DNA of 64,000 nucleotides from Arthrobacter sp. PAMC25564 (GTDB lineage: Bacteria > Actinomycetota > Actinomycetes > Actinomycetales > Micrococcaceae), in contig NZ_CP039290.1 of NCBI RefSeq assembly GCF_004798705.1, positions 3,844,001 to 3,908,000 of the forward strand, read 5' to 3'. Positions 1 through 64,000 of the stretch are shown in pieces. The position numbers and the translations under genes are program-made. Under the pieces are notes generated by a model. That model searched no databases and had not been told where the DNA came from. It worked only from the letters and a program-made list of their open reading frames with translations. The stretch's first letter is position 1; each line of letters starts with the position of its first letter.

Positions 1-2073
<2,073 letters not shown>

Positions 2074-2229
2074 TTATTTCGACACACCTAACTTACCCGA
2101 GTTGACCGTAGTGGCGCGTCCCGGCGTCGGCCGCGGGGCCCTCCATGACGCTGCAGCCCCACCGGACATGCCCTCCGCACCGCGCCGGGCATGGACATAA
2201 TCCCCTTGTGCCCGGTCCTGCGCACGAAA

Positions 2230-2268
2230 AATGGACATGCCCTCCGATCAAGGGAGGGCATGTCCATT
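2230..2268 (-). terminator. Rho-independent terminator downstream of purH
   Basis: A perfect 16-bp inverted repeat (arm AATGGACATGCCCTCC, 2230-2245 against 2253-2268) with a 7-base loop is followed, reading leftwards, by a run of Ts. It lies about 55 bases past the purH stop and should end purH transcription. A degenerate half copy of the same arm (GGACATGCCCTCC) sits at about 2163-2175, so the hairpin may derive from a small dispersed repeat. Confidence 0.75.
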
Positions 2269-2321
2269 CCTGGTGCTGCAAGGGCCTGCCGGAGCCTACC
2301 CGCAGGCCCCGGAAACCGGCC

Positions 2322-4031
2322 CTAGTGGAAGAAGTGCCGGGCTCCGGTGAAGTACATCGTGATGCCGGCGGCGTTGGCCGCGGCGATGACTTCCTCGTCC
2401 CGGACGGAACCGCCGGGCTGGACGACGGCGCGGACGCCGGCGTCGATCAGGATCTGCAGTCCGTCGGCGAACGGGAAGAACGCGTCCGACGCCGCCACGG
2501 CACCGCGGGCACGCTCGGGTGCTTCGCTCGCGCCCGGTTCTGCTTGAACAGCAGCGGCACCGCCGGGGGCATCGCCCCCAGCAGCACTGTCGGACTCCAC
2601 GGTGACGCCGAGCGTGTTGGCGCGTTCCACGGCCAGTTTGCAGGAGTCGAGCCGGTTGACCTGGCCCATGCCGATGCCCACGGCGGCACCGTTGGCGGCC
2701 AGCAGGATGGCGTTGGACTTGGCCGCGCGGCACGCGGTCCAAGCGAACGCGAGATCGGCCAAGGTGGCGGCGTCCGCAGCTTCACCGGCGGCGAGGGTCC
2801 AGTTGGCGGGGTTGTCACCCTCGGCGTCGACTTTATCCGTGGCCTGCACCAGCATGCCGCCGGAGACCTGACGGAACTCGGTCGGGTAGCGGCCGTATCC
2901 TTCCGGCAGGGTCAGGAGGCGGATGTTCTTCTTCTTGGAGAGGATTTCCACGGCCTCGTCCTCGAAGCCCGGGGCGATGACGACCTCGGTGAAGATTCCC
3001 GCCACGGTCCGGGCCATGCCGGCGGTCACCGTACGGTTGGCCGCGATCACGCCGCCGAACGCGGAGACCGGGTCGCAGGCATGCGCCTTGGCATGCGCAT
3101 CGGCGATCGGGTCCGCCGCGGAGGCGGAACCGACGGCCACGCCGCAGGGGTTGGCGTGCTTGATGATGGCGACGGCCGGTCCGTCGAAGTCGAAGGCTGC
3201 GCGCAGGGCTGCGTCGGCGTCGACGAAGTTGTTGTAGCTCATGGCCTTGCCGTGCAGTTGGTCGGCCTGGGCGATGCCGGCCGGGGCGGCCTTATCCACG
3301 TAGAGAGCGGCCTGCTGGTGCGGGTTCTCGCCGTAGCGGAGCACCTCGGAACGTTCCAGGGCCAGTCCGGCGTAGGCGGGCCAGTCGATCACGCCGTCGC
3401 CGTCCTCGTCGAGGAACTGGCTCGCGGTCCAGGTGGCCACGGCGGTGTCGTAGCTGGCGGTGTGCGCGAACGCCTTGGCGGCGAGCCGGCGTCGGGTCTT
3501 CAGGTCAAAGCCGCCGGAAGCGGCGGCCTCAACCACATCGCCGTACGAGGACGGGTCCACCACAATCGCGACGGCGGCGTGGTTCTTCGCGGCGGAGCGC
3601 ACCATTGCGGGGCCGCCGATGTCGATCTGCTCGACGACGTCGTCCTGCGCGGCGCCGGACTTCACGGTCTCCACGAAGGGGTAGAGGTTCACGACGACGA
3701 GGTCGAAGGGCTCGATGTCCATGTCCGCGAGAGTCTGCATGTGGGCCGGGACGCGGCGGTCCGCGAGGATGCCGCCATGGACGCGCGGGTGGAGGGTCTT
3801 GACGCGGCCGTCGAGCATTTCCGGGGAGCCGGTGACTTCTTCGACTTCCTGCACCGGGATGCCGGCGGCGGCGATCTTCTTGGCGGTGGAGCCGGTGGAG
3901 ACGATCCTGACGCCGGCTTCGTGCAGGCCCCGCGCGAGCTCCTCCAGACCGGTCTTGTCGTAGACCGAAATCAGGGCCCGGCGGATGGGAACACGGTCGA
4001 TGGATACACGCTCAAGCTGCGTAAAGCTCAC
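2322..4031 (-). CDS. purH: Bifunctional AICAR formyltransferase / IMP cyclohydrolase
   Basis: Catalyses the last two steps of IMP synthesis: formylation of AICAR with 10-formyl-THF, then cyclisation to IMP. The N-terminal cyclohydrolase (MGS-like) domain begins [20 protein letters not shown] (residues 17-36). The transformylase domain carries [11 protein letters not shown], with the catalytic Lys-His pair, and ends with the conserved [15 protein letters not shown] chose the GTG at 4031, preceded by GGAGA, over a longer reading frame whose first residues look non-coding. The 569-residue product is longer than the usual 520-530, because a Gly/Ala/Pro/Glu-rich stretch at residues 480-507 interrupts the transformylase domain just before [14 protein letters not shown]. 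purN lies 2.7 kb upstream on the same strand, separated by unrelated genes. Confidence 0.96.
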
Positions 4032-4181
4032 AAAAGTCTCCGTCTTATATCGCGGCAGCGCCGCGGGTGGTGGGGATGGGGTCAGTTTATCGCGTCCCGG
4101 CGCCGGCCCTTCCCGCGCGCCGGAGTGTGAAGCACACCCGGGCCGCGCGCGGGCCACGTAGAGTTTTCACAGGAGGCCGAG

Positions 4182-5534
4182 ATGAATACCTACACCACTG
4201 TGCCCAGCGGCGAACAGGTGGTCCAGGAACTGCCGTGGCGGTGGAAGGTCCAGGGCCGGATCTTCCTGATCGGCGGCCTGGGCTTCATGTTCGATGCCTG
4301 GGATGTGACCCTGAACGGCATCCTGATTCCGCTGCTGTCCAAGCACTGGTCCCTGGACCCCGGCGCCGCCGCCTGGATCGGCGCCTCGAACCTGATCGGT
4401 ATGGCGCTGGGCGCCTTCGTCTGGGGCACCATCGCGGACACGATCGGGCGCAAGAAGGCCTTCACGGCCACGCTGCTGGTCTTCTCGCTCTTCACCGTGC
4501 TCGGCGCGTTCTCCCCCGACTTCCTCTGGTTCTGCGTGTTCCGGTTCCTGGCCGGCTTCGGCCTGGGCGGCTGCATCCCGGTGGACTACGCGCTGGTGGG
4601 TGAATTCACGCCCCGCAAGCAGCGCGGCCGGGTCCTCACCGCGATGGACGGCTGGTGGCCGGTGGGCGCCGCACTGTGCGGCTTCGTGTCCGCGGGGCTG
4701 ATTGCGGCCTTCGCGGACTGGCGGCTGACCATGCTCGTGATGGTGATCCCGGCGCTGCTCGTGTTCTGGATCCGGCGCAGCGTGCCCGAGTCCCCGCTGT
4801 TCCTGATCCGCAAGGGCCGCCGCGGGGAGGCCGCAAGGGTGATCGATGACCTGGTCGCCGCGACCGGCGCCGAGCCGCGCGTCTACAGCCTGCCCGAGCC
4901 GCAGGACTCGCCGCGGCTCTCCGCCGGCAGCGCCTGGACCCAGCTGCGCCTGCTCTGGCAGTTCAACTGGAAGATCACGACGGCGGCCTGGTCCCTGTTC
5001 TTCAGCATCCTGCTCGTCTACTACCTGTCCCTGACCTGGATGCCCCGGATCCTGATCGGCGCCGGTTTCGAGGACTACCAGGCGTTCCTGACGACGGCGT
5101 CGATGTCCGCCGTCGGGCTCATCGGCGTGGTGGTGGCAGCCCTGCTGGTGGAGCGGGTGGGCCGGAAGTGGATCCTGGCCATCACCGGTCCGCTGTCCGC
5201 GCTGACCCTGGTGATCGTGGCGGTCGTGGTGGACATCCCGACGGCGGCCGTGTTCTGGCTGCTGGTGTTCGGCTTTGTCGTGCAGGTGGCCATCCCCGTG
5301 CTCTACGCGTACGTGTCGGAGCTGTACCCGACGGAGCTGCGCGGCTCGGGCTTCGGCTGGGCATCGACGTTTTCGCGGCTCGGGGCCGGCTTCGGTCCGT
5401 TGATCTTCGCGGCGGTCCTGTGGCCGCAGCTGGGCCTCGCGACGTCGTTCGCCCTGGCTGGCGGGCTGGTGCTGCTGAGCGTGCTGTGGATGGCGTTCTT
5501 CTCCCCCGAAACCAAGCAGCGCCGGCTCGAGTAG
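4182..5534 (+). CDS. MFS transporter, sugar-porter/SV2-like
   Basis: A 450-residue inner-membrane transporter with about 12 hydrophobic segments. The cytoplasmic motif A is visible as GTIADTIGRKK (82-92) after TM2, and the second-half equivalent LLVERVGRKW lies after TM8. An Asp in TM1 (FDAWD, 38-41) and the RFLAGFGLGG segment of TM4 fit the sugar/metabolite:H+ symporter branch related to SV2 and aromatic-acid carriers. AGGAGG precedes the ATG at good spacing. The substrate cannot be told from sequence. It stands alone between purH (divergent) and the DUF559 gene (convergent). Confidence 0.88.
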   Translation: MNTYTTVPSGEQVVQELPWRWKVQGRIFLIGGLGFMFDAWDVTLNGILIPLLSKHWSLDPGAAAWIGASNLIGMALGAFVWGTIADTIGRKKAFTATLLVFSLFTVLGAFSPDFLWFCVFRFLAGFGLGGCIPVDYALVGEFTPRKQRGRVLTAMDGWWPVGAALCGFVSAGLIAAFADWRLTMLVMVIPALLVFWIRRSVPESPLFLIRKGRRGEAARVIDDLVAATGAEPRVYSLPEPQDSPRLSAGSAWTQLRLLWQFNWKITTAAWSLFFSILLVYYLSLTWMPRILIGAGFEDYQAFLTTASMSAVGLIGVVVAALLVERVGRKWILAITGPLSALTLVIVAVVVDIPTAAVFWLLVFGFVVQVAIPVLYAYVSELYPTELRGSGFGWASTFSRLGAGFGPLIFAAVLWPQLGLATSFALAGGLVLLSVLWMAFFSPETKQRRLE

Positions 5535-5545
5535 CGCCCTCTCTT

Positions 5546-5611
5546 CCCAACTGACTCGCAGCAGGGGCCGTTTTGAGCGTCCAGAACGGCCCCTGCTGCG
5601 AGTCAGTTGGG
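5546..5611. repeat. Type-1 intergenic palindrome, copy A
   Basis: A near-perfect 66-base palindrome with outer arms CCCAACTGACTCGCAGCAGG and matching reverse complement, and a centre around GAGCGTCC. It closes the convergent MFS/DUF559 pair and could act as a two-way terminator. A nearly identical copy lies at 6599-6664 and a diverged relative at 27415-27484. The stop codon of the DUF559 gene (TGA at 5603-5605) and its last two sense codons lie inside the right arm. Confidence 0.9.
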
Positions 5612-6535
5612 GTGCCAGCCGCGGCAGGCGAGAGCGGCGCGGACCTTGGCGACGGCGGCGCGCGCGTCGTTCTCCATGTGCCGTTTCGAGATCCGGACCA
5701 GGATCCAACCAGCGCCGCTGAAGTCCTCTTCCCTGGCGATGTCACGGATGACCTGGGCCGCCTCGGAATGCGCGGCACCCTCGTACTCCACAGCAACCCC
5801 GTGCTCCGGATAGGCAAGATCAGGTTGACGTACGACGCCGGAGCGCAGGACAGTGTCCACGTTCAGTTCCGGTTCCGGAAGTCCTGAACGGCAAAGCGCG
5901 AGCCGGAGCCTCGTCTCGGGGGCGGAATCCGCTCCGATCCGGGCCTGCTCCAAGGCGAGCCGCGCCTTGCGGATGCCGGGCGTGCCCTTGTGCCGGTCCA
6001 GCATCTCGGCCAGTTGCCCCGGAGTGGCATGAGGCTCCGTCCGGCTTTCAAACGCAGGCCGGGGATGCCGCAACAAGTGGTCCGCCACCACGGTCAGCTC
6101 GTCAATGCTCATCTTCCGGGCGCAGTCCAACCACGTTCGGGTCCGTGTGGTGACCAGCACGCCGTCGGTCGTGGTGATTTCGTCGGCGAAGAATTGCCCG
6201 ACGTGGCCAATCACGCCCCTGCGCCGGGGTATTGCCATCGTGTCCGGACGGGAAATGTGGATGCCGGGGGCATCAGAGCCCGGGAGGAAGCCCGGAAACT
6301 CCCAGATCAGGAAGGCTGTCGCGTGGGAGGCCGCAGAGAATTGTGTGACCAGGGTGAGGGGCCGGGCATGGAGCTTCAGTTCAGCGGGGTGTTCGGATGG
6401 CAACCGGATCCCGCGGCTCGGAATGTGCAGGGAGCGATGCTTGAGCCTGCGCCGGCTGACCCCGGCGTCGACCGCCTCCTGGACTGTAAAGGGCGCCGAG
6501 CCGAGCGGCACCGGGAGCGGTCGGGGTGTCTTCAT
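5603..6535 (-). CDS. DUF559 / Vsr-like endonuclease-domain protein with AbiEi-like N-terminus
   Basis: A 310-residue protein of the actinobacterial DUF559 family. The N-terminus (FTVQEAVDAGVSRRRLKHRS, 16-35) resembles the short winged-helix start of AbiEi-type proteins. The C-terminal quarter matches the PD-(D/E)XK/Vsr-like fold: SAPETRLRL with E207, QPDLAYP with D239, then VAVEYEG with E250 and E252, and a terminal WILVRISKRHM strand-helix. A nuclease or nicking role is inferred; no biochemical function is established for most family members. The gene is framed by palindromes A and B, and its reading frame ends inside palindrome A. No clear ribosome-binding site is seen before the ATG. Confidence 0.8.
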   Translation of the reverse strand: MKTPRPLPVPLGSAPFTVQEAVDAGVSRRRLKHRSLHIPSRGIRLPSEHPAELKLHARPLTLVTQFSAASHATAFLIWEFPGFLPGSDAPGIHISRPDTMAIPRRRGVIGHVGQFFADEITTTDGVLVTTRTRTWLDCARKMSIDELTVVADHLLRHPRPAFESRTEPHATPGQLAEMLDRHKGTPGIRKARLALEQARIGADSAPETRLRLALCRSGLPEPELNVDTVLRSGVVRQPDLAYPEHGVAVEYEGAAHSEAAQVIRDIAREEDFSGAGWILVRISKRHMENDARAAVAKVRAALACRGWHPN

Positions 6536-6598
6536 CGACCCATCGTCGCAAAGCCGAGGAGTGCCCCGGAGAGTTATCCACAGGACGCAGCCCGTGTG

Positions 6599-6664
6599 CC
6601 CAACTGACTCGCAGCAGGGGCCGTTTTAAGCGCTCAAAACGGCCCCTGCTGCGAGTCAGTTGGG
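6599..6664. repeat. Type-1 intergenic palindrome, copy B
   Basis: A 66-base palindrome with the same arms as copy A (CCCAACTGACTCGCAGCAGG) around an AGCGCT centre. The only stem imperfection I see is next to the centre. It lies 63 bases upstream of the DUF559 start and about 27 bases past the purN stop. Together, copies A and B bracket the DUF559 gene. Confidence 0.9.
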
Positions 6665-6691
6665 TGGGTGGGCTACTTAGGGGTGGGCGGG

Positions 6692-7261
6692 CTACTTCTG
6701 GGCCGCGGCGAGGGAGGCCAGGGTGGACACCAGGAGCCGGCGCTCCACCACCTTGATGCGTTCGTGCAGCGACTCCTCGGTCTCGCCGTCCTCCACCGCC
6801 ACGGCCTCCTGCGCGATGATGGGCCCGGTGTCCACCCCCGCGTCGGCCCAGTGCACCGTGCAGCCGGTGACCTTCACGCCGTATGCCAGGGCATCCCGGA
6901 CCCCGTGGGCGCCGGGGAACGCGGGCAGCAGCGCCGGGTGCGTGTTGAGGTACCGGCCGCCGAACGCAGCAATGAAGTCCGCGCTGACAATCCGCATGAA
7001 GCCCGAGGACACCACCACATCCGGCGCGAAGGCGGCCACGGCCTCGGTGAGCGCGGCATTCCAGGCCGCACGGTCCGGGTAGGCCTTGAAGTCCACCACG
7101 AAGGTCGGGAATCCTGCGGCCGCCGAACGCTCGATCCCGAAGGTCCCCGGCCGGTCCGCGCCGACGGCGGCGATCTCGACGTCGAGCCTGCCCTCTTTCA
7201 CGGCGTCGATGACGGCCTGGAGGTTCGAGCCGGTACCGGAGACGAGGACAACTATGCGCAT
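6692..7261 (-). CDS. purN: Phosphoribosylglycinamide formyltransferase (GAR transformylase)
   Basis: Transfers a formyl group from 10-formyl-THF to GAR, the third step of purine synthesis, in the cytoplasm. At 189 residues it has the usual family length. The phosphate loop GTGSNL (10-14), the catalytic Asn106 and His108 in NTHPALLP, and Asp144 in AGVDTGPI are all present at the positions known for the E. coli enzyme. In many actinobacteria purN directly precedes purH; here they are separated by the MFS and DUF559 segment. The upstream neighbour on the same strand is the DUF6350 membrane protein, with a short plus-strand gene between them. Confidence 0.96.
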   Translation of the reverse strand: MRIVVLVSGTGSNLQAVIDAVKEGRLDVEIAAVGADRPGTFGIERSAAAGFPTFVVDFKAYPDRAAWNAALTEAVAAFAPDVVVSSGFMRIVSADFIAAFGGRYLNTHPALLPAFPGAHGVRDALAYGVKVTGCTVHWADAGVDTGPIIAQEAVAVEDGETEESLHERIKVVERRLLVSTLASLAAAQK

Positions 7262-7300
7262 CGTCCTAGCTTATGGGGCCGCTCGCGTAGGCTGGAAACC

Positions 7301-7732
7301 ATGAATCCCCCGAAGGGCTTCGGCGACGGCCAGCGGAGCCAGCCAGTGCTCAGCGATGCGGCCAAAGCCTCGCTCTTGAAGACCCACACCCTGTTCCGCA
7401 TCTTCGTCCTGACGGTCCTGGGCTCGGTCTTCGTCTTCCAGTTGGACATCAACTACCTGTGGCTGACCGCGATCCTGACGGCGGCGGGCATCGTGCTGGG
7501 CATCGTGGTGCTGATCCGGGCCCTGAAATATCGGGAATCCCGGCTCGTGCTCTTGGGGACGATTGCCGGGATGGTGGCCTCGGTGGTGATGGTCCTGGTG
7601 ATCCTCGGCACCACGCTGTTCTTCAACCAGTTCCGGGACTTCCAGCAATGCGTGCGCCATGCCCTCACCCTGCAGGCCGCCTCGGAGTGCCGCACGCAGT
7701 TGCAGAATTCGATGCCCGGCCAACTGCATTAG
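7301..7732 (+). CDS. Small four-helix membrane protein, function unknown
   Basis: A 143-residue protein with hydrophobic segments at about 31-47 (LFRIFVLTVLGSVFVF), 52-72 (WLTAILTAAGIVLGIVVLI) and 84-106 (LLGTIAGMVASVVMVLVILGT). The rest is a charged N-terminus and a Cys-containing C-terminal tail (FQQCVRHALTLQAASECRTQ) that may be extracytoplasmic. It lies between divergent purN and convergent DUF6350, a place where actinobacterial genomes often carry a small hypothetical gene. I recognise no named domain. Confidence 0.75.
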   Translation: MNPPKGFGDGQRSQPVLSDAAKASLLKTHTLFRIFVLTVLGSVFVFQLDINYLWLTAILTAAGIVLGIVVLIRALKYRESRLVLLGTIAGMVASVVMVLVILGTTLFFNQFRDFQQCVRHALTLQAASECRTQLQNSMPGQLH

Positions 7733-7741
7733 CCGGGCCGG

Positions 7742-9070
7742 CTAATTGCTGGCGGACGCTTCGAGGTCCGCTTCGCGCAGTTTCTGCTGGCGTTCCAGCC
7801 AGGGCCCGGCCGTGTAGCCGATGACGACGCCGATTCCCGCCTCGGCTGCCACATACAGGGCCGTCCGCAGCGGGTCCGGGCCGATGTCCGTCAGCCGCCC
7901 GATGCCTGCGGAGCCGCGGGCCAGCCAGGCGAGTCCGGCGGCGAGCAGCCCGGCAACGCTGCCGATCATGGCGCCCAGGACGAGCGTGGACGCCGCGGCA
8001 GTGAACCAGCGGGCGCGGATCTTGATGGACAGCCATTCGTCGAAGTGGTTTTCGCCCTCGCGCAGGAACCACCAGCCGGCCAGTGCGCCGGCGAGCGCCG
8101 GCACCACGAGCCCCACGAAGCCGTAGTCCAGCGGACCGGACGGCAGCGCCGCGAACAGCGGAATGGATGGCAGCGGTCCGACGGCGGTTCCCAGCGCCCC
8201 GGCCTGCGAGCCCACGCCCAGGGCGAAGCCCGAGCCGGAGGTCCAGGCCAGCGCGAAGACCGCGAGGTTGGGCAGGAAGCCGAGCTGCGCGATGGTGAGG
8301 ACGGCACCGCCCATGGCTCCGGCGTCGAGCCCCTCATAGACGGCGACCACCAGGTTCCAGTGGATGAAGATGTCGACGGCGAGCAGCAGGGCGGACATCG
8401 TGAGGCTGGCCATCAGCGCCACCGAGCCGGCCTTGATGGCGGAGCCCAGGTACGAGCCGGCCCAGCGCGAGTGCTGGCTGGTCCGGGAGATCCAGTCCAC
8501 CGCGTCGACGCCGATCAGCCGGCTCCACGAGCCGGCCTCGCGGCGGGCCCCGATCACCATGCCGAGCGCGAACGGCACCACCGGGACCAGGCCGGCGGAC
8601 CACAGGTTGATCCCGACGTCGGAGGTGCGGCAGATGAAGCCGGTGGTCAGCCCGAAGCCGGCGTACACCAGCCAGGAGCCGAGCAGCGCCTGCCAGAGCT
8701 GATCGGTGTAGGAGGCGCGGGCCAGCCGGCGGCCCGCACGCCAGGCCAGCAGGAACGGGATCAGGGTCAGCCCCAGGGGAATGAGGGAGAGCGTGCCCGG
8801 GCCCGGCTGCGCCGCGGCCCCGGCGGCGCCCGTGCCTGCGGTGTCAAGGAGCAGCGGGACTCCGTGGATCAGCAGCCAGGCCTGCCCGGCCAGCCGGGCC
8901 AGCACGTCGAAGCCGCCGTTCTGGAAGCCCGCCGTGGCCCACACAGCGACGATCGGGGCGGCCACCACGAGGGCCGAAATGACGGCTGCCTGCGCGGACT
9001 CGAGCGCCCCCTGCAGCCACAAGGGCATGGGAAGGCCACGTTCTCCGGTCTGATCAGCGCGCAGTTTCAT
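7742..9070 (-). CDS. DUF6350 family multi-pass membrane protein
   Basis: A 442-residue protein with roughly ten hydrophobic segments, for example SAQAAVISALVVAAPIVAVW near the N-terminus and LGAMIGSVAGLLAAGLAWLA near the end. The family sits beside purN/purH in many actinobacteria, often downstream of sucCD, and has been linked to cell division by annotation only. I chose the ATG at 9070 (MKLRADQTGERG); an ATG at 9088 and further in-frame residues up to 9268 are also open but look non-coding. No good Shine-Dalgarno decides between them. Confidence 0.8.
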   Translation of the reverse strand: MKLRADQTGERGLPMPLWLQGALESAQAAVISALVVAAPIVAVWATAGFQNGGFDVLARLAGQAWLLIHGVPLLLDTAGTGAAGAAAQPGPGTLSLIPLGLTLIPFLLAWRAGRRLARASYTDQLWQALLGSWLVYAGFGLTTGFICRTSDVGINLWSAGLVPVVPFALGMVIGARREAGSWSRLIGVDAVDWISRTSQHSRWAGSYLGSAIKAGSVALMASLTMSALLLAVDIFIHWNLVVAVYEGLDAGAMGGAVLTIAQLGFLPNLAVFALAWTSGSGFALGVGSQAGALGTAVGPLPSIPLFAALPSGPLDYGFVGLVVPALAGALAGWWFLREGENHFDEWLSIKIRARWFTAAASTLVLGAMIGSVAGLLAAGLAWLARGSAGIGRLTDIGPDPLRTALYVAAEAGIGVVIGYTAGPWLERQQKLREADLEASASN

Positions 9071-9232
9071 CGTGTTCCATGGTGCCATGTGCGCGGCACG
9101 GCCACGGTTTCGACAGGCTTGGTCCCGGAATACCTGCGTTTTTCCCGAATCCGGTGCTTGCCCGCACGGGAGCTTTTTCCAGAGGGCCGCCGTAAAATTG
9201 GAATGTCCGCAATCAGTGGTTGGAGGCAGAAA

Positions 9233-9694
9233 ATGACTACCGCATCCCCACATGCACATGGCGTTCACTTCGGACGGACTGATGTCCAGAACGTCGGCAT
9301 GGGTGTGGGTATCGTCTTATTAGTCGTGGGTGTCCTGGGGTTCATTCCGGGTATCACCACGCAGTACAGCGAACTGAGGTTCTTCGGGCCTGATTCCAGG
9401 GCCATGTTCCTGAACCTCTTCCCGGTGTCGATGTTGCTGAATATCGTTCAGCTCGCCATCGGTGCTGCCGGCTGGACCATGTCCCGGAACGCCATGGGCT
9501 CCCGGAACTTCCTCATGGGCTTTGGCCTGCTGTACATCGTCCTTAGCGTTTACGGGCTCATTGTCGGCGTGGGGTCGGCGGCCAATTTCCTGTCGCTGAA
9601 CACCCTGGACAACTGGACCTTTATGGTGCTGGGCCTGGCAATGGTTGGCGCCGGTTGGCTGATGTCGAGGCATCTGGCCGACGACGCACGGTAA
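9233..9694 (+). CDS. DUF4383 domain membrane protein
   Basis: A 153-residue protein with four hydrophobic segments, starting after a short His-rich N-terminus (MTTASPHAHGVHFG). The pattern VLGFIPGITTQYSELRFFG, then LFPVSMLLNIVQLAIGAAG and YIVLSVYGLIVG, is typical of the DUF4383 family, of unknown function and common in actinobacteria. GGAGG precedes the ATG at correct spacing. It is monocistronic; an inverted repeat around 9770-9815 (GCTGGTGCAG with CTGCACCAGC) after the stop may terminate it. Confidence 0.85.
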   Translation: MTTASPHAHGVHFGRTDVQNVGMGVGIVLLVVGVLGFIPGITTQYSELRFFGPDSRAMFLNLFPVSMLLNIVQLAIGAAGWTMSRNAMGSRNFLMGFGLLYIVLSVYGLIVGVGSAANFLSLNTLDNWTFMVLGLAMVGAGWLMSRHLADDAR

Positions 9695-9811
9695 ACCCGG
9701 AAGCAAACACCGGGACAAAGGGAGCCGCGAATGAGTACCGTTTCATAGCAACTGAAAATTCGTACTACCTGCTGGTGCAGGCGCCTCGCGGAAACGCAGC
9801 GGCTGCACCAG

Positions 9812-9891
9812 CTTCTTTGTGCCAACTTCTTTGTGCCGACGGCGGCGGCCCGGCGACCGAGCCCGACGGCGGCGGCCAGGTGACCGAGCCC
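9812..9891. repeat. Short tandem repeats in the intergenic region
   Basis: Two kinds of tandem duplication lie side by side. One is a 12-base unit CTTCTTTGTGCC at 9812-9823 and 9826-9837. The other is a 27-base unit beginning GACGGCGGCGGCC at 9838-9864 and 9865-9891, differing at two positions. There is no convincing reading frame across them. They lie between the DUF4383 gene and the HNH gene, directly before the type-2 palindrome. Confidence 0.8.
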
Positions 9892-9897
9892 GGCAGT

Positions 9898-9950
9898 TTG
9901 CCACAAACGGCCGCTAAGCCCCACGGTTTAGCGGCCATTTTCGGCAACTC
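9898..9950. repeat. Type-2 intergenic palindrome, copy A
   Basis: An element of about 53 bases starting TTTGCCACA. It has a stem GGCCGCTAA (9909-9917) paired with TTAGCGGCC (9928-9936) and an outer GCC/GGC pairing. A second copy with the same frame and stem lies at 14301-14353. The layout suggests a dispersed intergenic hairpin family different from the type-1 palindromes. Confidence 0.75.
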
Positions 9951-9986
9951 ACAGGCCCCGGCCCGGCTCACTGGAACAATAGGCCC

Positions 9987-10850
9987 ATGACCGCCATCAT
10001 CCTGGGCTGGAACCCGGCCCGCTGGAACGATTGGAACTACGCGGCAGTCGTCGAACGGGTCGCCGCAACCGGGCTGTACCTGGAGCCATGGAGCGTCGGC
10101 CGCCACAAGGACATCGCTGCCGGCGCCGACGCTTGGCTGCTCCTGCAGGGGCGCCACGGGCGCGGGCTGATCGGGCACGGCGTCGTACTTTCGCAGCAAC
10201 CGGAACCGGGGGCGCACCACTCCGAGCCCGGGAAGACGACGATGTACGTGACGGTGGCCTTCGATGCCCTCCTTCCCCTCGGCGAGCAGATCCCCGTCGA
10301 TGTCCTTCAGGAGGAAGCGCCCGGGGTTCCGTGGGACGGAGTCTATGGCTCGGGTTTGGCCGTGGGGCCGTCCGAGGAGGCGAATATCCGTGCGCTCTGG
10401 AGCGAGTTCGGGCCGCCGCCGGGACCGGACCCCACCGAGCCCGTGCCGGGCACGTACCCGGAAGGGGCCGTCAGCAGGGTCGAAGTTAACCGCTACGAGC
10501 GAAGCCCGGAGGCCCGGCAGGCGTGCATCGCCTATCACGGCAGCAACTGCGCGGCCTGCGGATTCTCCTTCGAAGTCAGCTATGGCGAAGTCGGCAGGGA
10601 TTTCATCCACGTCCACCACGTCGTCCCGGTGTCGCAACTCGGCGGCGGCTATCAGCTTGATCCGATCACGGACCTGGTGCCGCTCTGCGCCAACTGCCAT
10701 GCCATGGCGCACCAGGGCGTGAGCACACCGAGGACCGTGGCGGAACTGCGCCGGATCATCGCCGGAGCCGGGTTCCTGGCCGGGGCAACGGTAAGCCCAG
10801 AGGAGCTGGAAGCGGAACGCGAAGCGCGTCGGATGCTGGAACAGCAGTAG
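9987..10850 (+). CDS. HNH endonuclease with N-terminal PUA/EVE-like domain
   Basis: A 287-residue protein. The C-terminal HNH nuclease is clear: C188-x-x-C191, then FIHVHHVVPVSQ with His208, His210 and His211, and a second Cys pair C234-A-N-C237 followed by His238. The N-terminal 90 residues (ILGWNPARWNDW, EPWSVGRHKDI, GRGLIGHGVVLS) have the strand pattern and Trp-rich edges of the EVE/PUA-like superfamily, whose members bind modified bases. This architecture is known from modification-dependent restriction enzymes. A type IV restriction role is therefore inferred, with the N-terminal assignment less certain than the HNH. Confidence 0.82.
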   Translation: MTAIILGWNPARWNDWNYAAVVERVAATGLYLEPWSVGRHKDIAAGADAWLLLQGRHGRGLIGHGVVLSQQPEPGAHHSEPGKTTMYVTVAFDALLPLGEQIPVDVLQEEAPGVPWDGVYGSGLAVGPSEEANIRALWSEFGPPPGPDPTEPVPGTYPEGAVSRVEVNRYERSPEARQACIAYHGSNCAACGFSFEVSYGEVGRDFIHVHHVVPVSQLGGGYQLDPITDLVPLCANCHAMAHQGVSTPRTVAELRRIIAGAGFLAGATVSPEELEAEREARRMLEQQ

Positions 10851-10912
10851 CCCGGCTTCGGCGCTGCCGCCGCTCCGCTCCCCCGACGGCGCCCGGCGCT
10901 GCCGCAACACCC

Positions 10913-12292
10913 TCAAGCGGACCAGACCTGCCGGAACTTGCCGCTGGGGTCCGGCCGGGGAAGCGTATCTTCATGTTCTATGGCAACCGTGTCCGCCCCC
11001 TGGGCCGCGAAGAACCCGCCCAGCCGCTCATCCACTGCCCTCCGCACTTCGGCCAGGGCTGCGCCCGGCCACGTCTCCAGCCGCACGGCCAGCGTTGCCG
11101 GCCCGGTCCGGATCGCCTGGAACCGGCGCACTCCGGCGGTCTCCTCGATCACCGTGCCCAGTGCCAGCGGCAGCACCGTCACCGCGCCGCCGTCGGGCGC
11201 CCTGAAGGAAAGAAGGTCCCCGGCGCGGCCTTCGACGCTCACAACGGGAAAGGGGCTGCCGCAGGAGCAGGGCTCCGCAGCAAGCCTTACCCGGTCCCCA
11301 AGGTCGTAGCGGATCAGCGGCTGGACCCGGTTGGCGAGGCCCGTGACGAGCACCGTATGGGAGGTGACACCGGCCGGGACTGGACGGTAGTCCGCGTCCA
11401 CCGGCTCCATGATGTACCAGTCCGCGTTGACATGGAACGAGCCGTGGCGGCACCGGCTGGTCAGGGCAGGGACCTCAGATGAAAGATACCGTTCGGTGAT
11501 GCGGCAGCCGAGCGCCGATTCGATCTCCGCACGCCCGTTCTCGGACAGGTTCTCGCCTGAACTGATTGCCAGGATGGGACGGATCCGTAACCGTCCGGCC
11601 TTTTGCTCCGCGGCCAACTGGAGCATCGCACTCGGGTAGCCGTAAAGCGCCGTTGGTTTGAAGTCGTTGAGTTCCGCCACCAGCTCCGGAAGTGGCCTGA
11701 GCACCGAGAAGACCCGTACCCGCCGGGCGATGGCGGGGCTGCGCCGCCGCGCGGATTCCGTCAGCACCACGCCCGCGAAATGGCCGCCGCCCGCAATGAG
11801 GGCCGCCGCCCGTAGCCCTTGCCGAAGAAAAGCCCGCACCTCCTGGGCCCGGACCAGGGTCCGACGCTCGCGGACCCGGACCAGGATGTTCGCCACAGCC
11901 CATGAGGACCGGTCGTGAAGCAGCACGGCGGGCTCCCCACTCGTCCCGGATGTGGTGACCACCAGGTACTTCCCGCGGTAGCAGCTCCCCAGCCGGGACA
12001 GGTCGGAGAGCCAGTCCGATTTCAGCGCAGCCAGCGTGATGTGCGGGTCCGTCACCCAGTCGTCGAAGTTTTCCATCAGCTCCCGCTTGCCCACCCATGG
12101 AAGCTGACACGGGTCCGTGACGCTCTCCGCCACGTCCCGATACAACTTGCGGTAAAAGGGCGACGCCGACCGCGCAAATTCTACGAGTTCGGCAAGCCGG
12201 GCCTGCTGCCGGCGGGCGATCGCGTCTGCGCCTCCGTGCCCAGCCCGCCAGGCGTCCCACGCGATCCCGAACACTCCGGATCCGACACGCAT
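10913..12292 (-). CDS. PaaK/CapK-like adenylate-forming enzyme (phenylacetate-CoA ligase family)
   Basis: A 459-residue member of the ANL superfamily. The phosphate-binding loop is VVTTSGTSGEPAVL, and later core motifs are YGYPSAMLQLA, ERYLSSEVP, and LIRYDLGDRVRL followed by a CSCGSPFP Cys pair as in PaaK and CapK proteins. The C-terminal end LPRPDPSGKFRQVW keeps the catalytic-Lys region. Such enzymes activate a carboxylate as an acyl-AMP. No phenylacetate genes are nearby, so the substrate is unknown, and a cell-surface or coenzyme-F390-synthetase-like role is equally possible. It is convergent with the HNH gene. Confidence 0.82.
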   Translation of the reverse strand: MRVGSGVFGIAWDAWRAGHGGADAIARRQQARLAELVEFARSASPFYRKLYRDVAESVTDPCQLPWVGKRELMENFDDWVTDPHITLAALKSDWLSDLSRLGSCYRGKYLVVTTSGTSGEPAVLLHDRSSWAVANILVRVRERRTLVRAQEVRAFLRQGLRAAALIAGGGHFAGVVLTESARRRSPAIARRVRVFSVLRPLPELVAELNDFKPTALYGYPSAMLQLAAEQKAGRLRIRPILAISSGENLSENGRAEIESALGCRITERYLSSEVPALTSRCRHGSFHVNADWYIMEPVDADYRPVPAGVTSHTVLVTGLANRVQPLIRYDLGDRVRLAAEPCSCGSPFPVVSVEGRAGDLLSFRAPDGGAVTVLPLALGTVIEETAGVRRFQAIRTGPATLAVRLETWPGAALAEVRRAVDERLGGFFAAQGADTVAIEHEDTLPRPDPSGKFRQVWSA

Positions 12293-12566
12293 CGCGAATC
12301 ACCTCTCCGGGGCCGCCCACGGTCCCATGCCCACCCTTCCACGGCGGCAGGCGCCTTAACAAGGGCTTTGGTCCCCGGCCGGCCGGCGTCCGGCGGCATC
12401 GTGTCCCCGAATCGCTGGACTTCCCGGCAGGGAGCGCATCAGACTGTCTACAACAGCTGGCTTCGCGGCCCCGCAATTCCGCATTCGAGTCCAGCCGGGT
12501 TCTATCAGCGGCAATGTTGGGGGCCTTGCCGCAATGCCTTTTCCATCGTCGCGAAAGGACCTGGTC

Positions 12567-14003
12567 ATGCCGGACTTCTCAGCCTTCTTCCCGCTCATTT
12601 CCGTGCTCATTGGGGCGGTCATCATCATCGCCGTCGTTTGGGTGGCAACCAAGCTGATGTGGAAGGTGGCTGAGCCCAACGAGGCCCTCATCATCTCCGG
12701 GCTGACGCGGGGCACGCTGGACACCAGGGAGGGAATGGACTTCAAGATCGTAACCGGCAAAGGAGCCCTGGTGCTGCCCGGGCTCCAGACGGTGAGGACC
12801 CTGTCGCTGACGCTGAATGAAACCGAGCTCAAGGTTTCCTGCGTGACGTCGCAAGGCATCCAGGTGATTGTCGAAGGCGTCGTCATTTACAAGATCGGTG
12901 ACGCCCCGCCCTTCATCGCCAATGCGGCGCGGCGCTTCCTCGGCCAGCAGCCCAAAATGGAAAGCCAGGTCTACAACGTTTTTGAAGGGCACCTGCGCTC
13001 GATCATCGGCAGCATGACCATGGAGGAAATCATCCGCGAGCGCGACAAGCTGGCGTCGCAGGTCCGCGGCGCCAGCGGCATTGAAATGGAAAAGCTCGGC
13101 CTCGTGGTCGACTCACTGCAGATCAAGGACCTGCAGGATCCCACCGGCTACATCCAGAACATCGCCAAGCCACACATTGCCCAGGTCAAGATGGAGGCCC
13201 GCATCGCCGAGGCCACCCGGAACCGGGAGGCGGCGGAAAAGGAAGCCGAGGCAGAGGCGCTGATTGCCGATGCCCAGAGCGTCTCCGCGATCCGGCAATC
13301 CATGGCGCTGGCCAATGCCGAGAAAGCCAAGGCCAATGCGGCCCAGGCCGGTCCGCTGGCCGACGCAACTGCCCGCCAGCAGGTCGTCGTCCAGGAAACC
13401 GAGGTGGCCAAGCTCGAGGCGGACCGTGAGGAGCAGAAGCTCCAGACCACCGTCCGCAAGCCCGCCGATGCCAAGGCCTACGCCAAGCGCACCGACGCCG
13501 AAGGCCAGAAATCCGCCGACATCAGTGCCGCCGAGGCACTCGCCCGGCGCACGGAACTCGAAGCCCAGGCCAATGCCCGGCGGACCGAGCTCCAAGCCCA
13601 GGCCAACGCGACGGCGGCGGCAGCCGCGGCGGGAGCCACCCGCGTCACCGGCGAAGCCGAGGCGGCAGCCACGAAGGCCCGCGGTGACGCTGCTGCCTCC
13701 GCCATCAAGGCCAAGGCCCTGGCCGAGGCCGACGGTATCAAGGCACGGGCTGAAGCGCTCGGGACCAACCAGGAAGCCGTCATCTCCCAGCAATTGGCCG
13801 AGAACATGCCGGCGATCATCGCGGCCGCGGCCGAGCCCTTTGCCCATGTCGGCCAGTTCACGGTCCTCAACGGCGGAGAAGGCATCAACCGGATGATCGG
13901 CGGGATTCTGGCACAGGTGGGCGACTACCTCCCGGCCCTCCGTACCGCCCTCAAGAGCGGCAAGGAAGCGACAAAACAGCCGCCGAAAGCCCCTGATGCA
14001 TAG
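12567..14003 (+). CDS. SPFH/flotillin-like membrane scaffold protein
   Basis: A 478-residue protein with one N-terminal membrane helix (about 6-30, FPLISVLIGAVIIIAVVWVA). It is followed by an SPFH/band-7 domain (WKVAEPNEALIISG to about 200) and a long Ala/Glu-rich coiled coil (about 200-400) typical of flotillins. The conserved DLQDPTGYIQNIAKPHIAQV segment closes the SPFH domain. Flotillins organise ordered membrane patches. I chose the ATG at 12567, with AAAGGA upstream, over one at 12534. It overlaps the NfeD-like gene by 8 bases, the classic SPFH-NfeD pairing. Confidence 0.9.
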   Translation: MPDFSAFFPLISVLIGAVIIIAVVWVATKLMWKVAEPNEALIISGLTRGTLDTREGMDFKIVTGKGALVLPGLQTVRTLSLTLNETELKVSCVTSQGIQVIVEGVVIYKIGDAPPFIANAARRFLGQQPKMESQVYNVFEGHLRSIIGSMTMEEIIRERDKLASQVRGASGIEMEKLGLVVDSLQIKDLQDPTGYIQNIAKPHIAQVKMEARIAEATRNREAAEKEAEAEALIADAQSVSAIRQSMALANAEKAKANAAQAGPLADATARQQVVVQETEVAKLEADREEQKLQTTVRKPADAKAYAKRTDAEGQKSADISAAEALARRTELEAQANARRTELQAQANATAAAAAAGATRVTGEAEAAATKARGDAAASAIKAKALAEADGIKARAEALGTNQEAVISQQLAENMPAIIAAAAEPFAHVGQFTVLNGGEGINRMIGGILAQVGDYLPALRTALKSGKEATKQPPKAPDA

Positions 14004-14235
14004 AGAAGTTGACCGGAGCCTCACCGGCAGGATCGGACGGGTGACCGGACGGATCGCGCCGGGCACCATCGGCGAAGTCATGCTGCCGTTCCTCGGCGGC
14101 ACCAGCGCCTTCCACGCCCACCCCTTCGACAAGACCAGCGTCTTTACGGTGGGCGAGAAGGTCCTGGTCATCTACTACGAGCCGCCCCAGACGGTCTACG
14201 TCGATGCACTCCCGGACGTCCTCAAGAAGGACTAG
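13996..14235 (+). CDS. Short NfeD-like OB-fold protein
   Basis: A 79-residue protein corresponding to the C-terminal OB-fold of NfeD proteins (TGRIGRVTGRIAPGTIGEVMLPFLGGTSAF, then GEKVLVIYYEPPQTVYVDAL). It lacks the membrane helices and protease domain of full-length NfeD, so it is probably a soluble partner of the SPFH protein. The start codon overlaps the end of the SPFH gene by 8 bases, which implies translational coupling. Confidence 0.85.
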   Translation: MHREVDRSLTGRIGRVTGRIAPGTIGEVMLPFLGGTSAFHAHPFDKTSVFTVGEKVLVIYYEPPQTVYVDALPDVLKKD

Positions 14236-14300
14236 CAGCCGCTCCGGAGCTCACGGCCGGGCACGCCACACCGAGTCCGGCCGAGTGCCGCAGGCGGCGA

Positions 14301-14353
14301 TTTGCCACAGACGGCCGCTATAGGGTCGGCTTAGCGGCCATTCCTGGCGAATC
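14301..14353. repeat. Type-2 intergenic palindrome, copy B
   Basis: A second copy of the element at 9898-9950. It begins TTTGCCACA, with stem GGCCGCTA (14313-14320) and TAGCGGCC (14332-14339) and the closing GGCGAATC segment. It lies in the 252-base gap between the NfeD-like gene and the glycosyltransferase gene. The rest of that gap is C-rich with no reading frame. Confidence 0.75.
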
Positions 14354-14487
14354 GCGGGCCGCGCGGCCGCTGCGGCGCGGCCGGACCCCGTCCGACCCGC
14401 TCGCCGGGCCCTCCTGTTAACCCACTCTTCCCTTCGCTGTCACGCCCCCTCCCCCCTCCCGACAGCCGCCCCGCGCACCGTGGAGGG

Positions 14488-15657
14488 GTGAGGATCGCAA
14501 TTGTGGCCGAATCATTCCTGCCGCTGATGAACGGGGTAACACACTCGATTCTGCGGGTCCTGGAGCATCTTCAGGAGCGCGGGGACGAGGTGCTGGTGAT
14601 CGCGCCGTCCACGCAGGACACTGATGTCCCTGCGGAAGTGTTCGGCGCGTACGTCCACCGGCTGCCCTCGGTGCCGCTGGCCGGGTACGCGAATGTGCGG
14701 GTGGCGTTGGGCGGTGTCTATCGGGTCAAGCGAATCCTTGCCGATTACGCACCGGACGTCGTCCACCTGGCGTCCCCGTTTGTGCTCGGCTGGCGGGCGG
14801 CGCAGGCCGCGCACCAGCTGGGGATCCCCACCGTTGCCATCTACCAGACCGAGGTTCCCGGGTACGCCGGACGTTACGGCGTCCCGTTCCTGGAGAACTG
14901 GGCCTGGAACCGGGTGGAGCACATCCACCTGCTGGCATCCCGGACCCTCGTGCCCTCGACTTTTGCGCGGAACCAGCTCCGCGGCCGCGGCATTCCGCGG
15001 GTGGACATGTGGCGGCGCGGCGTGGACACGCAACGGTTCAGTCCGGCGAAGCGCGACGGCGGCTGGCGGGCCGCCGTCGCGCCGGACGGCGAGCGGATCA
15101 TCGGCTATGTCGGCCGCCTCGCGGTCGAGAAACAGGTGGAAGACCTGGCGGTGCTGGCGGATATCCCCGGGACCCGGCTGGTGATCGTCGGCGACGGACC
15201 GCAGCGGGCGGCCCTGGAGGCTTCGCTGCCGGACGCGGTGTTCACCGGTTTCCTCGGCGGCGAGGAACTGGCCCGGGCAGTGGCGTCCTTCGACCTGTTC
15301 GTGCACCCCGGCGAGTTCGAGACCTTCTGCCAGACCATCCAGGAAGCCATGGCATCGGGTGTTCCGGTGGTGGCCACGGGCCGCGGCGGCCCGCTGGACC
15401 TCGTCGAGAACTCCCGCACCGGCTGGTTGTACGAGCCGGGCGACCTGTCCGCGCTGCGGGCCCGGGTGATGGACCTGATCGGAGACGACGCCAAGCGCCG
15501 GGCGTTCGCGGCCGCGGCGCACGCCTCGGTCCAGGGCCGGACGTGGTCCGCGCTCGGCGCCGAGCTGGTCCGGCACTACAAGGCAGTCATCGCCGGCGAG
15601 GCGGGCGGCCGGGATCCCGGAACCCGAAGCGAATCCCCAGAAGGAGTCACCCTATGA
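14488..15657 (+). CDS. GT4-family glycosyltransferase, alpha-mannosyltransferase-like
   Basis: A 389-residue GT-B retaining glycosyltransferase. The N-terminal domain starts MRIAIVAESFLPLMNGVTHSI, the GVT/NGV acceptor-side motif seen in MgtA and PimB-like mannosyltransferases. The C-terminal donor domain has YVGRLAVEKQVEDL, VIVGDGPQRAAL, and the EX7E-type motif HPGEFETFCQTIQEAMASG followed by PVVATGRGG. Start is GTG with TGGAGG just upstream. It probably transfers mannose or a similar sugar to a lipid anchor or exopolysaccharide at the inner membrane face. Its stop overlaps the next start (ATGA), so it is coupled to UDP-glucose dehydrogenase. Confidence 0.88.
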   Translation: MRIAIVAESFLPLMNGVTHSILRVLEHLQERGDEVLVIAPSTQDTDVPAEVFGAYVHRLPSVPLAGYANVRVALGGVYRVKRILADYAPDVVHLASPFVLGWRAAQAAHQLGIPTVAIYQTEVPGYAGRYGVPFLENWAWNRVEHIHLLASRTLVPSTFARNQLRGRGIPRVDMWRRGVDTQRFSPAKRDGGWRAAVAPDGERIIGYVGRLAVEKQVEDLAVLADIPGTRLVIVGDGPQRAALEASLPDAVFTGFLGGEELARAVASFDLFVHPGEFETFCQTIQEAMASGVPVVATGRGGPLDLVENSRTGWLYEPGDLSALRARVMDLIGDDAKRRAFAAAAHASVQGRTWSALGAELVRHYKAVIAGEAGGRDPGTRSESPEGVTL

Positions 15658-17021
15658 AAATTTCCGTGATCGGCTGCGGTTACCTCGGGGCCGTGCACGC
15701 GGCCACCCTGGCGTCGATGGGCCACACCGTCGTGGGCATCGACGTCGACGCAGCCAAGGTGGCGCAGCTGCAGCGTGGCGTCGCACCCTTCTTCGAGCCC
15801 GGGCTCGAGGAACTCCTGCTGGACGGCCGGGCCACCGGCCGGCTCAGCTTCTCCACGGATTTCGCTGCAGCGGCCGGCGCCCGGCTGCACTTCCTCTGCG
15901 TGGGAACCCCGCAGTCCAAGACCTCCGACGGCGCCGACCTCAGCTACCTCGTCGCCGCCACGGAGGCGCTGCTCCCCTACCTGGCCCCGCGGGCCGCCGT
16001 CGTGGGCAAGTCCACCGTTCCGGTGGGCACGGTGGACATGCTCAGCGGGGTGCTGTCGCCCCGGCCGGATGTGCTGCTGGGCTGGAACCCCGAATTCCTG
16101 CGCCAGGGCACCGCGGTCAAGGACACCCTCGTGCCGGACCGGCTCGTCTACGGCGTCCCCGCGGTCAATGGCGATGCCGTCACCGCCGCCCTCGACGCCG
16201 TCTACGAACCCCTGCTGGCCGCCGGGATTCCGCGGCTCGTCTGCAACTTCGCCACCGCGGAACTGATCAAGTCGGCGTCGAACGCGTATCTGGCCACCAA
16301 GCTGAGCTTCATCAACGCCATGTCCGAGCTCTGCGACGCCTCCGGCGCGGATGTGACCCAGCTGGCCGGGGCGATGGGCCTGGATCCGCGGATCGGCAGC
16401 CGGTACCTGCATGCCGGGCTGGGGTTCGGGGGCGGCTGCCTGCCCAAGGACATCCGCTCGCTCCGGGTCCAGGCCGCGGCCCTGGGCGTGCCGTCGGTGG
16501 ACCGCTGGATGGAGGTGGTGGACTCCGTCAACCAGGACCAGCGCTCCCGCACCGTGGAGCTGGCGCGGGAACTGTGCGGGGGCCAGCTCGGCGGCCGCCG
16601 CGTCACCGTGCTCGGCGCCGCCTTCAAGCCGGACACCGACGACATCCGGGACTCCCCCGCCCTCGACGTCGCCCAGCAGCTCGCCGCTGCCGGCGCGCAC
16701 GTCACGGCCACGGACCCGGCGGCCGTCAACAATGCCTGGCTGCGCTACCCGCAGCTGCGCTTCGAGCCCTCCACCCGTCACGCGCTGGAGGGCGCGGAAC
16801 TCGTGCTGCTGCTGACCGAATGGGACGAGTACGCCTCGCTCTGCCCGGCAGCCGCCGGAGACCTCGTACGACGCCGGACGCTGCTGGACGCCCGCAACGC
16901 CCTGGACGCTTCCGCCTGGGAAGCGGAAGGCTGGACCATCCGCGGCCTGGGCCGAGGGCCCGCACGCGTGCCGGCCCGCCGCGGCGGGGATAAGATTCGG
17001 ATATCCCTGACGCCGCAATAA
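15654..17021 (+). CDS. UDP-glucose 6-dehydrogenase
   Basis: Oxidises UDP-glucose to UDP-glucuronate with two NAD+, supplying uronic acid for surface polysaccharide. At 455 residues it has family length. The Rossmann motif is ISVIGCGYLGAVHA (3-16). The conserved ELIKSASNAYLATKLSF has Lys206 and Asn210. The catalytic cysteine is C262 in GFGGGCLPKDIRSL. The C-terminal domain has VTVLGAAFKPDTDDIRDSPAL. AAGGAG precedes the ATG, which overlaps the glycosyltransferase stop. The pair is likely one operon for glycolipid or exopolysaccharide synthesis. Confidence 0.93.
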   Translation: MKISVIGCGYLGAVHAATLASMGHTVVGIDVDAAKVAQLQRGVAPFFEPGLEELLLDGRATGRLSFSTDFAAAAGARLHFLCVGTPQSKTSDGADLSYLVAATEALLPYLAPRAAVVGKSTVPVGTVDMLSGVLSPRPDVLLGWNPEFLRQGTAVKDTLVPDRLVYGVPAVNGDAVTAALDAVYEPLLAAGIPRLVCNFATAELIKSASNAYLATKLSFINAMSELCDASGADVTQLAGAMGLDPRIGSRYLHAGLGFGGGCLPKDIRSLRVQAAALGVPSVDRWMEVVDSVNQDQRSRTVELARELCGGQLGGRRVTVLGAAFKPDTDDIRDSPALDVAQQLAAAGAHVTATDPAAVNNAWLRYPQLRFEPSTRHALEGAELVLLLTEWDEYASLCPAAAGDLVRRRTLLDARNALDASAWEAEGWTIRGLGRGPARVPARRGGDKIRISLTPQ

Positions 17022-17067
17022 GTCGGCGCCGTCGGGCCGATATCTTGTGAGTCAGAAAGTGGTAACA

Positions 17068-17472
17068 ATGCGCCTTGAAGAGGTCCTCGAACAGTTTCGC
17101 GACGCCGCGAATCAGTTTGCCAAAGGCGATCCGGAACCCGCCAAAGCCGTCTTTTCCCACGGCGCGGACGTGTCCCTGGCCAACCCTTGGGGCCCTCCGG
17201 TGGTGGGCTGGAAGAAAGTCTCTGCGGCCCTGGACGCCGCGGCGGCCCGGTTCCGGGACGGGACCGTCACCAGCGTCGATCCCCTGACCCGGCATGTCAC
17301 GCCCAATCTCGCGTGCTTCCTCGACGTCGAACACTGGCAGGCCAGGATCGGCGGCGGGGATGAGATTTCGTCCCTGGATCTGCGGGTGACCAGCATTTAC
17401 CGCCCCGAAGGCACCACGTGGGCCCTCGTGCACCGGCACGCGGACCCGATCACCACGCCCCAGGGAGCCTGA
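17068..17472 (+). CDS. NTF2/SnoaL-like fold protein
   Basis: A 134-residue protein with the layout of the DUF4440/SnoaL-like NTF2 superfamily: an N-terminal helix (MRLEEVLEQFRDAANQFAKGD), a VGWKKVSAALDAAAARF helix, then a curved sheet (ACFLDVEHWQARI, LRVTSIYRPEGTTWALVHRHAD). Members are small-molecule-binding proteins or isomerases; nothing fixes a substrate here. An in-frame GTG at 17047 is possible, but the ATG at 17068 looks more natural. Confidence 0.75.
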   Translation: MRLEEVLEQFRDAANQFAKGDPEPAKAVFSHGADVSLANPWGPPVVGWKKVSAALDAAAARFRDGTVTSVDPLTRHVTPNLACFLDVEHWQARIGGGDEISSLDLRVTSIYRPEGTTWALVHRHADPITTPQGA

Positions 17473-17525
17473 CCCGCCAGCCAACGCGCTCGACGAGATC
17501 ACGGGTCTTGGAGCTCCCCTCGGTT

Positions 17526-18367
17526 CTACCGTTCGAGCTTGTCGCGATCCTGGCTCACCATCGCCTCGCTGCGGTCCCAGAGCTCCCGCGCGAGGTCCGC
17601 GTCGTAGGCCTGCCTGTTCGCCTTCGCCAGCGCCCGCTTGGCGTAATAGGCGCCGGAGACCCAGTCCTGACCCGGTGTGGCCGTGGCGAGCCAGACCAGG
17701 GTGTCCGCGCCCTGCTCCGGGGTAAGCATAAAGCGGTTCAGGAAGCTCCGGTAGGCAAAGCGGAACGGGCTGCCGGTTTCGGCGGCAAAATTCGTGGCGA
17801 CCACCCCGGGGTGGAAGGCCGCCGTCGAGATTCCTGCCGCGTGGTAGCGGTGGTGTAGCTCGGCCGTGAAGAGGATGTTGGCCAGCTTGGCGTTGCCGTA
17901 GGCCCGCTTGGCCGAGTATGCCCGGGCCGTTTCGAGGTCGTCGATGTCCAGCTTGCCGTAGGCGCTGTTGGCCGCGCTGGAGGTGTTGATCACGGTGGCG
18001 TTGCTGGCGGTGAGCACGTCCATCAGTTCGGTGGTCAGCAGGAACGGGGCGAGGTGGTTGACCTGGAACGTCTTCTCGTGGCCGTCCATCGTGAGCCCGC
18101 GCGGCCCCATGATCCCGCCGGCGTTGTTGGCCAGGACGTCGATCCGCGGGTACTTCTCCTTCAGTTGCGCGGCGAGGCTGCGGACCTGGGCCAGCTCGGC
18201 GAAATCGCTGACGAAGTAGTCCGCGCCGATCTCTGCTGCGATCCGCCCGGTCTTTTCCGCGGAACGCCCGACGACGACGACCCGCTCCCCTGTTTGCTCA
18301 GGGCCCGCGCGGCGGACGCGCCGATGCCGTCGCTGGCGCCGGTGATAACAATGGTCCGTACGGTCAT
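17526..18367 (-). pseudogene. Short-chain dehydrogenase broken by a 1-base frameshift
   Basis: The start ATG at 18367, with AAAGGA upstream, reads MTVRTIVITGASDGIGASAA, the TGxxxGIG cofactor motif of a classical SDR. The frame is lost at a run of four cytosines (plus strand 18287-18290): a fifth base would restore the expected ERVVVVGRSAEKTG continuation. The rest is intact in the other frame, including MGPRGLTMDGHEKTFQVNHL, INTSSAAN and the YGNAKLANILF catalytic Tyr/Lys helix. The repaired protein would be about 280 residues, of the retinol-dehydrogenase-like type. It is a recent pseudogene or a homopolymer sequencing error. Confidence 0.88.
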
Positions 18368-18480
18368 GGAGAGTCCTTTGAGCAGAAGCAGCAACTGGGC
18401 TTGTCAGAATCGAGCCTACCGAACCACAACGACGCCGGGATGGGCAATGTTTCCTATGTGGATTTCGGGGTTAAATGCGG

Positions 18481-18510
18481 GAGAGCCCCAACCGTGTGGT
18501 TGGGGCTCTC
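18481..18510 (-). terminator. rrn operon terminator hairpin
   Basis: A perfect 13-bp inverted repeat (GAGAGCCCCAACC with GGTTGGGGCTCTC) and a 4-base loop about 16 bases beyond the 3' end of 5S rRNA. The U-run is weak (ATTTAA a few bases later), but position and stem strength fit the rrn terminator. Confidence 0.8.
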
Positions 18511-18526
18511 GACCGTGTTAATGGTT

Positions 18527-18645
18527 GTCCGGCGGTGTCCTACTCTCCCACACCCTCCCGGGTGCAGTACCATCGGCGCTGTGGGTCTTAGCTTCCGGGT
18601 TCGGAATGGGACCGGGCGTTTCCCCCACGCTATGACCGCCGTAAC
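18527..18645 (-). rRNA. rrf: 5S ribosomal RNA
   Basis: About 119 bases. Reading the minus strand, it starts GTTACGGCGGTCATAGCG, contains the universal CCCATTCCGAACCCGGAAGC loop and ends in ACACCGCCGGAC, pairing with the start. Ends are placed by pairing and may be off by a few bases. Confidence 0.95.
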
Positions 18646-18782
18646 CCTTGCTCCGCACCTGGCACCCTGGTGGGTGTGGTGGGAAATCTGTGGTTACAAC
18701 CTGTCCGCTGCATGTGTGTGCAGTGGTGGTGTTGTTGTGTTGTGGTGGTGTTCCCTGGTGCAACGTGCCCGTGGTGCGGGTT

Positions 18783-18815
18783 TGTTGTTTGGGAACCACA
18801 TAGTGGACGCAAGCA
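18783..18815 (-). other. 23S rRNA 3' processing-stem strand
   Basis: In the 23S-5S spacer. These 33 bases are complementary to 22142-22174 in the 16S-23S spacer (30 Watson-Crick pairs, two G-U and one mismatch by eye). In the transcript the two flank 23S and should pair as the RNase III-type processing stem. Confidence 0.75.
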
Positions 18816-18882
18816 GTCTTGTTTCTTTGTACTCTCTTCATGGTGTGAGCGTCTTTTGAATCCGTTCACGAAGAGAGTGTGT

Positions 18883-22003
<3,121 letters not shown>

Positions 22004-22141
22004 GACCACAAAAGATCAAAAACGCTATTTTCGAGAGAACCACGGAAACCACACCGCCACCAGCCACACCCCCGAAGAGGCACAACCACGCAACGGCACA
22101 GATCCAGGTTCATATTCTTGGAAATTGCTTCTTATAAAAGA

Positions 22142-22174
22142 TGCTCGCGTCCACTATGTAGTTCTCAAACAACA
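22142..22174 (-). other. 23S rRNA 5' processing-stem strand and nut-like motif in the 16S-23S spacer
   Basis: The minus-strand RNA reads TGTTGTTTGAGAACTACATA and onward. It complements 18783-18815 across 23S. A similar TGTTGTTTGAGAACT is repeated upstream of 16S at 24257-24279, so the left part may double as an antitermination (boxA-like) signal. The whole spacer (22004-22568) has no tRNA gene that I can see. Confidence 0.7.
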
Positions 22175-22564
22175 ACCCCGTACCACACACCCCACACACC
22201 AGCCCCGCCAAAGCAGGAACCGGAACCGTGTGATCGGTGCAGCCAGGAAACCAGAAACAAACAAACCCACACCACACCCCGCCCGCCCCCACAAGGGAAC
22301 AAACAGACATGCGGCATGGCCCTGTTGCCTCAGGACCCAACAGTGTGCCAAACACTACCCGGCGGACCATCCCGGCGAGCGTTCCAGGACAGGACACCCC
22401 GAAGGGAACCCGTCCGTACTAGCTGCCGGCCTGTGCCGCCAGGCACCTATCTGCTGATATTCCACCCGTGAGCACCCGCCGCAGAACAATCGCCTGCGCA
22501 ACGGGCCTACTCCTGACAACCCCTGAACACCCGCATACACGGGGCACGGAAAGTTGTAGGTGCT

Positions 22565-24095
<1,531 letters not shown>

Positions 24096-24256
24096 GTAAA
24101 ACAAAAACAGACACAACCAACAGGCCCACGGGAAAACGCGGACCCAGGCTGCACAAAATTTGAAACCAGCTGTAAAAACCAGACCACACCACGGGGTGGC
24201 GGATCCAGTCAATTCAACCAATCCAATACAATAAATTGGTATCAACAAACTTGGCA

Positions 24257-24279
24257 CACTATTGAGTTCTCAAACAACA
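24257..24279 (-). promoter_or_regulatory. Leader nut/boxA-like motif upstream of 16S
   Basis: The minus strand reads TGTTGTTTGAGAACTCAATA and so on, almost the same as the 16S-23S spacer motif at 22142-22174. Its place between promoter and 16S fits an rRNA antitermination signal. Confidence 0.55.
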
Positions 24280-24337
24280 GACACACCCGGCACCACCCGG
24301 ACCACACGGTCCAGGATCGCTCCGGAGCAACCTAACA

Positions 24338-24366
24338 AACTTACCCGAACCCGGAAAACAAAGCAA
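24338..24366 (-). promoter_or_regulatory. rrn promoter candidate, proximal
   Basis: On the minus strand, -35 TTGCTT (24361-24366), a 17-base spacer, and -10 TAAGTT (24338-24343), about 240 bases before 16S. It fits the sigma-70-type consensus loosely. Found by eye, not by score. Confidence 0.45.
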
Positions 24367-24503
24367 ATCAACGTTTCCGCAATCCGCACCCTCCCGGGAA
24401 GGCCCCCACCCGCATCCGGCACACACAAAGTGCGCCATTTTCCAGGCTGTTCATCAAGGGGGTCGGTCGCTATCTTTCCGCATCAGCGGCGGCGACTCGA
24501 ATG

Positions 24504-24532
24504 ACTTTACACGCCCCACGCACCCCGCGCAA
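24504..24532 (-). promoter_or_regulatory. rrn promoter candidate, distal
   Basis: On the minus strand, -35 TTGCGC (24527-24532), a 17-base spacer, and -10 TAAAGT (24504-24509). TAAAGT -10 boxes are frequent at actinobacterial rrn promoters. It may be P1 of a tandem pair with the proximal site. The remaining leader up to 24690 shows no gene. Confidence 0.5.
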
Positions 24533-24690
24533 ATCCACCCGAAGTGGCGGTGCAAGGCAATAAATTCCCCGGATTGGCGGGGGCTACGGCCCCGGGTACC
24601 CCTCCTGCGGGCTGCGCACAGGCCCGGGCGCTTTGTGTGGAGCGCATCACAGCAACGGCCCTCGTGTGGCCGGGATCCTGTGTCGGGAAG

Positions 24691-25158
24691 TCAGCGGGAC
24701 GGCAGCTCGTCCATGAAGGCCACCTGGGCCGTGTATTGGTGATACAGCTTCAGTGCATCGTCAATGGCGATGTGGCCAAAGCTCAAAGTATCCTGCAACC
24801 CTTCCAGCTGCGCCTTGCAGGTCTCCGCTGCGCTGACCCGGTCCGCCAAGGAATGTGAATTGGCGAAATTCGTGGCCAGTGCCGCGGCGACGGACAACAG
24901 GACAGCCCCTAGGCACAGGACGCGCCACACCACCGAACTGTCTGCCAACGAGAAGATCCCCTGCACTGCTTGGGTGAATCCGGTGCCCCCGGCTGCCGGG
25001 CCGGCGGTGAGCATGGCGGCAAGGGCGCTGCCCACGATGCTGATGTTGGCGAGCTTGTTCCGTCGGGGCCGCTCCCGTCCCAGATAGGAGCGGACGACTT
25101 TTTGCTTCTGTTCGATGCGGGCGGCGAGCAATTGACGTGTATCCGGTGATTCATCCAT
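24691..25158 (-). CDS. Small two-helix membrane protein, SLATT-like layout
   Basis: 155 residues: a charged N-terminal helix (RQLLAARIEQKQKVVRSYLGRERPRRNK), two hydrophobic segments (ANISIVGSALAAMLTAG and VWRVLCLGAVLLSVAAALAT), then a helical cytoplasmic tail. This resembles SLATT/DUF4231-type proteins, some of which sit in conflict systems, but the match is only by layout. The ATG at 25158 has no good Shine-Dalgarno, and the frame stays open to 25281, so the true start could be earlier. It lies upstream of rrn on the same strand. Confidence 0.6.
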   Translation of the reverse strand: MDESPDTRQLLAARIEQKQKVVRSYLGRERPRRNKLANISIVGSALAAMLTAGPAAGGTGFTQAVQGIFSLADSSVVWRVLCLGAVLLSVAAALATNFANSHSLADRVSAAETCKAQLEGLQDTLSFGHIAIDDALKLYHQYTAQVAFMDELPSR

Positions 25159-25268
25159 GAGCTGGTACCAGCCTCCCTCGCCGATGGTGCCAGCCTCAGA
25201 ATCCCACCGCCCCGCTTTCGTGTCCAGACTCGTTGAGTGTCCAGGGCAAACGCCGGCTACCAGCGCAC

Positions 25269-25463
25269 CTACCGGAACCACAACGCCGTCGGGATGCGAT
25301 TAGGGGAAACTGCGTACGGTTCGCTCGGCAGGTCGCCGGCCGTCCAGGACGCGTTCGAGCGCACTTCGGGGATATGGCCGTGGCCGTCCCTGAGCACTGC
25401 GCGGAACGTGGCACCGCCGGAGACCATCACGATTCCGGCCAGCAGGGCTACAAACAGTTCCAT
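25269..25463 (-). CDS. Small membrane-anchored hypothetical protein
   Basis: A 64-residue product starting MELFVALLAGIVMVSGGATF, one hydrophobic helix, followed by a polar, Pro/Ser-rich tail (HGHIPEVRSNASW). A strong GAGGTGA Shine-Dalgarno 6 bases before the ATG supports it. The family is not recognised. It reads divergently from the BTAD regulator gene across a gap of about 120 bases. Confidence 0.65.
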   Translation of the reverse strand: MELFVALLAGIVMVSGGATFRAVLRDGHGHIPEVRSNASWTAGDLPSEPYAVSPNRIPTALWFR

Positions 25464-25581
25464 TGTGATTCACCTCGGGTGAATATGAGGGTGGATGGGA
25501 TGAATCCAGTCTGTTCAGGCAGCGTGTGAGCGGCCGTGTGAACCAATTTCCGCCGGACGGCGTCGGAAGCCCGGCGGTAAA

Positions 25582-27393
25582 ATGACTGCTATGGCCGACA
25601 CCTGGATTCGGCTCCTGGGTCCGCCCCGGATTGAGTCCCCTGAACGGGATTTCCCGCAGCCCCGAGGCCGCAAGGCCTGGGCCGTGCTGGCCTACCTCGC
25701 GCTGCAAACGGCCGGCACCAGCCGCTCCCGCACTGCCGCGCTGCTCTTCCCTGACGCCGCGGATCCGCTGGGCGCCCTGCGCTGGAACCTCTCCGAACTG
25801 CGGCGGGCCCTCGGCGGGGCAGCGATAGCCGGCGACCCCCTGGGGCTGGCGTTGCAGCCGGACTGGCGCTGCGACGTCGTCGCCCTGGTTGACTCGGCCG
25901 GCAGCCGCGACGTCGATCCCCGGAAGCTCGACGGCCAGCTGCTTGAGGGGCTCTCCTTCGCGGATTGTCCCGTTTTTGATTCCTGGCTGGCGGACCAGCG
26001 GTACCGGCTCGAGAACTGTGTCCAGTCGCTGCTCTATGACGCCTCCCTGACCGCACTGGCCGCAGGCGCAGCCGGCGAGGCGGTCGAGCTGACCTCGCAG
26101 GCGCTGCGCCGGGATCCTTTCAATGCGGACTGCACCGCCGTCCTGGTGAAGGCGCTCGTCGCGCTGGGCGAGCATCGGCGGGCACGTGAGCAGGTCACCA
26201 GATGCGGTGAGCTCTATCACCGGGAGCTGGGTCTGCCGCTGCCGGAGGAAGTACGGCGGGCCCTTTCCGATGCGGGCCCGGCGGCGGACCCCGGCATTGC
26301 GGCCAACGCGGCAACGGTACGGTCCTATCTCGACGCCGGCGAAGCTTCACTCTCGGCGGGCTCCGTGGACCGGGGGCTGGATCAGCTGCGCGCCGCCGTC
26401 GAACTGGCCGGCCGCACCGGTGACAGTCATCTCCTCGCCGAGTCCCTCGTGACGTTGTCCGGGGCGCTGATCCATCAGGCCGGCGGCCGCGGCGCCGAGG
26501 TTGCCGATTATTTGCACCGCGCGCTGGCCGCCGTTGCGCCCGACGGCGTCTCCCGGACGGCGGCGGCCGCCTACCGCGAGCTTGGCTATCTGTCCGTCCA
26601 GCGGGGCGTCCCGGACCATGCGGCCAGCTGGCTTGACCGGGCGATGCTGGCAGCGGAAGGAATTCCCGACGAGCAGTCACGGATCCTGGCGATCAAGGGC
26701 ATGTTGGCGTCGGACACCGCGCATTACGCGGACGCCGTGACGGCTTTCACCGCATCCGGGATCCTCGCCGAGGCGGCCGGGAACCGCCGTCAGCAGGCGT
26801 TCAGCGGCGCCTTGCTCGGCCGCGTGCAGCTCCTGCGCGGGGAGGTGGAGCAGGCGGCCGCCTCGTTGGACCGGGCCCTGGGCCTGGTCGCGGCGGAACA
26901 CTGGACGGCGTTCGAGCCGTTTGTGGCCGGCCTGCGGGGCGAGACGTACCTGGCCGCCGGCCGGCTGGAGGAAGCCGCCGCCCTGATTGACCGGTCCTGG
27001 GTGATGGCCGACCTTGCCGGCGACCACTGCTACATGGCCCTGGCGGCCGGCGCCGAAGCCCGGCTGTTCCTGGCCCATGGTGATCTCGCTGCCGCCGAAC
27101 ACTGGATCAACCGGGGTCTCGAACCCGCCCCGTGGTATCTCTGGTATTCGGCCCGGCTGCTGGACGCCGCGGCGGAAGTCGCCATCGCCACGCAGTCGCC
27201 ACGGGCTTCCGAGTTCGCTGAGCGGCTCGGCGCACTGGCCAGCCGCAGCGGGATGCGGGAGTTCGTGGTCCGGGCGCAGTCGCACCGCGCCGTCCTCGGT
27301 GACGCGGCCGCCGCCGAGGCGGTGCCGTGGCTCGCGAAGGAGATCGACAACCCCGCGCTGACCGCGTTCCTGGCGCAACGCCACGGCGGTTGA
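25582..27393 (+). CDS. BTAD/SARP-type transcriptional regulator with TPR-like repeats
   Basis: A 603-residue protein. The N-terminus (IRLLGPPRIESPERDFPQPRG, about 8-95) is an OmpR-type winged helix as in SARP regulators. The bacterial transcriptional activation domain spans about 96-235 (DVVALVDSA to YHRELGLPLPEEVRRAL). The rest is a helical Ala-rich repeat array that looks like TPRs (SYLDAGEASLSAG, LAESLVTLSGAL, AAASLDRALGLV). No NB-ARC ATPase lies between them. Such proteins activate a nearby operon; the target is not evident. ATG codons at 25582 and 25591 are both possible. A palindromic repeat follows the stop. Confidence 0.85.
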   Translation: MTAMADTWIRLLGPPRIESPERDFPQPRGRKAWAVLAYLALQTAGTSRSRTAALLFPDAADPLGALRWNLSELRRALGGAAIAGDPLGLALQPDWRCDVVALVDSAGSRDVDPRKLDGQLLEGLSFADCPVFDSWLADQRYRLENCVQSLLYDASLTALAAGAAGEAVELTSQALRRDPFNADCTAVLVKALVALGEHRRAREQVTRCGELYHRELGLPLPEEVRRALSDAGPAADPGIAANAATVRSYLDAGEASLSAGSVDRGLDQLRAAVELAGRTGDSHLLAESLVTLSGALIHQAGGRGAEVADYLHRALAAVAPDGVSRTAAAAYRELGYLSVQRGVPDHAASWLDRAMLAAEGIPDEQSRILAIKGMLASDTAHYADAVTAFTASGILAEAAGNRRQQAFSGALLGRVQLLRGEVEQAAASLDRALGLVAAEHWTAFEPFVAGLRGETYLAAGRLEEAAALIDRSWVMADLAGDHCYMALAAGAEARLFLAHGDLAAAEHWINRGLEPAPWYLWYSARLLDAAAEVAIATQSPRASEFAERLGALASRSGMREFVVRAQSHRAVLGDAAAAEAVPWLAKEIDNPALTAFLAQRHGG

Positions 27394-27414
27394 GCCTTTC
27401 GAATACCCCGGCGG

Positions 27415-27484
27415 CCCCAACTGGCTCGCAATTGTTGCCGTTTTCAGGGCTCAAAACGGCAACAACTGCCAGCTACTTGGGCCC
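27415..27484. repeat. Type-1 intergenic palindrome, diverged copy C
   Basis: This keeps the outer ends (CCCAACTGGCTCGCA and a mirrored CTACTTGGG) and the inner CCGTTTT / AAAACGG arms around AGGGCTC. The middle of the stem differs from copies A and B (TTGTTG instead of GCAGGGG), with matching compensatory changes on the other arm. It follows the BTAD gene. Confidence 0.75.
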
Positions 27485-27513
27485 GGGCCGCACACCGGGT
27501 TAACAAAAGTGGG

Positions 27514-27550
27514 TTAACAAAAGCAGGGCCCGTCAATGACGGGCCCTGCT
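27514..27550 (-). terminator. Rho-independent terminator of the cold-shock gene
   Basis: An inverted repeat AGCAGGGCCCGTC / GACGGGCCCTGCT (27522-27550) with a 3-base loop is followed, reading leftwards, by CTTTTGTT. It lies about 50 bases after the cold-shock stop codon. Confidence 0.85.
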
Positions 27551-27598
27551 CGAAACCTTGCGGCCCCGGACTCAGAAGAGTTAGTTAGAAACTAAGTC

Positions 27599-27802
27599 TT
27601 AGAGAGCCTGGATGTTTACGGCCTGCGGGCCCTTGGGGCCCTGCTCGGTCTCGAAGGAGACCTTCTGGTTCTCTTCGAGGGAGCGGAAGCCGGAAGAGGC
27701 GATCGCGGAGTAGTGTGCGAAGACGTCCTGTGAGGAGTCATCGGGGGAAATGAAGCCGAAGCCCTTTTCAGCGTTAAACCATTTGACGGTACCAGTAGCC
27801 AT
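27599..27802 (-). CDS. Cold-shock protein, CspA family
   Basis: A 67-residue single OB-fold RNA chaperone. The RNP1 ([10 protein letters not shown]) and RNP2 (DVFAHYSAI) motifs are intact, and the protein starts [23 protein letters not shown] precedes the ATG. The 245-base gap to the next gene upstream has no reading frame; it is A/T-richer than its surroundings and would give the long 5' leader usual for csp mRNAs. The protein binds single-stranded RNA and prevents secondary structure at low temperature. Confidence 0.97.
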
Positions 27803-28047
27803 TATTTTTTGTCCTTCGTGAAGGTGGAGGAAAAGTCCCGACTTTCGGGTCCTCCGGTGTGGGGTGTTCAAAACCGCTACTTCAGAAGAACAGGGTCTTT
27901 CAACCTTGCGTACTGCCTGAACTACGAACTGCATAAACACAACAACAAGATCAACTGTACAGGAGATTGTGGGGGCGGATTACCACTGCGGCCGGCACGG
28001 AGGTTTTCCCGAAACCACTGCAGGACGTCAACAACTAAAATGGCGGC

Positions 28048-28485
28048 ATGACACCACAGGAGCTGGCCAACCTGGCGCGCCTGCGCCGGGCCCGGGACCT
28101 GATCGACCGCGAATACGCCCGGCCCCTCGATGTGCCCACCATGGCCGCCGGTGCCCTGATGTCCCCCGCGCATTTCTCCCGCCAGTTCAAGGCGGCCTAC
28201 GGCGAGACGCCGTACAACTACCTCACGACGCGGCGGATCGAACGGGCCATGGCGCTGCTGCGGGCCGGTGCCAGCGTGACGGATGCCTGCATGGAGGTCG
28301 GCTGTACCTCGCTGGGCTCGTTCAGCTCCCGGTTCACCGAGATCGTCGGCATGCCGCCCAGCGCGTACCGGGCCCGGGAGCACCACGCGGTGAAGGCCAT
28401 GCCGTTGTGCATTGCCCGGCAGCGCACACGGCCCGCGCGCAAGCCGAGCAGGATTGAAGAAGCGTCTCCGCGGCCGCTGCAATAG
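28048..28485 (+). CDS. AraC-family transcriptional regulator, DNA-binding domain only
   Basis: A 145-residue protein made almost entirely of the two-helix-turn-helix AraC domain: MAAGALMSPAHFSRQFKAAYGETPYNYLTTRRIERA, then VTDACMEVGCTSLGSFSSRFTEIVGMPPSAYR. It lacks a ligand-binding domain, like SoxS/MarA-sized members. The C-terminal tail is basic. The VOC gene begins 10 bases after its stop, so the two probably form one operon in which the regulator controls the VOC protein. Confidence 0.9.
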   Translation: MTPQELANLARLRRARDLIDREYARPLDVPTMAAGALMSPAHFSRQFKAAYGETPYNYLTTRRIERAMALLRAGASVTDACMEVGCTSLGSFSSRFTEIVGMPPSAYRAREHHAVKAMPLCIARQRTRPARKPSRIEEASPRPLQ

Positions 28486-28495
28486 CGTGTGGGAC

Positions 28496-28897
28496 ATGAA
28501 CATTTCTTTGAAGTACGCACACGTCACCGTCAACGATCTCGATGAGTCTCTCGCCTTCTACCGCGACGCCCTCGGCCTGGAAGTCCGGAACGACGTCGGC
28601 TCGGACGGACAGCGCTGGGTCACCCTTGGCAGCGCAGCCCAGCCCGACCTTGAGATCGTCCTGTCCCCTCCGCACGCCGGCCGCTCCCAGGCCGACGGGG
28701 ACGCCATCCAGGAGCTGCTGACCAAGGGCGTTATGCCCATGCTCGTGTTCAGCACGGACGATCTCGACGCCACGTTTGAGGCCGTCCGGGCCTCCGGCGC
28801 GGAGGTCCTCCAGGAACCGATCGTCCAGCCTTGGGGCCCGCGCGACTGCGCCTTCCGTGACCCTTCCGGCAACATGGTCCGCTTCAACCAGGCCTGA
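28496..28897 (+). CDS. VOC-superfamily protein (glyoxalase/bleomycin-resistance fold)
   Basis: 133 residues with two beta-alpha-beta-beta-beta modules: MNISLKYAHVTVNDLDESLAFYRDALGLEV and MPMLVFSTDDLDATFEAVRASGAEVLQEP, ending FRDPSGNMVRFNQ. His9 and the terminal FRDPSGN segment fit a metal site. The substrate is unknown. This AraC-plus-VOC arrangement is common in actinobacteria. Confidence 0.9.
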   Translation: MNISLKYAHVTVNDLDESLAFYRDALGLEVRNDVGSDGQRWVTLGSAAQPDLEIVLSPPHAGRSQADGDAIQELLTKGVMPMLVFSTDDLDATFEAVRASGAEVLQEPIVQPWGPRDCAFRDPSGNMVRFNQA

Positions 28898-28910
28898 CAC
28901 AGGAACGACG

Positions 28911-28961
28911 GCGGGGATGTCGCCGCGGGTGCCCCCAAGGGTGCCGCGGCGACATCCCCGC
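28911..28961 (+). terminator. Terminator hairpin after the VOC gene
   Basis: An 18-bp inverted repeat (GCGGGGATGTCGCCGCGG with its complement) and a 15-base loop, 13 bases past the VOC stop. Confidence 0.7.
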
Positions 28962-29018
28962 GTCTTCCGGCGCGGGCCGCTGCTTGCTACGATTGCTACG
29001 ATTGCTACGGAGGCAGCC

Positions 29019-29285
29019 ATGACAACCATCCCGCACCGCGAACTGCGCAACCAGAGCAGCAAGATCCTTGAGCGCGTAAAAAACGGCGAAACCATCGATG
29101 TCACGAACAACGGCGAAATAGCCGCCACCCTGATCCCGCCGTCCTCCTCCCCCTTCGAGCGGCTGCTCCTGGCAGGGCTGGTGCGGCCGGCCGCCGGCGG
29201 AGCAGTTGACTTTCAATCCCTGCCGCGGGTCGCGGCGCCCACCAGCACGGCGGAAATCCTGGCCGACCTCCGCGGGGACCGTTGA
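29019..29285 (+). CDS. Phd/YefM-type antitoxin
   Basis: An 88-residue protein. MTTIPHRELRNQSSKILERVKNGETIDVTNNGEIAATLIP is the DNA-binding Phd/YefM fold, and the acidic/Pro C-terminus would wrap the toxin. AGGAGG-like CGGAGG lies before the ATG, within a run of three GATTGCTAC-like 9-mers (28984-29009). It overlaps the PIN toxin gene by 4 bases. Antitoxins of this type usually repress their own promoter. Confidence 0.9.
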   Translation: MTTIPHRELRNQSSKILERVKNGETIDVTNNGEIAATLIPPSSSPFERLLLAGLVRPAAGGAVDFQSLPRVAAPTSTAEILADLRGDR

Positions 29286-29677
29286 TCATCTACGTGGACA
29301 CCTCAGCGGTCCTCAAACTTGTAGTGGAGGAGAAGGAATCATCCGCCGCCGCCCGGTACCTCTCCACAGCCGCGGCCCAGGGCGACACGCTCGTGGCGTC
29401 CATGCTCCTCTACACCGAGCTGCACTGTGCGGCACACCGGCGCGGTTTTCCCGGCCAGCTGGTCAATGCCGTGCTGGGCGGCATCAACCTGGTGGATCTG
29501 GCGCGCCCGGACCTGATGTACGCGGCCGCCCTCCCCGGCGGACGGCGCAGCGCAGACGGCATCCATCTGGCCGTGGCCATCCGGTTGCAGGCCGACGTCC
29601 TGGTCGCCTACGACGCCGAACTGCTGGCCGCCGCCGTTGACGCCGGCTTCAACGTCTTGTCCCCAGGGAGCCTGTAG
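29282..29677 (+). CDS. PIN-domain toxin, VapC-like
   Basis: A 131-residue PIN ribonuclease. The acidic residues are Asp6 (MIIYVDTSAV), Glu46 (LLYTELHC), Asp92 (SADGIHLA) and Asp110 (LVAYDAELL), the standard four. The start is TTG, overlapping the antitoxin stop (TTGA), so it is translationally coupled. The pair lies directly upstream of the Wadjet operon and may stabilise it. Confidence 0.9.
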   Translation: MIIYVDTSAVLKLVVEEKESSAAARYLSTAAAQGDTLVASMLLYTELHCAAHRRGFPGQLVNAVLGGINLVDLARPDLMYAAALPGGRRSADGIHLAVAIRLQADVLVAYDAELLAAAVDAGFNVLSPGSL

Positions 29678-29833
29678 CCGGGTAGCGGCGTCTGAACATG
29701 AAGCAATCCGATCGTTGTTCCACCGGAAAATGTCGGCGGTTGAAGGTAGCTTAGGTACAGGGAAACCGGCCAGACCGGGGACGCTGAAGTCAAGCTGCAA
29801 TCAAGCGGCACGCAAGCCGCAACCAAGGACGCC

Positions 29834-31276
29834 ATGGACTACTACGCGATCAATTCGCTGCGTGAGAACCACGCAGGATGGTCCTTGCTTCGTGCCCAGA
29901 ATGCCCCGCTCGCGGTGTCGTTTTTTATGGCGGCCTTCACCGGGCCCAACCAGCGCAACATCGGCCGCCAGCAGCTCGTCGACACCCTGGATGATGTGCT
30001 GTTCGGCTTGCGGGATGCCTACGGCGAGGACAAATTCCCCCGTCCGGCGTCGGAATACCTCGACGACTGGGCCGCCCCGGAACGGGCCTGGCTGCGGAAG
30101 TACTACGTGCCCGGCCAGGACGAGCCGCGCTACGATCTCACCGCCGCCGCAGAGGACGTGGTCCGCTGGGTGGAGAGCCTGCGCGGCCGGGATTTCGTCG
30201 CCACCCAGTCACGGCTGACCAGCATCTTCGCCGTCCTCAAAACCCTCGTCCAGCAGTCCGAGACGGACCCGGAGGTGCGCCTGGCTGAGCTCCAGCGCCA
30301 GCGGGACGGGATCGACGCCGAGATGCAGCGCATCCGCGACGGAAACGTCCGGGTCATGAGCGTCCCGGAAGCGCTGGACCATTTCCAGCAGCTGACCTCA
30401 CTGGCCAGGGACCTGCTCTCGGACTTCCGCGAGGTCGAACAGAACTTCCGGAAGCTGGACCGGCAGGTCCGCGAACAGATCGCCACCTGGGAGGGCAGCC
30501 AAGGCGATCTCCTGAAGACCATCTTCGCCAACCAGCAGGACATCAACACTTCTGTCCAGGGCCGCACATTCCAGGGTTTCTGGGACTACCTGATGTCCCC
30601 GCAGCTGCGCACCGAGCTCCGGGACCTGCTGCAGCGGGCCACGCAGATCGAGGCGCTGTCCGGCGCCGAGAACCTGAGCGCCGTGACCAACCTGCACCAG
30701 GACTGGCTGCCCGCCGTCGAACAGACCCAGGCGACGGTCCGCCAGCTGTCCCAGCAGATGCGCCGCCTGCTCGATGACAAGGTCTTCCTGGAGAACAAAC
30801 GCATCATGCGGCTGATCCGGAGGATCGAATCCGGCGCGCTGGGCACCCGGGAGGCGCCGCCGTCGGGCGTCTTTATGGACGTCGCCGCGCCGTCCGTGGA
30901 CGTGGCGCTGCCGTTCGAACGTCCCCTCTATGAGCCCAGCCGGAAGGTGATGGTGGACGATGACGTCGTGGCCGCCGATGACACGGACGTGGACGCCGGC
31001 GCCCTGTTCAGCCAGTTCCACGTGGATACGGAGCGGCTCAAATCCAACATCGACGCCGTCCTGGCCGACGCGGAGCAGGCCACCCTCGCGGAGATCACCT
31101 ACGCGTATCCGCTGTCCCAGGGCCTGGCCGAGATCGTCGCCTACTACCAGCTCGCCACCGAGTCGGACTGGGCGGACATCAATCCCGGGGCCACGCAGCA
31201 ATTGTCCTGGTCACTGCCGGATGGAAGCATCCGCGAGGCGACCATCGACCAGATCATCTTTGGAAGGCCAGCATGA
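29834..31276 (+). CDS. jetA: Wadjet type I subunit JetA (DUF3375, kleisin-like)
   Basis: A 480-residue DUF3375 protein, the MukF/kleisin-type subunit that bridges the JetC SMC dimers. The N-terminal winged-helix part starts MDYYAINSLRENHAGWSLLR. A long helical middle (about 170-340: LAELQRQRDGIDAEMQRI, DLLSDFREVEQNFRKLDRQVREQ) forms the coiled-coil neck-binding part, and the C-terminal domain ends SWSLPDGSIREATIDQIIFGR. The stop overlaps jetB by 4 bases (ATGA). Wadjet systems cleave closed circular DNA such as plasmids after loop extrusion. Confidence 0.93.
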   Translation: MDYYAINSLRENHAGWSLLRAQNAPLAVSFFMAAFTGPNQRNIGRQQLVDTLDDVLFGLRDAYGEDKFPRPASEYLDDWAAPERAWLRKYYVPGQDEPRYDLTAAAEDVVRWVESLRGRDFVATQSRLTSIFAVLKTLVQQSETDPEVRLAELQRQRDGIDAEMQRIRDGNVRVMSVPEALDHFQQLTSLARDLLSDFREVEQNFRKLDRQVREQIATWEGSQGDLLKTIFANQQDINTSVQGRTFQGFWDYLMSPQLRTELRDLLQRATQIEALSGAENLSAVTNLHQDWLPAVEQTQATVRQLSQQMRRLLDDKVFLENKRIMRLIRRIESGALGTREAPPSGVFMDVAAPSVDVALPFERPLYEPSRKVMVDDDVVAADDTDVDAGALFSQFHVDTERLKSNIDAVLADAEQATLAEITYAYPLSQGLAEIVAYYQLATESDWADINPGATQQLSWSLPDGSIREATIDQIIFGRPA

Positions 31277-31929
31277 ACCGCGAAGCCCAGGCAACGCAGA
31301 CGGAAACCAGCACACCCGAGGAACTTCCCGGCGTCGTCACCCGGCTCTTCAAGGGCGTGGTCTACGCCGAGGCGGATGAGAAGATCTGGCAGTCGCTGAT
31401 CGGCCTCGCCTCCCATGTCCGCGACTACGTTGCCGTGCTGGGGCTGGACCTGATCCTGGACGAATCCGAGGGCTACGCGTTCCTGAAGTCGCGCGAGGAC
31501 CCGGACGGCACCCTCCCCCGGCTGATCCCGCGGCGCCAGCTGACCTTCAACGTGAGCCTGCTGCTCGCCCTGCTGCGCGGCCGGATGCTGGAGTTTGACA
31601 CCAACTCCAGCGAGCTCCGCCTCATCATGACGGAGCAGGACATCGCGGACATGGTCTCGGTTTTCCTGCCCGAATCGAGCAACGAGGCCCGCATCCTGGA
31701 CCAGCTCGGTGCCAACATCAAGAAAGTCGTGGAGCTCGGTTTCCTGCGGAAACTGCGCGGCCAGACGGGCACCTACGAGGTGGCCCGCATCCTCAAGGCC
31801 TACGTGGACGCGCAGTGGCTGGAGGAGTTCGACGCGCGGCTGGCGGACTACCGCTCCTCGCTCACCGGCGCAGGCGCAGGCGCAGCCGCCGGCGCAGGCA
31901 CCGAGGCAATGGAAGGGGAAAGCAAATGA
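31273..31929 (+). CDS. jetB: Wadjet type I subunit JetB (DUF4194, kite-like)
   Basis: A 218-residue DUF4194 protein, the MukE-like KITE subunit. Typical stretches are RLFKGVVYAEADEKIWQSL, YAFLKSREDPDG and LIPRRQLTFNVSLLLALLRGRMLEF. The C-terminal tail (about 198-218) is low-complexity Gly/Ala from a GCAGGC-type simple repeat and is probably disordered. It overlaps both neighbours by 4 bases. Confidence 0.92.
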   Translation: MNREAQATQTETSTPEELPGVVTRLFKGVVYAEADEKIWQSLIGLASHVRDYVAVLGLDLILDESEGYAFLKSREDPDGTLPRLIPRRQLTFNVSLLLALLRGRMLEFDTNSSELRLIMTEQDIADMVSVFLPESSNEARILDQLGANIKKVVELGFLRKLRGQTGTYEVARILKAYVDAQWLEEFDARLADYRSSLTGAGAGAAAGAGTEAMEGESK

Positions 31930-34900
31930 CGGCCGAGCTGCAGGACAGCCTTTTCAGCCTGGATGAACAAGCGGACGACGCCGGTACTCCCCCGGGCTTC
32001 CGGCTGCACCGCCTGGAGCTGCTCAACTGGGGCACCTTCCATCAGGGGATCCGCACCTTCCGGCTGGACGGCGCCAACAGCCTCCTGACCGGTGACATCG
32101 GCTCGGGAAAGTCCACCGTGGTGGACGCGATCACCACCCTGCTGCTGCCGGCGAACAAGATCGAGTACAACAAGGCCGCGGGCGCGCAGAAGAAGGAACG
32201 CAGCCTGATGTCCTATGTCCGGGGCTTCCACAAGAGCACCCGCAGCACGGGCGGTGAATACTCCAAGCCGGTGGCACTGCGCGGGACGGGAACCCTCACC
32301 GTGGTGCTCGGCGTCTTCCACAACGCGGTGCTGGGCAAATCCGTCACCCTGGCCGTCACGCTCTGGGCCATGCAGGAGGCGGGCCAGCCCAACCGGTTCT
32401 ACTCACTGGCCGAGGCGGACCAGTCCATCGCGGCGGACTTCGCGCACTTCGGCCAGGATCCGGCGAAGCTGAAGAAGAAGCTCCGTGCCGCGGGCGCGGC
32501 CGTCCATGACTCCTTCGACCCCTACGCGGCGGCGTTCAAGCGGCAGTTCGGCATCAGCGGGAACCAGGCCATGGAGCTGTTCCACCGCACCGTGTCCATG
32601 AAGCAGGTGGAGAACATCACCCACTTCGTGCGCACCAACATGCTCGAGGAAGACGATGTGGCGGCGCGGATCGGCAACCTCATCCACCACTTCGACGATC
32701 TGAAGAAGGCGCACGACGCCGTGCTCCGGGCCAAGGACCAGATCGGCCTGCTGACGCCCATAAAGGAGGGCTCCGCCCAGCACGCCCGGCTGAGCCTTGA
32801 GGACGAACTCGCCCGGGCACAGCGGGACCAGCTCCACCCCTGGTTCACGGACCAGCGGCTGAAGCTGAGCCTGGAACACCAGGCGGAACTGGAGGGTACC
32901 GGAGTCCGGCTGCGGGAGGACGGCAGCAAGCTGTCCACGGCGATCACCGCGCTGCGCCACGACCTCTCCGCAGTCAAGGAGGACATCCGCAGCAACGGCG
33001 GCGGCCGGCTGGCCGCCATCGATGCCGAGGCCACGCGCCTCGCCGAGGAATCACGCACCCAGCGGCAGCGCTTCGAGAACTACACCGAAGCGGCCGCCGG
33101 CCTGGGCCTGCAGGTCCCGGAGGACCGGGTGCTGTTCGACGCCAACCGCGCCCGGCTCGCCGCGGTGGAAGCGGAGCTCGGCGAGAACTCCCGCGGGCTG
33201 CAGGAAAGCCGCACCGCGCTGACCATCGAGCGGACCACGCTCACCGAGCGCGCCGCCGAGATCGGCGCCGAACTGACCAGCCTGCAGTCCCGCCCCAACC
33301 TGCTGCCGCGGCCCCAACTGGAGCTCCGCCGTCGTCTGTGTGACGGAACCGGGATTCCGGAAAACGCGCTGCCCTACGCCGGCGAGCTGCTGCGGGTCCG
33401 CGACGGGGAAGCCGAGTGGGAGGGCGCCGCGGAACGCACCCTCCACGGCTTCGCGCTCTCCCTGCTGGTGCCCTCCGAGCATTATGCGGCCGTGAGCAAG
33501 TGGGTGGATACCAACAACCTCCGTGGCCGGCTGGTGTACCTGAAGATCGGCGAGTCGCATTCGCCCAGGGCAGCCGAACCGGGAACACTGGCGGCCAAAA
33601 TCGCGATCAAGCAGGGCACCCCGTTCCGCGACTTCCTCCTCGACGAGCTCAGCAGCCGGTTCGACTACTTCTGCTGCGAAAACCTGGAGGACTTCCGCCG
33701 CTACCCGAAGGCCCTGACCCTCAACGGCCAGCTCAAGGGCGGCCGCGGCCGGCATGAGAAGGACGACCGCAAGGACCTGGCCGACCGCCGCAACTATGTG
33801 CTCGGCTGGGACAACCAGGACAAGGTCACCCGCTTCCTCGCCGAGCAGGATGAGGTCCGGGGCCAGCTCCAGGGCAACACCGCCCGGCTCGGGAAGGTGG
33901 ACCACTACCTTGGCGCGCTCGGCAGGCAGAACCAGCAGCTCGGCACGGTCCGGTCCGTAACGGATTTCGCCGAGATCAGCTGGCAGCTCACCGCCCGCCG
34001 CATCGAGGACCTCAAGACGGAGAAAAGCGAGCTCGAGTCCGCCAGCGATGTCCTGCAGCAGCTGGCCGCCAAGGAGACGGAGATGGCCGGGCGGCTGGGG
34101 CGTCTGGAAGACCAGGCGAACAAACTCCAGCAACGCATCGGCGCCAACGAGGAAGCGGCCAAGGAGATCGCCGCCGCGCTCGAGGAGTGCGCGTCCGTGC
34201 TGGCTGAGCAGCCCTTGACGGACGACGACGGCGTGCTGGCCGCCGTCGCGAAGCTCGCCGCCGGTGCGCTCGGGGACAAGCCGCTGACGTACAAAAACAC
34301 CGCGGCGGTGGAAAGCACCGTACGGGCCGGGCTGACGGACATCATCGATGCCCTGGTGAAGCGGATCGCCCGCACGGCGGAAACCACGGTGCGGCTGATG
34401 GCCGATTTCCGCAACAGGTACCCGAATGAGACCACCGAAATCGACGCCGCCCTCGAGGCCGCCGGGGACTACAACAAGCTCCTGGAGCAGCTGCAAGACA
34501 ACGACCTTCCCCGCTTCGAAGCCCACTTCAAGGACTCGCTCAACCAGAACACCATCCACGAAGTGGTGGCGTTCAATGCCTTCCTGGACAGCCGCCGGCA
34601 GGACATCGTGAACCGGATCGGCGAGATCAACCTCTCGCTGGCCGGGATCGAATACAACCCCGGCCGGCACATCCAGCTGGAGCACCAGAACAGCACCGAC
34701 CTGGACGTCCGCCAGTTCGGCATCGACCTGCGGGCCTGTTCGGAAGGGACCATCGGGGACGAGGAGCAGTACTCGGAGCAGAAGTACCTGCAGGTGGCGA
34801 GGCTGATCGAGCGTTTCCGCGGCCGGGACGGCTACACCACGCTGGATGAACGCTGGACGGCCAAGGTCACGGATGTGCGGAACTGGTTCACGTTCTCCGC

Positions 34901-35318
34901 GTCCGAAAAGTGGACCGAGACCGGCGAGGAGTTCGAACATTTCACCGACTCGGGCGGAAAATCCGGCGGCCAGAAGGAGAAGCTCGCCTACACCATCCTC
35001 GCCGCCGCACTGGCGTTCCAGTTCGGCCTGGGCTCCGGGCAGGGCGCCGGAAAGAACGCCGGCAACGGCCGCAGCTTCCGGTTCGTCGTCATCGATGAGG
35101 CCTTCGGCCGCGGATCCGACGAGTCCGCCCGGTACGGGCTGGAGCTGTTCCAGCGGATGAAGCTGCAGCTGCTGATCGTCACTCCCCTGCAGAAAATCCA
35201 CGTGATCGAACCGTTTGTGGCCCATGTGGGCTTCGTGGCCAACACCAACGGCGACGACTCGCAGCTGCGGAACATGACCATCCAGGAATACCGGGACGAA
35301 CGGGACCGGCGTGCCTAA
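31926..35318 (+). CDS. jetC: Wadjet type I subunit JetC (SMC-like ATPase)
   Basis: The 1130-residue motor of the Wadjet complex, MukB-like. Walker A is GDIGSGKST (56-64). A long coiled coil interrupted by a hinge-like region follows. The signature SGGKSGGQKEKL lies at about 1009-1020 and Walker B VVIDEAFGR at 1054-1062 with Asp1057 and Glu1058. ATP hydrolysis drives loop extrusion, by analogy with characterised Wadjet systems. The ATG at 31926 overlaps the jetB stop. Confidence 0.94.
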   Translation: MTAELQDSLFSLDEQADDAGTPPGFRLHRLELLNWGTFHQGIRTFRLDGANSLLTGDIGSGKSTVVDAITTLLLPANKIEYNKAAGAQKKERSLMSYVRGFHKSTRSTGGEYSKPVALRGTGTLTVVLGVFHNAVLGKSVTLAVTLWAMQEAGQPNRFYSLAEADQSIAADFAHFGQDPAKLKKKLRAAGAAVHDSFDPYAAAFKRQFGISGNQAMELFHRTVSMKQVENITHFVRTNMLEEDDVAARIGNLIHHFDDLKKAHDAVLRAKDQIGLLTPIKEGSAQHARLSLEDELARAQRDQLHPWFTDQRLKLSLEHQAELEGTGVRLREDGSKLSTAITALRHDLSAVKEDIRSNGGGRLAAIDAEATRLAEESRTQRQRFENYTEAAAGLGLQVPEDRVLFDANRARLAAVEAELGENSRGLQESRTALTIERTTLTERAAEIGAELTSLQSRPNLLPRPQLELRRRLCDGTGIPENALPYAGELLRVRDGEAEWEGAAERTLHGFALSLLVPSEHYAAVSKWVDTNNLRGRLVYLKIGESHSPRAAEPGTLAAKIAIKQGTPFRDFLLDELSSRFDYFCCENLEDFRRYPKALTLNGQLKGGRGRHEKDDRKDLADRRNYVLGWDNQDKVTRFLAEQDEVRGQLQGNTARLGKVDHYLGALGRQNQQLGTVRSVTDFAEISWQLTARRIEDLKTEKSELESASDVLQQLAAKETEMAGRLGRLEDQANKLQQRIGANEEAAKEIAAALEECASVLAEQPLTDDDGVLAAVAKLAAGALGDKPLTYKNTAAVESTVRAGLTDIIDALVKRIARTAETTVRLMADFRNRYPNETTEIDAALEAAGDYNKLLEQLQDNDLPRFEAHFKDSLNQNTIHEVVAFNAFLDSRRQDIVNRIGEINLSLAGIEYNPGRHIQLEHQNSTDLDVRQFGIDLRACSEGTIGDEEQYSEQKYLQVARLIERFRGRDGYTTLDERWTAKVTDVRNWFTFSASEKWTETGEEFEHFTDSGGKSGGQKEKLAYTILAAALAFQFGLGSGQGAGKNAGNGRSFRFVVIDEAFGRGSDESARYGLELFQRMKLQLLIVTPLQKIHVIEPFVAHVGFVANTNGDDSQLRNMTIQEYRDERDRRA

Positions 35319-36621
35319 GCGGCGTCCCGAGGGCCCCGAACCGAGCTTGCGAGGTTTGGGGAGGGACCTCCGCGCTGAGCGGCCGGAAAAATGGACGACT
35401 TTGGCCGAGCTGCGCGGGCTGTCCCTCGCCGCGTGGTCCCGGAGCCAGCTGCTGCGCGAGCTGCTGGAACCTTCTGGCGCCTATCCGCGGCGCCGTCCGC
35501 TGAAACGTCCGACGGCGGCCACTCTCCGGAGTGACTACGCCGCGGCCCGGGCGTGGGCGGCCGAGCTGTTCGCAGCCACGGGTCACTTCAGCCTGGAGAC
35601 CGCGGAGGTGGGGCGCACCACCATCGGGTCCAACCTGCTGCCGGCCGCGGCGGTGTTCACCTCGGTGGAGGACGAGATTGCGTTCGTGGGCAGATCGAAG
35701 GACGCGGCCCGCTTCCGTGGGCTCGCCGACGGGTTGTCCGGGCTGGACGCTGCCTTCCGTGCCTGGGCGCTGAGGCGGCCGCTGCAGCTGCTGGAACTCG
35801 GGGCTAACGCGCTGACCGCCGCCCGGGTGGCCCTGTGGCTGCGGGACAACCCGTCGCCGGGAATCTATGTGCGGCAGCTGGGCCTGCCCGGAGTGCACAC
35901 GAAGTTCGTCGAGAACCACCGGAAAGTCATCGATGAGCTGGCGGCGGAGCTGCGGGCCGGGCCGCCGGTTCCCGCTGACGTCGCGGACGATGGGGACCTC
36001 CCGGAGGTGCCGGCAGTGCAGGGCTCCCTGCTGGGCCAGGCTGCGGCACGGACCCCGGCGGCACGCTTCGCCGCGCGGCACGGTTTCCTGCACCCGCCCG
36101 AGCTGGTCAGGTTCCGGGCGCTCGACCTCCGGCTGCCCCTGCTCGGCGAGGCGCGGGACCTCACCGTCACCGCCGAGGCGTTCAGCACACTGAGTCTGCC
36201 GGTTGAACGAGTGATCGTCACCGAAAACCTCGTGAACTTCCTTGCCCTTCCCACGCGCCCCGACACGCTGGCCATTTACGGCGGCGGGTACGGGTTCTCC
36301 TCGCTGCAGGACGCGGAGTGGCTGCGGGACTGTGACGTCCTGTACTGGGGCGACCTGGACACGCACGGCTTCCGGATCCTGGACCAGCTCCGGGCGGTCC
36401 ACCCTCACGTGGCCAGCGTGCTGATGGACGAGGCCACGCTGTTGGCGCACCGCGATGCCTGGGGCAGCGAACCGTCGCCGTCCCGGGCTGCGCTGACACG
36501 GCTGACCGGTGAGGAGGCTGCGCTCTATGAAGCGTTGGGCAGCGGCCAGTTCGGGGAGTCAGTCAGGCTGGAACAGGAGCTGATCCGCTGGGACTGGGCG
36601 CTTACGTCTCTTGACCCGTGA
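35311..36621 (+). CDS. jetD: Wadjet type I nuclease subunit JetD (DUF3322-DUF2220, TOPRIM)
   Basis: A 436-residue topoisomerase VI-related nuclease that cuts the plasmid. The N-terminal DUF3322 arm covers about 1-230. The C-terminal DUF2220/TOPRIM domain has Glu305 in VIVTENLVNF and Asp348/Asp350 in YWGDLDTHGFR, the metal-binding acidic residues, all present. The start is GTG, overlapping jetC by 8 bases. With all four subunits and active-site residues intact, the system looks functional. Confidence 0.93.
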   Translation: MPKRRPEGPEPSLRGLGRDLRAERPEKWTTLAELRGLSLAAWSRSQLLRELLEPSGAYPRRRPLKRPTAATLRSDYAAARAWAAELFAATGHFSLETAEVGRTTIGSNLLPAAAVFTSVEDEIAFVGRSKDAARFRGLADGLSGLDAAFRAWALRRPLQLLELGANALTAARVALWLRDNPSPGIYVRQLGLPGVHTKFVENHRKVIDELAAELRAGPPVPADVADDGDLPEVPAVQGSLLGQAAARTPAARFAARHGFLHPPELVRFRALDLRLPLLGEARDLTVTAEAFSTLSLPVERVIVTENLVNFLALPTRPDTLAIYGGGYGFSSLQDAEWLRDCDVLYWGDLDTHGFRILDQLRAVHPHVASVLMDEATLLAHRDAWGSEPSPSRAALTRLTGEEAALYEALGSGQFGESVRLEQELIRWDWALTSLDP

Positions 36622-36657
36622 GAATTTCGCTACCCGAGCAGCGGTTGGCGAACACCC

Positions 36658-36786
36658 TCAGAAACTCCACATATGGGGGTGAAAGTTGGGCGCCGCGGTG
36701 GTCATGGCGCCCAGGTCGTTGAGCTTGAGGATGTCCTCGGCCGCCTTCTGAAGGTCGTCGATACCGACGTGGGGAGCGGTGTTCAT
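36658..36786 (-). CDS. Orphan 42-residue peptide, possible RiPP-like precursor
   Basis: GGAGG four bases before the ATG strongly supports translation. The peptide has a helical, acidic N-terminal half (GIDDLQKAAEDILKLNDLG, 8-26) and a short Ala/Pro/aromatic C-terminal end (AAPNFHPHMWSF, 31-42). This leader-plus-core look resembles ribosomal peptide precursors, but no maturation enzyme is adjacent and I do not recognise the family. It reads divergently from the TDT transporter (80-base gap) and convergently with jetD. Confidence 0.6.
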   Translation of the reverse strand: MNTAPHVGIDDLQKAAEDILKLNDLGAMTTAAPNFHPHMWSF

Positions 36787-36865
36787 TTGGCCTCCATTGC
36801 CATTGACGTTGCGCCCGGCCCGTTCAGCGAAGAAGCCCGAATCAGCAAGCCCTAAGCTGGGTGCC

Positions 36866-37933
36866 ATGACCACTGCCCCTGTGAAACGCAACCCCCTCGG
36901 CTCCCGCGTCTCACAAGCCGTGCAGACCCTCACGCCGGGGTACTTCGCCCTCACTATGGCCAGCGGGATCATCTCGGTGGGTCTCGAGCTCGAGGGCTTC
37001 GACGCACTCTCAGCCGCACTCCTTGTGGTCTGCGCGGTCTCCTACGCCGTGCTCCTGGTTCTTAGCCTGGTGCGGCTGGCCAGGTTCCGCGCCGACATGC
37101 GCCGCGACTTCCTGGACCCCGGCAGGGCGTTCGGCTTCTTCACCTTCATCGCCGGAACGAATGTGCTCGGCGTGCGCCTGGGCATGGCGGGGTGGCCGGG
37201 GACGACGGCGGCGCTTTTGGCCGTCGCGGTGCTCGCCTGGGTGGTGCTTGGCTACGTTGTGCCGTGGACCGCCGTGCTTGGCCGGGAGGAACGCCCCGTG
37301 CTGAAGGATGCCAACGGCAGCTGGTTCATCTGGTGCGTGGCCAGTCAGTCCGTGGCGGTCGCGGCGGCGTCCGTGGAACCCCTCGCCGGGCCGGACTGGC
37401 GCGCGGCCCTGGCGCTGGCCGCCGTCGTCGCCTGGTCGGTGGGGCTCATCCTGTACGCCGCAGTGGGGATCTTCGTCTCGCTGCGGCTCATGACCTACCC
37501 CATCCGGGCCGAGGACCTGCGCCCGCCATACTTCGTGGCCATGGGTGCCATGGCGATCAGTGTCCTCGCCGGCGCACGGATCGTAGAAATGGCCGGCGCG
37601 CCGATGGCGGATGCGACGCGCGGACTCGTGGCCGGCTCCTCCGTCGTGTTCTGGGCCTTCGCCTCGTGGCTCTTTCCGGTCCTCCTCGCCGCCGGATGGT
37701 GGAGGCACGTCATCCACCGCGTGCCCCTGTCCTACGAACCCGGCCTCTGGAGCGTTATCTTCCCCCTGGGTATGTACGCCGTGGCCGGGATCTATCTGGG
37801 GCGCGCCGACCATCTTCCCCTCGTGGCGCTGATTGGCCGCACGGAGCTGTGGCTGGCAGTCGCAGCATTCCTCGCCACCCTTGCCGCGATGCTTTGGCAC
37901 CTGTGGGCAACGCTCGTGCGCCCGCGGCGCTGA
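36866..37933 (+). CDS. TDT/SLAC1-family transporter (tellurite-resistance/dicarboxylate type)
   Basis: A 355-residue protein with ten hydrophobic segments. The start of the fold, LTPGYFALTMASGIISVGLEL, is the typical TDT (TehA/Mae1/SLAC1) opening, with later NGSWFIWCVASQSVAV and YEPGLWSVIFPLGMYAVA. Relatives carry malate, sulfite, nitrate or chloride, or act as anion channels; the ion here is unknown. It is divergent from the small peptide gene, and the two may share a promoter region. Confidence 0.9.
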   Translation: MTTAPVKRNPLGSRVSQAVQTLTPGYFALTMASGIISVGLELEGFDALSAALLVVCAVSYAVLLVLSLVRLARFRADMRRDFLDPGRAFGFFTFIAGTNVLGVRLGMAGWPGTTAALLAVAVLAWVVLGYVVPWTAVLGREERPVLKDANGSWFIWCVASQSVAVAAASVEPLAGPDWRAALALAAVVAWSVGLILYAAVGIFVSLRLMTYPIRAEDLRPPYFVAMGAMAISVLAGARIVEMAGAPMADATRGLVAGSSVVFWAFASWLFPVLLAAGWWRHVIHRVPLSYEPGLWSVIFPLGMYAVAGIYLGRADHLPLVALIGRTELWLAVAAFLATLAAMLWHLWATLVRPRR

Positions 37934-37955
37934 CGCCCACTCTTTGGTCCTGCGC

Positions 37956-39011
37956 CTACGGATGCACCAGCACCTTCACGGCCGTGTCCTTGTGGTTGAT
38001 GAGCGTATCGAAGCCCTGCGCCACGAGGTCCTCCAGCGCGATCCTCCCGGTGATGAACGGCTTGAGGTCCACCTTGCCCTCCTGCACCATCTTGATGACG
38101 GCCGGGTGGTCCCGGACGTAGGCGATGGTGCCGCGCAGGTCGATCTCCTTGAGCACCAGCTTCTGCATGTCCACGGTGGCCGGCGCGCCCCAGATGGATA
38201 CATTGACCACCACTCCCCCGGGCCGGACGGCGGCCAGCATGGTGTCCAGCACCGCGTTCACGCCGGCGCACTCGAACGCGACGTCGGCCCCGGCGCCGCC
38301 GGTGAGTTCCAGCACCCGGGCCGGGACGTCCTCCTGGCTGGGGTCAAGCACATGGTCGGCGACGCCGCTGGAGATGGCCTTCTCCTTGCGCGCCTGGGTG
38401 AGTTCGCTGATGATCGTGGTCACTCCCATGCCTTTGAGGACGGCCGCGGTCAGCAGCCCGATGGGACCAGAACCGCCCACCAGGGCGACGTCGCCGGCCT
38501 TGGCGCCGCTGCGCGCCACCGCGTGGTGGGCCACGGACAGCGGCTCGATCAGGGCCGCCTCGTCAAGGGGGATGTCGCCGATGGGGTGCACCCACCGCTT
38601 ATCGACCACGATCTTTTCGCTCAGGCCCCCGCCGCCGCCGGAGAGCCCGATAAAGCCCATCTGCCGGCACAGATGGTAGCTGCCCGCCTGGCACATGTCG
38701 CAGTCGCCGTCCACAAAATACGGTTCGACGACGACGTTGTCACCCACCGCCAGGCCCTCCACCCCGTCACCGACTCCGGATACCGTCCCGGAAAATTCGT
38801 GCCCGAGCGTCACCGGCGCTTCCTCATGGGAGAGCGGGTGCGGGTGCCCCGGAGCGGGGACGAAAATGGGGCCCTCCAGGTATTCGTGCAGGTCCGTGCC
38901 GCAGATGCCGCACCAGGCGACGTCGATCTTCACTGCGCCTGCCCGGAGTTCCGGCTCCGGGATATCCTCGATGCGGATGTCCTTGCGGCCATGGAAACGT
39001 GCTGCCTTCAT
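37956..39011 (-). CDS. Zinc alcohol dehydrogenase, 2,3-butanediol dehydrogenase-like
   Basis: A 351-residue medium-chain dehydrogenase. The catalytic zinc site is Cys34 (WCGICGTDLHEY) and the GHEFSG Glu/His motif. A structural Cys cluster (YFVDGDCDMCQAGSYHLC) and the NAD site VGGSGPIGLL follow. The sequence style (LEGPIFVPAPGHPHPLSHEEAPVTLGHEF) matches (R,R)-butanediol/acetoin dehydrogenases. It starts 15 bases after the monooxygenase gene, and the two form an operon divergent from an AcoR-like regulator. This suggests diol, ketone or secondary-alcohol catabolism. Confidence 0.9.
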   Translation of the reverse strand: MKAARFHGRKDIRIEDIPEPELRAGAVKIDVAWCGICGTDLHEYLEGPIFVPAPGHPHPLSHEEAPVTLGHEFSGTVSGVGDGVEGLAVGDNVVVEPYFVDGDCDMCQAGSYHLCRQMGFIGLSGGGGGLSEKIVVDKRWVHPIGDIPLDEAALIEPLSVAHHAVARSGAKAGDVALVGGSGPIGLLTAAVLKGMGVTTIISELTQARKEKAISSGVADHVLDPSQEDVPARVLELTGGAGADVAFECAGVNAVLDTMLAAVRPGGVVVNVSIWGAPATVDMQKLVLKEIDLRGTIAYVRDHPAVIKMVQEGKVDLKPFITGRIALEDLVAQGFDTLINHKDTAVKVLVHP

Positions 39012-39026
39012 GATGGATCCCTTCTG

Positions 39027-40817
39027 TCAGCGGTTGTGATGGGTGGGCTGCAGTTCGTAAACGGGCGTGTCCAGTCCTTCCATTCGCGCCTTGAGCTGCA
39101 GGGCCAGGTATGAGGAGTAATGCCTGCTCTGGTGCAGGTTGCCGCCATGGATCCAGAGATTCGGCACGTTGGTGGGCTTCCACATGTTGCGCAGCTCCCC
39201 TTCCCAGGGGCCCGGGTCCTTCGGAGTGTCCGAGCCGTAACCCCAACATCTTCCCACCTGGTCCGCCACTTCGGGAGAGACGAGATCGGCCAGCCAGCCG
39301 TTCATCGAGCCGTAGCCGGTGGCGTAGACGATGAGGTCCGCCTCCAGCTCGGTCCCGTCCGCCATGACCACGGCGTTTCCGGTGATCTTGGAGACCTGGC
39401 CGGACCGGAGCTTCACCCGCCCGTCAATAAGGAGCTGGGAAGCTCCAACGTCGATGTAGTAGCCGGAGCCACGCCGCAGGTACTTCACGAAGAGACCGGA
39501 ACCGTCGACGCCGAAGTCCAGGTCGAAACCTGCGGCCTCCAGCTGCGAGTAGAACTCGGCATCGCGCTCGGCCATCTCCTGGTACACCGGCACCTGCGTT
39601 TCGGGCAGGATCCGCATCGGCAGTGAGGCGAACAGCAGGTCCGCCTTCTCTGTGGTGACGCCGTTTGCCAAAGCCTCCTCGGAATACAGCCCGCCCAGCG
39701 CCAGGTCCATCAGCGATTCGCTCCGAGCGATGTGCGTGGAGGAACGCTGCACCATGCTCACATCGGCGCCGTGCTCCCACAGGTCCGCGCAGATATCATG
39801 CGCCGAATTGTTGGAGCCGATCACCACGGCCTTCTTCCCGGTCCAGTCCCCGCCGCCCGGGTGCTGCGAAGAGTGCCTTTGCTCCCCCATGAAGCTCTCG
39901 GCGCCGTCGAAGGTGGGGATGTTGGGGTAACCCGAGACGCCCAGGGCGAAGACCAACTGTTTGGGGCGCAGCGTGACGGGTTCGCCGTTGCGGCGGACGT
40001 TGACCACCCATTCCTGGGTGTCGTCGTCGAACTCAGCGCCCACGCACTCGGTGCCGGACCAGTAATTCAGTTCCATTATCCTGGTGTAGTGCTCCAGCCA
40101 GTCGCCGATCTTGTCCTTCGCCGCGAAGACCGGCCAGTCCTCCGGAAATTGCAGGTAGGGCAGGTGGTCGTACCAGACGGGATCGTGCAGGTGCAGGGAC
40201 TTGTAGCGGTTCCGCCAGGAGTCCCCCGGCTTCTGGTTCTTTTCGACGACGATCGTCGGAACGCCCATGCGTCGCAGCCGGGCCGCGAGGCCGATGCCGC
40301 CCTGCCCGCCGCCCACAATCACGCAGTAGGGCTGCTCGTCGTAGCCGAGCTTCGCCTCCTGCTCTTCCTTCAGCTCAAGCCAGGACCGGCGCCCTTTGAC
40401 GATTTCTTGGGCAACGCCTTTTTCGCGGCGGGGCCCCTTCTTCTCTTCGAAGCCCTTCAGCTCCTTCATGGTGGTGAGCAGGGTCCAGCACTTGCCGTTC
40501 CGCAGCCGGAGGTGACCGTAGCCGCGGGCCGCTCCGGTTTCGAAGGTGATCCAGGCTTCCACAGCGTCGGCGTCGCCCGTGGCGTCCTCGGCCAGGGTCC
40601 AGTTGGAGGGCTGCACGCGGTCAAGGGTGGCCTCCAGCATCCGCCGGATATCGGCCTTGCCTTCCAGCGTCTTGAGGTTCCACGTGAAGGCTACGAAGTC
40701 CCGCCAGTAGCTTTCGTCCTCGAAGAGCTTTAGTGCTGCGTCCACGTCGCGCCGCTGCAGGGCGTCATCCAATCCCTTAAGCCAAGCCTGCGCGACTGCA
40801 GTGGGTGATTCGGTCAT
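39027..40817 (-). CDS. Flavin-dependent monooxygenase with N-terminal NTF2-like domain
   Basis: A 596-residue protein. Residues 1-125 are an NTF2-like fold (AVAQAWLKGLDDALQRRDVDAALKLF). From about 165 an FMO/Baeyer-Villiger-type oxidoreductase follows: the FAD site IVGGGQGGIGLAARLRRMG, NRYKSLHLHDPVWYDHLPY, a second Rossmann site AVVIGSNNSAHDIC, and the late ATGYGSMNG. ATG 40817 has AGGAG five bases upstream. It probably oxygenates a ketone or aldehyde, handing product to or from the ADH encoded just downstream. Confidence 0.88.
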   Translation of the reverse strand: MTESPTAVAQAWLKGLDDALQRRDVDAALKLFEDESYWRDFVAFTWNLKTLEGKADIRRMLEATLDRVQPSNWTLAEDATGDADAVEAWITFETGAARGYGHLRLRNGKCWTLLTTMKELKGFEEKKGPRREKGVAQEIVKGRRSWLELKEEQEAKLGYDEQPYCVIVGGGQGGIGLAARLRRMGVPTIVVEKNQKPGDSWRNRYKSLHLHDPVWYDHLPYLQFPEDWPVFAAKDKIGDWLEHYTRIMELNYWSGTECVGAEFDDDTQEWVVNVRRNGEPVTLRPKQLVFALGVSGYPNIPTFDGAESFMGEQRHSSQHPGGGDWTGKKAVVIGSNNSAHDICADLWEHGADVSMVQRSSTHIARSESLMDLALGGLYSEEALANGVTTEKADLLFASLPMRILPETQVPVYQEMAERDAEFYSQLEAAGFDLDFGVDGSGLFVKYLRRGSGYYIDVGASQLLIDGRVKLRSGQVSKITGNAVVMADGTELEADLIVYATGYGSMNGWLADLVSPEVADQVGRCWGYGSDTPKDPGPWEGELRNMWKPTNVPNLWIHGGNLHQSRHYSSYLALQLKARMEGLDTPVYELQPTHHNR

Positions 40818-40994
40818 GTCCACTCCTTTGTGTGATGGTCCGTCTAGTCGATGGTCCGGCCGCCCTTATTCCGTCCAGAACCCTGCGATATGCTGGGCTG
40901 GCGTGAGCTGCATCACCCTAGTGAAACGCAGTGGGGGTTACAGCAGCGTTGCACGAGCACTGCCGGTCGACGGCGACGGCGGTGGGAGGGAACC

Positions 40995-42305
40995 ATGGAC
41001 CATGGCCTGAAATTTTCGGACCCGGCGAAATATTCGCGGGTGCTGCGCCGCGCCCACGAACTTGTGATCTCCGGCGTTCCGCGGCCCGAGATCCCGGAGA
41101 TGCTGGCTGACTCTTGGCGCCGATCGATGGCGTTGGGGATCAGCCCAGATCAGCACAGCCCCCGCCATCTGCATGAGGCGTCCGAGGTGCTGGAGCTGCG
41201 ACGGGAACACCGGCTGCAGCAGGTGATGCCCGCGCTCAGCGAGTTGCTGGCCGATGATTCCGGCGACGGACGGCATCTGCTGGTGCTGGCCGACGCCAAC
41301 GGGGAAATCCTGTGGCGGGTGGGCAGCCCGCAGGTGCTGCGGCAAGCGGACCAGCTTGAGTTCTCCGAAGGCGCGGACTGGTCGGAGGCCGGAATCGGCA
41401 CCAACGCCATCAGCGAGGTTCTGGTCACCGGCCAGCCGGTGCAGCTGTTTTCCGCCGAGCATCTGGTCCGCACCCACCACGAGTGGGCCTGCACGGCGGC
41501 GCCCATCACCGATACGACCACCGGCCAACTGCTGGGCGTGCTGGATGTCTCGGGGCCGCTGGAGTCCCTCACGGCAGACACGCTTCGCATGGTACGGTGC
41601 GCGGTCAGCATGGCCGAGGTCCTGCTGACCAGGCCCAACGCGGGAGGTTTACTTCATGCAGGTTCTGCTGGCCGCCCGGCCCGGCGGCCCACCCAGCGGC
41701 AGGTACAACGCCCGGTTGAACGGCCGGCGACAGCAGTCGAGTCGCTGGAACTGCTCGGTGAGCAGCCGACGGCGGTATTTCGGGACGGAACCCGTATGCC
41801 TCTGACACTGCGGCGTGCGGAAATCCTGGCCCTGCTGGATTCGCGCGCCCGGGGCTGGACTGCGGACGAGCTGGCGTACGAGCTCCACGGTGATGCGGGC
41901 ATCGCAGCCTCCATCCGTACCGAGATGTTCAGGGTCCGCTCCATGCTGGGCGATACTGTGGCGTCACATCCTTACCGGTTCAGTGCAGGCCTCGCCGACC
42001 ATTCGGATGCCGGTCGCGTGCTGCGGCTGCTGCGTGAGGGCAGGGTGTCTGACGCGCTTGAGGCCTACCGGGCTCCCCTACTTAGCCGCTCCGGAACCCT
42101 GGCCGTGCAGCTCCTTCGGGACCGGCTGGACCTGGCGTTGGGAGCGGCCGTACGTTCCAGCCTCGACGCCGGGCTCATCATCCGATGGCTGTCCACGGAT
42201 ATGGGTTCCGCGGATATGTCGGCGATAGAGGCGCTGGGCAGTCTGATTGGACGAGGCGATCCCCGGTACTTGTCGTTTAGGGCAGGAGTGGCAGCTGCGG
42301 ATTAG
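40995..42305 (+). CDS. GAF-domain transcriptional regulator, AcoR-like without the sigma-54 AAA domain
   Basis: A 436-residue protein. The N-terminus (SWRRSMALGISPDQHSPR, then a GAF-type domain with LVLADANGEILWRVGS, SEAGIGTNAISEVL, VLDVSGP) is that of AcoR-type activators of acetoin and diol genes. In place of the sigma-54-interacting ATPase, the C-terminal 150 residues look like a winged-helix/BTAD-like output region (LTLRRAEILALLDSRARGWTADELAYELHGD). GGGAGGG precedes the ATG. It is divergent from the FMO/ADH operon and is its likely regulator. The 177-base gap between them holds the control region; I could not pick out an operator. Confidence 0.87.
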   Translation: MDHGLKFSDPAKYSRVLRRAHELVISGVPRPEIPEMLADSWRRSMALGISPDQHSPRHLHEASEVLELRREHRLQQVMPALSELLADDSGDGRHLLVLADANGEILWRVGSPQVLRQADQLEFSEGADWSEAGIGTNAISEVLVTGQPVQLFSAEHLVRTHHEWACTAAPITDTTTGQLLGVLDVSGPLESLTADTLRMVRCAVSMAEVLLTRPNAGGLLHAGSAGRPARRPTQRQVQRPVERPATAVESLELLGEQPTAVFRDGTRMPLTLRRAEILALLDSRARGWTADELAYELHGDAGIAASIRTEMFRVRSMLGDTVASHPYRFSAGLADHSDAGRVLRLLREGRVSDALEAYRAPLLSRSGTLAVQLLRDRLDLALGAAVRSSLDAGLIIRWLSTDMGSADMSAIEALGSLIGRGDPRYLSFRAGVAAAD

Positions 42306-42446
42306 GGACTGCGCTCGTAGGTCAGGCGTCGACCGGCGGTCACGCTGGATGGTCAGAATATGGCCACGAGAACATCCCACCTGGTTCATCGCGACGGTAC
42401 GATCTCCCTAGCAACAGGCCAGCAGCTTCGACGGAGCTGAAGATCG

Positions 42447-43037
42447 ATGGGGGACGACTTAATGGTGGAACTGAAACGCATCTACTGGAGCCGCCGGTCT
42501 CTGCGTCTGGCATACTCGGCGGTAATTGTCTGGTTGAGCGCCTCCGTTGTCCTGGCGCTCATGCCGAACGCGAACGTCAGCGCCCGTCTAGGCACCTCGT
42601 CCGTCGCCGACATTTTTCGCGGCATCTTCGACGATGTACTGGCGGCGGTCGCGCTGCTTGGCCTGTTCATCGTTGGCTTGACAGTCGCGGCGGTCATCAT
42701 CCGCGCCCGGGACGTCAGGCGCCGGGACCCGGTCCGACGGTTCACGCGGCAGCAGCGCCGTGAGGGCATGGCAAGGGCTGGTGGACAGTGTGAGATGGAG
42801 GCGGGTTTCCGACGCCGTTGTTCGCGGCCCGCTGAACACGGGGACCATTTCTATCCATGGTCCAAGGGCGGATCCACCAGCCTGCAGAATTTTGTCGCCG
42901 CCTGCGCCCGATGCAATCGAGCGAAAAGCGCCAGGATTCCCTCTCCGGGCCAGCAGGAAAGGCTGGAAAGACGACGCCGGGACTACGTTGTGTCCGACAG
43001 CGCCGTCAGCGTCGGCGAACGGCAGCGGCTCCGCTAG
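42447..43037 (+). CDS. Membrane-anchored HNH endonuclease-domain protein
   Basis: A 196-residue protein with two N-terminal membrane helices (LAYSAVIVWLSASVVLALM, about 22-40, and VLAAVALLGLFIVGLTVAAVII, about 63-84). It is followed by an HNH nuclease domain: CEMEAGFRRRCSRPAEHGDHFYPWSKGGSTSLQNFVAACARCNRAK, with a Cys pair at both ends and the His-Gly-Asp-His core. A membrane-bound HNH is unusual and suggests action on incoming DNA at the membrane; this is inference. It lies at the left edge of the defence-rich segment. Confidence 0.75.
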   Translation: MGDDLMVELKRIYWSRRSLRLAYSAVIVWLSASVVLALMPNANVSARLGTSSVADIFRGIFDDVLAAVALLGLFIVGLTVAAVIIRARDVRRRDPVRRFTRQQRREGMARAGGQCEMEAGFRRRCSRPAEHGDHFYPWSKGGSTSLQNFVAACARCNRAKSARIPSPGQQERLERRRRDYVVSDSAVSVGERQRLR

Positions 43038-43376
43038 CCAGTCGACGTGTCCGGGGTTCCCCAGCCAACACCCCTGCCGGCGAGTCCAGGGCGCCTGTCA
43101 TCATGCCCACCGTCCTGACAACCCCGGTATCTTCGCATCATCAACTTCAGGAGCGCTAAGCAGCCCGGATATCTACCCGGCATTCGGACAGAGGGCCTCG
43201 CTTGCGTCGCTGCCGTTTATGCTTGCCGCGCTGACCAGCTTCTTTTCTAAACAGGTAGCTGGACTATTGAGCCTCTGTCAATGACTATTTCTGTCATGTT
43301 GACACTGCCCCCTGCCGCTGGATAGTAATCGCATGCCTGGTGCCGTTATTCGGTCAATCACCCAAACATCCTGTCA
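43038..43376. other. 339-base gap without a gene
   Basis: No reading frame with coding character on either strand and no repeat were found. It separates the membrane HNH gene from the end of the helicase gene. Confidence 0.6.
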
Positions 43377-46300
43377 TTATTGCGCCACGGCAGCCGCTGT
43401 CGCGAAGACATCAGCAGGCATCGGCCGGTGCAGCTTCCAAGTAATTGCGATCGGCCTCTCCCCCGCATGCTGCACATAGTCCACCTGACCGAGGCACGTG
43501 TAGGGAACGGTCAGCCCGGTCTCATCCTCTGAAGTATCCCGTGTGAAGATCAGGATCTTCGAACCGTGGGCAGCCCGGCCCAGGTAGCGCTTGCCCGTCG
43601 GGCTTCCGGGTGAGGTCGCGTTCTGCGATTCCCAGTGAAACAGCTCCGGGCTGATGGCGTAGTCCTTGTACATGGTCGTGGCCGAGTGTTTCTTGTCGTC
43701 CTTGTTGAGCGTGACGAAGAAGGCATCGGTGGACGTCGCCGGGCACCACGCCACGCCCTCGCGGTGCTGCACGTTCTTGCCGAGCTCCAGCGACCCGTAC
43801 TGCAAGGCAGCCAGGATCTCCTCTCGGCGGTAGGTGGCGTGCGAGAGCAGCGGGACGTGCTGCAGCCCCGCCCCCAAACCCTTGGCGGCATGCTTGGACG
43901 CGGCCACGCCGAGCTTCACGAGCTGGCGGATCTCGCTACAGACAAACTGGTAGCCGCGCAGATAGTCCAGTCCGGCGTCGTATGACTGGAAACCGCCGCC
44001 GTCGTCCCACAGCGTGTAGAACAGCATCCTGGCAAACGTCTGTTCCCGCATTCCAAGCTCCGCGTAGCGGGGCGCGTCGGCGCCGACCAGCATCGAGTAG
44101 GTTTCGGCGCGCTCCGGATCGTCCACGTGGATCAGCGCGGCCATCCGACCGAGGAGCTTCTTCTCGTCGGCGTCCGAGAGCTCCTGGATCTTCCCGCTGA
44201 TGACTGCCTCCAGCGGCGAGAACCCGTCGATCAGGCCCGCCTGGCGGAGGTATCCGGTCCACGAATCCCTGGTCGACCGGTAAATCGACTTCACGTCGTT
44301 TCCGGACCGCTCCAGGTAGGCCTCTAGCTCCGTCTCCGCGTACGAGGCGATGTCCCGGACCAGCTGGGCCCGGTTGAACCGCAGCTGGGCCTTGATGTTG
44401 TCCAGCACCACCTTCTGCGCAACCCGGTCCAGCACGATCTGAGAGCCGGACGGCAGATACGGGAACTCATCCTCCACCGCCTTCTCCAGCTCCTTGCGCC
44501 CGTAGCCGGTCAGTGCCCGGTAGCGCAGGTCGAAGCGGAACTCGCGGCGCTGCTGGCCGATGAAGTCCATGACGGTCAGGACCGCTTTGCCCTCGGCGCG
44601 GCGCAGCCCGCGTCCCAGTTGTTGGAGGAAGATCGTGGCGCTCTGCGTGGGCCGGAGCAGCAGGATGGTGTCCACCTGCGGCAGGTCCAGGCCTTCGTTG
44701 AAGAGGTCGACGGCGAAGATGCAGTTGATCTCGCGTTCGGCGAGACGCTTCAGCGCGGCCGCGCGGTCGGCGTCGGCGGTGCTGCCATCGACCGCGATGG
44801 AGGCGATGCCGGCGCGGTTGAACACCTCGGCCATGTAGTGGGCGTGCTGGACCGAGACGCAGAAGCCGATGGCCCGCATCTGCTCGGTGCTGGTGACCTT
44901 GTCGCGGAGTTCGCGGATCACCTTGGCGGCGCGGGCGTCGTTGCCGGTGTAGAGGTTGTTCAGCTGCGCGGTGTCGTAGTTGCCGCGCTTCCATTCCAGC
45001 TGGCTCAGGTCGACGTCGTCCGAGACGCCGAAGTAGTGGAACGGCACCAGCAGATCGGCGTCCAGGGCGTCCCAGAGGCGAAGTTCGCTGGCGGTGCGGC
45101 CGTCGAAGAACTGCTTGGCGACGTCGACGCCGTCGCCGCGTTCCGGCGTCGCGGTCAGCCCAAGGAGCTGCTGCGGCTGCAGGTGGTCCAGCAGACGGCG
45201 GTAGGTGGGCGCCATGGCGTGGTGGAATTCATCGATGACGACTACGTCGAAGAAGTCCGGCTCCAGCTGTTCGATGCCGAGGGATGACAGCGACTGGACG
45301 GAGGCGAAGATGTGCTTCCACTGCCGGGGTTTGTGCTCCCCGACGTAGAGCTCGCCGAAGGCGCCGTCCTGCATGACGTCACGGTAGGTGCGCATGGCCT
45401 GTTTGAGGATTTCCTGACGGTGGGCGACGAAGAGCAGCTTCAGGTCTTTGCCCTCCGCTTCACAGAGCCGCTTGTAGTCCAGCGCGGCGATGACTGTCTT
45501 CCCGGTGCCGGTGGCTGCGACGACGAGGTTGTGGTTGAACCCCTTGAGTCGCTCGGCTTCCAGGTCTTCGAGCATCTCCTCCTGGTGCAGGAAGGGCTGG
45601 ACTTCGAGACCGGTGGCGGCGTCCGGGGCTGCGGTGCGCCGGCCGCCGTTGCGTTCCAGTGCGGCGTCCAGCTTGTCGCCGTCCCGTTCCGGATCGTAGC
45701 TTTGGAAGGCGCGCTGCTCCCAGTAGCTGTCGAAGGTGACCTCGAACTTCTGCAATAGTGTGGGCGTTCCGACTGAGCTGAGCCGGACGTTCCATTCGAG
45801 ACCGTCCAGGAGGGCGGCCTGGCTGAGGTTAGAGCTGCCGACGTAGGCGGTGTCGAAGCCCGAGTCCCGGCGGAACAGCCAGGCCTTGGCATGCAGCCGG
45901 GTGGCCTGGGTTTCGTAGCTGATCTTTACATCGGCGCCATAGCGCGTGACGAGCTCGTCGATGGCGCGGCGTTCCGTAGCGCCCATGTAGGTGGTGGTGA
46001 TGACTCTTAGGCGGGCACCGCGTTCCTTGAGCTGCTCGAGCGCGGGCTGGAGGAGCCTGAGGCCCGTCCACCGGACGAAGGCGCAGAGCAGGTCCACCGT
46101 GTTGGCGGACTCGATCTCGGTTCTTAGCTCGGCGGCGAGGTTTGGATCGTCCTTGCTGTTGGTGAGCAGGGCGGAATCACTCAGCTTCGTGGTGGGGCGG
46201 CGTAGGCTGCGGCGTTTGAGGGTGTCCGGGCGGTGCAGGGACTGGAGTTGGGTGGGACCAGCGGCGATGCGGTCTGTGGTGTTCAGTTCCTGGAGGAGGC

Positions 46301-46532
46301 GGTTGGCCAGGCCGACTCTCTCTGCCGGTTTCGCCGCGGCGAGGGCCTGCCGGACGGCGTCGGCGACGTGGCGGGAGAGGATGCCCGGGGTATCTTCGTC
46401 TTCTACCGGCATGAAGCGGGAATCAAGTCCCGGCGTTGCCAGCAACTGCGCCGAGAGCGCGTCGGTGTTTAGTAGCTCGTATAATCCCTCCGGCAGCTGC
46501 TCCGCCACCGGTCCCCCGTCGATTTTATTCAC
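43377..46532 (-). CDS. PLD-nuclease/SF2 helicase/DUF3427 fusion protein
   Basis: A 1051-residue three-part protein. Residues about 130-290 are a phospholipase D-type nuclease with one HxKx6D motif (His214, Lys216, Asp223 in LHAKAWLFRRD), with VGSSNLSQAAL after it. Residues 310-760 are an SF2 helicase with Walker A AATGTGKT (339-346), DEFH (434-437), and motif VI QQLGRGLRRAEGK. The C-terminal third is DUF3427, with YLGRAAHGSKILIFTRD near the end. The start is GTG with a poor Shine-Dalgarno. Similar helicases occur in many defence islands and are thought to act on foreign DNA. It is separate from hamAB (260-base gap). Confidence 0.88.
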   Translation of the reverse strand: MNKIDGGPVAEQLPEGLYELLNTDALSAQLLATPGLDSRFMPVEDEDTPGILSRHVADAVRQALAAAKPAERVGLANRLLQELNTTDRIAAGPTQLQSLHRPDTLKRRSLRRPTTKLSDSALLTNSKDDPNLAAELRTEIESANTVDLLCAFVRWTGLRLLQPALEQLKERGARLRVITTTYMGATERRAIDELVTRYGADVKISYETQATRLHAKAWLFRRDSGFDTAYVGSSNLSQAALLDGLEWNVRLSSVGTPTLLQKFEVTFDSYWEQRAFQSYDPERDGDKLDAALERNGGRRTAAPDAATGLEVQPFLHQEEMLEDLEAERLKGFNHNLVVAATGTGKTVIAALDYKRLCEAEGKDLKLLFVAHRQEILKQAMRTYRDVMQDGAFGELYVGEHKPRQWKHIFASVQSLSSLGIEQLEPDFFDVVVIDEFHHAMAPTYRRLLDHLQPQQLLGLTATPERGDGVDVAKQFFDGRTASELRLWDALDADLLVPFHYFGVSDDVDLSQLEWKRGNYDTAQLNNLYTGNDARAAKVIRELRDKVTSTEQMRAIGFCVSVQHAHYMAEVFNRAGIASIAVDGSTADADRAAALKRLAEREINCIFAVDLFNEGLDLPQVDTILLLRPTQSATIFLQQLGRGLRRAEGKAVLTVMDFIGQQRREFRFDLRYRALTGYGRKELEKAVEDEFPYLPSGSQIVLDRVAQKVVLDNIKAQLRFNRAQLVRDIASYAETELEAYLERSGNDVKSIYRSTRDSWTGYLRQAGLIDGFSPLEAVISGKIQELSDADEKKLLGRMAALIHVDDPERAETYSMLVGADAPRYAELGMREQTFARMLFYTLWDDGGGFQSYDAGLDYLRGYQFVCSEIRQLVKLGVAASKHAAKGLGAGLQHVPLLSHATYRREEILAALQYGSLELGKNVQHREGVAWCPATSTDAFFVTLNKDDKKHSATTMYKDYAISPELFHWESQNATSPGSPTGKRYLGRAAHGSKILIFTRDTSEDETGLTVPYTCLGQVDYVQHAGERPIAITWKLHRPMPADVFATAAAVAQ

Positions 46533-46792
46533 TTCGCCAGGGTATTTCTAAGGGGACGCAAAGACCAACCCTGCGGGGACTCCAAGTCACGGCACCTAGG
46601 CTCTAACTGAAGGAGTCGACGGCGCAAATCAACAGCAACGTATTTGAACTCTTGTCGCTCCTTGAGCGCCCCATCTCTGAGAAACAGGCATTCCTACCTA
46701 TGTAGGAAAAAGTATTGAACACACCGGAACCACAATTCCCGCTTCGACAGAGTAGGTCGTCCGTGGTGTTAGAGGTTATCCAGCGGCGCTGC

Positions 46793-48949
46793 TCACGCGG
46801 CCGGCGTCGCCATGCTGGCAAGAGCATCGTCGAGGAGACGTCGCTCGAACGCAGTCAGTTCAGGAAGATTGCGGCCGCTGAGGACTTTCAGCCCGAGCAT
46901 CAACTGGTCGAGATTCTGAACGCTCGAAAGTCTTCGCTGGAGCTTCTTCAAGACTTGCGAGGGGATGCCATACTCCTCCGCGGTCAGAAATAGGGGCGTC
47001 TGGAATCCTGCTTCCACACGAGCGGCATACGGGGCGAAGTTTCCGGGGGTGATTCCCCGCTGCTCCAGAACTTCCTTGGCGATCCTGTCCACAGCTCTGA
47101 TGAACACCGGAAGGTTGTGGTCAATCCAGAACCTCACGAAATCGAAGGCATCCTCAACAAGTTTGTCGTGGTCCTTGTCGGTTTCCGCACGGGAGGTGAA
47201 GTTAGCGATGACCTCACGGATGTCGCCATGGGCGGCCGCCATCTTTGAGCAAAGCATGGCGAGATGCTCGGGTGACCGCGCCCCGTGAGAGGAGACACCT
47301 CGCGGCGGCATTGTCTTCCAGAACAGGCTGAAGACAGCAAGTAACTGCGGATAGGACGGGGCGGCTGTTTCCCAGAGGATGTCCCTGAACGCGGAACGCT
47401 GCGCCGTTTTCAGTTGCTTGGCAAGTTGAATCTGTCCGTGGGGATTCACGCCCTGGTTCAGCCGCAACGTCTCCTGCGAGAGGTACGTCTGCTCCGTGAC
47501 TTCCCTCAACCGTTCATTTGTCTCCTCAGTGCGGTCTTCCTCCTCGATGGACAACAGCAATGACTCGGAAGCGGCAGCGCTTTGACTCAGACCCGGCATG
47601 TCGATGTCAGGCAGTTCGAATGGCGGCGGCTCATTGAACAGGAAGACTTTGCCCACGAAGTGTTTGAGCATCCTGCCTCCACGCCCACGGATGTTGGCGA
47701 AGGTGAACCAGTCGTACTTCTTGGTGGAAACATTCTTGTCCAAGATGATGACGTTCTTGGCCCTGGTGTTCACCCCCTCGATGAGTGAAGAAGTGCAGAC
47801 GAGCACCTTCAGTGCTCCCTCGTCAAAGCCCTTGACCATGAGCGGGCCGAGCCACCTTGGAAGTTTTCCGTGATGGATCCCCACACCGAGCCTCAATGAC
47901 TCTGGCAGTGTCCATCTCTCGCTGAAATGCTCGCCAACCCAGGCAGCGGCATCGGGCATCCCCTCGGCGTATCCGCCCTCGGGAGCATCTTCACGCAACC
48001 AGCGGGCAACCTCGCCAGCTCGAGGCGGCGACTGGCAGTAGATGAGCGTCGGGCCATCGACTTCTTCCAGAATCTCTTTGAGCCGCGCCCGCCGTTCGCC
48101 ATCATTCGTTGCCTCCACCCTGATGGTGTCCGCAGCGACAGTTGCGTAGTCAGTGATTATGAGAGAGGTCCTGAGGTTCGTCGGAAGGTGTTCGGACAGC
48201 TGCCCGATGTTAGGCGCGGCGAAATAAAATTGTGCATCTGTCTTCATCAACCGGTAGAGAGCCTGATTGAGCAGGGCCCCACGCTCTGAATCCTCGTTAA
48301 GTTTGTAGAACTCATCAAGGAAGAAGAATCCAACATCAGGCATCTCCTCCATGGCGAGGTAGCGTTCCTGCGTGAGAACAAACAGGTTCCGGGACGCATT
48401 TGACTGCCCTGGGTGGGTGATCACCTTGTAGTCAGGGAACTGGACGCTGAGGCGTCGGCGTATCTCATCAATGAGGGCAAGCGTTGGCACGATGATGACG
48501 ATATTGTCATGCCGGCGGGTGGCAATGATGGCATCCATCACCAGTGTCTTCCCGAAACTCGTTGGAGCCGATAGGAGGACATTCTCCCCGCTCAAGAGTT
48601 TGCGGTAGACCTCAGCCTGCACACGGTGGAAGACGACTTTACCCATGTCGTCGGGCCGGTGCATCTCCAAAGCAATGAGGTCTGGCAGAGGCAAGTAATT
48701 GGTGTCCAGGTTTTCGATGTAAGGGAAAAGTCCCTGATCCCGGGCGAGGGAAAGCAGGAGGGGCATCTCGTTGGTGAAATCCCCGGACCTGTCGAGAGCA
48801 CGGATTACCAAGTCCTGAATCTCGGTGGTTGTGCCGTGAAGTGTTTTGAGGGAGGCGATGCTGGCCAGGATTTCAAAGCCTTTGCCGTCGAAGGACGGAG
48901 CTGAGAGTGCCTGCTTTAGACCCTCGAAGGTTTGGTTGAGTCCTGGAAT
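46793..48949 (-). CDS. hamB: Hachiman helicase HamB, apparently starting at ATT
   Basis: An SF2-type helicase that forms the two-gene Hachiman anti-phage system with hamA. The frame is open from 48949. There is no ATG or GTG near the start; TTG 48811 (Leu47) would remove 46 residues that look like protein (GLKQALSAPSFDGKGFEIL, ASIASLKTLHGTTTEIQDLV). The ATT at 48949 has GGGAGG eight bases upstream and yields 718 residues. Motifs in that numbering are Walker A SAPTSFGKT (127-135) and DEFY (212-215), followed by the helicase C domain VGIHHGKLPRWLGP and TSSLIEGVNT, NIRGRGGRM. The start lies 34 bases inside hamA, so expression is coupled. Confidence 0.88.
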   Translation of the reverse strand: MPGLNQTFEGLKQALSAPSFDGKGFEILASIASLKTLHGTTTEIQDLVIRALDRSGDFTNEMPLLLSLARDQGLFPYIENLDTNYLPLPDLIALEMHRPDDMGKVVFHRVQAEVYRKLLSGENVLLSAPTSFGKTLVMDAIIATRRHDNIVIIVPTLALIDEIRRRLSVQFPDYKVITHPGQSNASRNLFVLTQERYLAMEEMPDVGFFFLDEFYKLNEDSERGALLNQALYRLMKTDAQFYFAAPNIGQLSEHLPTNLRTSLIITDYATVAADTIRVEATNDGERRARLKEILEEVDGPTLIYCQSPPRAGEVARWLREDAPEGGYAEGMPDAAAWVGEHFSERWTLPESLRLGVGIHHGKLPRWLGPLMVKGFDEGALKVLVCTSSLIEGVNTRAKNVIILDKNVSTKKYDWFTFANIRGRGGRMLKHFVGKVFLFNEPPPFELPDIDMPGLSQSAAASESLLLSIEEEDRTEETNERLREVTEQTYLSQETLRLNQGVNPHGQIQLAKQLKTAQRSAFRDILWETAAPSYPQLLAVFSLFWKTMPPRGVSSHGARSPEHLAMLCSKMAAAHGDIREVIANFTSRAETDKDHDKLVEDAFDFVRFWIDHNLPVFIRAVDRIAKEVLEQRGITPGNFAPYAARVEAGFQTPLFLTAEEYGIPSQVLKKLQRRLSSVQNLDQLMLGLKVLSGRNLPELTAFERRLLDDALASMATPAA

Positions 48950-49836
48950 GACTTCAGCCTCCCGTCAAACGATTCCAACAGTTCTCTCTTCGTCGAGGTG
49001 GGAAGCAGGATGAGCTGTGCCCTGACCTCCCGAGGAAACTTCTGGTTGCCAAACCGTCGTCGAAAGTCTTCCCACTCTGTACGGATTTCGACGGCAATTT
49101 CCTCCAGATACTCAGCAGAGGAAACCGCATGTCGTCCGGTAGTTTCGCTGTTGTACGAGATGAAGACCGGGATGACCACTCTCGAAAAGACCTTGTCGAG
49201 CGATGTCTGTCGGGCGAAGAGTGCTTTGAGCGTGGGTGTATGCTCCCATGTGGCTGGCAATTTATCGGATATGGCGGCGAACTCATCATGAAGATAGTCC
49301 GTCTCCAGATGCTCTTTGAGTGATGAAAATACGGCACCCGCCGCACCGTGGGCATCTTTGTAGAGTTTCGATTCACCAATCCAGAGTTCGAGCTCGGAGG
49401 AGCCATCTTTTGCTTTTTTCGGAACAACATGCACACAGTCCCAGCCATGGACAGCATGGTTTGCGGCATCCTTGAAAAAAATCCGGGTAATCGCCTTTTC
49501 GCTGTTCTTGAACTTGCGAAGGATGATGTGCAGAAGGAGTTCCCCGATTTCGCCACGGTTCTCATACTCGGCAGAGGTGTAGATGCGTCGCATGGCTTTC
49601 GCCATGAGTTCCCCGGCGTTTGCCCATCCAAAGGACTGCAGATCTTCATATGACAGAACCCAATCGGGGGCCCAGTTGATCATGTCTAGGGATAAAGCGT
49701 CATAACGCCATCTCTTGTCGTCGTGCCCTGCACAGACTCCAAGTAATGCCACTAGGTCATCAGCCTCTTCAGCAACAACACTTAGCACCGTAGCCGGTAA
49801 ACCGTCAGATTGCACCTGTCCCCATCCAGATTTCAA
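48916..49836 (-). CDS. hamA: Hachiman nuclease subunit HamA (DUF1837)
   Basis: A 306-residue DUF1837 protein. The PD-(D/E)XK nuclease core is visible: Glu99 in GEIGELLLHIIL, Asp133 in HGWDCVHV, then Glu155-Ser-Lys157 in LELWIGESKLYKD. HamA is the DNA-cutting effector, released when HamB senses damaged or invading DNA, by comparison with studied Hachiman systems. The start is TTG with no clear Shine-Dalgarno, so it may be placed slightly wrong. A promoter candidate lies 70-100 bases upstream. It is followed by hamB with a 34-base overlap. Confidence 0.88.
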   Translation of the reverse strand: MKSGWGQVQSDGLPATVLSVVAEEADDLVALLGVCAGHDDKRWRYDALSLDMINWAPDWVLSYEDLQSFGWANAGELMAKAMRRIYTSAEYENRGEIGELLLHIILRKFKNSEKAITRIFFKDAANHAVHGWDCVHVVPKKAKDGSSELELWIGESKLYKDAHGAAGAVFSSLKEHLETDYLHDEFAAISDKLPATWEHTPTLKALFARQTSLDKVFSRVVIPVFISYNSETTGRHAVSSAEYLEEIAVEIRTEWEDFRRRFGNQKFPREVRAQLILLPTSTKRELLESFDGRLKSFQDSTKPSRV

Positions 49837-49907
49837 TAGCCACGTGCACCGGCTAGCAGCGCTTCTATTGCGAGCTGTCAGCCGAGCAAGTCTCTCTGCT
49901 TAGGCAA

Positions 49908-49936
49908 AATATACCTCGAATAGGTCCACAAACTAA
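49908..49936 (-). promoter_or_regulatory. hamAB promoter candidate
   Basis: On the minus strand, -35 TTAGTT (49931-49936), a 17-base spacer, -10 TATATT (49908-49913). It is A/T-rich against a high-GC background, about 70 bases before the hamA start. The rest of the 324-base gap to 50160 has no gene. Confidence 0.5.
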
Positions 49937-50160
49937 CCCAAGTCTGATTGCAAACCAAAAGTGAACCGGTTGACGCCAAAAGCCAGTGCCAGCCCGTTAA
50001 AATTCTCCCTATGTGACGCCGACTCTTCCAATATCGACTTTTTCCCGGCCGCTAGCTGTACCATCCTCCCGGGTTAGCGCAGCTAGCGGGACCACACGAC
50101 AAGGTGGTGGACATCCTACTGGTCGTGAGTGGACATGTGGTTCGCCGCCAACAAACGAGC

Positions 50161-50838
50161 TCACTTCATCTCCCTCCCCCGCACCCACAACCTTGACGGC
50201 CTCCCCCGCGTCCCGTCGGACATCAGCCCGGTCCCCTTCAGCTTCGGCTCCATGAAGCGCCGGAATGTGTCGCGCATCAGCGTCTGCCCGGCTACCGCCT
50301 CGTGCAGCCCCCGCAGGTCCTTCAAGGTGAACGGCTCCTCCAGCAGCTCCCCCGGATCGGGTTCCTCCGCGTAGGCAGCCCGCAGCCACTCGACAGCATT
50401 CGCCACAATCTCCGCGTGCCCATACGGCAGCCCGGCAATCAGCTCCGGTTCCCCGGTCACGGAAGCCAGCCGGACGCCGTCGGACTTCAACGCCTGCTCC
50501 AGATCCGCCAGCGGCACCATGTCCACGTGCGCCACGGACAGCACCCAGCCTCGGTCGTCGCGGCCCGGATCGTCGAAGACCCGCAGCTGGCGCGGCTCCC
50601 TGCCCGAGATGCCAACTTTCTCCCGCAGGCAGCGCAGCACCGCGTCCGCCAGGGTCTCGCGTTCACGCAGAAACGTGCCCGGCAGCGCCCACTTCCCGTG
50701 CTGATCCGGTTCCCCCCGTTTCACCAGCAGCACGCACACGCTGCCCTCCGACACGGTCAGCACCGCCGTATCCGCCGCCACCGAGGGACGCGGGTAGTCG
50801 AGCAGGGACATGCCTGGACCGTTCTTTGAATCCTTCAC
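50161..50838 (-). CDS. NrtR-like Nudix-domain transcriptional regulator
   Basis: A 225-residue protein with an N-terminal Nudix fold (20-150) and a C-terminal winged helix (LKDLRGLHEAVAGQTLMRDTFRRFMEPKL), the layout of NrtR regulators that sense ADP-ribose or NAD metabolites. The Nudix box at 54-77 (GTFLRERETLADAVLRCLREKVGI) is degenerate: RC and EK replace the usual RE and EE, so catalysis is doubtful, as in true NrtR. GTG 50838 or ATG 50811 could start it. It is divergent from the ADP-ribose gene row, with two palindromes between. Confidence 0.85.
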   Translation of the reverse strand: MKDSKNGPGMSLLDYPRPSVAADTAVLTVSEGSVCVLLVKRGEPDQHGKWALPGTFLRERETLADAVLRCLREKVGISGREPRQLRVFDDPGRDDRGWVLSVAHVDMVPLADLEQALKSDGVRLASVTGEPELIAGLPYGHAEIVANAVEWLRAAYAEEPDPGELLEEPFTLKDLRGLHEAVAGQTLMRDTFRRFMEPKLKGTGLMSDGTRGRPSRLWVRGREMK

Positions 50839-50856
50839 AGGATCATTTATCGCAGT

Positions 50857-50914
50857 CTTGCGCTAAAGATGCAAGCCGTGCATACTGGAGTCAATTAGCG
50901 CAGAAGTGCATTAA
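50857..50914. promoter_or_regulatory. Two palindromic operator candidates between the NrtR-like gene and its divergent row
   Basis: The first is CTTGC-N9-GCAAG at 50857-50875. The second is a dyad at 50895-50914 of form TTA-N2-GCA-N4-TGC-N2-TAA. Both contain GCGC/TGCA half-sites (TGCGCTAAAGATGCA and AGCGCAGAAGTGCA). They lie in the 94-base divergent promoter region and are the obvious sites for the NrtR-like repressor. Confidence 0.55.
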
Positions 50915-50932
50915 ATCAACCGGAGATCCATC

Positions 50933-51892
50933 ATGAAAGTTCCACAGCTCCACGTCGGCGCCGGCAGCAGGCTCGGCCCGCTGAGCATCTTCCCCGTCTG
51001 GACCTCCGGTTCCGGCAGCCTCGGCATCAGCACCGGCAAGCACGCCGACGTCGCCGTCACCGAGCTCGCCAGCGGCGCCCAAGTCGCCCGACTCACCGTC
51101 ACCAACAACGGCCCGCACCCGGCCCTGCTGCTGGAAGGCGAGCTGCTCGAAGGCGGACAGCAGCACCGGACCTGCGCCCGCGACGTCGTCCTGGGCCCCG
51201 GCGAAACCCGCGACATCGACACCTTCTGCGTCGAGGCCGGCCGCTGGGAAGCCGGGGAAACCAGCCACCGCCGGCAGGCCCGGCGCGCCCCGCTGAACGT
51301 CCGGTCCGAACTCGCCAACGGCCTGAACGGCGAGCGCGGGGGCAACCGGCAGGGCCGCATCTGGGAGCGGGTCAGCCGCTTCGACGCAGCCCGCGGCGCC
51401 TCGGCGACCAGCTCCCTGCTGGACCACCTGGACCAGTTCAACAAGGGCAGCCGCAACCGCTTCGACGCGGCGGATGCCCCGGCCGCCTTGGAAGGCCAGC
51501 GCGGCGTCGTGATCGGCTTGGGCCAGCAGCCGCTGCTCCTGGAGGTCTTCGGCACCCACACGCTCTTCCGCCGCCACTACCGCCAGCTGATCGAGTCCGC
51601 GCTGCTGGACCTGGAACTCCTCCCGCCCCAGGCGCTGGGGTCCGGTCCTATGCCGGGCCAGCGGGCCCGCGACTTCGCCGCCCGTATCCAGGCGCTGGAC
51701 TTCGGAACGTTCGACGGCGGTCCCGCGGCCGTTGAAGTCCGGAACCACGGCGCGCTGCGGAGCCGCAACGTCTCCAGGGCCGCCGGCACGGTGTCCGCCG
51801 CCGGCATCGCCGTCGAACTCCCCACCCGCCGTCCCCAGCTGGCCCACCTGACCGGCTGGAACACCCAACACCCCCTGATGGAGATGGCATGA
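50933..51892 (+). CDS. ARPP-1 domain protein (ADP-ribosylglycohydrolase-associated)
   Basis: A 319-residue protein of the ARPP-1 (DUF6569-type) family, named for its association with ARG and rhodanese/phosphatase proteins. Typical segments are GPLSIFPVW, HPALLLEGELLEGGQQHRTCARDVVLGPGETRDIDTFCVEAGRW and LLDHLDQFNKGSRNRFDA. There is no known activity; genome context links it to ADP-ribose metabolism. It overlaps the next gene by 4 bases. Confidence 0.82.
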   Translation: MKVPQLHVGAGSRLGPLSIFPVWTSGSGSLGISTGKHADVAVTELASGAQVARLTVTNNGPHPALLLEGELLEGGQQHRTCARDVVLGPGETRDIDTFCVEAGRWEAGETSHRRQARRAPLNVRSELANGLNGERGGNRQGRIWERVSRFDAARGASATSSLLDHLDQFNKGSRNRFDAADAPAALEGQRGVVIGLGQQPLLLEVFGTHTLFRRHYRQLIESALLDLELLPPQALGSGPMPGQRARDFAARIQALDFGTFDGGPAAVEVRNHGALRSRNVSRAAGTVSAAGIAVELPTRRPQLAHLTGWNTQHPLMEMA

Positions 51893-53349
51893 AACTGACC
51901 CCCTTGCAGAATGACCGCGCAGCCGGCGTCCTCGTCGCCCTGGCCGCCGGCGACGCCCTCGGAGCCGGCTACGAGTTCGGCGCGCCGATGCCGGACGGCA
52001 CCGAAGTGACCATGAAGGGCGGCGGACCGTTCGGGTTCGCACCGGCCGAATGGACCGACGACACCTCTATGGCCATCCCGATCGCCCAGGCCTTGCTGGA
52101 GGCGGCGTCCGACTCCGGATCCTCCTCCCCCGCGGCGCTCACCATGATCGTCCGGACCTGGACCGCCTGGGCCGCCGAGGCCAAGGACGTCGGGGCCCAG
52201 ACCAGCGCCGTCATCGCCGCGGCACGACGGCTGGCATCGGCTGCCGGCCGGAGCAAGGTCCGCGCCGCCGACTTCAGCACCGCGGCCGCGGACTTCCACG
52301 CCCGCACCGGCCGCAGCGCCGGCAACGGCTCGCTAATGCGCACGGCCCCGCTGGCGCTGGCCTACCTGGACCGGGACCCGGCCTCCTTGATGGCCGAGGC
52401 GGGAGTGCTCAGCGCGCTGACCCACGCCGACCCCGACGCGCAGGAAGCCTGCGGCCTCTGGTGCGTGGCCATCCGGGCGGCCGTGCTGACCGGGCGGCTC
52501 GACGTCCGGGCCGGCCTGCCGCTGCTGTCCGCCGGGCGGTCTGCCGTGTGGCTGGAGCGGATCGAGGTTGCCGAGCGGTCCCGGCCGCGGGACTTCAGCA
52601 ATAACGGCTGGGTGGTCGAGGCGTTCCAGGGCGCCTGGAGCGCGATCCACTTTGCGGGCTTGTCAGCCTCCGGCCCGGCGCACCTGCGGGCTGCACTCGA
52701 AGAGGCTGTCCGCGGCGGGCGGGACACGGACACCGTCGCGGCCATCGCGGGCGGGCTGCTCGGTGCCGCCCACGGCTACACGGCGGTGCCCTTCGAATGG
52801 AGGCGGCGCCTGCACGGCTGGCCCGGACTGCGTGCGCGCGACCTCATGATGCTCGGCATGGAGCTGGGCCGCGGCGAGCGCCAGGACTACAGCAGGTGGG
52901 ACCGCACCGACGCGCTGGTCCAGCACCCGCACGACGACGGCGTCTGGCTGGGCGGCGTCGGGTCCCTGGCGCGGGTGGCCGAGCTGGAGATCGACGCCGT
53001 CGTCTCGCTGTGCCGGCTGGGGACCGCGGATGCGCCACCTGTGGCGCCGGAAGACCATGCCACGTTCTGGATCATCGACTCTGATTTTGACGGCGGCAAT
53101 GCTGATGCGGCGTTCGTGCTGCAGGACGCGGCGGCCGCCGTCGAACGCTTCCGCGCGGAGGGCAAAACGGTACTACTGCACTGCGTCCGGGCAGAGTCCC
53201 GGACACCCACCGTGGCGGCCCTATACGGGGCGCGGATGGCTGGGATTACTCCGCTGCAGGCGCTGGCGGATCTGCGGCGGGTGTTGCCTGGGGCGAACCC
53301 GAATGCATTGTTCTTGGAGTTGCTAAGGAATGTTCAAACCGCACCATAG
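51889..53349 (+). CDS. ADP-ribosylglycohydrolase fused to a protein-tyrosine-phosphatase-like domain
   Basis: A 486-residue two-domain protein. Residues 1-310 are an ADP-ribosylglycohydrolase (DraG type): metal-site motifs WTDDTS (55-60) and GGRDTDT (276-282), and GRSAGNGSLMR. Residues 380-486 are a cysteine-dependent phosphatase with the P-loop HCVRAESRTPT (Cys432, Arg438) and the preceding WIIDSDFDGG. It should remove ADP-ribose from a protein, nucleic acid or small molecule, and a phosphate from a related substrate. It is translationally coupled to the ARPP-1 gene. Confidence 0.9.
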   Translation: MKLTPLQNDRAAGVLVALAAGDALGAGYEFGAPMPDGTEVTMKGGGPFGFAPAEWTDDTSMAIPIAQALLEAASDSGSSSPAALTMIVRTWTAWAAEAKDVGAQTSAVIAAARRLASAAGRSKVRAADFSTAAADFHARTGRSAGNGSLMRTAPLALAYLDRDPASLMAEAGVLSALTHADPDAQEACGLWCVAIRAAVLTGRLDVRAGLPLLSAGRSAVWLERIEVAERSRPRDFSNNGWVVEAFQGAWSAIHFAGLSASGPAHLRAALEEAVRGGRDTDTVAAIAGGLLGAAHGYTAVPFEWRRRLHGWPGLRARDLMMLGMELGRGERQDYSRWDRTDALVQHPHDDGVWLGGVGSLARVAELEIDAVVSLCRLGTADAPPVAPEDHATFWIIDSDFDGGNADAAFVLQDAAAAVERFRAEGKTVLLHCVRAESRTPTVAALYGARMAGITPLQALADLRRVLPGANPNALFLELLRNVQTAP

Positions 53350-53400
53350 GCTAAGCGAAATTGATTCCGCTGATTCAGATCAGAATTGCAGGGGGCAGCA

Positions 53401-55080
53401 GTGAAATGCATTCCGGAAGAACCCGAATTCGGCGACACCCAGCTGGCGGAGAAAGTCGTTTGGGAGGCGCTGAAGAAGAGCCTCCCGGACGACGTCGTGC
53501 TTGCCCACTCCGTCCAGGTGCGGGACGGACGGGCAGAACACGAGATCGACATCCTGGTCCTGTGGCCCGGCGTCGGCTTGGCTGCCATCGAGGTGAAGGG
53601 CGGCCGGCTCTCGGTCGAAAACGGGCAGTGGTACCAGTCCGACAGATCCGGAGCGCACCGGATCCAGAGCCCGGTCGCGCAGTCCCAGGGCTCGCTGCAT
53701 GCCTTCAAGAATTGGATCGGCAACCAGCTCGGCACACCCCTCACGAGCCGCTTCACCTATATGGTCAGCTTTCCCTACACGGACGTTCCCCGCGATTGGG
53801 AGATGGCGGGCTGCCCGCGGACGCTGGTCGTGGACCAGGCCGACGTCGTATCCCCCGCCGATCTGATCCGTACGGCGATTGAGCGCGAAGGCGGGGGTGC
53901 TTCCTCGCTGGCGCCTGCCTTCCTGGACAGAATTGTCCGCCGGCTGGCAGGGACCCTCGACACCGCTGCCGACAAGCCACAGGACCCCAAAGAGCTGGAA
54001 GACGCCCAGGACCATCTCACCCAGAGGCAGTCGGTACTGCTGCAGGCAACCCGGTCGCTCCCCCGGATCAAATTCACCGGCGGCGCCGGCAGCGGCAAGA
54101 CGTGGCTGGCCGTCGAAAAAGCCCGTCTCCTCTGCAAACAGGGCAAGCGCGTGGGCCTCTTCAGCTACAACAAGGGGCTCAGCCAGTACCTGCAGGACCG
54201 GGTTTCGCCCTGGCGCCATGCCCAGCCGGTATTCACCGGAGAATTCCACGAATATGCCCGCCGGCTCGGGGTGCCCGATGGCTCCGGATCAGCCTATTTC
54301 GAGGAAGACATGCCGCGCCTCCTCAAGGAGCTCGCGTCCGGTCTGCCGCCCCACGAACGGCTGGACGCCGTCATTGTCGATGAGGCCCAGGATTTCGCCC
54401 CGCTGTGGTGGGAGGCGCTGCTTGCCGGCACCACGGACGACGCCGAGATCTACGCCTTCCTGGACGACCACCAGGATGTCTACCGGCGCTGGAGCAGCCC
54501 GTCACCGGACGGCCTGAGCCCGCTGGAAGACCTCGTTACGATCCACATCGACGACAACCTCCGCAACACGAGGAAAATCGCCGAGACGTTCAAATCCTTC
54601 GCTGGCGATCATTTCACACCCCGCGGGAGTACCGGCCTGCCGGTTCGGCGCGTCCAATGCGCCACCGAGGATGCCCTCGAGGTTGCGGGAGACTGCATCG
54701 ATGCACTGATCGCTGAAGGATGGGCGAACAACCAGATCGCGATGCTCACCACCAAGGCACGCCACCCCGTCCATCAGGATTACTTTGACCGCGATGCCAC
54801 GGCGGACTACTGGCGAGAGTTTCACGCCAACGACGCCGAGTTCTACGGCCATGTCCTGGGGTTCAAGGGCCTGGAGCGCTCCGTGGTGGTCCTGTGCGTC
54901 AACGGCTTCAAAGAACTGGGCCGGGCAGCGGAGCAACTCTATGTTGGCCTGTCCCGGGCCCGCAGCCTGCTTGTTGTGGTGGGCGACTCTGCCTTGTTGG
55001 AGGAGGCCGGCGGGCGGGAGCTCAAGGCAGCTCTCTCCCGGGCCGAGGCCTGGGCGCCTGCAACGCCCTTCGATCGCTGA
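53401..55080 (+). CDS. NERD-domain nuclease fused to UvrD-like helicase
   Basis: A 559-residue protein. The N-terminal NERD nuclease has Glu46/Glu48/Asp50 in RAEHEIDILVL and Glu64-Val-Lys66 in AIEVKGG, a PD-(D/E)XK core. From about 205 an SF1 helicase follows: TQRQ (207-210), Walker A GGAGSGKT (227-234), VDEAQDF (326-332), a late VLGFKGLERSVVVLCV and LYVGLSRARSLLVVVG. The start is GTG at 53401 after GGGGG. It lies 51 bases after the ARG-phosphatase gene on the same strand. A role in defence or DNA processing is inferred. Confidence 0.88.
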   Translation: MKCIPEEPEFGDTQLAEKVVWEALKKSLPDDVVLAHSVQVRDGRAEHEIDILVLWPGVGLAAIEVKGGRLSVENGQWYQSDRSGAHRIQSPVAQSQGSLHAFKNWIGNQLGTPLTSRFTYMVSFPYTDVPRDWEMAGCPRTLVVDQADVVSPADLIRTAIEREGGGASSLAPAFLDRIVRRLAGTLDTAADKPQDPKELEDAQDHLTQRQSVLLQATRSLPRIKFTGGAGSGKTWLAVEKARLLCKQGKRVGLFSYNKGLSQYLQDRVSPWRHAQPVFTGEFHEYARRLGVPDGSGSAYFEEDMPRLLKELASGLPPHERLDAVIVDEAQDFAPLWWEALLAGTTDDAEIYAFLDDHQDVYRRWSSPSPDGLSPLEDLVTIHIDDNLRNTRKIAETFKSFAGDHFTPRGSTGLPVRRVQCATEDALEVAGDCIDALIAEGWANNQIAMLTTKARHPVHQDYFDRDATADYWREFHANDAEFYGHVLGFKGLERSVVVLCVNGFKELGRAAEQLYVGLSRARSLLVVVGDSALLEEAGGRELKAALSRAEAWAPATPFDR

Positions 55081-55124
55081 CGGTGGGGTGCGAGGTCTCC
55101 TTGACCACCCAATTGAGCGCCAAA

Positions 55125-55987
55125 AAACGCTCAAAACGGTGGACCAGTCGAAATGAATGGCAACATGTCCCCGAGGTCTGGGGCCGTGTCCGCCGCCTCG
55201 TCGACAGTGACTCGACCGGCGAACGGTTCATCTTGGCCGGCAGCGCCGCACCCGTTGGCACCCACCTCTACTCCGGAGCCGGCCGTATCATCAGATTCCG
55301 GATGCGACCTCTCTCCATCGCGGAACGCAACTTGGCAACGCCCACCGTCCGCGTTGGTTGCGGGGTTATGCCTCGGCCAATGCCTCCGCAACCACCTTCG
55401 CGAAGATCGGTTCCAGTCTCGACCCAGGTGAACCAACAGGACCGACGAAGAAGACGTCGATCGCCTACCGTGACGTCCTCAGCAGCCTCTACCTGCTCGA
55501 CCAAGTCGACGCCTGGTCGCCCAGTCAGAAGCTCCTGTCACGAGCTTCCCTCGCGCCGAAGCACTTTCTCGCCGATCCGGCACTCTCCGCGCGCCTGCTC
55601 AACCTCAACGAGGTCAAACTGATGTCCGCCGCCCAACCCGCGACCAACAACGGGGACCGAACTCGCCGCGGCGATTTCTTCGAAGCACTCGTCGCCCTCA
55701 GCCTCCAGACTTATGCGGAGGCGAACGACGCGCAGGTGTCCCACTTCCGCGACCATGATGGGCGGCACGAGATTGACTTCATCATCTACCGAGGACACGC
55801 AGAAGCTGTCGGTATTGAAGCGAAGCTAAAATCCGCGATCACCGACCACGACGTTCGCCACTTGCTCTGGCTGAAGGAGTCGCTCCCCGACCAAATCGTC
55901 GACCTCGTCGTCATCAACACGGGCTCCCACGCCTATCGTCGACAGGATGGCGTAGCGGTCATCCCGCTCGCGTTGCTCACTGCCTGA
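55125..55987 (+). pseudogene. AAA/DUF4143 ATPase remnant with N-terminal and internal deletions
   Basis: Two pieces of an AAA_14/DUF4143 protein remain. From 55140 one frame reads NEWQHVPEVWGRVRRLVDSD, FILAGSAAPVGTHLYSGAGR, RMRPLSIAERNLATPTV. At about 55350 the frame jumps to WLRGYASANASATTFAKI and continues to the normal DUF4143 C-terminus (RRGDFFEALVALSLQ, HEIDFIIYRGHAEAVGIEAKL), stop 55987. Missing are the P-loop and an estimated 100 residues between the pieces. This is a clearly decayed gene, common at the ends of accessory segments. The 196 bases after it hold nothing convincing. Confidence 0.85.
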
Positions 55988-56183
55988 CGGACGCCCTGCG
56001 GGCGCCAGAACTGCTGCAGCGGCTTGCGGTGTGAATCGCAACGGTAAATGGCTTGGTTTTCGCAGTGCTTAATGGCCGATGAGCAGGGCTTGTCGCGCGG
56101 TATCGACGATCTCGGGCGTGAGCCCGGTGAGAGGGACTAAAGATATCGATCGTATGTGACAACCAGCCATTTGATGATCTGCT

Positions 56184-57143
56184 TCAAGAAGCCGCGTATT
56201 GGGCGACGGGGAGGGCTCCGAGTGCCATGTTGAGTTCTTCCAGGGTCGGGGGGTTCGCTCCCGGGCGCTGAACGGTAATGGCCGCGGCTGCAGCTGCAGT
56301 GTGGCCGAGCTGCTCCAGGACAGCTGGGGCGAAGCCTTCGGTTCCTCGGGTGAGAAAGCCCAGGATCAGGGCGGACATGAAGGAGTCCCCGGCGCCGATG
56401 GTATCGGCCACTTTAGACTTCACGGCAGGAATCCGGATGTTAGCGGCGGGGGTGGTGAATTGTGAGCCTTCTGCGCCCTTGGTGATGACGGCAAGTCCGG
56501 TCCCCAGACCGAGGATGTGGGCTGCAGTTTCGTCCAGGCTTTTTTCGGGGTAAAGCCATTGGGCGTCTTCGTCGCTGAGTTTAACGACGTCGGTTAATGG
56601 TACGAGCTCTTCGAACGTGGCTTTGGCTTCCATGTGGCTGCCGAGCAGGGCCGGCCTGATGTTGGGATCGTAAGTGATCATGCAGTGTCTGTGCGCCTGT
56701 TCGAGCAGTGATTTCACGGTGCCTGCACCGGGATTAAGGAAGGTGGCGATGGATCCGGTGTGCAGTATTTTTGGGAAGTAGGCGGGGGCTGTCGGGGCAA
56801 GGTCCCAGGTGATGTCGAAGTCGTACTTTGCGGAGCCGTCGGGTTCAAGGGTTGCGGTTGCCGATGCCGTCCGGGTGAGGGATTTTGATCCGGGCAGGAG
56901 TATGACGCCCGCGCTGCGGAGATGGTTTTCGATGGAGGTCCCCCGCGCGTCCTGGGCGATGGCCGTGAGCAGACCGGTGGCTACGCCGAGGCGGCCGAGT
57001 CCATAGGCGACATTGGCCGGAGAGCCACCCGGGTGTTCCACTTTGTCGTGTGACGTGGTGACCACGTCGATCAGCGCTTCGCCTACCACCATGACGTCGA
57101 GCATCTGGTGAGCGTCGTGCCGGGCTGTTTTGAGGTAATCCAT
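56184..57143 (-). CDS. PfkB-family carbohydrate kinase, fructokinase-like
   Basis: A 319-residue ribokinase-family enzyme. Early motif MVVGEALIDVV and GGSPANVAYGLGRLG bind sugar. The C-terminal VADTIGAGDSFMSALILGFL holds the catalytic Asp. Sequence style (GGSPANVA, TASATATLEPDGSAKYDF) fits fructokinases. It is the last gene of the sugar ABC operon, about 100 bases past the ATPase, and would phosphorylate the imported sugar. Confidence 0.92.
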   Translation of the reverse strand: MDYLKTARHDAHQMLDVMVVGEALIDVVTTSHDKVEHPGGSPANVAYGLGRLGVATGLLTAIAQDARGTSIENHLRSAGVILLPGSKSLTRTASATATLEPDGSAKYDFDITWDLAPTAPAYFPKILHTGSIATFLNPGAGTVKSLLEQAHRHCMITYDPNIRPALLGSHMEAKATFEELVPLTDVVKLSDEDAQWLYPEKSLDETAAHILGLGTGLAVITKGAEGSQFTTPAANIRIPAVKSKVADTIGAGDSFMSALILGFLTRGTEGFAPAVLEQLGHTAAAAAAITVQRPGANPPTLEELNMALGALPVAQYAAS

Positions 57144-57247
57144 GGTCTGTCTTTCGTGGAAGCTGATGGCGGGGCCTGTCCGAGCCACGTCAGTCCGCGG
57201 ACCGATAAACCGGGTCCGCGGACTGATTAGTGGCAGGCGGCAGCTGT

Positions 57248-58042
57248 TCAGGCGGTGGCTGCACCGGTCATGATCGCAACTGCGTCGGTCATGGTGTGTG
57301 ATTGCGGCGTGATAGTGGCGGCGCACTTGCCGAGGCGCTGGATGTGGATGCGGTCCGCGACGTCAAACACATGGGGCATGTTGTGGCTGATCAGGATGAC
57401 CGGCAGGCCGCGGTCCCGGAGGTCCCGGACTAACTGCAGCACCTGGTTCGATTCCCGAACCCCGAGTGCCGCCGTCGGCTCATCCAGCACTACCACCTTG
57501 GAACCGAACGCTGCGGCGCGGGCCACGGCGACGGCCTGGCGCTGGCCGCCGGAGAGGTTTTCTACCGGCACTGTGACGTCCTGGAGGGTGGAGATGCCCA
57601 AGCGGGTCAGCTCTTCCTTTGCCTTCCGGCGCATGCCTTTGGTGTCGAGCATCCGGAATAGGCTCCCCAAGGGGCCGGGGAGTCGCTCTTCACGGCCGAG
57701 GAATAGGTTCGAGGCAACATCGAGTGCCGGGGAGACGGCCAGGTTCTGGTAGACCGTTTCGATGCCGTGGACCCGGGCGTCCTGCGGTCGCTTGAAGTGC
57801 ACCTGCTTCCCCGATACGTAGAGTTCTCCTGTGTCCGGTATTTCGGCGCCGGTAAGGCACTTGATCAGTGTGGACTTGCCGGCACCGTTATCGCCGATGA
57901 CGGCCAGCACTTCGCCCGGGTAGAGGTCCAGGCTGACGCCATCGAGGCCGACGACTCGGCCGAAGGTCTTGACGAGGTTCCTGGCCTTGAGGATGGGCTC
58001 GCGGGTGGCGGTATGGGAGGCTGCAGATTCTGTCATGGTCAT
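57248..58042 (-). CDS. Sugar ABC transporter ATP-binding protein, single-domain (FrcA-like)
   Basis: 264 residues with one ATPase domain: Walker A GDNGAGKST, Q-loop VYQNLAVSPALDVASNLFLG, signature LSGGQRQAVAVARA, Walker B VVLDEPTAALG, H-loop ISHNM. Ribose-type importers usually have a double ATPase; the single-domain form is typical of FrcA. ATG 58042 overlaps the permease stop by 4 bases. It energises import together with the permease and binding protein. Confidence 0.93.
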   Translation of the reverse strand: MTMTESAASHTATREPILKARNLVKTFGRVVGLDGVSLDLYPGEVLAVIGDNGAGKSTLIKCLTGAEIPDTGELYVSGKQVHFKRPQDARVHGIETVYQNLAVSPALDVASNLFLGREERLPGPLGSLFRMLDTKGMRRKAKEELTRLGISTLQDVTVPVENLSGGQRQAVAVARAAAFGSKVVVLDEPTAALGVRESNQVLQLVRDLRDRGLPVILISHNMPHVFDVADRIHIQRLGKCAATITPQSHTMTDAVAIMTGAATA

Positions 58043-59085
58043 GACTTGACCTTTCGGATCCACTGGTCGATAGACACAGCAACAATGATCAGGATGCCTA
58101 CGGCGAGGGTCTGATACAGGACGTCCAGGCCGGCGAGCGAGAGGCCGTTTCGGAAAACGCCGACGATCAGCGCTCCGAGCAGTGAACCCCAGATGGAGCC
58201 GCGGCCGCCAAAGAGGCTTGTTCCGCCGATCACGACGGCGGTGATGGAGTCGAGGTTCAGGTCGACACCGGCGTTTGGGCTGGCGGCGTTGGTGCGGCCG
58301 ATCTGGATCCAAGCGCCGGCGGCAAGAACTGCTCCTGCGGCAAGGTAGACGCTCATGAGGACGCGGCTGACCGGAATACCGGCGAGACGGGCCGCTTCCT
58401 TGTCATCACCCACGGCGTAGACGTGCCGTCCCCAGGCCGTCTTGCCCAGGATGAAGGCGACAACGGCGTAGAGCAGGAGCATCATGACGACGCCTGTGGA
58501 GATGCGGACGGCCCCGACCGGGAACGTGGTTCCCAGCCAGGTGAGGACACCTGGCATCGCAGATCCGCGGACCGTGCTGCCGCCTGAGTAGAGCAGCGTT
58601 AGGGCGACGAAGATGTTCAGCGTTCCGAGGGTGACGATGAACGGTGGGAGCCGGAATCTTGTGACCAGGAAGCCGTTGAGCGCGCCGGCGGCAAGACCGA
58701 CAGCGAGACCTGCAATGAGTGCCAGCGGCCCGGGAACACCGTTGCTGACCGCGAGCTGGGCCATCACCATCGAGGATAGGATCATGACCGCGCCGACGGA
58801 GAGGTCGATGCCGGCGGTCAGGATGATAAGGGTCTGAGCGATGGCCAGGGTGCCCACCACCGCTACCTGCTGCGTGATCAGGGACAAGTTCTCTACCCGC
58901 AGGAAGCGGTCATTGAGGAGTCCGAAGACCACCACTGCGATCAGCAGGACAATGGCGGGGCTGAGGGCCGGGTAGCGGTGGAGAATGTTGCGGATTCTGC
59001 TGAGAGGGGTCTGGCGGTCGAGGAATTCCTCGGCCAAATCAGCGTGCCCGGTGCTCGGCGGGCCGGCGGTCTGTTGCTGGGTCAC
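58039..59085 (-). CDS. Sugar ABC transporter permease, RbsC/FrcC type
   Basis: 348 residues with about 9-10 membrane segments. The family hallmarks are LIILTAGIDLSVGAVMILSS, RLPPFIVTLGTLNIF, LDSITAVVIGGTSLFGGRGSI. The N-terminus is a 60-residue charged cytoplasmic tail. The start is GTG at 59085 with AGGAG eight bases upstream. It forms the pore with the ATPase of 57248-58042. Confidence 0.93.
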   Translation of the reverse strand: MTQQQTAGPPSTGHADLAEEFLDRQTPLSRIRNILHRYPALSPAIVLLIAVVVFGLLNDRFLRVENLSLITQQVAVVGTLAIAQTLIILTAGIDLSVGAVMILSSMVMAQLAVSNGVPGPLALIAGLAVGLAAGALNGFLVTRFRLPPFIVTLGTLNIFVALTLLYSGGSTVRGSAMPGVLTWLGTTFPVGAVRISTGVVMMLLLYAVVAFILGKTAWGRHVYAVGDDKEAARLAGIPVSRVLMSVYLAAGAVLAAGAWIQIGRTNAASPNAGVDLNLDSITAVVIGGTSLFGGRGSIWGSLLGALIVGVFRNGLSLAGLDVLYQTLAVGILIIVAVSIDQWIRKVKS

Positions 59086-59178
59086 TTGAATTGCTCCTGA
59101 ACTTCCATGTTCTGTAACTGTCGTCGTGCTGCGCGCTGCGGGGAGACGCCTTGGCACGTCTCCCCGCAAAGGGAGGGG

Positions 59179-60297
59179 TTATTTGCCCCAGCAGATCTGA
59201 GAAGCGGCCGTGGTGTCGATGCTATCCAGCCCGGCAACTGCCTTGTCAGTGACCAGTGCGGAGCCGGTGTTGAAGAAGTCCAGGCCCGCTGAGACCGACG
59301 GCTTCTTGCCCGACGTGGCCAGGTCGTGGATGGCTTGGACGCCAAGCTGGGCCATCTTGACGGGGTACTGCTGGGCGGTGGCGCCGATGATTCCGGACTT
59401 GACGTTGTTCACGCCGGTGCAGCCACCGTCGATGGAGACGACCAGCACGCCCTTTTCTTTGCCCGCAGCCTTCAGTGCCTCATAGGCGCCCGCAGCGGCC
59501 GGTTCGTTGATGGTGTAGACGACGTTGATGTTGGGGTTCTTCGACAGCAGGGTTTCCATCGCGGTCCGGCCGCCGTCCTCGGCGCCCTGGGAGGCCTGGC
59601 TGCCGACGATCTCGTAGTCCCCGCCCTTACCGCCCGTGTACTTGCCGGTCTTGGCCTCGTCACCGTTCTTCGTTTTGTCGGCGGTGTCGATGCCCATTCC
59701 GGTCAGGAATCCCTGATCACGGTTGTAGTCAACCGAAACGACCTTGTCGCTGAACAGATCAACCAAGGCAATAGTGGCCTTCTTGCCATCCAGCTGCGCC
59801 GCGGTCCACTGCCCGATCTGTTTGCCGGCCGCGAAGTTGTCGGTCGCGAAGGTGATGTCCACTGCGCTGGCCGGGTCCGGCGGGGTGTCCAGGGCGATCA
59901 CGTACAAGCCTGCGTCGCGGGCCTTCTTGATCGCGTCGACGACGGCGGGCCCGTTCGGGGTGATGAGGATGCCCTTGTCGCCCTTGGAGATGGCATTCTC
60001 GATCGCCTGGATCTGGGTGTCTTCGTCGCCGTCGGACTTGCCGGCAGCCAGCTTCAGATCAATATTGCCCCCCTCGGCTGCTTTTTTCGCGCCGTCTTCC
60101 ATTGCTACGAAGTACGGGTTGGACGTGGTCTTTACGATCAGCGAAACGCCGATCTTTGCGTCAGTGGCGCCTCCGCTGGCAGACGTCCCGGTGGAACTGC
60201 CGCCACAGGCAGTAAGACTGAGCGCTCCCAAGGTCAGCACTGCTCCTGCAGCGAACAGGCGGGTGGTTGTCGAACGAGGCGCTGTGGAACTCAACAT
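59179..60297 (-). CDS. Sugar ABC transporter substrate-binding lipoprotein (FrcB-like)
   Basis: 372 residues. A lipoprotein signal (LFAAGAVLTLGALSLTAC, lipid-carrying Cys31) is followed by a Ser/Gly linker and a periplasmic-binding fold of the ribose/fructose class: KIGVSLIVKTTSNPYFVAMEDGAKKAA, GILITPNGPAVVDAIKKARDAG, FATDNFAAGKQIGQW, VYTINEPAAAGAYEALK. The linked fructokinase-like gene suggests fructose as ligand. AGGAG precedes the ATG. It is the first gene of the operon. Confidence 0.93.
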   Translation of the reverse strand: MLSSTAPRSTTTRLFAAGAVLTLGALSLTACGGSSTGTSASGGATDAKIGVSLIVKTTSNPYFVAMEDGAKKAAEGGNIDLKLAAGKSDGDEDTQIQAIENAISKGDKGILITPNGPAVVDAIKKARDAGLYVIALDTPPDPASAVDITFATDNFAAGKQIGQWTAAQLDGKKATIALVDLFSDKVVSVDYNRDQGFLTGMGIDTADKTKNGDEAKTGKYTGGKGGDYEIVGSQASQGAEDGGRTAMETLLSKNPNINVVYTINEPAAAGAYEALKAAGKEKGVLVVSIDGGCTGVNNVKSGIIGATAQQYPVKMAQLGVQAIHDLATSGKKPSVSAGLDFFNTGSALVTDKAVAGLDSIDTTAASQICWGK

Positions 60298-60332
60298 TGA
60301 ATCTCCTGGTGTTTGAGGCCCTCACTGGCCTC

Positions 60333-60422
60333 GACAACGATGTCATGTACGATGTAAGCAGCATCACACCGGAGAGTCAATAGATGCAACTTAGAAGGAG
60401 CGATTTTCTTGACAACGATGTC
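60333..60422. promoter_or_regulatory. Paired LacI operator candidates between the ABC operon and its regulator
   Basis: GACAACGATGTC occurs at 60333-60344 and again at 60411-60422, where it overlaps the TTG start of the LacI gene. The 12-mer is a near-palindrome GACAwCGwTGTC with the central CG typical of LacI-family operators. The copies are 78 bases apart, which would allow looping and control of both directions. Confidence 0.7.
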
Positions 60423-61461
60423 CGATCGTAGCCAGCCGGCCCTTTCCGCCAGTCGTCCGACGATGCGCCACGTGGCTGCCCTTGCCGGCGTCGGAATTAA
60501 GACCGTCTCCCGGGTGATCAATGACGAACCCGGCGTGTCGGAGGCCACCCGGGAAAAGGTGCTCAGCGCTTCCCGGCAACTCAACTACCAGCTGGACATG
60601 GCGGCCGGCAGCCTGCGCCGCGCGGGCAGAAGGACGCTCTCCGTCGGGCTCCTGCTCCCAAGTGTCTCCAACCCCTTCAGCGGCGAGATCAACCGGGCAA
60701 TTGAAGATGCGCTGGGGGCCAGGGGAATAGCGGTTTTTGCCGCGAGTCTCGATGACGACCCCCGGCGGGAGCAGGCCATTGTTACAGCGTTTCTTGGCCG
60801 GCGCGTCGACGGGCTCATCCTCACACCGATCGCCCGAAGCCAGGCGTACGTAATCCCGGAGCATTCCCGTGATCTGCCCCTGGTCTTCATCGACCGTGAA
60901 CCGGTAGGGCTGGAAGCAGATGCCGTCGTAACCGATAACGCCGCCGGCGCCGCCAAGGCGGCCGCACACCTGATCAGCCACGGCCACACCAGACTCGCCT
61001 ATCTCGGGGACCGCACAGACATCCAGACCGCAAGGGAACGCCGGCGGGGGTTCATGGAGGAGATCGGTCGGTACGGAATTCCCACCTCGACGGTTCCCGT
61101 CCGTGAAAACCTTCACGACGAGGAATCAGCGAGGCTGGCCACGCTGGAACTTTTCACTGCGGGGGAACCACCGACGGCGATCTTCTCCAGCCAGAACCTC
61201 GTCACGTTCGGCGCCATGCGTGCCCTGAGAGAGCTCGGGCTAAGCAAACAGGTGGCCTTGATCGGGTTCGATGACTTCACGCTTGCCGACATGATGGATC
61301 CCGGCGTAACGGTCATCGCCCAGCACCCCGAGCGAATCGGGAAGCTGGCAGCAGAGCGGCTGCTGGCCAGGATTGACGGCGACCAACAGCCTGCGCATAC
61401 CTATGTTGTCCCGTCCGAGCTGATACAAAGAGGCACCGGGGAACTCCGCCCTCCGACCTGA
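60409..61461 (+). CDS. LacI-family transcriptional regulator of the sugar ABC operon
   Basis: 350 residues. The helix-turn-helix is MRHVAALAGVGIKTVSRVIND (19-39), and the periplasmic-binding-like effector domain starts SVGLLLPSVSNPFSGEINRAIED. The start is TTG at 60409, with AAGGAG eight bases upstream; ATG 60418 is too far from it. It is divergent from the binding-protein gene and should repress the operon until the sugar or its phosphate binds. Confidence 0.93.
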   Translation: MTTMSDRSQPALSASRPTMRHVAALAGVGIKTVSRVINDEPGVSEATREKVLSASRQLNYQLDMAAGSLRRAGRRTLSVGLLLPSVSNPFSGEINRAIEDALGARGIAVFAASLDDDPRREQAIVTAFLGRRVDGLILTPIARSQAYVIPEHSRDLPLVFIDREPVGLEADAVVTDNAAGAAKAAAHLISHGHTRLAYLGDRTDIQTARERRRGFMEEIGRYGIPTSTVPVRENLHDEESARLATLELFTAGEPPTAIFSSQNLVTFGAMRALRELGLSKQVALIGFDDFTLADMMDPGVTVIAQHPERIGKLAAERLLARIDGDQQPAHTYVVPSELIQRGTGELRPPT

Positions 61462-61512
61462 CGCCGGGAAACTTTCCGAACAGCCGCCAAACACCTTTAC
61501 CTGAAAGGGATC

Positions 61513-61809
61513 ATGATGACCAAGACCCTCTACGCCGAGTTCACCGTCAAACCCGGTAGCGAAGCCCGGGTCGCGGAGATGATGCTCGAATTGACCCGGC
61601 ACGTCCGCCAGGAACAGGGCAATGAGCTCTTCCTTCCCTATACACGGGAAGAAAATCCGCGGGAGTACTTTGTTTTCGAGGTCTACCGTGACGAAGCCGC
61701 ATTCCAGGAACACATCCGCGCCGATTACGGAGCCAGGTTCAACGAGGAGCTGGCCCGCCACATTGAAGGCGACGCCTCGGCGCTGACCTGGCTCCTGCCG
61801 GTGGAATAG
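61513..61809 (+). CDS. Antibiotic-biosynthesis-monooxygenase (ABM) domain protein
   Basis: A 98-residue dimeric alpha-beta barrel protein: MTKTLYAEFTVKPGSEARVAEMMLELTRHVRQEQG, then REYFVFEVYRDEAAFQEHIRA, with the His of EHIRADYG. Related to YgiN/LsrG quinol monooxygenases and to mutarotase-like proteins. AAAGGGA precedes the ATG. It follows the LacI gene by about 50 bases and may be part of the sugar locus. Confidence 0.85.
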   Translation: MMTKTLYAEFTVKPGSEARVAEMMLELTRHVRQEQGNELFLPYTREENPREYFVFEVYRDEAAFQEHIRADYGARFNEELARHIEGDASALTWLLPVE

Positions 61810-62392
61810 CCTGCCGCCACATCTCCTCCAACCCCCGTTCACGGGAGCTGCGTCATGGCTCCCGTCGAGGGGTCCGAACGGAACCGTGCACCGAAAATAG
61901 CCCTTCCAAGCTGTCCGTTGGCGGGGAACTTTCTGTTGCCCGTCATTCGCTTCACCGGCCTCACCAGATTGGCCGTTCGTTCACATACTTGAGTCGCCAA
62001 CAAACCGTTGACTTGTCTGATGGACATCATTTAGCGTCCATCGCACTGACAACGTTGTCTATCCGCGACACGCGCAACGAAGGGCGAAACAAGTAGATGA
62101 AGCGGTAGTTTTCTGGACGCCCATCGATGACACCTTCATCAATCGAGCGGATGCGGCAGGGGACATGAGCCTGCTGCTTCCGCATCAGACTGGACTGTGG
62201 CTCGTCCTCCACGCGCTGACCTTCGCTGCCTTCCTCATATCCGTGTTCGCGTTCGTCACAATGTGGAAATCGCGGCCGGAGCGCGCAATCGTCCAGAGCG
62301 GCCGCCGGCCGGGAGCCGGCGTTTGGAATAAACGCAGAATAACGAAAAGTCATACCAATGGATAAGTGAATAAACATTGGTAAACGCGATCC
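61810..62392. other. 583-base region without a clear gene
   Basis: A minus-strand frame (62455-62027) ends in a protein-like stretch (IDGRPENYRFIYLFRPSLRV) but begins as an antisense shadow of the Fic gene, so it may be a gene remnant. A perfect palindrome GACAACGTTGTC, like the LacI sites, lies at 62048-62059, and a 7-bp inverted repeat (GATGGAC / GTCCATC) at 62019-62042. Nothing else is supported. Confidence 0.5.
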
Positions 62393-63583
62393 ATGTCCAC
62401 GTTTGAGGAGAAGTCGCCCCGGCCGTCGCTTGGCCATGAAGAACGGCCCTGGCACAGCGTCCAGGACGAGTATGGCTCACGAACGCAGAAGCGTCTGGCC
62501 GCGGGTCCGTACTTGGCGACGGTCCCCGCATTCATCGCCGATCAGACAATCTCGCTCGGTAGCGAGCTGCACGCGCTAACTGAAGAGGCCGCGAGCGAGC
62601 TGGCCCGCTTCGATGCGGAAGTAGGTCAAATCGCGGCACCATTCGCGTCCATTCTCCTGCGCACCGAGAGCGCCTCCAGCTCGGAAATCGAGAACCTCAC
62701 GAGCGGCGCACGGCAGATCGCCTTGGCGGAGCTCGGTGAGCACGCCTCGAAGAATGCGCAGCTCATCGTCGGCAACGTCCGAGCCATGCAAGCAGCTCTT
62801 TCCCTGTCCGAGTCCATCGACGGCCACGCCATCCTGGAAATGCACCGCGCACTGCTCGAGCAAAGCAATCCCGAAATCGTCGGCCATTGGCGTGACCAGC
62901 AGGTCTGGATCGGTGGCGGGAGCCTCGGACCGCACACCGCACAGTTTGTCCCTCCCCATCAGGACCGGGTCCCCGCGCTCATGGACGATCTCTTCGCCTT
63001 CGCCAATCGCGTCGACCTTCCCGTGCTCGTTCACACCGCGATCGCTCACGCCCAATTCGAAACAATCCACCCGTTCCCCGATGGCAACGGAAGGGTCGGT
63101 CGCGCCCTCATCCAGTCGATGCTGCGCGGAGGACAGCTCACCCGAAACGTTGCCGTTCCTGTCTCCGCAGGCTTGCTCCACAACACCAGCCAATACTTTG
63201 AATCCCTGGGTGCGTACCGGTCCGGAGACATCGCCCCGATTGTTCGTTCAATCGCCGAGGCATCCTTCGCGGCGGTGCACAACGGCCGTATCCTCGTCGA
63301 TGACCTGGAGATCGTGCAGGTCGAATGGCGCGGGCGCATCAGCGCGAGACGAGACTCGGCAGCCCACCGGCTCGTGGACGTTCTCCTTCGCCAACCCGTG
63401 ATTGGCGCAGCCGCAGCTCAGCTTGGCATATCGACCGTCAACGCTCAGGTCGCTATCGACCGCCTCGTTGACGCCAACATTCTGACCCAAATCACAGACG
63501 GACGACGAAACCGAATTTGGCTAGCGAAGGACGTCGTTCAGGTCCTTGACGAGTTCGCCGCCCGAGCGAAGCGGCGCCGATAG
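62393..63583 (+). CDS. Fic-domain protein with N-terminal inhibitory motif
   Basis: A 396-residue class II-type Fic enzyme. The active-site motif HPFPDGNGRVGR (226-237) is complete, so AMP transfer (or similar) to a protein is likely. The inhibitory helix motif SSEIEN (96-101), matching (S/T)xxxE(G/N), lies N-terminal and would keep it self-inhibited. A C-terminal winged-helix region (VDVLLRQPVIGAAAAQLGISTVNAQVAIDRLV) suggests DNA binding. Its first bases have lower GC than the core genes, and it may be acquired. Confidence 0.93.
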   Translation: MSTFEEKSPRPSLGHEERPWHSVQDEYGSRTQKRLAAGPYLATVPAFIADQTISLGSELHALTEEAASELARFDAEVGQIAAPFASILLRTESASSSEIENLTSGARQIALAELGEHASKNAQLIVGNVRAMQAALSLSESIDGHAILEMHRALLEQSNPEIVGHWRDQQVWIGGGSLGPHTAQFVPPHQDRVPALMDDLFAFANRVDLPVLVHTAIAHAQFETIHPFPDGNGRVGRALIQSMLRGGQLTRNVAVPVSAGLLHNTSQYFESLGAYRSGDIAPIVRSIAEASFAAVHNGRILVDDLEIVQVEWRGRISARRDSAAHRLVDVLLRQPVIGAAAAQLGISTVNAQVAIDRLVDANILTQITDGRRNRIWLAKDVVQVLDEFAARAKRRR

Positions 63584-63685
63584 CCGGACGGTGAACGGAC
63601 GCACTCTGAGCCGACCGATCCCTGCCCGATTTGGAGTCCAGCTCCTGCCCGTAACGGAACGCTCAGCGGGACGCGGCAGAATATT

Positions 63686-63919
63686 TCAACCGGCAGTCGG
63701 TTCCTCGTCGTTGGCGACAGCCTCGATCCAATCCACAGCCTCGTCGGAAAGCTGGGGACCGTCTGCTGATTCGCCAGCCCACCACTCAGAATCCGTCGTG
63801 CCGCCCGTAACCGCCATGATGCCGGCGATTACATTCGGTGGCAGCGGCTCGCCGTTGTGCTCAATGAGCCAGTCGCGAGTTTCCGCATCGGCCAGAGGCC
63901 ACCACTCTTGGATGTTCAT
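63686..63919 (-). CDS. Small acidic hypothetical protein
   Basis: 77 residues, Trp- and Asp/Glu-rich: MNIQEWWPLADAETRDWLIEHNGEPLPPNV and EWWAGESADGPQLSDEAVDWIEAV. The composition and layout look like a real soluble protein, but I do not recognise it. An in-frame GTG at 63988 would add 23 residues; no Shine-Dalgarno decides. It is convergent with the Fic gene. The window ends 81 bases beyond. Confidence 0.6.
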   Translation of the reverse strand: MNIQEWWPLADAETRDWLIEHNGEPLPPNVIAGIMAVTGGTTDSEWWAGESADGPQLSDEAVDWIEAVANDEEPTAG

Positions 63920-64000
63920 CAACGCAGTATTGCACTGACGAAGTCGTGCGTACGCATTCCGCCGTGGGACGAACTCCGGCGGAGGCACCGCCTAACGGGC

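Follow-up and report, generated by a model that had tools for sequence, protein, structure and literature searches.

A Hachiman hamB gene of Arthrobacter that probably initiates at an ATT codon within hamA

The hamA and hamB genes of Arthrobacter sp. PAMC25564, carried on the 64,000-nucleotide stretch of DNA that was analyzed (hereafter, the window), are a Hachiman pair in which the site for hamB initiation lies inside the end of hamA. The best explanation of the missing canonical hamB start codon, which we consider probable from the comparisons given below, is that of a single-domain hamAB operon in which exchange of a conserved HamA tryptophan for phenylalanine gives ATT at the hamB start position, where ribosomes would still initiate, although more weakly and in linkage with hamA. 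The embedding of the hamB start in the hamA tryptophan codon, now a phenylalanine codon, is, as read from the codons of relatives, the cause that was overlooked in a sequence-only reading of the window.

The hamAB pair and known Hachiman systems

The two genes adjoin on the minus strand with an overlap of 34 nt in a host genome that consists of a single contig of 4.17 Mb. The hamA gene, which encodes a HamA (DUF1837) nuclease, occupies positions 48916..49815 with its stop codon at 48918-48916, and the hamB start region lies inside its end. The listed hamA open reading frame begins at TTG 49836, but alignment with P0122, a database HamA, makes GTG 49815 the more probable start. The hamB gene, which encodes a Ski2-like helicase, spans 46793..48949 if ATT 48949 is taken as its first codon, a frame of 718 codons that has no internal stops and in which all of the helicase motifs checked are intact. 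The assignment of the pair to Hachiman, made earlier from the letters alone, was borne out by PADLOC profiles for both genes (HamA, 283.5 bits versus PDLC00166; HamB, 691 bits versus PDLC00180) and by PF08878 for HamA (158.2 bits, cut-off 25). On sequence grounds the two genes form a genuine Hachiman pair arranged as a single-domain hamAB operon, with defense and nuclease activity predicted. A promoter scan of positions 48500-50400 found no promoter-like site.

HamAB of E. coli ECOR31 (PDB 8VX9) has the same organization, a HamA (DUF1837) nuclease adjoining a Ski2-like HamB helicase. However, ECOR31 HamB is far from the window HamB in sequence (34 bits to 8vx9_B), and the latter protein of 718 residues has a non-canonical start. 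The closest solved sequences are those of AbpAB (PDB 8ZUE), described in the accessible part of PMC12278908 as a Hachiman variant: AbpB scores 477.9 bits over nearly the whole HamB profile and AbpA scores 49.2 bits against the HamA profile. AbpA has 565 residues, an extra N-terminal domain, and no E-x-K in the aligned stretch, whereas the window HamA is a single-domain protein with E-x-K. Hence, the window pair is by sequence much nearer to AbpAB than to ECOR31 HamAB, yet its HamA keeps E-x-K. A GESK motif lies at HamA residues 154-157 (numbered from TTG 49836), and the E-x-K motif may correspond to the E138 and K140 residues of PMC12278908, again from the accessible part. According to the same portion of that paper HamB constrains HamA, binding via an N-terminal helical bundle to give a 1:1 complex, and only HamB is soluble when alone.

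A long open reading frame (43377-46532, minus strand) located 260 bp downstream of hamB matches the PADLOC profile for type IV restriction proteins of the PLD/helicase kind (1122 bits; Pfam domains ResIII, DUF3427, and PLDc_2), and thus the locus looks like a possible small defense cluster.

The hamB start site in the window and in relatives

A codon-by-codon reading agreed with the earlier description of the hamB frame, which opens after a TGA at 48967-48965 (minus strand) and continues open to the stop at 46793. The 51 codons that follow the TGA include no ATG, GTG, or TTG, and the first canonical codon is the TTG at 48809..48811, which would encode Leu47. About 9% of random frames (uniform codons) would lack a canonical start over 51 codons, which is not rare by itself, and therefore the relatives must decide. 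The GGGAGG noted earlier, a Shine-Dalgarno site, is found as claimed, at 48963-48958 inside hamA and eight bases ahead of the ATT at 48949-48947. This ATT is composed of the third base of a hamA serine codon (TCA, 48949..48951) and the first two bases of a phenylalanine codon (TTC, 48946..48948), and directly before it stands a second near-cognate codon, GTC (48950..48952), within reach of the same Shine-Dalgarno site. The hamA frame AAG-TCA-TTC-CAG (K-S-F-Q) is therefore read as GTC-ATT-CCA in the hamB frame.

Eight distinct loci having HamB proteins at least 46% identical to that of the window were examined (L004, L005, L006, L007, L035, L036, L037, and L038; two pairs are near-identical at the hamB start site). 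In these loci the hamA tail is RLK-x-W-Q with a conserved tryptophan codon, TGG, at the place of the window TTC. In all eight, the hamB start is composed of the wobble base of hamA codon x plus the TG of the tryptophan codon and is followed by GCA, giving four ATG, three GTG, and one TTG start codons. These canonical codons occupy the very positions of the ATT in the window, and the AGG of a hamA arginine codon lies 8 nt before each of them. The window has phenylalanine (TTC) in place of tryptophan, so the start position reads ATT and HamB residue 2 is proline instead of alanine. The ATT sits where the homologous start codon does, behind the Shine-Dalgarno site, and no canonical alternative is nearby.

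The AGG of the Shine-Dalgarno site is at the same place in all nine loci (the window plus the eight close loci). As AGG accounts for 9-23% of the arginine codons in the genes of these loci, the product of the frequencies is 2.7e-8, a value that ignores kinship. The duplex of GGGAGG with the 16S tail, a sequence with five occurrences in the host genome, was computed at -14.0 kcal/mol, near the strong end of the range for seven relatives (-8.8 to -14.6). A 16S 3'-end sequence also lies in the window itself at 22569-22588 (minus strand), probably the site of an rRNA operon.

A broader comparison used 88 distinct loci that have hamA and hamB on one strand. These were obtained from 147 sequences found by translated DNA search upon removal of two copies of the own genome (L001 and L113), ten duplicates (L033, L034, L039, L114, L115, L122, L127, L134, L143, and L144), two loci in which only one of the two genes was recognized (L089 and L108), and 45 having neither gene over threshold. 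The profile that predicted the hamB starts was built from homologues with annotated canonical starts, although the loci themselves came from the DNA search rather than from annotation, and the canonical codon nearest to the predicted start need not be the true one. An ATG (66), GTG (10), or TTG (7) lies within 30 nt of the predicted start in 83 of the 88 loci, and in four distant loci (L129, L130, L135, and L136) an ATG follows 39-63 nt downstream. The window stands at the far end of the set, with no canonical codon for 129 nt from the predicted start. The nearest canonical codon is embedded in the hamA tryptophan codon in 38 of the 88 loci, which is an upper figure because some of them (e.g., L050, L052, L066, L073, L076, and L085) have a further ATG 12-18 nt later.

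Other searches added no nearer sequences. Pattern searches with a single HamB sequence gave no relative in genome contigs or viral contigs. The plasmid set gave no blastn matches, and its tblastn matches (56 records) were all of <60% identity. Genomes were also searched for HamA at the family (395 genomes), genus (206), order (396), and class (394) levels, which yielded nothing closer than the relatives already in the set.

The protein matches extend the comparison of the exchanged residue. Tryptophan is found at this place in 43/43 HamA matches (P0123-P0165), and phenylalanine only in the window and in P0122; as the letter tally is out of register for some distant matches, only its W and F rows were used, and three matches (P0166-P0168) gave no motif. 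P0122 is 82% identical to the window HamA and has the same KSFQ ending in its tail, KSFQDSTKPSRP. When all codon choices for this tail were enumerated no ATG, GTG, or TTG was possible in the hamB frame within it, the sole exception being an NTG at the very end if the hamA stop codon is TGA. The tail of P0122, which is known as a protein only, requires NTT at the start place, where 8/8 more distant loci have canonical codons. Thus, a second lineage lacks a canonical hamB start at this place, whatever its codon. A sequencing slip was considered as the cause of the missing start and is unlikely, given the phenylalanine tail shared with P0122.

Close full-length HamB proteins start with MANSIEAVK, MATSIEAI, and similar sequences and align from window residue 4 onward. 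The check proposed earlier, alignment of residues 1-46 with homologues, showed that residues 4-46 align with all ten close homologues tested (15-22 of the 43 residues identical), which begin at about the ATT position rather than at Leu47; the earlier claim that a TTG start would trim protein-like sequence is therefore upheld. These identities are enough to say, from the alignments, that Leu47 is not the ancestral HamB start.

Taken as sequence evidence, these comparisons make ATT 48949 the likely hamB start. Several points tell against it. Conservation of HamB is lower over residues 4-46 than over residues 47-95 (29-37 of 46-49 identical), ATT is a poor start codon, and the GTC is in reach. 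In addition, both window proteins have three extra residues past the start site, those of HamB coming right after the start.

Other accounts of the missing start codon

Initiation at the preceding codon, GTC 48952, from the same Shine-Dalgarno site and with the explanation otherwise unchanged, is unlikely but deserves the first place among the alternatives. This codon is 5 nt from GGGAGG, P0122 could have ATC or GTC at the same place, and the accessible part of PMC5472188 gives GTC as the proven, IF3-repressed start of Streptomyces sigR. However, 8/8 close loci start in the ATT register with the 8-nt gap, and none of them has a start codon in the GTC register.

We regard as quite unlikely a loss of the start in which useful production of HamB has ceased and the system is in decay. 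A tryptophan constant in the 43 close HamA matches has indeed changed, and ATT is a weak codon, reaching ~0.3% of the output of the top codon when all 64 were surveyed (accessible part of PMC10666635). Decay would not be expected to leave a 718-codon open frame with all checked motifs intact, the Shine-Dalgarno site kept, and the same phenylalanine tail in P0122. Moreover, where the window HamB is compared with P0002, a database HamB 83% identical to it that may derive from a similar locus, differences fall at 1 of 123 invariant columns versus 103 of 487 others (Fisher p 2.8e-10), and the window HamA differs from P0122 at 1 of 71 invariant columns versus 48 of 213 others (p 6e-6). Judged by alignment, the HamB sequences are under purifying selection. 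The annotated start of P0002 is an internal methionine on a 4443-base contig, which is uninformative as the contig may end there. Two further database HamB proteins, P0017 (with HamA P0130, both on an 89252-base contig) and P0040 (with HamA P0136, both on a contig of 48391 bases), are annotated ~60 residues short; their HamA tails keep tryptophan, so NTG is predicted from the protein at the hamB start place, where a wobble C would give CTG.

Initiation at TTG 48811, to give a 672-residue protein beginning at Leu47, is very unlikely and was rejected. Although it is the first canonical codon and the start used by the predicted database protein P0001, the duplex of its upstream sequence is only -4.6 kcal/mol, the protein would lack the residues that align with all ten homologues, and in no close relative's DNA is the nearest start at that place. 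A start at ATT, together with the lack of a canonical codon before TTG 48811, would explain the N-terminal cut of the database HamB copy.

A HamA-HamB fusion formed by -1 ribosomal frameshifting, the alternative raised in the sequence-only reading, is disfavored and the least likely account of all, for although hamB is in the -1 frame of hamA and the overlap is open and without a canonical start, the overlap has no slippery heptamer (the one X-XXY-YYZ in the hamA frame is 564 nt before the hamA end), none of the 120 HamB matches listed exceeds 732 residues, and close relatives keep separate hamA and hamB starts.

Initiation at ATT and its consequences

The favored explanation is conveniently divided into steps: (i) the Shine-Dalgarno site, written in hamA codons, is retained and ribosomes would still initiate at ATT, which we infer since that site has kept its spacing and HamB its N-terminus, (ii) such initiation would fall below that at an ATG and be subject to discrimination by IF3, (iii) ribosomes finishing hamA within the 34-nt overlap may aid hamB initiation, and (iv) HamB would then be made in lower, hamA-linked amounts.

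An ATT start is known from infC, where it serves IF3 autoregulation. The host infC appears to be so arranged (AGGAG, 7 nt, ATT; G000:C1:3466892-3467392, minus strand, locus L147); upstream of the ATT its open frame has no ATG or GTG but does have TTG at two places, 57 and 69 nt away. The Shine-Dalgarno site followed by ATT is shared with hamB, but infC encodes IF3 itself, whereas hamB would be a defense gene that has its start within the coding sequence of its partner. In S. aureus, according to the accessible part of PMC13009471, cvfC1 has a ribosome-profiled AUU start with an extended Shine-Dalgarno site and gives ~10% of the output of an AUG reporter. Like that of hamB, this AUU stands behind a strong Shine-Dalgarno site, and it is conserved between species; unlike hamB, cvfC1 initiation was shown by ribosome profiling, and cvfC1 is the first gene of its operon and is not embedded in another gene. 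Streptomyces sigR-rsrA is, like hamAB, an actinobacterial two-gene unit, in which a GTC start under IF3 repression sets the ratio of sigR to its partner RsrA (accessible part of PMC5472188). In that unit the upstream gene carries the weak start, which was tested in vivo, whereas in hamAB the downstream gene carries it and it is deduced from sequence. Among the best matches in the open literature we found no paper linking Hachiman with a start codon, an overlap, or translational coupling, and a search of the same literature for antiphage defense with a non-canonical start codon gave no match.

A more speculative proposal, which we put forward only tentatively and consider doubtful, is that HamB, as a sensor/restraint helicase, is dosed via an IF3-sensitive ATT fixed in the lineage by one exchange in HamA, such that HamB supply tracks hamA translation and the condition of the initiation machinery. 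If that reading is true, whether HamA is armed or restrained would depend on the same two factors. With a weaker start, HamB could become limiting, unless coupling to hamA compensates.

The hamAB overlap clearly illustrates, in nature, how a start codon can lie within a conserved residue of the partner protein, such that a tryptophan to phenylalanine exchange in one protein rewrites the start of the other. If the ATT is used, the few bacterial genes that have non-canonical starts would be joined by a defense gene, and dosage by start codon could be tested in a nuclease-helicase pair whose HamB reportedly restrains HamA.
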